Shown here piece after piece: positions 1 through 64,000 of a stretch of 64,000 nucleotides of DNA; the first letter of the stretch is position 1; every line of letters starts with the position of its first letter. The stretch lies in NCBI RefSeq assembly GCF_042242105.1, contig NC_092028.1, positions 11,517,338-11,581,337 of the forward strand, read 5' to 3'. This stretch comes from Pempheris klunzingeri (taxonomy: Eukaryota; Chordata; Actinopteri; Acropomatiformes; Pempheridae). The notes beneath the pieces were generated by a model that worked only from the letters and a program-made list of their open reading frames with translations, searched no databases and had not been told where the DNA came from. Position numbers and translations under genes: made by a program.

Positions 1-59
1 CAAGACACGGCCACGCTAGTGGCTCGGCGAGGCTGTGCTTGTGGTTGCACGGCGGGTCT

Positions 60-205
60 GTGAGCTAAATGCTACAAGTTAGCAGGCTAATGTTTGTCAG
101 GTTGTTGTTGTTTAGCGTGCTATCATGCAAACATTTGGTAATGAACACAGAGCACAAGTACAGCTGAGGTCATTTCACTCAGAAACCAATGTATTGGACA
201 AACAA
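60..205. repeat. Dispersed teleost repeat, degenerate copy (TTAGC/GCTAA-rich)
   Basis: The segment is rich in TTAGC and GCTAA words and ends in a block resembling 'cagagcacaagtacagctga'. The same layout appears near 1380-1475 and 21998-22110 (gctaat, then actaaacaca, then a ctga block). I take these as three decayed copies of one common fish non-autonomous repeat. The first 900 bases hold no recognisable gene. Confidence 0.4.
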
Positions 206-718
206 TGAGTTTATGGTGGCTAAACATTCTCATTCTCAACACCTCATTTGACGTGATGCAGACTAAACAAGCTTCAACAAGGAGTCAAGGAGTCAAGGAG
301 GCAGTTTCGGCGCTGACTGAACACCTCAGCTCGGGTTTATTCTCAGGGTTGATTGTGCATTGTCGAATCATTGTACGCAATTTCTAATAGTCTTGTCTCT
401 GCGTTGTAAAGGTTGGATCAGATTACCTCTGCAGAGGCTCATTTAAAGGCCCGACTTGATAGTAGAGGCAGCAGTTACTGACAAAAAGCGAGTTTCAGTG
501 GTTTCTGTTGAAACCACCTCCATTGTGCTGCATTTACACATCACACACGCAGACACACATAAACCTTTCAGCTGCTGATCACATTCAGTGGTTTAGGCTC
601 CTTTAGTTTTATAGTGTGTTTTATTTGCCCCAAGTCTGTTAAATAAGATGAATCATGCTAACTGATCATTTTTGGTTTGATTTCACTGTACACATTTTGA
701 AGTGTATTGATATACATG

Positions 719-757
719 TACACACACACACACACACACACACATACACACACACAC
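719..757. repeat. (CA)n microsatellite
   Basis: Nearly pure CA repeat with one interrupting T. It lies downstream of the poly(A) signal of the minus-strand gene that ends at 1016. Confidence 0.95.
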
Positions 758-930
758 GTTGCTGTAACAACCAACAGCGCACAAAGATTGATTAAAGTTT
801 GGTTTAGGGGCATCAAAGGTATCTTTTATCTAGCCAATAATCTTTTTAGTAGTATCTCATCTCTAACCTCCCTCTTGGTTGTTTACTGTTAAGGAACAAA
901 CTTACAGAAAAATATGGTTGCAAATCGCAC

Positions 931-936
931 TTTATT
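931..936 (-). terminator. Poly(A) signal of the TEX33/CIMIP4-like gene
   Basis: AATAAA on the minus strand, about 80 bases after the stop codon at 1016-1018. It fits as the polyadenylation signal of that gene with a very short 3' UTR. Confidence 0.6.
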
Positions 937-1015
937 TTTGCATTTACAAAGTAACCCAAAGTGTGAATCGCAAGGGTGCTGTGTGTGTTGTGGTCGCATG
1001 GTAGGAAACAGGAGC

Positions 1016-3274
1016 TCATTTTGTGGTGCTCTTTTTTTTCATTTCCTTTAATTTTTTGTCGAGCTTCTGGTTCAAGATGTTTTTCTCTGTCCACTGGACT
1101 GCAGACAAACCACGGAGAGACACGTTATGACCAACGAAGGTTGTGTAAATTAAAAAAAAAAAAGGCATCAGAGCAAACAGACCAGAACAATCCTGGAGAA
1201 ATCCAGAGGCTTACCCATCTCATCTGTCTTGTGGCCGTACCAGACATGAGGGTCGGCGGGCCAGGCAGTCAGAGGGTGGCTGATGTAGGAGTCTCTGGTG
1301 AGCGATTTCCATGTGAAGGGAGCACCTGGTGGATTCAGTGGGCCGAATCAGCAGTGGGACGTAACGTCAAAGCTGATGTGCTCTTGTTTAGCTGCTATAA
1401 TGTTCACCATTTTAGTTTTACATGTTAGCCACTATTTGCTAATTAGCACTAAACACACTTTGCTGAGGCCACTGGGGATGATTTCTCAAATATTTATCCA
1501 TAAATAGACATACTGGAAAATAATTAAAAAAAATTTTACGATAACATTTGATTTGATGATAGTGCTAAATTTGAAAATGAATTTCTTCTTCTTACATGTG
1601 GCTTAATTTTGGCTGAACAGCAGCACAAGTAGAGAAATATACAGCAGTGTCTATCCAGCTGTGAAACCTCAGCTAACATCTGCAACCATGAGCTGCTGTT
1701 CATAATTAGACCAAGTAAGTCTCCAGCAACAAAACCTCTGAGGGTATTTAATTGAGAATGGCTGCTTTTTTATCGGTAACTCAACTTGTTATTTGAGGAA
1801 TGATGTGTGATTCATTCACTCAAAAGTTATATTATCTTGATTTGAATACCAACCAAACAACTTAGCACACAATGATACCATATGTGTGGTCATTTATCGT
1901 ATTTGTACAACAATTTTGCCGTATGCACGCTGCACAATAAATAATGCCAAAAGTGCCATGGTGTATGATAATTTGACCATTTTGTGACGCTTACAATGAG
2001 TAGCTGGTTTTGGTCTATACTATTTAATGGTCATTCAATGTACAATGATTATGATTGCAAAATATGAGCTACCAGTGACTGTGTTTACATCTCTCGTCAC
2101 GTGACCTCTCTCCAGCCAATCGTGGCACAGGGAGCGTGAGCATTTATTTGAACATTTAAGCACAATTTCTGTCAAAATGCTGCCCCGCTTTTCAAGAGAT
2201 AACAGCCTGTTGATGAGGTCAATCTGATTGGTCTGATTCACTATCTATATAATTAGCTTAAGGCCTTGCTTTCATGCAGAATATGAACAGGTTTCCAATC
2301 ATGCTTTTTTTTTATAATAGCAGGTTATAACACAAATTGTCAGACGTATGGAGACACACCCTCTTACACGCATCACAGCAATGTCAGCTCACCTAAAAAA
2401 AGAGGAAGAAGAGTACAGATGTGCGTAGATTTGCAGGCTGTTGACTCGTGCACCATTATTTTACTCGACATATGATAATTTCAAGCCTCTTGTATTTGTA
2501 TTTCCCATCTGGCAACACTGTTACCCCACCTGGCACACAAGCGGACAGAGTGAGTGAGAGTAAGTTGGTGTTTCACAGTGTGCAGTGTAGCAGTGCTCAT
2601 GGCAACATTCACAGCTGAATTATTCAGCAGGATAAAACAGATTCTGTTTCAACTACTCTGGATTCCCTTGATTTACTACTGCAGCGTCGTCCATGTGGCA
2701 ACTGCCTGTAAACTAATAATGTTGTGTCAGCCTAACAGTGTATTACAACTTGTGGTCAATATCACAGATGCACAAGTTCCTGACCTGAAATAAGTGTAAA
2801 GCCTCAGGTAGTCCCTCTTTCCCCATATAGTCTTACAGCAAATACAGGGCATGAAATAAAGAGCGTTACAGATTAAGATTAACAGGAAGTGGTTGGTGTC
2901 ATTAGAGACTTGATGCACAAACCTGGAAATATGTTGGTGCGAAGAAAGTGGCCCAAGCTGTGGTAGCTGCTGGGGCGCGAGAGGGCTGATCCAGGATCGA
3001 CATAGTGAGGCAGCGACAGGGGAGGCACCCGAGGGCTTTCTACTGCCCCCACCTACGGCACAAAGTGTTCAGAAGAAATCGTCAGTAGCAACAACACACA
3101 CAGACAAAAACAGTGCTGCCTTCTCACCTGCGTCTTTGCTGGTTTTGTGTCTTTTTGGCCAATTGAGGTCATACTGAGGTAAAAACCACAGCAGAGTGGA
3201 GTCAGAACAAAAGGTGTTGCATTTCTTAAGAATGTCATGCAAGACACCTGAGAACATTACATCAGGTTTCACCT
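1016..3274 (-). CDS. TEX33/CIMIP4-like ciliary protein, 3' exons
   Basis: Four minus-strand exons join in one frame with GT-AG borders: 3128-3274, 2923-3042, 1215-1325 and 1016-1098 (stop TGA). All three introns are phase 1. The C-terminal part reads YHSLGHFLRTNIFPG, then a Trp/Tyr-rich stretch with YGHKTDEMG, then a Lys-rich helix ending in STTK. From memory, the pattern of a Tyr-centred block, RxNxF, HxxKTD and a final Trp/Lys helix matches TEX33/CIMIP4, a small protein linked to ciliary or sperm microtubules. Human TEX33 lies next to TST/MPST on chromosome 22, and TST/MPST genes lie 8 kb away here, which supports the call. The start codon and any upstream exons were not found. The acceptor at 3274 is the least certain border. 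The family call rests on motif memory and synteny; the exon chain itself is firm. Confidence 0.62.
1378..1475. repeat. Dispersed teleost repeat, second copy
   Basis: Contains 'atttgctaattagcactaaa' followed by 'cacactttgctgagg', the best preserved block of the family also seen at 60-205 and 21998-22110. It lies inside an intron of the TEX33-like gene. Confidence 0.5.
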
Positions 3275-3747
3275 CTGGACAAGAGAAGAAAAAAAAACTG
3301 TGAATGCACCCATACACTTACTTATTTTACTCGGTTATTTTGTTATTTGCTACGCACTGCCGCACTCTAACTGCTTTAATGACAAGACATTTGGAAGATT
3401 ATAACAGTTTGTCAAATGGTACACAGGCTGAAATCTAAGCTAAAACTCTTTAGATGCAGTCTTTCAAGTCACCTGTGAAAAAAAAAAATTGGTTTCTTTT
3501 GATATCCTATCAGTGAAAACTGCAGTGTTGACCGTCGACAAATCCACACACTCTCACAGCACAGACATGTGAAAACAGATACCATAAATGAAGATAAATG
3601 ACGATTTTCAATGCATCAAAACAAATGGGAGATATTTGTTGTCTAATGTTGTCTGTGTAAGATTGATCAAAGCCATGTATCATGCTGCCATAATTTCAGT
3701 TACATTGAAAAGAGATTCACAAAAACAAAAAAAACACATTTTATGTT

Positions 3748-3763
3748 TTTATTCAACTTTATT
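3748..3763 (-). terminator. ube2i: Poly(A) signals of ube2i
   Basis: Two minus-strand AATAAA hexamers (3748-3753 and 3758-3763). They lie about 1.28 kb beyond the ube2i stop codon and imply a long 3' UTR covering 3.74-5.04 kb. No other gene is visible in that stretch. Confidence 0.5.
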
Positions 3764-5038
3764 TCACAATTTTATGCCATTTATTGTGTTCTTTGTTATA
3801 ATACCACACACAAATGTCAACTGGCTAAAACAATATAAAACATAACTTCCACAATTTTTCATTATTTATATTATGTACATGCACTCATTTCATATTCAGA
3901 GGCAACAAAATCTCAAGCCTTCGCTTCCTCTCAAGTGCACTTTCGTCCGTCTTTCTTGCTGGTTGAGAGGCCATTCCAATGAGGATCCTTCAGCTTCTCT
4001 TCAGCCAGATCCACTTGAAGATTTAATAGCTTTTTGATTTATACAGGTTTATATTCATTTTCAAAAGCATCGTGGGCTAAAATGAACGTGATAATATTTC
4101 TAACCGGCCGGGAGCCAAAACAAACACACAGCAACGTTTTTTTTTTTTTTGTGTTACTTTTACTATGCGGCTTCTCCTCTATCTCATACTACAGATGACG
4201 TGTTGGTGTTGGATGTGCATGAAGCTCATGACTGTCCCTGACAAATGGTTTCACTCCCAGTTGGATTCACGAAAAGAATTTTGACATTAAGGTTACCTTC
4301 GTTCCACTGCAATGAAGGATCATTTAAACCCATTGGTGGAAGCACAGCCCTGACCCGTGAGCCCCCTCCGCTAACCGCCTTCTCTTCTGAGCCACAGTTT
4401 AGCTTACAACCAATATACAAGTGCCAGGATTGTCTTCTACCTGAATATGACGTGTTGGCGCTATTCTTTTGATGCTTTTCTGGAAACTTTAAGATTTGTC
4501 CCAGCTCAGGCCCGCATTCGTGAAACGCTACCTAAAATACTTCTGGGGTTTGATAAAAACCAGAACGTTAAGAACAATCTCCCCCTCCGCTACGACCGAC
4601 TGAACATTACACAGAGAGTGGTTTGGGCATTGAAATCTTATTTCTAGAGCTCTGTCGATACATTAGCATGACCTACAGTATTAATGGAGGCGCGAGTGAT
4701 CTTAGCGGCACTCATGACAAGACTGGAGATATGGATTATACAAGAGTTACAAATAGCAAAGTCTGTGTTGACAGCGGAGTTCTAGGATCATCAGCTATGC
4801 ATCAAAAATGCATAAATATTTCTTGAAGACAGGTAAAATTATGATCTTATTGAACGTTTGTTGTTCAAAAAAAGAAAGAAAGAAAAAGAGAAACAGGGTC
4901 ACTTGCCACCTGTGTGATAGTATAATAATACTCAAAACTGGATTCTTATTGGAGTGGTCCTTCAGGTGCTGCCTGCCTCCCGTTTGAAACCTCCATCAGT
5001 TCAGGCTGCTCAGGTGGGATAGAGGCCGGCCGTCCTCT

Positions 5039-8577
<3,539 letters not shown>

Positions 8578-8879
8578 TCATCAACGCCTCCCTGTGGAAA
8601 AACAAACCAGAACAGATTAATTATTCAATTTAGGCTGTCTACTAGACTAGATCCGCAGTGCCAATTGTTTATTCGGACAATTACAGCACACGTTGGCCAT
8701 TAAGAAGACATTAGCGACTATTTGTTTATGCGACCAACAGAGATTACGAGGTTAATTTAGAAACTACAATACCAGAAATGGGAATGAAAAGCTACCAAAC
8801 TAATAAACGATACGTCTAATCATTTAAGGTAAACTTACCTCTGGTTTTATTTGGCTAAATATCAGAATTACGTGGATTT

Positions 8880-9290
8880 GAGGACTGACGTTACCTTGAT
8901 TGCTCCGCTAACGCTAATGTTGCTGCTGTGTTGACGGCGACCGAAAAATAACACACCCTTCGACGTTCAAAAACCAAACTACTGAGCCAGTTAGGGCGTA
9001 AGTGACCAAACCGAATCAAACTTTGGTTTTTTCAACATTACCCAAACACTAAAATTGACCGATATTGGTGTTATTTGTTCACAATTTGCCACAGTTCTGT
9101 AAAACAATGTGAGTCTTGACACCGTTTCGGCAGCTAGCCTATCGCAAGAAAGGACCCCAATTTGTTTATTTCCTGAGGACCTTCAGGCAGTTTGCGGGAC
9201 AACCGATTAACAGACGTCACAGACGGGCGGCCATCTTTGTTGTGGCGTTCCTGCCGGGCAGTTCACGCGTTCGGTGGATTCAATCATTTT
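8880..9290 (-). promoter_or_regulatory. ube2i: Probable ube2i promoter and 5' UTR region
   Basis: A locally CpG-richer block upstream of the coding start. On the minus strand it carries AAGATGGCCGCC (9231-9242), one base from the YY1 consensus AAGATGGCGGC often found at start sites of housekeeping genes. The start exon begins just upstream of its ATG, so a non-coding exon 1 probably lies here. No splice donor was fixed. Confidence 0.4.
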
Positions 9291-9834
9291 GAGTCACGTC
9301 CATAGACTGAAAAAATAGGACCATATACCCCAATAAGATTCACCTCTCACTGCCCCGTTTTTTAAAGGTTTATGTTTATTTATTAATATTTTTCACACCA
9401 ACCTGTCTGTGTGCACAATTATCCTATTAGAAATGTCAGTGTCTGCATAATGAAAAATGTGGTTGTATTTTTTAACAGCTTCAAATGTATTGATAATACT
9501 ATCAATGTCTTTTCTCAAAGCCAAAAATGGTATATAATAATCACTATAATGATGTCACCTACAATCATGTGCAATATCAGCTTTAGAAAAATACAATGCA
9601 AAAAGCATTGTCATCAAGCTCAAGTAAATACTGCCATAGCACCATTGCCAAACACCTTGGCCGTCATTGTCGTAATTGCACAGTTTGGCCACTATGTCAA
9701 ATTGGCTTCAAAGCTCAGCACACTTACTGGAGGCTTTGATTGCACATGTAACATCTGCAACATCAGTAGCACCTCTAGTATTCAGTACTTATCCAGCATT
9801 CAGTGTGTATAATGTGTTTTAAGTTTTCTGTGTT
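9291..9834. other. Intergenic, AT-rich, no gene seen
   Basis: No exon-like coding segment, RNA gene or clear repeat was recognised. The 133-codon open frame at 9411 has low-complexity composition and no splice or family signal. Confidence 0.5.
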
Positions 9835-10015
9835 CATTACCTCTGTCATGGAGATTATGTTTTTGATGCCATTTGTCTGTTTATGACCCAGTTTTCATGA
9901 AACTTGGTGGAAGCATATTGCGCTCGCCAAGGTAGAACCCATTACATTTCAGAGTGGATCCAATGGGCCTTGGCGGAGGTCTGCATTCCCTGAAAGTCCT
10001 TCTAGATTGTATCTA
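9835..10015 (+). repeat. Dispersed repeat with the 'gccttggcggaggtctgc' block
   Basis: Runs from 'cctctgtcatggagattatg' through a block resembling 'catgaaacttggtggaagca' to 'gggccttggcggaggtctgc'. These are recognisable parts of an abundant fish short interspersed repeat (SINE-like). The copy is degenerate, and I saw no clear target-site duplication. Confidence 0.55.
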
Positions 10016-11100
10016 TATGTATATAATGGATTGATTCACACTTTATAAATCTGTGTGTTGTGCTTACATTGTGATTGTTGACAGTTCATACCATCACACA
10101 GTGCGTATGTTAAACTGACTTCATCATCAGTGAAGTGGTTGAGAGACAGGGCCATATAAACACTGATGAAGCTGAAGGTCTGATCTATTTTAAAATTTGT
10201 TCAAAATGATATATTCGTTCGCATTTGCCCAGTGGTAATGCTCTTTTGTTCTGGTCTACTTTTTTTTTTTTTTTTTTTTACCTCAGTGGAACGTAGCAAC
10301 AGCTGACATCACAAACAATGGTTAAAATAACCCATTACTTGCTAAGTTTAACAGTTCAAAGATGAAAATGCTAAATTGCTTGAAACAAAAGATGATAATG
10401 CAGGTTGGAATAAGCGCACAGTTTCACTGCAATCTTCTAAGCCATTCTCAAAATGGGAGTCTTCTCCATTTATAAATTCTTTTTCACATTAGTTCACATT
10501 TCTGGTCTCACATGAGTTAAATTCTGTACATTGTACTGTTGCACATAGCACCACCATTGCATAACAAAAGCTAAATACATAAACTTTGTTTTGAGGATCG
10601 GGCATCTTGCCAGACACCTCAAATCCAGAACAGGAACCGGACTGAACTGGTTTTGATTTCCTCTGCGTCAGCATCCCAATTTTTTTTTCTTTCTTTCTTT
10701 TTCTTTTTTTAATGTGCTGTATCACGTCTCAGCAAACAATGCAGTCTTTGTGGGCCTATTGTCTGCTTCACCTTTTCACACCGAACATGTAACTTTGCAA
10801 CAATTAAAATGTTATGTAGTGAAAATACAATGGCAAAAGCAACAAAAGAAAATCAGCATTAGCCTGGAAGAAAAAGAATGAAATTGTTTCCTATAATCCC
10901 ATGAACTGTGAGGGAGACTTGGTTGATTTGTATGCTTTCATAGATGCCCTTTTGTCTTCCATGGCCCCTCTAGCAGAGCTAAATATTTACTTTTCTGGTT
11001 ACTGAATAAAGGAATTTCTTCCTCCATGACATGAAGTTAATATATTTCAAAGGGAAAAAACAGATATGACTGCCTACCAGTATGTAGCAGGAGAAAACAA
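10016..11100. other. Intergenic, no gene seen
   Basis: AT-rich. Holds a poly(T) run near 10260-10279 and a pyrimidine tract near 10680-10710. No exon, RNA gene or family repeat was recognised. Confidence 0.45.
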
Positions 11101-11112
11101 GGACCTCAAGCA

Positions 11113-11122
11113 TTTATTTATT
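11113..11122 (-). terminator. mpst: Candidate poly(A) signal of the downstream mpst copy
   Basis: Two overlapping minus-strand AATAAA hexamers about 400 bases past the stop codon at 11517. Plausible 3' end of the sulfurtransferase gene. Confidence 0.4.
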
Positions 11123-11516
11123 TTGAAATTTGTAAAAGGAGTCCTCAATACATCCACATGAGCTGCTGCTATCAACAAAGTGCACTTCTTCCTTGAGTGT
11201 CTTCATCTAGACATAAAAGTCACATCAACAAACTAACAAAACTTACCATATTCAACCTTTAGAGAATATGTAACTTTCCTTTAATGGTAAGTTAGATAAA
11301 TTGCATAATATAAAGATGGTTTCCATTAAAGTTTTCTGACAGTGACAAACTTGCAACTCTTAATTTGGTAATTAGGTGTCATAACCAGCTCGCTGTGCGC
11401 AGTATTATGCAGCATGTACTATCTCCCAGGTGTTAGTAGAAAGTACACTATGGGGTTAGTGTTATAGTCTTGATCCATCACTGTACTGTGGTGACCCACT
11501 GCCTTTCCTCCTCCAT

Positions 11517-12998
11517 TCACGCCTTCTTTCCCTCTCCCTCTGAGATGATGAGCTCCGGTGAGGCTCTTTTGAACCACTCAGACCAGGAGCCGTCATAAAT
11601 GCACACGCCGGGGTGGCCGAGCAGGTGAGCAGCCAGGACGACATGACACGCCGTGACACCGGACCCACAGGTAGCCCACAGCGGTCGCTCCAGGTCCACC
11701 CCCGCCTCTCTGAACAGGCTGGACAGGGCTTCAGTTCCCAGCTCCTTTCCAGAGGCATCCATGAAGGAAGCGAAAGGCATGTTGATGGTTCCGGGGAAAT
11801 GGCCTGGCAGCGTGTCTGCGACGGTGACACAGAGGACAATGACATTGAAAAAAAACAGACTGACTCAAGTTTCACTTACACCTACGAGAGCTTTCAGCCA
11901 AATCTCATGGCTTTCACCAACGTATTCATATCTTCGTATCATGGAGATGGTTTGGCTGTCATCCACGACTGACAACAACAACTCAACACTGCCCATGACA
12001 ATGAACTCTATCTGCAGATAAATGCCACGAGATGAAAAAAATCCCCTGAAGAAAAAGTGAACCTTGGAGTTTTTTTCTTGTCAAACTAGTTCTGCAAGCT
12101 TGACACTGTGCTCGATAAACAGCGAATTAAAAAATACTTCACTAATAGATCGTTGTCTTTTAATGCGTCTTCTCTTAAGCTTTAACCATTTTAACTTTTA
12201 CATTCAATTTTAACATTTCTGTGTGTTGTTTTTATTGTGTTTTATGTCCCCGTAGATAGATAACTATTTCATTTTTCTTTTCTTTTACTACTTTCATGCA
12301 ACAGCCTGCATCTTCTAAACTGTACACTAATCACACATTTCCCTTTATTATAGAACAAACTAAATCCTGACCACCTCTTGTCATTTAGACCCTTTAAAGT
12401 CCTGCTCACCATCTCTGGGCTCCGGCTCAACGCCCCTGAACCTCCCCGCTGGCCTGGCATCCACAACCTGGACCTGCTTGGTGCTGACGTTCTCCAGCAG
12501 GTCCTCGTAGCTCTTCACCCACGGCTGATTCACGGCCGCCGTGAACTCTCTGCGCTCCGGCTTGGAGTACTCAGATGTCACCGGAGCTCCGTCGGCCAGC
12601 CAGTTCTTCAAGCCTCCGTCCAGCACCGACACCAGATTGTGTCCGAACAGCCGGAACATCCACCACACCCGGGGCGCGCTGAACGAGCCGAAGTCGCTGG
12701 TGTCATACACGACTACGTGCGTGTCGTTCCCGATGCCCAGGTCTCCCACGTACTGCGAGAAGTGGCTGGAAGTTGGCAGCATGTGATCCAGCGCAGAGGT
12801 CTTATCGCAGCAGTCGTCTATGTCAAAGAATGAGGAGCCCGGGATGTGCCTCTGCGCAAATTCAGCTCTCGGGTCGCGCTTGGTTTTCGCCAAGTACCAC
12901 GAAGTGTCCAAGATGCGCAGCTTGGGCCCGATGAGGTTGTTTCTGACGGCATCTGCCAGCCACTGACTTGACACCAGAGCCCGGGTCTGCGCCGCCAT
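11517..12998 (-). CDS. mpst: 3-Mercaptopyruvate sulfurtransferase-like, copy A
   Basis: Two exons, 12410-12998 and 11517-11815, split in phase 1 after EPEPRD and encoding 295 aa, the usual MPST/TST length. The enzyme moves sulfur from 3-mercaptopyruvate to its active-site cysteine and on to thioredoxin or other acceptors, giving H2S. It has two rhodanese folds. The N-terminal one is structural (HIPGSSFFDIDDC, RVWWMFRLFGH). The C-terminal one carries the catalytic loop CGSGVTACH. CGSGVT is the MPST form; classical rhodanese (TST) has CRKGVT. The start chosen is the ATG at 12996-12998 (MAAQTRALVSS), which matches family N-termini; in-frame ATGs upstream would only extend it. The tandem neighbour at 13.8-16.1 kb has the same exon split. 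Confidence 0.88.
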
Positions 12999-13805
12999 GA
13001 TGCTGGAAGTACAAGCTCCAGGCGCTAGAGGGAGGCGTTCAGGGACTGAGCTCTGACAGGACATCACGGAGAGTTTAACATGTGGCACACTGGCACACCT
13101 GGACTTTGGATGTTTAAAAAGTACAAGAACAAAACTGAATTTGCACAATCTCACGCTTGCTTTTAATAAGAAGCCATTGTGATCATCATCTTAAATCACA
13201 TTGAAATACAACTCGGTGAATCAATATTATTCATCTATTATGCTTTGGTACGAACAAAAGTGCTGCTTTAAGAAAGGTGACTTACAAATTCTTCAAGGCA
13301 CATCTTTTTTTTTTTTTTTTTTAAAGTGCACATTGACTAAAGCACCAGCAGGCTGTGCTACATAGAGGACAGATACTGGAATAGAAAAATCCTTTTAAAG
13401 ATACAAGATTTTCTTTGAATTATGAGCTTGAAAGCTGCTCAGAATACACACTTATACCCATAAAGTGGTGTCTATGCTGAAGTCATTGCTGGACAGATCT
13501 GGACCGTCTTCATGAGGTCTGCTTTACAGCTAAATCTTGAAATTAATGTTTCAACATTCAGAGAAAATTGTAACCATTAATCAGACATAAATAGAAGTGA
13601 GTTGAACGCTCAGACCTACTTCTATGCCGCCAGCAATTATTATCTAAAGCCTGGTTTCACATTCAAATATAGCTTATGTGTTAAATCCACAGTCAAATCT
13701 GCTTTTCTAATCATTTCTGTTCATTCTAGTGTAGATTTAAAGTTCATATCTGTGCTCTTTTCTGAGGTTGGAATATTAAGTTCCACCCATGATGAATCAG
13801 TCATA

Positions 13806-16085
13806 TTAAGTGATTTTTTTCATGCTAGCTTTTGAGACGATGTGCTCTGGCGGGGCCTTGGTGAACCACTCGTACCAAGATCCGTCGTACACGGACGCCT
13901 CGGGGGCGCCGCACAGGTGGGCAGCCAGCACCATGTGACAGGCGGTCACTCCGGAGCCACAGGATCCACAGATCGGCCTGTTCAGGTCCACTTGTGACTT
14001 CTCGAAGAACCTCCTCAGCTCCTCCGTGGAGAGCATCATGCCCTCGCCATCAACGAAGTTGAAGAAAGGCATGCACTTGGAGCCGGGGATGTGGCCCGAC
14101 CGGACACCTGTGGGACAGCGTTGAGTGAGTTTACCTGTTTGCACACAGCACAGTAAAGGTGCACTCAAACCATGTGACTGGTTACTTTCGATCAGAGAAT
14201 TTTGTAAAACCCCAATAAAGTATCTTTTGTAAGGGATTGTACAGCACCCTTCCATTGCCTTTGGGCAGCCAGCATTTTCTGTGAAAGCCACAACTCAGTG
14301 GAGCGTCACCAGGAGACATAAAGAGCGATCAAGAGCTTTTAAGTCAAACTGAAAAAGCTGCTCAGCTCTGTGACCATTAACCTTGTATTTTATTTGTTTT
14401 ATCTTTAACTATCTAACACACACACGTGATGTTGACATGGTGTGTGTGATGTAATTTCTGTTATGAGCTTCTTCTTTTTTTTCTAGTTTGTTTAGTCGCT
14501 GTGTGTGCAGATGAAAATCAGTCCACGGGGAACTCTGGTGCGAGGCATTGGATGCTAACATTAATGTTTAATACTGCACATGGTTCCTTACAAATAAGAT
14601 GAAATAAATAAAAATACGCAGCCCTGAAAACATATTTTCTCTTACTCTGTGTGATGGTCGCCAACGTGAACACAGTGAACATTTTCTGTAGGATATTTGT
14701 GTTTTCATCTGGGTTCTTCTCACTGCTTTCACTTGTAAAACCGTGAGGTCACAAATTCCTGTGCACCAATCAGGATTCAGCAATAGTCCATTTAAACCGT
14801 CACGGTCATTGCAGGGCAGTTTGCTTATGTTGCCATCAGTTTTTGACATCTCAGGATGTGATTGCCCAACATTTAATTTTGGCTGTTACTTACAGATACT
14901 TAGCACGTGACACCAAGTTTTCAGGGGGCTTTAAGTTGAAATCTGGATTCAGATCATGGTAGAGCGCTTGTAAACTACACTGACTACTTAAGTTTGAACA
15001 AAATAAACGAAATGATCCAAGTAACCAGCCTGCAGTAAATACTGACTTTGAGTCTCTTTGGGGGTTTGTGAGCACTGCCCCTCTGTGCTACTGCATGAAC
15101 ACAAGATAAGAGTTTACTATAAAGCATCTCCTTTTTTTTCCTGATGCAGCAAACTTACTAAGTTGCCTTATTTTATCCACAAAACCCATGCAAGTAATTT
15201 GGATTCAACTAATGAGTCATTTATGCAGGCGTCCTCATTCTCTCCATTGCCCACAAGAAAATGTGAAAATGAAAAACTTAACTTTGAAATCACTTGTAAA
15301 CCCCATAAACAATCTCAATAATTATGGATTATGGATATAATGGTTGCATAATAAAGCCATGAGATCCAGCTTCTACTTTCCCATAAGCTCACAAAACATC
15401 TCTTAAAAAATAATGAATTCAGGAGTTTTAATTGCTTGAGAGTAAATGTTGAATCTAAATAAGACCTACCCTCTCTTGGCTCTGGTTCATCTCCACAGAA
15501 CCTCTCGTACGGCCTCACATCCACCACCTGGAAGCGCTGTGCTTCAATGTTCCCTCTGATGTCCTCATATGACTTCACCCAGCAGCTGTTCTTCTTGGTG
15601 ACGGTGAAGCGAGCCGCCTCGGGCCTGCTGTGGGCCCCTGACACCGGGTGGCCCTCCCTCACCCAGTTCCTGAACCCCCCGTCCAGCACCGACACCCTAG
15701 GGTGTCCAAACAACCGGAACATCCACCAAACCCTGGTGCAGGTAAACGCCCCGAAGTCGCTGGCGTCGTAGACCACCACATGGCTGTCGTTCCCGACGCC
15801 CAGACCTCCGACGTAATCTGCGAAGAAGCGCTCAGTGGGGAGCATGTGATCAAACTCAGAGCTTCTGTCCGAGCACTCGTCGATGTCGAAGAAAGACGCT
15901 CCCGGGATGTGAGACCGTGCAAACTCCTTCTTGCCGTCTCGCTTCATCATGGGCAGGTACCAGGACGTGTCCAGGACGCGCAGACGCGTTCCCACCAGAT
16001 TGCGTTTGATCATGTTTGCGAGCCATTTCGCAGAGACGAGCGCCTGGGTTTGCGCTCCCATGTTTCCAGGCTGGACTCTGCTCAT
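13806..16085 (-). CDS. mpst: 3-Mercaptopyruvate sulfurtransferase-like, copy B
   Basis: Two exons, 15470-16085 and 13806-14107, with the same phase-1 split as copy A (after EPEPRE). The first ATG (16085) gives MSRVQPGNMGAQ. The second (16061, MGAQTQALVSAKW) lines up with the copy A start and gives 297 aa, and is at least as likely. Both rhodanese folds are present, with HIPGASFFDIDECSDR and RVWWMFRLFGH in the first and catalytic CGSGVTACH in the second. It ends SMKKIT with TAA. The MPST-type loop again argues against a true TST. A teleost annotation may still call one of the pair tst because human TST and MPST are neighbours. The intron is longer here (1.36 kb against 0.59 kb). Same-strand tandem order shows local duplication. 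Confidence 0.87.
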
Positions 16086-16572
16086 CTGCCTCTTATAGTG
16101 TACTTTTCAATCACAGAATCGATCCATTACCTCTGCCAACTGGCCTGGGATGTGGATACTATAAAATAATAATATAACTTTACAACAAGACAACAGACCT
16201 GTGTGAGTCATTAGATTGATTGTTGTAAAGCTCAGAATAAGGTATTTTCCTCTCAATATCATATCCAGGGCAGAGAAGCCTTATATAATCTTCTGTCTTT
16301 TCTTATCTAAAATTAATTTCCCTGGTGAATTGGGTTATTGTATTCCAGGTTTAGTCCTCCATCATTCAACTTCTGGGCCTCTTCTTCTGCACTTTGAGGA
16401 CATCTGAAAGATATTCTGCTTGTCTGTGGACACAAAATAATATTTCTGTTTTTATGATAAGTCCTAAGCATCCTGAGACCACGTTTGCCAGCCTGTAAAA
16501 TTCCCTGGATTCTTATTATATGAAGCGAGTTAGATATTATATAAGTAAATCTCAAATCTTACTGTGCAAATA

Positions 16573-17088
16573 CACTACTCACAAAAAGTTAGGGATATTC
16601 GGCTTTCAGGTGAAATTTCAGGATGAACCACCACCAATACATTTCCTGCTTCAGTTAGAATTGGTATTTAAACAGTCCTCCTCATCATGCTGTTCACATT
16701 CTGACATCATGAGACCAAAACGACACCATCAGCAGCACCTCAACACTGGAGGCTTCAAACAGGTCCTCAGACAGAAGTGTCCACTGAGCTTAGAGGGTCA
16801 CAGAGTGTCATCAGCAGGTTGCAACAGAGATACAGAGACTGGAAGAGTCACAGAAAGGAGAGGAGTGGACGTCCTTTGGCCACATCCCAATTTTACATTT
16901 ACCCTCGTTTACCCTCCACTGTTGTTAGATTTTCTTTCAATAAATTGTTTAAGATGAAGAAACTACCATTGCATGCTGATACTTAAATGTCCTACTTTCA
17001 TGATATAATATCACTGTAGCATTAACTTTTTACATTTTCCATAAATTTCACCTGAAAGTCGAATATCCCTAACTTTTTGTGAACCCTG
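16573..17088. mobile_element. Non-autonomous Tc1/mariner-type DNA transposon, 516 bp
   Basis: The ends are inverted repeats that share 'cacaaaaagttagggatatt' and the following 'tttcaggtgaaattt'. Left end 16573-16618, right end 17043-17088. A TA dinucleotide flanks each side (16571-16572 and 17089-17090), the Tc1/mariner target site. Inside, the plus strand keeps a Tc1 transposase remnant near 16800-16875 that reads VISRLQQRYRDW and then RSGRPL, the second helix-turn-helix and GRPR-like hinge of these transposases. The catalytic part is absent, so the copy is an internally deleted, non-autonomous derivative. Confidence 0.85.
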
Positions 17089-18949
17089 TAAATGTCTGTT
17101 ATTCAAAGAAAATTAAATTTTTTTTCCTTTTCAAATGGAAAATATATGAACATTCATAAGAAATGATGGAAATAAATACACACAATTATTAAGCAACCCC
17201 AAAGCAAATCTTTTCTCTCCCCAACAAGTGCAATAAAAAATATGCCAAAATAATTATTGATATGGTCAAATTTTGCCTTGTAAAAATCATTTGCCAATAT
17301 CACCAGCCTTCTTTTCAATGAGCCGTAAGAGCTTTGCTTCCATTGACTCTCTCTCTTTCTTCATTTCTCCACAGCCTCCCAGTCACTGAATGCAGATGCA
17401 GCATAACAGAATGAAAGATGTCTGAGTTCCACGCGGCTGCTTCAGTTTCAGGGTCCTAGTATTGCTCACACTGGCTCACTGTCACACTGTCATGGCTTCT
17501 TTGGACACCTGAACAGGACGGAGCCGTTGATAATGTGATTAACAACATCAGAGCATTGAATACTATGACAAGTCTAAATGTCCGCCCTCAGAAAGGCCCG
17601 TGGTAATTACTATTTAAATGTTGTCTTTGCAATATGAAGCAGAAGTACTTTCACTTTGGTATCTGGAGGGGAAAAAACAGAGAATCTATTTTGAATGTTG
17701 AGATACAGGATTCATTTCAGCTCTCACTGATAAAACGGTGATGGTGAAACTTGGAAAAAATACCTTCAGTTGTTTTATCACTATATTTGTAGTGAAAATT
17801 TAACCTTCATTTCTTCATACATTTATTCTAACAGTGTCAAACGTGCTAAACCTAGCTTGTATTATAAGTTTTAAAACTGTTGATGTTTTTTCTTAAGATT
17901 GAGGTGCTACAAGTGGGTGTTTTATCAAGACATTGTTGCTGTTGTCGCCATAATGTTAATATTAAGGGAATTCAGACAACATTTAACACACGCGGGAAAT
18001 GGAAATGGAGGAGTCAAAGCAGAGGGGAGCCAAAAAATGAAAAAATACCATTTAAACTTACAACGTCATTGATATAAATGGAGTAACAAAATATTAAAAG
18101 CACCTTTCAGTATAATGCAATACACTTCAGACAGAAGATATTATCAGTTGTGCAGATGTTTAGCTCTTAAGACCTCATAGGTTAACAAAACTCTTCCGTG
18201 ACGCAGAATTGGCTTTAAATTCTCTGGGAGTTAATATGTTGATGACATTATAAAAGTCATTACAGAGACTAATTGCTGCTGACGTGGTTAAAAATAATCC
18301 CTTTTACAATGTAGAAAATGAGCTGGGGCTCTGATTCTGAGTAGATAACTGTAATTTGGATTGCCAAAAATGACAAATAGATAAGAAGTCCAAATGTCAG
18401 AGCCTTAATAGGAGCCCTAACAATGTCCACATGACCTTTAACAATTAAAAGATTAGAGTGAGTTAACTTATACAAGTGCACTGTTTACCACTCTTAATTT
18501 GACTCTTTACTCTCAAAAGAACATTTTAGTTTGTACATTAAGAGCTGTTTTACAAAGTCAAAGTTCACTAGAGACAGATGGTTAAAATTGGTTCCATATG
18601 GCAATTACAAAGGTCTGATTCCTTGATTGACTTTAGCGGTGATTTCATTAGAGTACTTCCAAACACACCAAGCAAATACAGCACACATCCACGAACAGAG
18701 ATCAATATGAGACAAAGTGTTTGCAAGGAAAAGTAACATTTTCAAATGCACAGACTAATCATGCATCTAAAGTGGTTATAGCAGGATGTGTAAATTTATC
18801 AAATCAAATATTTCCTCGGCTGGAAAGATATACTCAAAAAATATATAGTATTTTTTTTGTAATCTTGATTTTAGTCATTACAGCTTTGTGTCCATATTTT
18901 TGTGAACTTCCCATACACAGCTTCACCTTTAAAGGCCTAACAACCTGTA
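17089..18949. other. Intergenic, AT-rich, no gene seen
   Basis: No coding exons, RNA genes or clear repeats were recognised between the transposon and the inverted gene fragment. Open frames are short and low in complexity. Confidence 0.45.
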
Positions 18950-19495
18950 GGGAGCTTATGATCAGGGCATGCGTGTTATTCCTTTCATCCTAGGAATTAC
19001 AGTATATGTATATCTCTGATGTCATCATGTTAATGTACGCTTCATAGGACTGTGATGGCACTCCATGTTGCCTGGGAGCCTGCAGGGCCCTTCATTAAAC
19101 CCCACAGTCTCCCCCAGGCCCAGGAGAAGATCAGCAGCTTTGGCTTTGCACCACCCAGTACCCTCCACATATGCCTAGAGAAGGGAGAGAGTAGAAGGGA
19201 ACTCCTAGATGGTCCATCTCAGTCAGCCAAACAGCACCACCGCCCCTCTCCTTTGTGTGTCAGCTCTGGGCAGTCAGCAGACCGAGAATTATGGGAATGA
19301 CCGGGTCTAGAGGGACTCTTGGGAGTGGGGTTTCTTCCATCCAGCTTGCTCAGCATGACTGTGGCGTGTGTTAGGGTCCCAGCAGTGGATCATATCAGAG
19401 TGTTTCTTCAACGCAAACCTGGTAAGATGAGCCACGTATCCCTCTTCTGCGGGCGTGGCATTGTCCATGTCACCCAACAGCTCACTCTCTCTGTT
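18950..19495 (-). pseudogene. Inverted, broken copy of the fusion enzyme's 3' end
   Basis: Read on the minus strand, this matches the plus-strand gene at about 26985-27650. It begins at the ELLGDMDNA segment and ends about 25 bases past the parent's stop codon. Stretches are identical over about 45 bases: 19198-19242 is the complement of the parent's DHLGVPF region. Parts of the parent are missing (the region coding DCSEWVQDG to RVLIEK, and most of PEQSYKWYINMRQVKP to WLLQ), and the frame is lost, so it cannot encode a synthetase core. The copied area lies within one parent exon, so a retrocopy and a DNA-level inverted duplication cannot be told apart. No poly(A) tail was seen, which favours DNA-level duplication. 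Confidence 0.85.
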
Positions 19496-22400
19496 GTTCC
19501 AGCGTACTTTGGAGCTGCAGGACACGACTCACTTATCACGCCACTTAATTACTTATTTTGTGTTAAGCCTTAGTGATTGTGATATTACGTTTCAACATAA
19601 AAAATAATAAATGCAGAAATCATTTTTGAATTCCCCAAACACTGTGCTATGTCAGGCTTATTAAGGACAAAGTGTCTTTGTGATTCTTGGTGGTGCTATG
19701 CTGAAGTAGAGGACATCTCTCTATGCCCATGCCCCGTGTGCAATATGTATCAAAAGACATCTCAACACTGCATCACTGTCTGCATCTCTGCGATGGACTT
19801 TTGTCTCTCCCCCGTCTCTTTCTCACCAGTCAGTGAATTACACTTAAGAGGCCATAACACAGGTCTCTTTGTGTAATGATGAGGTGAACACGAATGGAAT
19901 GCATCCAGACTTGTGTGAGAAACCGGCTTGGACTATATTGACAGTAGCAATAATTGAGCTATGTAATATGTTTCTCATGCTTTTTACTATAGCCTTACAA
20001 AGGACAAAGTGACCTGACCCTGAAGCAAAACAAGTTAAATTAAATTAAAGTAAATACCTAACGTGTATATTTGACTGGTATAATTATGTATTTCCTTGTC
20101 ATTTGTAACATTTAATGTGGTGAGATATTTCCAAATTATTGGATTCTGGCCTCTCAAATATGGTGATGGATGAAATGCCACCTCTCCAATATGGTGGCTT
20201 CCCTTCCTCAGATATGCATATGCATATCTGTGTATATATGCCATAGCTTGATGTATATGCCATAGCTTTAGTTTTAGATTAAATCATATCTTCAAAATTA
20301 TTGAATTTCTATTTAATTTTTATAATTATAGCTTTAGATCAGTGCATTTTTCAGTTTGCCCAAGCCTTGATATGATCCTCTCCATAAACATAATGTCTCC
20401 TGTCGGATAAGAATGAACGAGAATGAGAAAAGGAGGGTGAGTTATTTGGTTTTGGAGAAGTTAGACTGAAACAAAAGTGCAATGGTATCATAAACGCATG
20501 AACAAATGGGGAAGAGAGAGGCAGGGAGAGACTGTGCAATTTGGAGAGGGAGAGGGGGGAGGCGAGACACTGAATTGCTTAATTGGAGTCACTGCTTGTA
20601 TATTATGGACAAACCCTTGTTTTTGTAGTCCGACCAAGTTTTCCTCCCACTGACTGCTCTGCCATCCTGCCAACTGGTCAGATCTTAGAGACGTTTCCAG
20701 ACTGAGGTAAGTTGGTTCTCCTGAAATAACAGACGGTGTGAAAAATGTCATGAAATGATAGATTTAGAATAACTTACTCCTATGTGAAGTATATGTATAC
20801 TAGCTCAGTGATAAGTGTGAGTCATGCTGTGTTTTCTGCAGTAACATTCTTGGTATGTATGTCTATATGTATGTGTGTATGTATGTATGTTAGGGAGATT
20901 TCTCGTCTGGCAAATAATTTTAAAAGTTATCAATACAAATTATACATTATTATTGCTTGTTTAATTGGACAGTGATTATTTTTCATACAAGAAAAAGTTC
21001 CGTTTTCTGGAAGTTAATTGAGACCAGAGTGAAATCTGAGACATATTAATGTCGCATATTTTCACATTTTGAACAGTGCAGTCTTTTCACTGTGCTGTTA
21101 ACTCATGATGATCCACAGACCTCACCATGAACACTTTCTATGGAGACTATTACTTTGATGGGAAGTTTTCTCAAATGTAAATAGTTGATGTTGGCTTATC
21201 GTAAGTATTTGGGATTTTGTTTTTGGAAAGAAATGTTGCAGTAAATGTTTATGCAATTTGGATGAACTGACCCTTTAAAGTAAGAGAATTAGAAAATAGA
21301 GAAAAGGTTTTTAAAAAAAATGTAATGAGGTTTCTGTGCTTTGCTCATTTTGCCTGTTTTGACAGAATTAGTAAAAATCATTTCAATATCCATAAAATCT
21401 GACAGAATTTAAGTCAAAAGTCTCTGAGAGTTACAATGAAAAATGTGTATTATGTAATACATTGAAGTGGTATTTACTGGTAGTGCTGCTGTGTATTCAC
21501 TAATTGAGCTATTGGAATCACAAGGCCAGTATCCTTGCTAAACTTGAGTCCATCGTCAGATAGAGCACAGACAGCAAGCATTGTGTGGGTGACTTGAACT
21601 GATGAGACAAATCAGGAGAAATCTAATTTCCCAGCACGGCGAGGGAGGCATTCCCTTGACAACCAGCAACTAAACATCCCAAGCTTTAGTTTTGCACAGA
21701 GGGATGGTGAAAAGAGTGTAACTGCTTTCACGTGTGAGCAGATGAGCTTAGTTACCAGTCATTAGCATGATCTGTATAGTGCAGGGAGTATTGTCTCACA
21801 TGGAAGTAAAATCTGGATGCATTCCATTCATGTTTATCACATTTATGCACAAAGGGATCTGTGTTAGACTCAGCTGCCCCTTAACTATAATTCAGTTAAT
21901 TGACTTGGTTCCACTAAGGTGAAAATGGTTGGACATCACGTGAGGGAAGCATTGAGGGCTCTGTGAGGGTTTATGTAGGCACAGGGATGGTTTGAGCTAA
22001 ATGCTGTCTGCATGTTAGCATGCTCACAATGACTGTGTTGACCATCTTAACATTTGCTAATTAGCGCTAAACACAAAGCATAGCTGAGTTTGATGGGAGT
22101 GACGTCAGATTTGCAGTGATTTGATCAAAGTATTTGACCAATTGATACTGCTTGATGAAAAGGTCGTTAAATTTGTTACACTTCATCTGGAGGGAGACAT
22201 GCATCTGTGAAAAAAATGTCATTGCCAAATGTCAGAGTATCATCAAAGTCATTAGGACTTGTATTTCAGTCCCACTATAGTTGTGGGTCGACCAATAAAA
22301 TAGAAACAAAGGATAAGTAACCTCAATGGCTCTCATATCCTATACCTGTCCTCTGTACAGTTACATATATGTACACACATGTTTTCTTCTGTGTTCTTCA

Positions 22401-22509
22401 TATGCTTCAAATGCAGCTGCATCTTCACTGCACAGTCTAACTTATGAAAGAACCACAAACAAAGAATCTGGCATCACCAGTAATTTCTCTTTCTCTCCTT
22501 CTTTATCAA
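19496..22509. other. Upstream region of the fusion gene, no coding exon seen
   Basis: Holds the repeat at 21998-22110 and otherwise unremarkable AT-rich DNA. One or more non-coding first exons of the fusion gene probably lie here, because the start exon opens with an acceptor (pyrimidine tract, then ttatcaag) at 22510. I could not place them. Confidence 0.4.
21998..22110. repeat. Dispersed teleost repeat, third copy
   Basis: Contains 'gctaaatgctg', 'catgttagcatgctcaca', 'catttgctaattagcgctaa' and 'acacaaagcatagctgagtt' in the order typical of a very common fish repeat. It is the best preserved of the three copies in the window. Confidence 0.6.
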
Positions 22510-22529
22510 GCTTCCTCCATATTGACAAA

Positions 22530-25500
22530 ATGACACTTCTCGACTACCCTGTTCCAGAGTTGGATGTTACCTTGCAAGAAGTGAGCCGTGTCCTTCAGCT
22601 CACTTTAAGTCCTGATCTTTACCCTGAGTTCAAAAGTACACTGGAACAGCAGAGAGAGCTCCTCCAAGAGGCACAGCAAAAATTAGCAGCCATCGCTGTT
22701 GGCCAAGAGAATTGGGTGACGGAGCAGTTCAAGAGAGGTTTGCTGTCTTGTGCTGACTCCCTGCCCACCTCCACAGCCCTCCCTGTTGTTCTTCTTCCTT
22801 CCCAAGCAAAGCAATGTACCCAGCTGGGGAGGGCAGCCGCTCTGCTCTGGGCAGCAGCTAAGCTGTACAGTGAGCCCATGTTACTGGAGGGCAATGCGCA
22901 AATGGAGCACACACAGCAGTCTGAAGTATTCGCTGCCAGCCGAATTCCTGGCCGGAGTCAAGATGAGATAAAGGTGAGATTACTGGCAGTGCACAACTGA
23001 TAAGATGTATCAAAGCATACTGAGAAGTTAGAGGTTTAATTTTTCAATACGTCAGGTCTCTCCTATTTCTGATCTATAACTCTATTATCTCCAGGTCTAC
23101 CCAGATAGCCTCCATGCCATCATCACCTGTGTTGGAGGAGTGTTTCCTATTGACATACTGTGGCATCCCAGTACTGGTGGGCCAGTTTCTGCTCGATCGT
23201 TCAATGACATCTACAACCAGCTGGCTCAGGTGATGGATCAACCGTGTGCAGGAAAACAGAATGATCCCTCTGTTATTTGCAACCTCTCAGCTCTGGAGCG
23301 CAAAACCTGGGCTGCCACCAGGGAAGAGATCCTAGAGCAAGGAGGAGCAGCAGCGGCATCACTGGGGCTGATGGAGAGTGCAGTGCTGACACTCTGTCTG
23401 GAAGACTGCAATGCGCCCTCTGAACTGGCTGATATCCTCAATGTAGTGAGGCTGGGAGGAGGAGGAGGAGACAATCCATGCCTGAGATACTATGACAAGG
23501 TATTGGATAGAATCTGAATAGAAATTTTAAACCAAGCTGAGATCAGATTCCTCACCTGTTTCATACACATTTCATACACACAGACTGTTGAACTTTGTAT
23601 TGAATCATAATCTTGGCATAAAAAGATAGATTTTGATATGTGCAAAAATTTTACAAATTTAAGCGCAAGTTTGAACCATCAGCATGTTATTAGTGCTATT
23701 AGTGCTATCATCTTTGTTTTTCTGTTATTGACAGGTGGTGAACCTGGTGGTGTTCAAGGATAGCACAGCTGGAATAGTGTTTGAGCACAGTGCTGTGGAT
23801 GGAATGGTGGCTGGCCTTGTGACAGAACGTGTATACCATCTCTCTGAGACTGCTGACTTAAACTTTGTCCATACTGACACAGAAAATGTGAATGGGTCTG
23901 TTTTGGTAAACAATGTTAATTCTGTTTGCCCAACTTCCCTAACATTCCCCCTGCAAGACATAGATACTCCCAAACTGAGGCCTGACTTAAAAGCAACACA
24001 TCCAGTTCTCACGTTTGATGTGCCATCCTATCCTGATGTCTTTTCTACTCTCAGAGGGCAGAGAGGCCTCTATGATGCTTGGATCAACTTCTCTTTGCAG
24101 CTTTCCCTGAGGCAGACTCTTGGGGAGTCTGCTGCCTATCACATGCTTGTCACACCGACTCATATGCGGCACTACAAACATGGCCGTTGTGATCCTACAT
24201 ACTCACTCACCATGCATTCTCGTAAGTTTATAGGTGCCTTGGCATCTTGCATTGGTCCAGATAACAAAATCCAATACACTGCTGACCTCCTTCACTTGTT
24301 CCATGTTGCATTTCTGGCACATAAGAGCCTCATCAAAAACACCAAAAATGGTCAAGGAGTTGGTCCCCACCTCGCTGCCCTGCGTCGATCTTTACCACTT
24401 GATAATCCACTGAGGAAGTTCCTGGACCCCTTTGGATGTCCATCTGTGTATCTCACAGGTACAGATCTGATGGGTGAAGGTGTGGAATGCGGAGTAGGAA
24501 ATGTTTATGCCCAAGATCAGCTGGCTGTAACCTACCTTGGGAAGAGAGACGGGGTTCGCATTGTGCTCAATGGGAAGGGGAGCTTTGTTCTGGCACTGGA
24601 GAAGCTTCAAGAAAGCCTGAAGAAAAACCTGAAGTTAGTAATGCTTCTAGCTGTTAGATATGCCATTGCAAGCCAAATGGGAGCCTTGGACTGTCTACTT
24701 CAACAGGGTCAAAGACAGAAAATGAATGGAGAGACATGTTACTGTCCAGAGAGCCCAAACAATGGCAAGGCTGCTGTTGACTCCACCTCTAGCACAGACT
24801 ACACTCTAGTAATCCATGGTGGCGCTGGAGAGGAGATGATGTTGAACACGGAAGTCATTGGTGCTATCGAATTTGCTCTACAGACAGCCCTAACTGTTGG
24901 ATCCCAAGTGCTTCAGGAAGGTGGCAGCAGTCTGGAAGCAGTTCAGAAGTCAGTAGAAGCTCTGGAGGACTGTTTCCTCTTCAATGCAGGTAAAGGCTCA
25001 GTATTCAACAAAGATGGCAAAAATGAAATGGAGGCAACCATTGTAGATGGCAATGCGAGGACGTCAGGATCTGTTGCTTGTGTGCAAAGTGTGAAGAACC
25101 CAATAAAAGCTGCAAGGTGTGTCATGGAGAAAAGCTCACATGCACTCATTGTGGGAGATGGCGCTGAGGAGTTTTTGCAAGGGTTGGAGGAGAAAGAGAA
25201 GCCTGTTGGGCCTGAGTATTTTTACACTGATATACGTCACAGAGAGTTGACTGCAAAGCTCAGGGATGGAAATAGCTCAAAAAACAATCACCCTCAGACA
25301 GTCGGAGCTGTGGCCTTGGATCGTTGGCACGAGTTGTCTGCTGCATCCTCCACAGGTGGGTTAGCAGGAAAACTGAAAGGGCGAGTCGGGGATACAGCAG
25401 TTGTAGGGGCAGGAATATATGCTGATGACAAGGTAGCTATTACCTGCTCTGGAGATGGAGATGTGTTTCTACGGCACACAGTTGCACAGAAAGTAGCCAG

Positions 25501-27637
25501 TCTTTACCATCACAAAGGCTATAGCCTCAGGCAGGCATGTAGAGAAGTGATGACTGAAAATCTGAATGGTGTCTGTGCAGGAATCATTGCCGTCGACATT
25601 AAAGGTGATGCCATCATTGAAACAAATGCTGGAGTGATGTTTGTCGCTTCAATGATAAGTGGCATTTCACGAGTAGAGGTTCTGAGGCCCCTAAAGAGCT
25701 TCTCTGATGTAATCTGGGAAACAGAGGAGCTGGTTGCCTACCTTGATCCCAACCCCTGGATCCCTGGGTCAACCATTCTGACGAGAAAAACTCTAAGTGG
25801 GGCAAGGAGCATCTTCCACCTGGCTACACCTGATTTTGTGGCTATGCTACAAGGAGCAAGAGCAGTGTCAAGCTTGCTATGTGAGCACTTGGGAGTGCAG
25901 CGATGTGCCTTGGTTTTCAATCCAAGCCCTGACCAGCCAGCACAAATCAGACTGCTCCCACTTCATGGCCTAGAGTCGAAGTGGCAGCCCCATCTTGCTG
26001 CTGAAGAGGAATTCCACACTTATGATCCTGGGTACTGCACCTCAAAAAGTGGCCCACGCTGGGATGATGAGGCACTGACCCAGGTTCAAGCCAAAATTAG
26101 AAGTGGACTGCCAACACCTAATGCACCCTCCTGCTTTGACTTTTTTGGAGATGCTTCCAATGATAACCTGTTCAGTCGTATTGTACGGGGCGAACAGCAG
26201 CAGTGGAGAGTGTGGGAAGACAGTGAGCATGTTGCCTTCCTAACACCATACCCAAACACTCCTGGACTAACTGTTGTGGTGCCACGCAAACCACTGTCCA
26301 GTGACATCTTCAAACTGGAGGAATCTGACTACAATGCGCTCATCTTTGCTGTTTATAAAGTTGCCAAACTACTGGAACAAGGGATGAGAGCTCCAGGTGT
26401 TGCACTGATCTTTGAGGGTTTTGAGATTGACTATGCCCATGCCAAGCTGATCCCTCTGCTACCTTCACCAGATGGCACTAAGCCTGCTGAAATGCAACGG
26501 GAATGCTTCCAAAACTACCCTGGATATGTGTCATCGCTTAGTGGCCCAACTGCTGACCCTGACGCCCTCAAGGAGATCCACTTAAAAATTACAAAGTGCA
26601 AACCTCCTCATTCATGGGAAGACCCCCTGTCTCACTCCACAGTTGCCATCAAGAGCCAGTGGTATCGCAACCTGTTCCAGATTCAAAACACTCTTTTCCA
26701 CAGCACAGTGGAATATTTCCACAGTTCCTGCCAGTATTCCTATGCTCTAACCCCTCTCACCACGGACACCATCTCCTCGCCAATGGGTTTGGGATCTGAC
26801 TCAGAGCCAGTTTCTGTTAACCTGCTGGGTCGGGACATCTACCTGGCTGACTCAATGCAGTTTGTACTTGAATACTTCCTTCGCTTCCAGGACAACCTGC
26901 CAGGGACGTACTACATATCTCCCAGCTTTAGAGGGGAAGATCCTGATGCCACACACTTGAACCAGTTCTACCATGTGGAGTGTGAGCTGTTGGGTGACAT
27001 GGACAATGCCATGTCCATAGCAGAGGGATACGTGGCTCATCTTACCAGGTCTATGCTGAAGAAACACTCGGATATAATCCTCAACACAGCTGGGACCCTA
27101 ACACATGTCACAGCCATGCTGAGCAAGCTAGATGGAAAAACCCCACTCCCAAGAGTCCCTCTAGACCAGGCCATTCCCATGATGCCATCTACTGACTGCT
27201 CAGAGTGGGTGCAAGATGGCCAGCCACAGTTTGGCAGAAAGCTAACACGCAAGGGAGAGCGGGTATTGATAGAGAAATATGGTGGTGCTGTTTGGCTGAC
27301 TGAGATGGACCATCTAGGAGTTCCCTTCTACCAGGCATATGTGGAGGGCACTGGGCGATGCAAAGCCAAAGCTGCTGATCTTCTCCTGGGGCTGGGGGAG
27401 ACCGTTGGTCTTGGCGAACGCCATTCCACCCCTGAGATGGTACAAGAGGCCCTCAAGCACCATGGAGTGCCAGAGCAGTCCTACAAATGGTACATTAATA
27501 TGCGGCAGGTGAAACCACTCCTCACCAGTGGATGGGGCATGGGGACAGAGCGCTACTTGTGTTGGCTGCTCCAGCATGATGACATCAGAGATATACATAT
27601 CATTCCTAGGATGAAAGGAATGACATACATGCCCTGA
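22530..27637 (+). CDS. Carnitine acyltransferase / asparaginase / HIT / AsxRS fusion enzyme
   Basis: Three coding exons (22530-22973, 23095-23499, 23735-27637), both introns phase 0, give 1583 aa. Start chosen: ATG in 'gacaaaatgaca', just after a good acceptor at 22510. Residues 1-610 resemble carnitine/choline acyltransferases: PVPELDVTLQEV at the N-terminus, catalytic His301 in FEHSAVDG, YKHGRCD at 430-436, and TGT (524-526) where the family has STS. Residues 640-925 form an Ntn-type isoaspartyl peptidase/asparaginase: IHGGAG, NAGKGSVF, NPIKAAR and nucleophile Thr805 in QTVGAVALD. Residues 936-1193 hold two HIT-like modules; the second keeps the nucleophile-position His1185 in YAHAKLIP. Residues 1253-1583 form a class II Asp/Asn-tRNA synthetase core: motif 2 FRGED with FYHVECEL, and motif 3 GWGMGTERY with IRDIHIIPR. 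No OB-fold anticodon domain is visible. I know of no characterised protein with this order. A role on an Asp/Asn-derived acyl metabolite is inference. Confidence 0.85.
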
Positions 27638-28262
27638 TCATAAGTTCCCTACATTTTATCGGGCATAATGTAGGCCAGACCTCCATTCAGCTCTGTGTTG
27701 TTCATAATCCTCACCAATGATCTTTCCTGCTGTGTCCATGGATAGAAAAAAGATGTCCTACACTCAATAGTCCTACCTGACCCTCGAACCCTTTGAGGTC
27801 AAATGTTTCTGAAAATGTTATGTTAGCACTGTAACACAAGCTGAAAATTAAAGAGAAAATCCAATGTATGTTGCATATTTTAAAATTGAGGTTTCAGTAA
27901 GTAAATCTTTAGTTGTTCTTGAAATGTCACCACTAAGACTTGGTTTCCTTTTCAGTCGTAAAGTTTTAGTATCAAAGTGACTAGACACTGTGTTAAACAT
28001 GTTGTGTGAGTGTCAACAAAATAATTAGTTAACGGATATAAATGGTATAAATAACTTGTTACAACTATGTAAGGACAACACAAAGCAACATATTTGTTAA
28101 AAAATCTTGGCCATGAATATTGTATAATCATTTATTCAAGCAAATTCTTCATATTGTATCTCAATATAATTTTTTGTTCTGTTTCTACCACATTGTCTTT
28201 GTATATAAAGGATTTTTGTGAAAGTCATATGGATTGTGTATCATTACTCTTTTTAACGCAGT

Positions 28263-28268
28263 AATAAA
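28263..28268 (+). terminator. Poly(A) signal of the fusion enzyme gene
   Basis: AATAAA about 625 bases past the stop codon at 27637, in an AT-rich 3' UTR. It is the first clear hexamer at a usual distance. Confidence 0.45.
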
Positions 28269-28974
28269 TTAAATTTAAACAGGTAATAGACACCATGTGC
28301 AATAGGGCCTTATCCAGTGGCCTCTGATCCAACCAAGCTGATCCAACCCACGGTTCAATGATTTAAGTCGAGAAGAAGAAGAAGAATCTTCTCAGCCCAT
28401 CAAGGAACACTTAATCCTTCAATTTATGAGAACACTCAAATTTATAATAACCTAATTTGGAGATTATTTTACTGGTACAGCAACTAAAGCTTACAGACAT
28501 ATGTAGTGAAGTATTCATTCAGGTTAGATAACATCATCAGTAGTATTTTTCCAATAGTGTTTTCTGCTGTGAATGGAACAATTAATTCAACTGGTAAATG
28601 TGGGACTTTTTTTTTTTTTATCTGACAGTACTCCTAATAAAAAGTTCTTGGGGCCAGATAAAGATGTCTTGCTACAAGTACAACAGTTAATGATATATTT
28701 TTGGATGACAGCACTGAACTTTTGCAGAAATAATTAAACAAAACAACCAATGACTAAACTAGACTATAAAGAATTTAACTAAAAAGTCTAAAACTCTAAG
28801 AGGAAGCTAAAATGGTCACTCAGAATTTCGGCCAATCAAAGATACCCGTACTTTCAGACGATCAGAATGCTTATAGGTAATTTATTATGTAATCATTCAT
28901 TCTGGTGGTTTTCAATTGGAGTTGTTTTGCAGTGCTATCTCACATTTAAGTCTGTAGTGAGTGTCGTTTGTTGT

Positions 28975-29228
28975 CTCCCAGAAAGGGGCGGGGACGACGT
29001 GTCGCAAGCGGAAGTTCCCGGATGTGGTAATTAGTTAGTTTCCGGCTCCGCTGTCGACTCTGACCCCCGGCTTGAGCAGAGCCCTGCCTCTGTCTAACAA
29101 AATCTCTGGTCCCATTTCTGAAACGTAGGTTGGCTCGTGTTTCTTTCCTGTGTGAGATTGTGTTTTTGCCTTCACCGTGTCCTCAGCACCTTTTTACAAG
29201 TGTATCTTGGCAATAAAGCTGACTTAAG
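28975..29228 (+). promoter_or_regulatory. mief1: mief1 promoter and non-coding exon 1
   Basis: A GC box (ggggcgggg, 28985-28993) and an ETS-like site (gcggaagttc, near 29008) sit just upstream of a CpG-richer leader. A good donor, AAG followed by GTAAGG, lies at 29228/29229. This fits a TATA-less housekeeping promoter with a non-coding first exon ending at 29228 and spliced to 30053. The exact start site is not visible. Confidence 0.55.
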
Positions 29229-30052
29229 GTAAGGTCAGCGCCTTCCTAGCCTAGCAGCTAGTTAGCATGTTAAGCTAACAAGCTGCTCGAGAGATGAGTG
29301 ACTTTCCGTTGAGCTAGCCATTTTCTAAACACAAATGAACCCCAGTAGACTGCACAGCCTGTCTTTCTCACTCGGCAGAGTCAATTGTCGCATAACAGTT
29401 GTGGGAAATGAGGGAGTCGATAAGCCACGATGTTTAGCTAGCTTAAGCTGCATTGCTGGTAGCGTTAGCCAGCGCTGTAGTCTGTGCGAGCTGTGCTTGA
29501 TTGTGAACCATTTATCCGATACAACAAGACAAACTAATAAACTAGCAAAATAGCAGGTTGGTGTGACCTTCTGGTATAAAGCTTTTAAACTAAATCTGTT
29601 AACCACTAAGCAGAGACAGAGTCAACACATCGTTAATATTTGCAGCGTTCCTTTATGGATAAACTGGGAGATAATGTGTGCTTTTATCTCCTTAAATACT
29701 ATTTCTGTAATTAAGAACTGATTGATCAGTAACAAAGGCTGGTATCTTTCCATGTCAACCTCTTGCATGGGTTTTAAGAGCAGTGCATGAACTGTTATCA
29801 AGTTATCAATCAAGTTAAACTCTACAGCAGCAAACTCATTCCTCCACCTCCTGCCAGCTACATCCACTGATGACCATAGATCTACTGATGACCATAGATC
29901 TAGCATGGTGATGGCCCATGTTACCTTTCTAATATTTTTGATATGGTTGCTGTGTCACTTATTTGCTCACGTCATCAAAAATGGTGCAACTTTGCTCTCC
30001 GTTGTAATCAGCAATCCTCTCATCCCTTCCCTTTCCTTTTCCCCGCTGCCAG
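29229..30052 (+). other. mief1: mief1 first intron
   Basis: Bounded by the donor at 29229 (GTAAGG) and an acceptor at 30051-30052 after a strong pyrimidine tract (ctttccttttccccgctgccag). No other feature was recognised. Confidence 0.5.
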
Positions 30053-30082
30053 GGTGTCCCCCCTCTCCATGTGTGGTACCTA

Positions 30083-30295
30083 ATGGGCGGCTGGTCTCGT
30101 AGTGCCGTGCTGGAGCTGTACCGGGCGCTGCTCCGAGCAGGGCGTCACCTTCAGTACACCGACCGTAATTACTACCGCCGTGCTGTGGCCCGCGAGTTTC
30201 GCCGCTGCCAAGCCCTGACAATACCCGAGGATAAGGAGGACGCACTGAAGAGGGGCCAGTTCTTCCTCAGCAGCCGATTGGGTGGGCTTATGTAG
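30083..30295 (+). CDS. mief1: MIEF1 upstream-ORF microprotein (LYR family)
   Basis: A 70-codon frame in the mief1 leader, upstream of and separate from the main frame. It starts MGGWSRSAVLELYRALLRAG and ends SSRLGGLM. The human MIEF1 uORF (MIEF1-MP, altMIEF1) also encodes 70 aa with an N-terminal L-Y-R motif, a Tyr-Thr-Asp-Arg block (YTDR here too) and a Leu-Gly-x-hydrophobic end. LYR proteins act in the mitochondrial matrix, and the human peptide has been tied to mitoribosome assembly. A further in-frame ATG lies four codons upstream (30071), but the 30083 start matches the human length exactly. The frame sits in the exon beginning at 30053. How that exon joins the mief1 coding exon (30602) was not resolved. 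Confidence 0.87.
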   Translation: MGGWSRSAVLELYRALLRAGRHLQYTDRNYYRRAVAREFRRCQALTIPEDKEDALKRGQFFLSSRLGGLM

Positions 30296-30608
30296 GGGCA
30301 AGGGGTCACGGGTCATCTGGAGGTGGGTTAAAGGTCGTCCGGAGGTGTATCTCCCAGGTGGGTTTACAAAGAGGTTAGCAGTGAGGGTTTTTAGATCGGA
30401 GATCTGAGATTTTGTGGGTGATGGTGGACAATTTAGTTTTGTAGCAAAGGTCACAGATCACTGTGTGTGTGCTTACACATTGATTTTCCTTCTGTAAGTA
30501 CAATGCTCAATTGTATGTGTAATACTTGATAATCTAGTCACATATCGTGTTGTAGCCAGTGTCCTGTTGTCTTACTGTCTCTCTTTATCTCCTGTTTTCA
30601 GTGGCAAG

Positions 30609-32912
<2,304 letters not shown>

Positions 32913-35515
32913 CAACCTCGTATGAGAGCATTACTACACAGCAACAAGGCACGGAAATGTTCGCCACCGTTTTGTGGGCAATGGTGACCTTGAGCCATTA
33001 CGAGGTTCCTGGGGGGTAAAAAAAAAACTGCATGGAATCAGTCTCTCTCCAGAAACACGTGGTCTCCTCATTCGTAAATGCGTCCTCACAAACACGATAC
33101 GTACAGTAGCAGTTTGTCAACGTTGAGATCCGTACGAGCCTTGACATGAGAGCTATATGTGGTGTGACTGTGCAAATACTATTTTTTATCTCCCCATTGG
33201 AGTTTATGGCCCTCACTTCAGCCATTGTATTAATGAAGTTAAGAATAGATGTGCTTATAGGGCCGAATGCATTGGAATAAAATCTGCGTTGGTTGACTCA
33301 TAGCAAAATGGAACGAGAAAACATGGAATCTGAGAAGCAGTTTGTACCTCTTCATTATATTGTAGCTCTTTTTAACTGGTTGAGTTTTAAGAGAACGCGA
33401 CGCAATTAAATGTTACTCACTCTGTGTTGAGATGGGTCCGTGCCACTGTGTCAAGGGGACAGAATGAGATGCTGATTGTGTGTATGCCAACCCAAAAGTT
33501 AATAAATCAGTGTTGATCAGCCCGAAGGACTCGACGTTCTTGAATTAAAGAGCCAAGTTAACAGTTTCAAGTTCAGTTCGAACTCGAAGGGTTTGTAAGA
33601 AAGCTTCATTAATACAGTGGCTACGTTATAATATGTGTGCTTTACGCATTTCCAGAGATCTGTTAAGGCAAACGCTAGGCTGGAGCGTCTGCAGCTTGCA
33701 TGTGTTAACTACCAAAAAAATCAAAGGGGTGAATATGAGCTGAGGTATGTGTTGTCTGTTTCTAATGTTCCCAATTTGCGCCATTCAACTGTGGTTCTGA
33801 TATCAAGTTAAATATACGTCCACAAATGGCATATATAATACCGTATATGGAAATGTGAAGTTTCTGATTTGTTGGAGAATGAAATTTGAACAATACAGCA
33901 CCACCATTTTATCCTAAACTTATTTTGGCGTGAAGAGAAAAGGTCTCCCTCCATGTGACTGTCTGTCTGAGTAATCCAGAGCAGCTCTTTGTTCGCTATG
34001 AAAGGGGGGTTTCTTCTCCAGTCTCGCACGTGCTGCGTCGGTGCAGAGGTCTAATATGCTTTATTAACCCATTTTTCATCTGGTACGACCTTGGTCACGG
34101 GTTATTTTGCACTGTCAAAATGTTTAGCGTTCTGTTGTAGATTTGCAACAAAGCTTATTGAGACAAAGTGGAAGTGCTTTTGTCTGCTTTTTTTTTTTTT
34201 TTTGCTTTAATTTAAAGTTCACTTTAAATCGAGATCATTGCCCTCCCTATGGGTTGCATACACTTGCTTGATCTGTGGCAAACTCTGTCATACCTTTGAC
34301 CAGACTTAAAGTTCTTAAGCTCTCAGTCCCTCTGCAGTTTCAGAGGTCCATTATCAACAAAACGCTGCTGTAAACATGACACCGACCTGCTAGAGAAGGT
34401 TTTGTGTTTGTCATTTGGTGATTTAGTCTCAGTATTACCTTCTGTTCATGGCCTAACTGCCCTCAGAGCATGGGCCCTGTTACCTCTGTAGTTCTGTATT
34501 TGTGTGCACACTTGTGTATGTTTTAAATCCACCTTAAACCCAGATTAACTTAGAGGTGCCTGTCTGTCTAGAGTAGGTTGCCAGACGTGGATTAATGCAA
34601 TATAGTGGGGGTGTTGCAGGTCAGTTGTGGCCCTGTACATGATGTATATGGCACCAAACAACGGCATGAGCTGTAGTGATGATCACTACTGTCAAGTCTG
34701 TGTGTATAGTAATAGATTACAGGTGCTAATCTGTTTTTAGTTCATGATCTGATTGAGGCGGATCTACTCACAGGTCCTGTTATATAAAAGCCTCTTTCTG
34801 ATATGTGATTAGCCTGATACTCAGTGGAGCTCAGTTCACCATCACTGCATTGCAGGTGGAGTTTGTGTCTCTGTTTGAATTACTACCCAAAACACATTAT
34901 CCAGAATAATCACATGGCTGCTTTTCGTTGACACTTTTAGCCTTAGAATGGGGGAAAGAAAATGCAGTGATGTGGAACTAGTGTCCCCTCTGTCCTTAAC
35001 CTACATTTTGTCTAGCGTACAATATGGAGGGATTTAGGTGGTTTATAGTTCCTCTGTGCATTCAGTTAATCATCCAAATGATACAAACAGGTGAATATTT
35101 TTGTATTTATTGTACATTTGTAACCAAAAAAGAGTTGAATATTTATTTGCACTGATTCAGTCCCACTAATTGTCCTTCATGAAGTGCTTTGTTCTGGATG
35201 TACTCGTATAGAGTGAACCCACAGTGGACCTTCTTTGTGTGCATATTAAGCGTCTTCCTTTGCAGACCTAATTTGCTACAAATTACTACTGTGCTGAAGG
35301 AAGGGGAGTCACTGTGCCACACTTGTAATATCGTTGTAAAATGAAACCCAAAGTAGATACTACCTCTACCTTGTGGAGAGCATACTGGCCATATTGCTGT
35401 GTTGCATGCTGTGTATTTTCCCCAGCTTTTTTTTTTTTTTTTCTTCCCCTCCTCCCCCACTTTTTAAGTTCAGCTCTGGAGTTGAACGATGCAGCACTTT
35501 GTATACTTCATTAAA
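32913..35515 (+). other. mief1: mief1 3' UTR, with alternative poly(A) signals
   Basis: AATAAA hexamers near 33273 and 33499 could end short transcripts. ATTAAA at 35510-35515 would end a 2.6 kb 3' UTR. No other gene is seen in this stretch on either strand. Poly(T) runs occur near 34188-34203 and 35428-35441. Confidence 0.5.
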
Positions 35516-35587
35516 TGTTACAAATGACATTCTGTAGGTTCATCTTTGTTCCCCCCAAGGAAGCACGCAGTTCGAGACATTTAAAGC

Positions 35588-35593
35588 TTTATT
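35588..35593 (-). terminator. ctsd: Poly(A) signal of ctsd
   Basis: Minus-strand AATAAA about 600 bases past the ctsd stop codon (36187). It lies only about 75 bases from the last mief1 poly(A) signal on the opposite strand. Confidence 0.6.
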
Positions 35594-36186
35594 CAAGTGA
35601 CATTTGGTATTACAATACATATTAGGCATGTTAAAAGAAACATCCTGAGGTACCTTCACTGTTCAAACGCAGCCCCAATTCTAATTTTATCCATTATTAG
35701 ACTTTGGAAGCTGAAAATGTTATTTGCTAGGAGTTAACAAAGTTACATCCAAACCATGGAGGTGCATTTGTTCCTCCAAAGCGTCGAAATTACAAAACAG
35801 CACAAAATACATTGAAGTGCATAGTTCTAGTTGAATGAAACTTATCAAAAAGATGAAACTCAAACTGGAAAAATAAAGCAGCTTCACAGACAAGTGCAAG
35901 AAAACAGAGTGAAGCAGTCCCTTTGTTCAGTGGCAGAAATCCTCTACGCTCCTCACTAAATGTGGTAATGGCTTTTAATGTAGCATCCATACTTATGCTG
36001 AGCGTAAACAGCATTATTCTAAGCAGATGTGAGATAATGTATATGGCAAGAACGGCCCTGCAGTGATACACAACCACCATTAAAAACCGACAAACATAAC
36101 CTTGTTGGTGAAGCGTGTGGTCGTTTCAGTCAAAATCACCGCTTGAAATACACTGCAACATTTCCTACAAATCAATGATCGGTAAA

Positions 36187-40282
<4,096 letters not shown>

Positions 40283-40500
40283 GTCGGTCCCCGCAGAAAT
40301 AACGCGCTTTTCTCTAATTTCCGACACCAGTTTCACAAACACAGACCACTATTTCAACTGACGCAGAAAGCAATGCGAGAGCGCTTCGGCAATGTCCGTA
40401 TTTACTCGGTTTCCGCCGGTTTGTCGCTCGGTGATTGGAGGAGAATAATCGGTACTGTGCTCTGATTGGTTGAAGAGGATGGCCATCATTTCGCATTACA
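40283..40500 (-). promoter_or_regulatory. ctsd: ctsd promoter with two CCAAT boxes
   Basis: On the minus strand, CCAAT pentamers lie at 40434-40438 and 40465-40469, about 155-185 bases upstream of the ATG, in locally CpG-bearing sequence. No TATA box or exact CLEAR motif (GTCACGTGAC) was seen. The spacing suits a TATA-less promoter. Confidence 0.5.
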
Positions 40501-41527
40501 CACCGGTGAACCGGGTCTGTGAGCGGTCACGAGGTGTGCTGTGATGGAGACATGAGTGATTGGACACGTAGTGTAAATGTTTGAAAAAAAATCCAGCTGA
40601 GAAAACATATAATAAATAAAACATTCCTCAAATAGTTAGTCGAATATCTTTATCCTCACAGAGTCCAGAAACCTTATCATTCGATGTGAGTCTGCCTTTG
40701 GCCCTGCTAATCAAATCTTGCACTTTTAGTGAAGAGCTTGTTGCATTTGAGAAGCCTAATAAATGAAACTCCTGTCTGATTCTACACACCAAATTAAAGG
40801 CGTAGATGTAACCTGCGATTAAAGGGGTGCTCAAATGGTCGGAGAAACAAATTCTAATAAAAATAGTGGTCAAGGTTTTTACTATCACACGGGCCAAGCT
40901 TTAGAAATACTGGATTCGACATTTCCTTTGTTGCCATCCAATTGTAGGTTAGACGAAATATGCCATGGGGTGGAAGCTCTCGGTAATAATGAGTAATTAT
41001 GAATTCTGAGTTTTCAGATCCAAACAGTGAATTAAAATTCAAGATGAGTCATCCAGGCCAACGTTTCTGACACAAAACAATGACAGAGCATGAAAGCAGT
41101 CGTAGAGAGGATTTCAAAATAGCCACTCGCTTGACTTGTTGAACAAGTTTGGGGCGAAATACCACAACACGGAAAACAAAAGCTTTATGAAAGCACAAAA
41201 AATTCATACACACACACGCGCCATCATCATCAATCAGACTTGAGCTCAATTAGCTGCTGACAGTGAGAAAAGCTGGTCTCCATGAGGCAAAACATTAAAC
41301 TTTAGGGTTAAGGCTTGTTTCCTGGTTAAGCTTAGGGTTCAGTCTGGCGTGCAGTGGCTATGCTTAAGGTTGGACTAAGTCTCCAGGGAATAAATGTAAA
41401 TCAATGCAATGTCTTCCTAGCTGAAACGAGAAGTTTTTACGTGTGTGTGTAGATGTCTGAATGACAGCGCTGACATATTTTATCCACTGGTCGTTTATGC
41501 TGAACTTTTGCATAACGAGGATCCTCT

Positions 41528-41566
<39 letters not shown>

Positions 41567-42005
41567 TTTTTCTCTGTTATGACGCTGCAGGAAAATCACA
41601 CCTTAGATCTATTCAGACTGGAGGACAGAGACAGAGGAACAAAGCATCTGTGGCATCTGTGGCCTGACAGGAGCGCAGGCATGTGAACACATGGGAGAAT
41701 TATTGAGCCATTTCTTATGCTGGATCTACAATTTAAGGATCAAACGGATTAGTGAACCAGAGAGGAACTCCTAAAGTGGACCATGATGGTAAGAATCGTC
41801 TCTTTCTACGTGTTTCAGAAAAGAGTTGGGCTGAAAGGACGGGCGGGCTTACATGACAAACAACAACTTAGGGTGTATCTGCTTTTGTCTGTGAACTTCA
41901 TGTCCATGTTGTTTCTTCCACCAGCCTCATTCAAAGACTCAGAAACATGCCAGTGTGGCACCTCATATGTGACTTGTAGGTACAACCAATTCATTCAATA
42001 CATGA
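40500..42005. other. Intergenic between ctsd and the ApoL-like gene, no gene seen
   Basis: AT-rich DNA with a (CA)n tract. No exon or RNA gene was recognised. The short open frames lack splice support. Confidence 0.45.
41530..41564. repeat. (CA)n microsatellite
   Basis: Uninterrupted CA repeat of about 17 units followed by a T run. Confidence 0.95.
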
Positions 42006-42007
42006 CT

Positions 42008-42085
42008 GTAATCAGAATCAGAATCAGAATCAGAATTCCTTTAATAATCCCCAGGGGGAAATTGCTTTTTGTTACACACAGCTCC
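42008..42085. repeat. Fish dispersed repeat with (AATCAG)n and 'taatccccagggggaaattg'
   Basis: Four AATCAG hexamers lead into 'ttcctttaataatccccagg' and 'gggaaattgctttttgttac'. This is the widely scattered fish repeat known by its CAGAATCAGAAT head and CCCCAGGGGGAAATTG core, thought to derive from a LINE 3' end. Family placement is from memory. Confidence 0.6.
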
Positions 42086-42199
42086 AAAAGAATAAGAATA
42101 AACCTCAAACACAAAAGTAAAAAATATAAATATATAAAAAAGTATGTATTAAAAATTATTATTACAAATTATTACACAGAGGTAAATTATTGCACCAGG

Positions 42200-42470
42200 T
42201 GAGTCCAGAGTCTTATAATACTACTACTAATAATAATAATAACTACTAATAATAATAACATAACAACATGTACATTCAGAGTAAGGCGTTGTACTATATA
42301 ATACTAATAATACTACTATCACTACTACTACTACCAATAATAACATATAACAACATGTACACTCAGAATAAGGAGCTGTATTATTCAATAATAATAATAA
42401 TGATACAAATAATACCACTACTACTAATAATAATATTTAACAACATGTACATTCAGATAATATCTGAAGC
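42200..42470. repeat. TAA/CTA-rich minisatellite, about 88 bp period
   Basis: The anchor 'acaacatgtacattcag' (with small changes) recurs at about 42263, 42350 and 42440. Each copy is separated by variable (ATA)n/(CTA)n trinucleotide tracts. Three units are visible. Confidence 0.75.
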
Positions 42471-43197
42471 TCTGTACATTATTAGCCAAAACTGTGAAAA
42501 AGAACTAAAATCTACAATCAGAGCATCTATGACACAATGTGGGAGTCCAGAAACCGACATTTTAAGGTAACAAACGAGTGGTGTGTTTGAAATGCTTAGT
42601 GTATCACTATAATGTCAGTGCTCAAACAAATGTCCACATGTTTTCAACAGACTACAACACAAGCCTCATTAGAGAAGCACATGTTATCAACACAATGAGT
42701 AACTGATGAAATATGCACCCTGAGAGGAACATTATTGTTGTTAATAACTCTTGGCAAACAGTATTACACTTGTCCACGATTCACAAATTTTCAATAGTGG
42801 TCTCCTGCTCAAAGTATTGTAATCAAGATTGCTAACCAAGCAAAGCTGGTCCAGACAGTAAGTGTGTGTCTACTGATTCATGTAGGATATGTGTGGTAAT
42901 CATGAGATTTTACGTTGCAGCTCTATGATAGATTTTCGTGAGAGATTACTTCTCACACTCCTGCAGTCATGTGTGGAGATAAACTGCTCCAGGAACTAAA
43001 CTATCAATGTGACTAGAAGCCTGAAACTTCCTTGGTAGCAACCAGACAAAAAGAACATCTCAGTTAAAGAGGACGGCGCAGTGATAGAGTGCGCTTGGCT
43101 GTTTGGCAGCCTTTGCTCTTAAGAGTTCTTCTAAAAGTAGAAAGACAATTTCTGTCACTGTTGAATCCCATAGCCGCCCAAACCCCCCAGGACAAGT

Positions 43198-46100
43198 ATG
43201 ATGAAGTCCGCCATCGACATCTCCTATGATACCCTGCAGCCTACCTACGAAGACCCAGATGCATCAACGGTGAAGTTCTTGTTATCATATCTATATTTAT
43301 CACTTTTTGGTACAGAGTGTATAATTTAGATAACAGTTATTGGAAATGTCTGCTCACTTGTGCTTTTTTTGTCAGCCTGCTGGTACAGCTGGAAGTCAGT
43401 CAGAGGTGAAAATCAGGCCTGTGCCTCGTCCTCGTTCTAAATTACAACCAAAGGCGCCATCTGACGCCAGTAACGACACCGCTGACTCTGTAGACAAAAC
43501 CAGCAGTGCAACCAATGCAGTGGTACGTTCAGCAGGCCCGCCACTTGGTGATTATATCAGCAAGATTAGCTCCTGATAGCATATTTTAATGTTTCTGTGT
43601 ACTTCTGTCATCAGAGTTCCCAACTCAGTGAATACCCTGCAGACTACAAGAGGCCTCGTCCTGTCTGTCCTCCTCCCAGACCGGTGATATTTCAAACAAA
43701 AGACTGAGCTTCATTTCATCTGTTAGCATCATATTGAACAGACACATATGAGAATGACATTTATCTTCTCATCCAACTCTCAGCAAGGAATCAAACACTT
43801 GCCAAAATGCCAGACTATTCCTTTAAAATGTTGCCCATGTCACAACGTTCTTGCGACTTAAATGGGTTTAATGACTAATGACTTTCAAAATGAATGTTGC
43901 CAACAAAAGCCTTAATATATATGGACATTTTTTTCTTTTTACTTTTCCAAACATTGTGTGTTGTGAGGGTTTTGATTGTTGTGGCACTTGGGGAGATAAT
44001 ATTTTACTTCCTCCCTCTTAATTTCTCTGCAAGCCTCCCGCTGTCAGCACTGAGAGAACACAATCTCCTCCTCCACCGCGGCCCCCTCGTCCCTCCATTA
44101 ATTATGACGGATCACCTTCGCCGAGGCTAAAATACGAGGTAATGAGCTGCATCACGTTAGCCTCCTTCAGACACATCTGAAGGCCTAAATACCTTACCTA
44201 TGAAAATATTTATATAGCTAGACATCGACTCATCTTTTCCTGACTAAAACTAGTCAAATCTTGAATTTTTGTTTCTATCTTGTTAATATTTTCTTGGATA
44301 GAGCTACATAGGTAAACAGCAGTAAACAGGAAGCTAAGTCATGCATAACAGCCACAGTGTTCTTATCCATTGTCCAACTCAACATTTAACAGCATAAAAG
44401 CCCACAAAAAGAAATGTTGAAACACATTCGAAGGTTTGCTTATACTCGACTACGTCATGCAACCACATTGTGAACGTTTTTGATTTTCAGGCCACAGACA
44501 GACCTGCAGTTCCACCCCAGCTCGGGCAGCCCTCCCTCCAGGGCTCTGTTGCAGTGTATGAGACGTCACCTCCACAGGTATGACAGCCACTGCAGGGCAG
44601 AGACAGCCACAGGTGATGAGCTGTGTGTGGACAGGTGGCGCAACAGCAACAAAAGACAAACATCTATTTTTCAGGCTGTCATGGAAAATTGATTACGTCA
44701 GACGTCAGCCTTTTTTTTGGCTACATTTTTTACATTTTTTTTGCACAGATTTAACAATTTTTTTTTCCAAAACCACAAATGTGAATCTCATAATGGTGTT
44801 AGAGAAAAAGTCAGTAGAATAGGCTGACGATGATGCCATACGTAGAGCAAAGTCTAGCATGACTAAATGTTTAGGGTAGCAGTTATAATAGGAAAAGCAC
44901 ATGTTAAACTCAACATAAATGATGGCTGTGTACGGGTTAGCCGTGACAGTGGCATGATAACATGCACATTGCCAGCACCCTGAATCTACAGCAGCAAAAT
45001 GGAATTCAGCCATCATTCATTTGATTTCTTAAACCTGTGCTTTCCCTACTGTGACAGGTCAAAATGTCTTCTGTGAAAAAGGCCCATCAGTTAAAATCAT
45101 GCCTTCATCATGCTATACATCATCAGTTTACTAACAGCATTCTCTGGAGATGTGTTGTTGTTGCAGTTTTGCGCAGAACAGTCGATAAAATTATTGTTAG
45201 GATTATTTTGTGTGTTACAGACCAGACCACCACCACCAAAGTTCCACCCGCCACCCCCGCCTCCAACAGGGAGACCATCTGAGACACTGTACAGTGATGT
45301 AGAGTATCGGCCCTACCTGGACGTTCTGCCAGACAGAGAAGATAAGACGGTGAGAGAGACTGTGCACAGTTTACACACAAACACATGTTTCAGTAGATTT
45401 AGACAATGGTATGCTTTATTTTTTTCTGATTCACTAATCTGTGACATTAACCACTGCTGGACTCAGGGGAGGCCGACAGTGGGTTCCAGACAGCGTTCTG
45501 CTTCTCATCAACAGGCCGCAGAGGACACGGAGGTACGGCTCAGTTCATCTTCTCCCCTCCTTCACCTGCAAATAAACCGTAATTTATCATCGTTTAATTT
45601 AGAACTAGTTTCAAAGAGGTATCATTGATAAATAGACCCTCTGCAACGGTTTCTGACGAGAAAATATCCTGTTTTCCTCAGGACGTCAATACGATGTTGA
45701 GATGGTTGAAAAGAGTGTCAAGTAAGTAAGAAAAAAAAGTCTTCTAGATAAATATTGCATTGTTTTTCCGAAGCCTAAAGAACCATCGACCTTTGGTGTG
45801 TGTCATGTTTTTCGTTTTTATCTTTATCTTTATATTATATTGACCACCATCAATGTGTATTAATTAATTTCAGATGAAATGTGCACTAAGTAAATCAATT
45901 AATCAAGCATACTTGCACAAAAATGTCAGTGTCCTCAGTGAAAGAGAGCCAGACCGAGTGTGCAGTGTCTGATCTCTCTGTGCTGTCACTCCAACAGAAT
46001 CTGATTTCATGGCTCCGTCAGTGTATGGCCTCAGTATAGAAGAGGAAATGAGGTAACCGCACGGAAACATATGAATTCGTCTTTGTGAACTGTGGTGCAA

Positions 46101-47065
46101 TTCATGTTGCAATATTTCTAAAAATAGAGGATAGAACACTTGCAGTTTTCTGGTCACCAGTCCTAAATATCTAATTACGACACGACCTTTTGCATAACAA
46201 CTTAAATGTGATAATAGAACTCAATGAGCTAAACTATTTCATGACTAATATCCAATTTATCTAAATGACCTGGATGAAGAAACAAAGTTTCGTCAAGTCC
46301 ATTCTGTCACTGTCTCCGTGCAGATCATTCAGTCAGAGAGCCACGAATGTGAGAAAGGCCCTGCGTCTCTACAACCTTCTCATGATGAAACGCAACGAAA
46401 GCCTGCGGGACGCCATCGCAGAGTTCAGCTCCATCTCCTGCAGCCTGGACAAGATGCAGAAGAAGACCAAAACCGTCAACGTTGCTGGAGGCACCACAGG
46501 CGCTGTAGGAGGGGTGACAGCAGTGTTGGGTATCGCCTTGGCCCCTATGACCATGGGGGCCTCGCTGATTGCCACAGCAGTTGGTGCTGGCATGGTGGCG
46601 ACAGCTGGGGGAATAGGCATCCAAGCTGCCAAGGCCAACAAGACGATTGCGAATAGGATGACAGTTGAGAAACTAGTGTGCGATTATAAGGCAAATATTG
46701 TTGACCTGGAACATTGTCTGGACTTCATCCTCTCTGGTATGAACGAGCTGCGAAGGCACGACATTGCCAGGTTGCAGAGGGCAGGAGCCCAGCCCGACGC
46801 TATGAAGGTGGCACATCTGTCACGGTCTGTGTTTCTGGACAACATCTCTGGAGCACGCACAGGTGGCCTGTCGTCTGAGAGACTGCTTCAGGCTTTTGCT
46901 AAGGAGATGGATCAGTACTTCACAGAAAATGAAGGCCAGAAGCTGAAGAAGTCGAATAAGAGCAAATTTTCTGGTAGAGTTCGCCTGCTGGCTTTAAATC
47001 TGCAGGATGAACTCGATCACCTGAATTGTATGTGGGAAATGTTCAGTAAAATTGAGTGTGTGTGA
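43198..47065 (+). CDS. Apolipoprotein L-like protein with proline-rich N-terminus
   Basis: Ten exons (43198-43269, 43376-43522, 43615-43683, 44034-44138, 44491-44577, 45221-45349, 45467-45532, 45682-45721, 45998-46052, 46324-47065) join in frame to 503 aa. Residues 25-220 are polar and proline-rich, with SH3-ligand-like runs such as RPVPRPRSK, RPRPVCPPPRP, PPPPRPPRPS and TRPPPPKFHPPPPPP. Six of the nine introns are phase 0, so whole proline cassettes can be skipped. Residues 257-503 are the ApoL domain: an amphipathic start, a Gly/Ala-rich hydrophobic hairpin at about 307-360 (GGTTGAVGGVTAVLGIALAP), then helices ending CMWEMFSKIECV. ApoL proteins are channel-like lipid-associated proteins of membranes. 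Human APOL genes are also on chromosome 22. No signal peptide is visible, so an intracellular role is likely. An acceptor at 43189-43190 shows there is an upstream non-coding exon. Confidence 0.85.
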
Positions 47066-47128
47066 GAGAGATCTGTTTCAGGAGGTTGTGATTGGTGTAA
47101 TTAAATGCCTTAATTACCACTTATATTT

Positions 47129-47167
47129 AAATAAACATTTTATATTTGTAATGTGTGAGTTAATAAA
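47129..47167 (+). terminator. Poly(A) signals of the ApoL-like gene
   Basis: AATAAA at 47129-47134 and again at 47162-47167, 64 and 97 bases past the stop codon. The gene has a very short 3' UTR. Confidence 0.7.
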
Positions 47168-47474
47168 GCCAGTATTTAAGGCCAGTTCAAGATCGGAGTT
47201 CTGCTACCATTCATGACTGTTATAAATAAAACCACTGAAATCAATCTCACACTCGCTGCGCTTTAAAGGAGTCTTGTATTGATCTAGTTCAGCACCGTGA
47301 TTACTTTTCTGGATGACAGAGGCGATAATCACAGGCGGAGTGATTCTGCGGAAGGATACCTCCGGTCCTCGCTGCAGCTCTTTAACAACACTCCGCCTCA
47401 GCCGGCGCCATTTTCCTTCCTGAGGAGCATCAAACCAAGAAGCAGCATTGTTGACCATCGCTCTATTGGTCGAA

Positions 47475-47486
47475 ATGGCAGTGTAA
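47475..47486 (+). promoter_or_regulatory. atf4: atf4 uORF1 (M-A-V-stop)
   Basis: ATG GCA GTG TAA in the atf4 leader. Mammalian ATF4 uORF1 is also three codons plus stop. It is followed 76 bases later in the mRNA by the overlapping uORF2. In the known delayed-reinitiation model, ribosomes finish uORF1 and rescan. With abundant eIF2-GTP they restart at the inhibitory uORF2; under eIF2 phosphorylation they bypass it and reach the ATF4 start. Confidence 0.85.
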
Positions 47487-47562
47487 AGTGTGCCGCCACC
47501 CAGCAGCAGCCAACAAAACAGTGCATCCAACCAGTGCACTGAGCCACTTCTAATTCAGAAAC

Positions 47563-48521
47563 ATGTCGTAAGTATTATTTTTAGTTATTTAAGTGACTGT
47601 TAAATAACAAATGCAGGCGGGTGTTGTTGGCCGACAGCTGTCTGGCCTGTGATATCCACGTGCCTCCGCAGCCTGGCGGTACCGCGAGACTTAAGATTGA
47701 AAGACTATATTAAATAAAATAAAATGCTCAATTTAGTCCAACTATTGTCATGAATCATTTTTTATTTTTAACGTCGAATAGCTTGATACAATTAATTAAA
47801 AACAGCACTAGCTGTAGAGATGACGTAACTCAGGACATAAATATGAAATACCGTGTTTATGGTTGGCTTAAATGTCACTAATGATCGGTAGGGACGCGTT
47901 GCCACCTTTTTATATAAGTCTAAAGTGTTATCACGACGGTCTTTTGAGTGTCGACGTGGCAGTAGGAAAATGGTTCGTTTCCTCCTTTTGTGTCAAAATG
48001 GCGACTTCATGTGGGCGGATGGGGACAAAAGTGTGGCTGTTTATTATAGCGAGGCTGCATGACGCACTACGTGACGCTTGTTTGGAGACGTGCTGACGTC
48101 ATAGTCACAAGACTGGTGGAAACACGTGTTTTGCAGCAGGTGCACTGCAGTGATGGGGGCAGTGTTGCGCCTCAATGTGCTGTGCCTTCTCAAATCACAA
48201 TCATAATTTTCGATGCGCTTTCTTGGGCTGTTAAACGTTAAAATCCTCAAATCTTTCAATAAGCTTTTAACTATTTTTACAATATTTATGCTCAGATGTT
48301 CACAACAAATGGCTTATTCTTTCTTCATCCTCAGGTCCTACACGGAAACCCTCACCACTGCTGCATTCGACAGCATAAAAGAGTTCGAAACCCTCTCGGC
48401 ATCGTCACGTACCCCATTCGTGACCAACAACAGCCACTATGACCATGATGATGACAAACTCACAGTTTGGCCTGGAAGACATGGAGGCCCTTCTCTTGGG
48501 ACCTTCCTCTCCCATGGTTGA
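47563..48521 (+). promoter_or_regulatory. atf4: atf4 uORF2, overlapping and split by an intron
   Basis: A 63-codon frame. Its first five bases (ATGTC) end exon 1 at 47567, and it resumes at 48335 in exon 2. It starts MSSYTETLTTAAFDS and stops with TGA at 48519-48521. It overlaps the atf4 coding frame by 83 bases in another frame, so its translation excludes atf4 initiation. Mammalian uORF2 has 59 codons and the same kind of overlap. The junction (GTAAGT donor after ATGTC) means the uORF2 start codon is within five bases of the splice site. Confidence 0.87.
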
Positions 48522-49921
48522 CGGCATGGGCTTCCTATCTTTTCACCCTGACCAAGAAGAACAACAGGAAGGAGGAGGAACCTCACTGGTGGGGGACACT
48601 TCACCTGTGTCGCCCCTCACCTCCTCATCACTGTCTTCTTCCTCCTCTCCTCCTCCCTTCTACTCTCCTCCTCCTTCGCCGCCGGCCGTCCTCCTTGGGG
48701 ACAAATCCGGGACCGAGTGTGACCTGCTCTCCCTCCCCTGGTTGGGCCACCCTGATCAGCTGAGACAGGCAGTCTCAGATGACAGCAAAGGTAGTGACTG
48801 TGAAATAACATTGTACTCATGATTAGAAAGTAAACTCTTAATAACATTAAATATTAAGACATACACAACCAGTGTCAGTGTAATGGAGGAAAAGCCAAGC
48901 TCATTAATAACAAAATGCCTGATTTGCATCCACAGAGGATATGTTAGGTGACCTGGACTGGATGGCTGAGCAGGTGGATCTGAGCGAGTTTGACCTGGAC
49001 TCTCTGATCGGCTCCTGCAGTCCTACTCAAGAGTCCCCCAGTTCTCCAGAAGAACTCCTAGCCTCCCTTGATTGCCCCATGGAGCTCGACTCCCTCCCAC
49101 TGCCCACTGTCTCAACTTCTGCCCTCTCAATTCCTCCCTCTGCTTCTCCTCCAAGTTCTCCTCCCCCTACTCCTCCTGCCGTCTGTTCAGAGCTGCTCCC
49201 CATCACAGTGGATGAGCCAGAATCCCACATTGATGATCAGGATGTTCCCACCCCTCTCCTGTGTGTCCCAGAGCCACAAGAGGAGCTGGAAATCAAATCT
49301 GAGCCTGTTTCTCCAGACCCCTCCTCCCCCTCAGTTGATTCTCCCTCCTCCCCAGCCTACACCCTGGACCTGGGGAGTGAAGTGGATGTGTTGGAGAGTG
49401 ACGTGAAGCCAGTGATGGCGTCCGTCGTCCCTCAGGTCCCGAGGCTCGTACTCTCCCTTTCACCAACCCGCATCGTCCTCGTGCTGGCCCCCAAAAACGA
49501 AGTCGCCATCACCACCACGACCGTAACCACCACAACAGAGGTCGTTCATTCCTCCCCACCACCAAGGTCCTCCAGAAGCAGACCGTACCCTGAGCCTTCA
49601 TATATAGCTAGTCCACCCTCCACTAGTGTCAAAGTCAAGTCCCTCCGGGGTGAAGGTGCAGGTGAAAAGGCAGCTTTGAAAGCACCAAAGGCCAAGAAAC
49701 TGAAGAAGATGGAGCAGAATAAGACGGCTGCCACCCGTTACAGGCAGAAGAAGAAAATTGAGCAGGAGTCGCTTACTGATGAGCATACGCGGCTGGAGAG
49801 GAAGAACATGGAGCTGAAGGAGAAGGCTGAATCCATGGCCAGGGAGATCGAGTACCTCAAAGAGCTGATGGACGAGGTCCGCCTGGCCAGGGCCAGGAAA
49901 AGTCTTAGTGCTGACTCCTAG
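48439..49921 (+). CDS. atf4: Activating transcription factor 4 (bZIP)
   Basis: Coding exons 48439-48790 and 48936-49921 give 445 aa. ATF4 is the main effector of the integrated stress response; it dimerises with C/EBP family members and drives amino-acid synthesis and transport genes. The DLDWMAEQVDLSEFDLDSL block in the middle is the conserved activation segment of ATF4. The C-terminus (about 367-437) is the bZIP: KKLKKMEQNKTAATRYRQKK basic region, then Leu heptads through EIEYLKELMDEV. The centre is unusually Ser/Pro-rich. Start: the first ATG of MTMMMTNSQF, preceded by the two uORFs. The beta-TrCP degron DSGxxxS of human ATF4 was not found. This could mean the divergent teleost paralogue (atf4b type); the a/b assignment is not decided here. 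Confidence 0.95.
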
Positions 49922-50284
49922 TGGTTGGACCCAACAATGACAGATGATGTGTGTAAAATGAAGTGACAATTGAGAAAGTGGGCTCAGCAGTAAATGATGT
50001 GTTCTGTCCACACCGCATGACTTGGATGCATAAGCCAGTAAAACTGATGCTTGAAAACATCCTTTTTTTTTTCCAATATCTAATACTGGTATTAAATATA
50101 GAATACATTTATGTATAGAGTAGCGCTATGGGAACAAGTATTTTCCATTCAGTATACTAGCTTGTCTGCAGTTTCTTGTAATGTATGTGAATTTTTCCTA
50201 TCACTGGACCTCCTCGCCAGTAGGGTGTCTTTTTAAAGTTTGTGAATTATAGTATAACTGGACCGTATGTATTATGAATCTCTT

Positions 50285-50290
50285 AATAAA
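50285..50290 (+). terminator. atf4: Poly(A) signal of atf4
   Basis: AATAAA about 365 bases past the stop codon, in 'tcttaataaagagtc'. Confidence 0.75.
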
Positions 50291-50309
50291 GAGTCTTAAA
50301 CATAATTGC

Positions 50310-51830
50310 AGTCATGGTGTCATTTCCCTCTGGGCATCAATGATGTATCTTGGAAGGATAGTGGTAGACTAGTGGGGGCCATAGGGTCTTGTTTTACAAA
50401 TTATAATGGTGTGAATGTATACAACAATTATAATGGCTACTATAATAGCGTGGTTAAACTGTCTAGGAGGTTACTCAGTGAATGAGCTCAAATGAGTTAT
50501 GGTACATGAACTGCAGCAGCGTGGGTGGCCTGAAAGTCCAGAGCACAGGCTTCAACTAAGTCAAAAGCTTTTGCTGCAGTGCAATTGATTTGCACATAAC
50601 CTGTAAACTTAAGAGTTTACATTAGTAAACCTCAGTCTGTTCACAATGTGACCTTGTCCTGAACAGTCCACGTTCCCAGCCTGACAATACATCACAATGA
50701 GCCTGTGGATGTCCTCCTGAGTGGAGCCTCTGACACAAACAAACCAGGAGGAGGATAATGGAGCCCGCCTGACCGGCAGCATGCTGCAGACATGAGGACA
50801 GGCAATCAACTGACAGTCATGTGAGGATAAAAATGCCATTTCTATGTACAAGGGAAACTAGTTGAGTCAGATAAAAACAATGCGTCTTGGTGTCGTCCCT
50901 CTGCTGATCATTAAGACACTTGCTGAGGTGTACATTGTGTGCTTTAAAGGACACACACACTGTATTTTTCATGGGCTGTGAGAGAATGGAAGAGCATGTG
51001 GGAGAGGGAAAGAAAGAGAGTGCTGACTGGGACAGTTTGAACAATATTACCAACAAAAATGCGTGCGTTCAGCCTACAATAGGCCCGAGGTGTGCGCCCT
51101 GTAATTGGTCCAGGCTCCCATCCAGATAGCTTAGGGACGATCTATACCTGGAGGGTCGCCAGAGTCAAGATGGTGCAGAGCTACTTAGAATAGGAAAAAC
51201 ATCTCACCCTTAAAAAAAAACTTGGCTAACTTTGTGCATCCTGCCTATGCAAATGCCCTCATTATCCAGGGTATTTTCAAGATTATTTCTTTCTGAACAG
51301 TCTTGTTTTTTTTTAAAAAACAATCAACATAGTGACATACAGTATAAACGATGACCAGATAAGGCAGCCAAGATCAATAAAACCCCACAATTACCACCAA
51401 TAACAGTGTTCTGTACTGTATGTAAAAGTGCAAATGCAATGCAAAGTAAACTTCAAATTAATTTGTCGATGTCTTTTATACTGCATGAACATAAAACATA
51501 ACATAAAATAAAGTTGTTGTTTTTTTGCCTGCAGCCAAATCTTGGATTTGTTTTTACACCCTTCCCTAGGAGAGAAGATAATACTCGAAACGCCTTCATT
51601 CACATCATTTTTAAAACACATTTCTCAGCACTATTATCCTCGAAGTCGGTGTCCTGTGGGCATGGTGGCACAGATATCTGCCTGCTACAGTGCCACCTAG
51701 TGATGCTACCTAGTGACACCCCCCCCCCCCCCAGACGTCTGCTGATGACGACAAAGTACACAAAGCAGATTAAAAAAGAAAGTTAAATAATAAGATGAAA
51801 GCCGAAAATACACAACAATATATCCATATC
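50310..51830. other. Intergenic between atf4 and the GIMAP-like gene, no gene seen
   Basis: Holds a poly(C) tract at about 51719-51733 and several short AT tracts. No exon-like segment was recognised on either strand. Confidence 0.45.
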
Positions 51831-51831
51831 T

Positions 51832-51837
51832 TTTATT
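51832..51837 (-). terminator. Candidate poly(A) signal of the GIMAP-like gene
   Basis: Minus-strand AATAAA, about 2.1 kb beyond the stop codon at 53914. It would give a long 3' UTR. Nearer weak hexamers cannot be excluded. Confidence 0.35.
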
Positions 51838-53913
51838 GTTGTCAGAGGATGAGCAAAGTACTGATGATGCAATCACCACTTTAGGGAGGACCACACAGGA
51901 AGTAACGTCACTTTGGCTACGGTGAAGTGGAGTAGAACTTATACAGTGCAAAATGCTTCGCTAAAAGCACAAGATGTAAACATATATGTTACACTGTAAA
52001 TATACAGGGCTTATACAATATATCCACAGGTGAGGTGGGACTCTAAGACTCCAAAATGAATGTTCGAAACATCCTCATATCAAATTGTAAAGTCATGCTT
52101 GCCACACTAAGTGCTGCGGTAGCCTACACCACTAGATGAAGCACAGTCAGTAAAGCACAGGGGGAGCAGTGTCGGGGTTTCTTCCTTAGGCTACGTCATT
52201 TGTATAAAAGAACATTTTACAGCATGGCAGTGGTATCGGTCACATATTATATATGTATTTATTTGTACCTTTCAGAGCGTGAGTTCGCTTTTTTCCACTT
52301 TTTTTTTGTTTTGTTTTGTTCGTGTTTCTGCAGTCGTAACAGTAGAACGATGTGATGTCAGAAAATCCCACAGTTTTGCTCAAGCTGGAGCCCGAGGAAT
52401 AAGAAGTGAGGTTGCCTTCAACTCCATAGGCACTCGTTTTATCTGCATGCGGTGTCTTAACATGCCTCTGAGAGCTGAATATATATATATTTTATCTTTT
52501 CAAAACATCGGCGCTGATGTTAGGAACAGATGCCTCGATGATGTAGAAAAAGGTAGTTAAAAGCCCTATGTGAGCTCGAATGGTTGATGAGGTTATGTTG
52601 TTTCTGTAGCATGCGAAAGCTTGATGTAACCCATAGGATACTGCCCTGCCGCAGGGCTGTACTCCCACTCTCAGGCTTTGATGCTGAGGCACGTAGCTGA
52701 ATCTACCTTGTCGATAAATGCACTGGATGCATGACCAGAAACAGCGAAGCGGAGCCGGTCCAAGCTGCTCCGCAGGGATCTGAAACTGCACACAGTTTCA
52801 ATACAGCCTAACTGCTTTTTCGGGCTCCTCGAAACGCTACAGCCGGAACGCTACAGCAGAGGCGAGCTCAGAATGACCACACTTACTGCTTTAGGTGGAT
52901 TCAATTTATCTTTTTTTTTTTAGCACGGGAGGACCAAACACTGACTCTCTTTCACATCCAGCGAATTAAAGCAAACACTTGCAGAAAAAAATTAATATGA
53001 GACTCACGTCTGCAGTTTTAGGAATCAGCACTAATCAGTGTTTCTGTAAATGTGCCAGATTTTGCCCTCGAGGAACCATTTCACCCCTGACTCCCTGAGC
53101 AGAAACTAACCAAGTGTTAATGAGGATCATTTTTAGATTGCGCATGTGAAAGATCACAAAGTTCCCGGACGTTTCATGTCTGCAGCTGTATGTATAACAC
53201 AAGTCACCTTTTTTTTTGTGTGCACATGATTATCTGTTGTCATGTTTTGGTTTGGCATTCAAACTGTTTCTTTGAAACCCTGATTCAAACTGAGTGACAG
53301 AAATGGCACTTGATGCAGAAGGAGTTGACTATATTGTAAAATCATAATCATAATCATGGTGAAAGTCACACATAAAGTCCTACCACCGTCTCTGACTGGT
53401 CACGATAGCACTGTCTTCATAAGTTTATGCGATTTGGTTTTGATTTTATGCCTTCAACCTGTATCAGTGTGGTCTGAACAGAAGTACAATGAGGAGTAAT
53501 TCTTTACTCTGCAGTGTTGGAACAGGGTCTCTTTAGCAGCAGTTGATGTCTGTGTACATGCTCATAAACAGGGATCGAGCTCGGGTCCCTTCAAGCAGAA
53601 GCAGAACATTTCCCCTCCTCTTGGTTTTGAGGTGAGTGTTTCAAACGTTTAGTCTCACACGAGCTCATTCGTCGCTCTTCGAGTCCGGGGTCGAGCTTTT
53701 GCTCAGAGATCAGTGAGTTCGGTCTTTACATTTCTAACTAAAGAGCTACTCGTGATGAGACTCCTGTTCCGAACCGTTCTCCCTAAAACTCTTCAGAGTC
53801 GCAGTGGGATATCTAGATGAGGTTTAAGTTACATGAGGTGATGCTTGGGCCTATTGGAGACTCAGAACAAGAGGATTAAAAAGCCGGACCACTTTCCTTT
53901 TGGTGCGATCGAG

Positions 53914-54875
53914 TCACTGTAGCTGGCATCCTCGACAGTCATCCTCGGGCTCAGTGTTGTCAGACGAGTAAGAGCTCTCCTCGCTCACTGTCAAATGCAA
54001 CACAGACATACGTAGGGCGTGAAATTTCACCGATTACATACACAACCTTGATACATGTATGTGAAATTAAAACTGTGACTTACACCACTCGGTCTGTATG
54101 GGGAGGAAAGCCTTGTCGCCGTTCTCTCTGATCATCTCCTCTATCTTATCCAGCAGGACCGACACACTCCTGTCCTTGCCGGGGGTCTTACTGTCCAGGA
54201 CGTGGTAATAGTTCCCACAGTATTCGAGTAGTCTTTGCAGCTCCCTTCCACCTCTGAGAATGTGCTCCTCGATGGGCGTGCGGCCCAGCCAGTCACCACA
54301 GCTGAACAGCACCATGGTGTGGAGGCACGCGCTGTCCCCGAACAGAGTCTCTATGTGAGCCAGGAGCGTTCGCCTCTTCCGGGCGGTGAGCGACGAGACG
54401 ACGGGCAGGACCAGCAGCAGGGTGTGGGGTCCAGGTCGCAGGAGGGCGGCTCCGCGCTGTGACTCCTGCCGGATGCGTTTCGGGGTTCGCCTCACCGAGA
54501 ACCAATCCCAGCCCGGCGTGTCGACAATGGTGACCCGACGACCGGATACGAGTGCCTGCCTCCTAAGGCACAGCTCCGTCTCCTGGCCTGACTCGAAGAA
54601 GCGACGGCCCAGGATGGCGTTCCCCACTGAACTCTTGCCAACACCCTTCCAGCCTAACAAGAGCAGCCTCAACTCTGTGAACCCAGAAAGACACAAAGAT
54701 AAACCAAAAATGAGATATGGTGAGGAGGATGTTGAGAGTGAGAGAGAATGGGAAACCATTAGGAATAACAGAACATATTTATTGACTGCTAATGAACGAT
54801 CTATTTTCTAGAACACCAATTCTAGTTTCCCAGGAATGGCATTATTACCGCATGACTCACTCACCAACACACACT

Positions 54876-54914
<39 letters not shown>

Positions 54915-57609
54915 TACCTCTGGGAGGGCCTCCGATCATCTGCTCCCTCTGTCTGGCGTGCTCCTCCATCCTCATCCTCTCCTCCTCCAGAGCCCTCCTG
55001 GCCTGCTCTTCCTCCAGCAAAATCAACTCGTTCACCTCAAAGTACCAGCCTGCATCACAGCGCCAATAAAATGCTGTCACACACTTTTATAACACACTTG
55101 GTGTATTCATCAAGAACGCACAGATCACGTGCGACGAGCGCATCACAAACCTTGGTTGTCAGTGATCATTTCCTCCACCTTTTCCATCAGCTCGGGGACC
55201 TGTGTGTTGTCCTCCGTGTCTTTCCGAGTGTTATCAAAGGCGTGGTACCTACAGGCGGGAAAAACACACGCACGTTTAAAGGACCACTCCACCAGTTTTA
55301 CATATAATGTTCACTTTCTTCACCACAAGGAGTCCTACTCAGCCACTGAAAAAAAACAGTTGTATAATGTATTCTGAAGGGAGCTTTCCAAAATATGAAG
55401 AAAAAAAAAAAGTAACCCTGATGATGTCATAATAATGTCATTAGGGTTATCATAGTGGGCATGAGACTTACATTTTTAAGAGAAAGCCTGACATTAAAAG
55501 GAAAATGAGATGTATCAATTACTAAAAACCATGATTTTTTTCTTTAAAAATTAATTTTTATGGAAACACAAAACTAAATCAAACGAGATTTAATAGTTTC
55601 AAAGATCAGACGTGTCCAGATGCACTGTTTGAAAGGAGTTGCACTCCTTAACATATCTTTATCCTTTATTTGGATCGCCATTAGGGGTCCTAACTCGACT
55701 CAGAATAGACAGAACAACACAAGAGTTATTCTCTTTTTTTACTCCACACATTCTTCTTCCATGTCACAACCTGCCGCCTGTCTAATGTCTGACGCAACAT
55801 GGCAGAAATCAATGTGTTATGCCAGTAGCGGCCCATGTAGCCTCAAGCTGTTCAACAGTGATGAGGAGCAGGCTAAAATCACTTCTTTCTAACTCCTCAC
55901 TTTCAGATTTTTTTTTCATACTTTCAAACTTAGTCTTCATCCCTAACTGATGATGACTCAAGTGACATCACTCACTCCCCAAGACCTGTAAACACACTTG
56001 ATGATGATTCACTTTACTTTGTCTATTGAGCTGCTGCTGCATGGATGCTCCAACCGCAAGATTTAGTAATTATTTGTGATTGCTTCGCTTGTACGGTACT
56101 AACAGAGACTTGACACAGACATGTTTGGAGCACGCTCTTGTGAAATCAAACAGGAGAGAGAGGGAGACAAAGGCAAAGAGAGAAAGACAGACATCGTACC
56201 TGCTTCCACATCTCTCCACCAGCCACTGCAGGGCCTCTCCTGTGTTCGCTATGTGCTCCTCAATGAAGACACCTTTGGGCAGCTTGTCCACCCCAGTAAA
56301 GACCACCATGGAGTACCTCCAGGTCCCCCCGCCCAGGGCCCCCAGCTGCTCCTCTGCTGCCCTTCTCTGGGTGTCAGTGAAGGGCTGGGTGATCGACACC
56401 ACCAGCAGGATGGCGTGGGGTCCCGGAGGGCAGAGAATGGCCCCCATGCACGGCCCCTCGCTGTCAAGGCTTGGTGGGGGCCGTGCCGGGCTGTCCGACT
56501 CTGCGCCTGCGTTGTCGTTGCTGTCAGCCTCGACGCTGTCCTCCGGGTCACTGGGAATGGCCCACGGTGGGGTGTCGACCACGGTGACCCGTCGGCCATA
56601 GATCTCCGTCTGGCCCACGTTGCTGTGGGTTGTTTCTGTGCCAGAGTCGAAGACCTCGTCCCCCAAGATGGTGTTCGCTGTGGAAGTCTTCCCAGACTGT
56701 GGACCCCCTAGGATCAACAGTCTGCGCTCAGGGGGGTGCCGGCCTCTGGGGTCCCCTGAAACATAGATTAGACAGGAGTTTCCCCATAAGGATGAATTAA
56801 TTGATTTTATTTTCTAACTGCAACATAAGGCACACCAGTTAGTTGTCTCTAAAGTATTGTCTAGTCCCCAAAGTGCTCTTTGGAAATGAGGAAACTTGTG
56901 CAAGCTTTCTGCAACACATAGCCTTATCCCTCTCCTTCTCATACACTGCCCCCCCCCCTCATCTCTGTCCTCACTCCTTAGATTTCCCCCGTGTGCCCCT
57001 CTTATCTGAGCCTCTTGCTACCTTATACCCCTTCTCCTTAACTGCCTCCTCTTTCATTCTTGTCCTTATCCCCTTCTCTCCCTCTAACCAGCCAGCCAGC
57101 ATGCCTCCTCTTTGTGTTCCTCTGTCCTTAGCCTTTGGAAAAATTGGGTCAGAGAGGAGGAACCCTGGACCCCTTCCAGGGAGAACAGCATGTGGACACA
57201 ATATGATTTACTTTGAGTAAAAGTTACACGAAGAAGATACATGTTTTGATAAACGGCATCACAGGGGAATAGGAATATTCAGGGGATGGTCAAGAGGAAG
57301 GATGCCTGCTCTGTGAGGATGACAAGTGGAGAGACCATAGAAGGAGGAGGAGAAAGTTAATTGATTTATCGCTGTTACTACTGCTGCTGACACATTCCAT
57401 GTGAGCTGCTAAACACAGGAAGTTGTCTCAAGCAACAGTTTCCCGGTATCATAGACGTCTGGATCCAAACGTGAAATGGCTCTGAGTGTTTACCCCGGAT
57501 GCTGTGTGTCACTGCATGAATGGTGATGAGGTGGGAACCTGCAGCGAGGTGTGCAGCAAAGGATGAAAACCCACTTACCAGTGTCAGAGGCAGAGGACAC
57601 AGCAGCCAT
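53914..57609 (-). CDS. GIMAP-like protein with two AIG1 GTPase domains
   Basis: Six exons (57579-57609, 56200-56755, 55151-55248, 54918-55049, 54084-54674, 53914-53987) join to 493 aa. GIMAP proteins are septin-like GTPases on intracellular membranes, mostly in immune cells. Domain 1 (about 22-228) has a P-loop at 27-34 (GGPQSGKT), a switch reading DTPPW where DTPG is usual, and an extra acidic Ser/Pro insert of about 35 residues. Exon 4 encodes a charged coiled coil (LILLEEEQARRALEEERMRM). Domain 2 (about 273-465) has GWKGVGKSS, a normal DTPGW and IRQESQRGAALL. The tail ends DDCRGCQLQ, where a cysteine pair could be lipid-modified, but there is no CAAX box. The start ATG at 57607-57609 (MAAVSSASDT) is preceded by cacaag. 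Two-domain GIMAP-like genes are common in fish; the closest named relative is not decided. Confidence 0.84.
54877..54912. repeat. (AC)n microsatellite beside a splice donor
   Basis: Uninterrupted AC repeat that ends five bases before exon 4 of the GIMAP-like gene. On the minus strand it is a GT repeat directly after the donor. Confidence 0.95.
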
Positions 57610-58157
57610 CTTGTGTGTAGAACCTCTGGCTTCCTCCTCCTCAGCCCCCCTCCTCCTTCTCCTTCTCGACTCCACGGTGGATTCCTCTTCTTTGCCTCTT
57701 CAAAAAGCAACGGATCCTGAGTGGCGTGCGAAAGGCTGGCAGCTCAAATGCTTGGCTCTCTCTTTCACTCTAACCCTCATTCTACTGCAGTGCAACTCAC
57801 TCTATCTTCTGCTCCCTCTGTCTACCCCTGCCTGCCTTTCTCTCCTCATACCTCCTCTGCCATTCAACTTCTCTTCCTCTTTTTTTTTTTTTAATCTAGT
57901 ATCTTCCACACCCCCTCACCCCAGTGGGGCTCTTTGCCGTCCTTTCCTTTGTGGCTCTTCTTCCCCTCTTCTCGTCTTCCAGCGCCCCGTCTTTTGTCTT
58001 ATTTATCTGTCCAAGCTGAGGGGAAAGCTTGTGCAATGCAGGAGACTGGAAGCCAAATCCACCCCTGCTGCAGCAGCTCCAGGAAGATGTCTCGTCATTT
58101 TTTTTTTTTTTTTGAGGCAAAACAGAGGAAGCTGTTCCTCCCACTTGCTCGTATCAC

Positions 58158-58158
<1 letters not shown>

Positions 58159-58188
<30 letters not shown>
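58159..58188. repeat. (CAG)10 trinucleotide repeat
   Basis: Ten uninterrupted CAG units upstream of the GIMAP-like gene, not inside any supported coding exon. Confidence 0.95.
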
Positions 58189-58189
<1 letters not shown>

Positions 58190-58234
58190 GTGGCACTGTA
58201 TGCAGACTGCAGTCAGGAGGACAGATAGATGGAT

Positions 58235-58237
<3 letters not shown>

Positions 58238-58275
<38 letters not shown>
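58238..58275. repeat. (AG)n microsatellite
   Basis: Uninterrupted AG repeat about 50 bases after the CAG repeat. Confidence 0.95.
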
Positions 58276-58277
<2 letters not shown>

Positions 58278-58880
58278 ACTCTGTTTACAGCTGGATGTAT
58301 TCCCCAGCTGCTGCATCATGCACAAACAGAACTATTTATATGATGCCTGCAGATACAGAAATGTTGTGAGGCAGGGAGGGGGATGTATACTGCATGAATA
58401 AATTTAAATATTGATATAAGACATGCACCCACAGCTTACATAATACATAAAAAGCTCCTATAAATAGCAAATGACTGCAAGACGTTATCTCATTGCATTG
58501 AATTCAAAGCAGCAAGTCACCTTAGTGTGAGAAATATCGGAAGGATCGCATCACAACCATTTGATGTTGGCCAAAAAAATGATACAAGTCATCCTGAGTG
58601 TCTGAGCTCATCCTTGGCTCCTGAACAGGTTAATTATATACGCTGTATGGCGAGACACATTCACGGACCCACTGGAAATCACGTAAAACACAAAACCTTG
58701 TAAGCGTAACCAAAGTGATGCGTTTTAAAACGGCTGTTGAAGCACTTTCACGTATCGGAGCCGTGTTTTAACTCTTTTGTAGTTGCGGCAGTTTTAAACA
58801 AACAACCGAGGAGCAAAATTGTTGGATGACATAATTGTGCCACTCTGCCGTACAACGTCACAAGTGTCCCCACTCAGACC

Positions 58881-59069
58881 TCACGCCGTACGCCGACTCG
58901 TGGTGTCGCAAAACCAGCGCTGCCTCGTCCCACGTGATGCTGCGCGGCTACTGGGGAAGCTACTGTGAATGAGCGTGTGTGTGTGTGTGTGTGTATGTGT
59001 GAGAGAGAGAAACGTGAGGCTGCCGGGCTGAAGCTTGAGTCTTAGCGGACACCAACTAGTCTTACGAAC
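58881..59069 (+). promoter_or_regulatory. adsl: adsl promoter and 5' UTR
   Basis: CpG-bearing sequence directly upstream of the adsl ATG. It has a canonical E-box CACGTG at 58931-58936 and a (GT)n tract at about 58974-58993. Purine synthesis genes are known MYC/MAX and USF targets through such E-boxes; its use here is inference. Confidence 0.5.
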
Positions 59070-63525
<4,456 letters not shown>

Positions 63526-63583
63526 GTCTGCCACATCAGACAGTTTTCTTGAATTTCTTTTTTTTTTTCTAGCGGAGTGTCCA

Positions 63584-63850
63584 TTTGCACCCAGGTGCAA
63601 ATAGCCACATGGCTGCTATGCAGCTATTTACACCTGGCATGTGTTGTCCTGTTCATCTTGATGTGTTTGGAGTGGTTTAGGTACATCCTTTTTAACTACT
63701 ACATCAGTATCAGCCAGTTTTCTTTTATTATTACTGTTTCAGCCACAGTTTGGTTAGAACTACTTAATTTGGTTTAGAAAAAGATAATAATGAGTCAGAC
63801 CTGGGTGCAAATAGTGTTGTTGACCACTGACACCCAGGTGCAAAAAGCAT
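63584..63850. repeat. Inverted repeats around 'cacccaggtgcaaa'
   Basis: 'caggtgcaaatagc' (63592) faces 'gctatttacacctg' (about 63622). A further 'acctgggtgcaaatag' and 'cacccaggtgcaaa' follow at about 63807-63844. The words pair as stems and recur three times, which suggests a small foldback element in adsl intron 9. Ends and target duplication were not fixed. The rest of 63526-64000 is unremarkable intron. Confidence 0.45.
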
Positions 63851-64000
63851 CTTCCTGTTTTTTAAATCCTATACGAGATATTTTAACATGCGTGTAGCAA
63901 CTCACACTTTTATTAAGCGACTGTCAATCAGCTAAAGGTATCTGGACTCATGCACAGGCTTCTTTCTCCCGGCTCCTCCACATATTTACTAATTTCACCC

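What the first reader, a model, noticed from the sequence alone, without database searches (positions are those of the whole stretch)
22530..27637. Four-part fusion enzyme: carnitine acyltransferase, asparaginase, HIT modules and Asp/Asn-tRNA synthetase core
Three unrelated catalytic families and a pair of nucleotidyl-hydrolysing folds are joined in one 1583-residue reading frame, with no stop and with key residues kept (His301, Thr805, His1185, class II motifs 2 and 3). I know of no characterised protein with this order. A synthetase core can make an aminoacyl-AMP. HIT proteins of the HINT type hydrolyse aminoacyl-AMP. The acyltransferase handles acyl-CoA. The asparaginase acts on Asn or isoAsp amides. 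Fungal ErdS, an AspRS fused to an acyltransferase-like domain that aspartylates ergosterol, is a precedent for such a fusion. An enzyme making or removing an aspartyl/asparaginyl-acyl conjugate is a fair hypothesis.
Basis: partly seen in the sequence, partly recalled or inferred. Interest (0 to 1): 0.92.

Follow-up and report, generated by a model that had tools for sequence, protein, structure and literature searches.

The report
Four-part fish aspartyl-nucleotide enzyme
A single fish gene, already known as the iridophore gene saiyan, joins four enzyme parts whose relatives in bacteria make and break amino-acid-nucleotide antibiotics, so it may make an unusual nucleotide lipid such as the toxic lipid of some fish eggs.

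Summary
Three exons (22530-22973, 23095-23499, 23735-27637, +) encode 1583 residues: carnitine-type acyltransferase, Asparaginase_2, two HIT folds and an AsnRS-like core. The product equals a Pempheris klunzingeri protein and is si:ch211-256m1.8, named saiyan, an iridophore gene of unassigned function. The same four parts occur in gar, a scorpion and a sulfur bacterium; a fungus has three. Catalytic residues are kept. The core is no ordinary tRNA ligase: it has no anticodon domain, matches 'asparagine synthetase A' models better than AsnRS, and is 38% identical to AgnA, the agrocin 84 synthetase. Of 80 bacterial loci with the core, 48 hold a relative of AgnC5 (annotated MccF-like) and 30 a relative of the methyltransferase beside AgnA. 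HIT2 carries the E-x5-(H/Y)-x-H-x-K signature of MccH hydrolases, which cut the P-N bond of aspartamide-adenylate. Best reading: it makes or remodels an acylated aspartyl/asparaginyl-AMP phosphoramidate. Boldest: dinogunellin, the adenosine P-N phospholipid of some fish roe (its amino-acid part is recalled). Nothing has been tested at the bench; a detoxifying enzyme is the chief rival.

The parts
22530..22973 (+). coding exon 1 (aa 1-148): start of the carnitine-type acyltransferase
   Evidence: (GT donor), Pfam Carn_acyltransf 1.6e-10
23095..23499 (+). coding exon 2 (aa 149-283): acyltransferase
   Evidence: Pfam Carn_acyltransf 6.9e-13
23735..27637 (+). coding exon 3 (aa 284-1583 and stop)
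23786..23788 (+). His301, acyltransferase catalytic His (motif H-x3-D-G)
   Evidence: H in 153 of 153 fish-labelled and 4 of 4 other rows with a residue there; role recalled from the family
24791..25660 (+). Asparaginase_2 (Ntn isoaspartyl peptidase/asparaginase), about aa 636-925
   Evidence: Pfam 2.6e-77; 2zak E 7e-56
25298..25300 (+). Thr805, nucleophile and self-cleavage site
   Evidence: beta chains of solved isoaspartyl peptidases begin at the aligned residue; T in 163 of 163 and 10 of 10 rows with a residue
25703..26137 (+). HIT1, degenerate HIT fold (about aa 940-1084)
   Evidence: AlphaFold and VIA-align; 26% identity to the bacterial HIT of L014, E 9e-11 for the one comparison
26138..26605 (+). 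HIT2, MccH-type HIT (about aa 1085-1240): E1177, H1185, K1187
   Evidence: Pfam HIT 6e-6; K in 209 of 209 proteins that show the pattern; 41% identity over 148 aa to a bacterial HIT with E-x5-HxHxK
26618..27634 (+). AsnRS/AgnA-like class II core (about aa 1245-1583), no anticodon-binding domain; motif 2 R1349, motif 3 R1556

Best explanation
The gene makes one multifunctional enzyme of aspartyl/asparaginyl-nucleotide metabolism. The C-terminal core activates the carboxyl of Asp, Asn or a close relative with ATP without any tRNA, as AsnA does and as AgnA and SlgZ are thought to do. The HIT pair, a GalT-like two-half fold with one MccH-type active site, handles the P-N bond between AMP and the aspartamide: it breaks it or, through an AMP-His intermediate, makes it. 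The Ntn asparaginase hydrolyses or transfers the beta-aspartyl amide. The N-terminal domain moves an acyl group from CoA to the product. The product would be an acylated aspartamide- or aminosuccinimide-AMP phosphoramidate. Shown by computation: domains, conserved catalytic residues, relatedness to AgnA, the MccH-type signature. Inferred: substrates, order of steps, direction of the HIT reaction, product.
For: Core: the best NCBIfam models are 'asparagine synthetase A' (3e-58, 1.2e-53), ahead of AsnRS (9.6e-33); Pfam at E<=1 lists no anticodon domain; R1349, E1351, H1357, E1365, E1367, R1512 and R1556 are in 71 of 71 bacterial cores aligned. Of 72,556 plasmid records 22 match at E<=1e-20; of the 20 listed, pAgK84 has the gene annotated agnA 'Agrocin84-synthetase', beside a methyltransferase, with agnC5 'MccF-like' in the same cluster. 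Relatives of AgnC5 lie in 48 and of that methyltransferase in 30 of 80 core loci. MccF cuts the carboxamide bond of aspartamide-AMP (PMC7157772, passages). HIT2: E-x5-(Y/H)-x-H-x-K in 208 and Lys in 209 of the 209 proteins (of 285) that show the pattern; in MccH this Lys is essential and the substrate is aspartamide-adenylate. A bacterial HIT with the exact E-x5-HxHxK signature lies on the same contig and strand as a core, 6.6 kb away (L014). A beta-aspartyl peptidase family (IadA; one member scanned, TIGR01975 371 bits, cut-off 331) lies near the core in 4 of 80 loci, an Asparaginase_2 in 1 of 80 besides the fusion itself, so this partner recurs unfused. SlgZ, called AsnRS-like, works with a methyltransferase on the tetramic acid, whose precursor is 3-methylaspartate (PMC5357945, passages).
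Against: No biochemistry for this protein was found. MccH and MccF are immunity hydrolases, so the HIT pair may only destroy such compounds. HIT2 has Tyr in place of the first His in 189 of 209. In the alignment the non-fish rows keep H1185 in 57 of 69 and K1187 in 58 of 71 rows with a residue; core-only or cut rows align badly there, but I did not sort these out. Bacterial cores rarely sit with a HIT (2 of 80 besides the fusion; the one of L056 lacks the MccH signature) or with Asparaginase_2 (1 of 80). The core scores below the NCBIfam cut-off of every model. By profile the acyltransferase is nearest to choline and carnitine acetyltransferases (1e-41, 3e-41), ahead of octanoyl- (9e-38) and palmitoyl- (9e-32) types, which does not favour a long-chain acyl donor. 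SlgZ could not be fetched, so its place in this family is untested.
Confidence: 0.5

Rival explanations
1. It is a detoxifying or self-immunity enzyme against microbial aminoacyl-nucleotide toxins. The AsnRS-like core binds the toxin, HIT2 cuts its P-N bond, the asparaginase cuts its amide, and the acyltransferase caps its amine.
For: MccH, MccF and the MccE acetyltransferase are immunity proteins against aspartamide-adenylate (PMC7157772 passages). The HIT2 signature is of the MccH kind. Scattered occurrence in fish, a scorpion, fungi and a bacterium would suit a transferable defence gene.
Against: AgnA is annotated as the synthetase of its cluster, and the core keeps its motif residues in 71 of 71 bacterial rows and nearly all others, more than a mere binder needs. 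Iridophore expression is an odd place for detoxification.
Confidence: 0.2
2. It is an asparagine / beta-aspartyl amide enzyme: the core makes a beta-amide of Asp as AsnA does, the asparaginase reverses it, the HIT pair removes AMP by-products, and the acyltransferase acylates the amide. No P-N compound is involved.
For: NCBIfam names. AsnA activates the beta-carboxyl of Asp (PMC5370406 passages). IadA family in 4 of 80 loci.
Against: Does not explain the specialised MccH-type HIT or the agrocin-like bacterial setting.
Confidence: 0.2
3. It is an iridophore enzyme of purine or crystal chemistry whose product shapes the guanine crystal or the reflecting organelle; the relation to nucleotide antibiotics is only ancestral.
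For: saiyan is listed as an iridophore marker; [quoted passage not shown] 4.7 TPM in white and 0 in orange clownfish skin (PMC12918100 passages).
Against: Fungi, a sulfur bacterium and unnamed metagenome proteins keep the core. The catalytic hints found are for aspartyl/AMP substrates.
Confidence: 0.1

Closest known systems
AgnA, agrocin 84 synthetase (pAgK84)
   Same: AsnRS-type catalytic core without an anticodon domain (PMC4392301 passages); 38% identity over 352 aligned positions to the fish core
   Different: stand-alone, bacterial, in a cluster with a methyltransferase and an MccF-like gene; no HIT, asparaginase or acyltransferase fused
SlgZ of streptolydigin
   Same: described as AsnRS-like and used with the methyltransferase SlgM in making the tetramic acid, whose precursor is 3-methylaspartate (PMC5357945 passages)
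   Different: sequence not fetched; no fusion mentioned in what I read
MccH clade of HIT hydrolases
   Same: E-x5-(H/Y)-x-H-x-K, no His at the HinT His39 position
   Different: first His mostly Tyr; tandem with a degenerate HIT; fused
Asparagine synthetase A, AsnRS-like (PRK06462 models; archaeal AS-AR 3p8t)
   Same: best NCBIfam matches of the core
   Different: below the curated cut-offs; 3p8t only a weak match by sequence (1.6e-5)
Asparaginyl-tRNA synthetase
   Different: no anticodon-binding domain found here; 24% identity in that alignment
GalT / ADP-glucose phosphorylase (two HIT-fold halves)
   Different: 9-12% identity; active-site motif of another kind (recalled)
saiyan / si:ch211-256m1.8
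   Same: this is the same gene: fish entries of the same architecture carry that name
   Different: known as an iridophore gene; no chemistry given in the passages read
Dinogunellins of fish roe
   Same: adenosine phospholipids with a P-N bond and fatty acid residues in fish (PMC6429109, PMC7463754 passages), the kind of product the parts predict
   Different: a metabolite, not a gene; no enzyme named in the passages read

Membership tests
Asparaginyl/aspartyl-tRNA synthetase | class II core with motif 2 and 3 arginines | tested here: met
   R1349 in 174 of 175 fish-labelled, 108 of 110 other and 71 of 71 bacterial rows; R1556 in 173 of 175, 107 of 108 with a residue, and 71 of 71
Asparaginyl/aspartyl-tRNA synthetase | N-terminal OB-fold anticodon-binding domain | tested here: not met
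   Pfam at E<=1 lists none on exon 3; HIT2 directly precedes the core
Asparaginyl/aspartyl-tRNA synthetase | charges tRNA | not testable with these tools
   needs enzyme assay
Asparagine synthetase A (NCBIfam PRK06462.1-3, -5) | score above the curated cut-off | tested here: not met
   197.6 bits against 322, 182.4 against 389
AgnA-like tRNA-independent synthetases | homologous core of the same extent, no anticodon domain | tested here: met
   38% over 352 positions; AgnA lacks the anticodon domain by PMC4392301
AgnA-like tRNA-independent synthetases | same clade as the bacterial cores | tested here: inconclusive
   71 bacterial cores on one side of a branch (100/100), eukaryotic, unnamed and Parabeggiatoa cores on the other; midpoint root only, AgnA and AsnRS not in the tree
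MccH-type HIT hydrolases | E-x5-H-x-H-x-K with essential Lys, HinT His39 replaced | tested here: inconclusive
   Lys in 209 of 209 proteins with the pattern; first H kept in 19, Tyr in 189, Pro in 1; His39 position not His in any of 173 counted
MccH-type HIT hydrolases | hydrolyses aspartamide-adenylate | not testable with these tools
   needs enzyme assay
Asparaginase_2 Ntn hydrolases | Pfam above gathering score and Thr nucleophile | tested here: met
   260.4 bits against 27; T805 in 163 of 163 and 10 of 10 rows with a residue
Carnitine/choline acyltransferases | Pfam above gathering score and catalytic His | tested here: met
   40.7, 48.5 and 65.3 bits on the three exons against 22.3; H301 in 153 of 153 and 4 of 4
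Dinogunellin-forming enzyme | loss of the gene removes dinogunellin-type lipid | not testable with these tools
   no metabolite or mutant data held

The most novel reading that the evidence does not exclude
saiyan is the enzyme of dinogunellin-type lipids, the toxic adenosine P-N phospholipids of some fish eggs and eel blood. Each domain supplies one part: the acyltransferase puts fatty acids on the ribose, the AsnRS-like core turns Asn into an activated or succinimide form, the HIT pair joins it to AMP through a P-N bond, and the asparaginase trims. Ray-finned fish, a scorpion, fungi and a sulfur bacterium would share one nucleotide-lipid pathway related to agrocin and microcin C, and iridophores would use it too.
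Probability: 0.25. Interest if true: 0.96.

Novelty: new variant of a known kind. Interest (0 to 1): 0.84.

Why it matters
It would give a chemical function to a published pigment-cell gene that has none in the passages read, show that vertebrates carry a relative of the agrocin/microcin C kind of nucleotide antibiotic machinery in one chain, and give a gene to test for the origin of toxic fish roe. The claim is testable with zebrafish mutants, which the cited zebrafish result implies, and with single-domain assays.

Tried and rejected
Gene-model artefact or two genes read as one: rejected, since the order recurs in a scorpion and in one bacterial open frame. Foreign contig in the Parabeggiatoa genome: thought unlikely, because a 21-base flank repeat (up to 2 mismatches) occurs 92 + 90 times in that genome and its reversed control 0 times. 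In 274 genomes of its class (drawn from a larger group, best candidates only) 88 matched, and no match outside that genome spans more than one part. A working tRNA synthetase: thought unlikely for lack of an anticodon domain; charging itself could not be tested.

Fungal gene clusters could not be read, as none of the collections that I used holds fungal genomes. Searches that gave nothing: the five-term paper search (0 papers) and asparaginase plus iridophore (1 paper, unrelated by its passages). Salis 2019, the SlgZ paper and the dinogunellin paper are not held; I know them only through other papers' passages or by recall. A test of acyl-chain length from the acyltransferase pocket failed because the alignments end before that stretch. 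Absence from tetrapods, sharks or other animals is not claimed: only the best 120 of 226, 1802 and 205 hits were listed. In one search no HIT protein appears, because the core fills the list; the HIT pair was therefore folded alone. No control with random loci was made for the neighbour counts.

Rows dropped and labels: of the 80 loci one is the fusion (L013); in 6 my crude frame caller gave no core frame and 2 more were dropped by length, so the tree and hold 71 bacterial cores. Neighbour families were named from one scanned member each, and for S66 and the methyltransferase also by similarity to AgnC5 and Arad_15003.
Full report
What is there. The window lies at C17:11517338-11581337 of a 646 Mb genome. 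Exons 22530-22973, 23095-23499 and 23735-27637 join with GT..AG introns of 121 and 235 bases into 1583 codons; the product equals a Pempheris klunzingeri protein letter for letter. Pfam assigns Carn_acyltransf to all three exons, then Asparaginase_2, HIT and tRNA-synt_2 on exon 3. Thr805 is the residue at which the beta chains of solved isoaspartyl peptidases begin.

Known gene. Fish entries carry the name si:ch211-256m1.8. In passages of PMC12918100 this gene is saiyan, found in white but not orange clownfish skin (4.7 against 0 TPM), with 'no previous associated function'. [quoted passage not shown] 2019, which I could not read. A passage of PMC5638112 infers it to be the neighbour of MIEF1, as here (MID51-like C-terminal domain at 32073-32909).

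Who has it. Of 226 proteins matching residues 630-1583 the best 120 were listed; the 86 with a species name are all fish. A search with the bacterial form (205 matches, 120 listed) adds gar (P0249), the scorpion Centruroides sculpturatus (P0284, 1521 aa) and two unnamed proteins (P0260, P0278); Pfam lists no HIT in P0249 and P0260, but both have the HIT2 motif. The bacterial form is on a Candidatus Parabeggiatoa contig (L013): a 1470-residue frame, open upstream to the contig's edge, with the same Pfam families, 40% identical over 1536 alignment columns. P0241 (1607 aa, 99%) is its longer version. The contig's flank repeat occurs 182 times in that 8.8 Mb genome. In 274 genomes of its class no other match spans more than one part. 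A lichen fungus (P0153) has Asparaginase_2-HIT-core, and other fungi and unnamed proteins have pieces of it or the core alone (1802 matches, 120 listed; Pfam run on 10 proteins). In a tree of 111 cores the 71 bacterial stand-alone ones form one side (100/100). The Parabeggiatoa core falls with the eukaryotic and unnamed ones, at an unresolved fork with P0260, Lingula, animals and fungi. A move of the whole fusion between domains of life is likely, its direction open.

Bacterial neighbourhoods. A genome scan gave 130 loci with a relative, of which the best 80 were kept, L013 among them. I called frames crudely and clustered them. The commonest neighbour families, named from one member each, are Peptidase_S66 (48 of 80 loci), a class I methyltransferase (29), ATP-grasp (17), MFS (11) and P450 (11). 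AgnC5 matches the S66 family in all 48 loci, and the methyltransferase next to AgnA matches in 30, 29 of them of the one family; 27 of 80 have S66 and a methyltransferase (f2 or f8), 58 have either. The IadA family is in 4 of 80, directly downstream of the core in L061, L084 and L085. Besides L013, Asparaginase_2 is in 1 (L041) and HIT in 2 (L014, L056). I made no control with random loci, so enrichment is a judgement, though the shared AgnC5 and methyltransferase families speak for it.

How it may work. The core makes an Asp- or Asn-adenylate. MccB-like chemistry (recalled) would let an activated Asn close to a succinimide. The HIT pair would hold AMP on His1185 and hand it to nitrogen, or run the other way. 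The asparaginase acts on beta-aspartyl amides. The acyltransferase adds an acyl group. Only relatedness and residue conservation are shown; every substrate is inferred.

Link to a known metabolite. PMC6429109 and PMC7463754 (passages) describe dinogunellins: adenosine phospholipids with a P-N bond and fatty acid residues, from ripe eggs of several fish such as northern blenny and cabezon and from eel blood, of unknown role. That they contain an aspartate-derived aminosuccinimide is my recall; 'succinimid' is not in PMC6429109. The northern blenny is now Dinogunellus grigorjewi, in Stichaeidae with Cebidichthys violaceus, whose protein is P0032; Anguilla rostrata has P0243. As the gene turned up right across teleosts, this fits but does not discriminate, while dinogunellins are reported from few species.

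Verdict. The finding is real and conserved, the gene is known by name, and the chemistry proposed (aspartyl/asparaginyl-nucleotide, P-N bond) is not stated for it in the passages I read; no search tested whether it is stated elsewhere.

Noticed in passing
window 18965-19489 (-), with a short weak match at 19485-19532: Broken inverted copy of part of this gene: core pieces 38-42% identical with several stops, and a stretch like residues 18-43 next to it (E 3.8), so probably a decayed duplicate.
   Followed up: partly
L009 7598-9041 (C3:4818597-4820040): Separate tandem-HIT gene in at least two exons, 57-59% identical to the HIT pair, with the same EIDYAHAKL motif and no core found on the stretches fetched; perhaps the remnant of a second copy.
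   Followed up: partly
P0123, P0124: Fish proteins called asparagine--tRNA ligase-like (Silurus, Micropterus), 70-73% identical to HIT2-core: further paralogues.
   Followed up: no
window 12384-16085 (-): Three rhodanese-like frames in a row, likely tst/mpst genes, to the left of saiyan.
   Followed up: no
window 46265-49918 (+): Apolipoprotein L-like frame and a bZIP frame (perhaps atf4) beyond MIEF1.
   Followed up: no
P0207, Lampetra planeri: Lamprey entry 89% identical to part of the Pempheris core and joined to a rhodanese: probably a fish contaminant or a joined gene model.
   Followed up: no
L041, L073, L091: Core near a ThiF-family gene (Pfam on L041; same frame family in the other two) in Legionella sp., Vibrio and Photobacterium: clusters of unknown product.
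   Followed up: no
L061, L084, L085: Core with the IadA and GARS-like families and, in L061 and L084, a Peptidase_S51 family, in Clostridia: an aspartyl-centred cluster (Pfam and NCBIfam on L061).
   Followed up: partly
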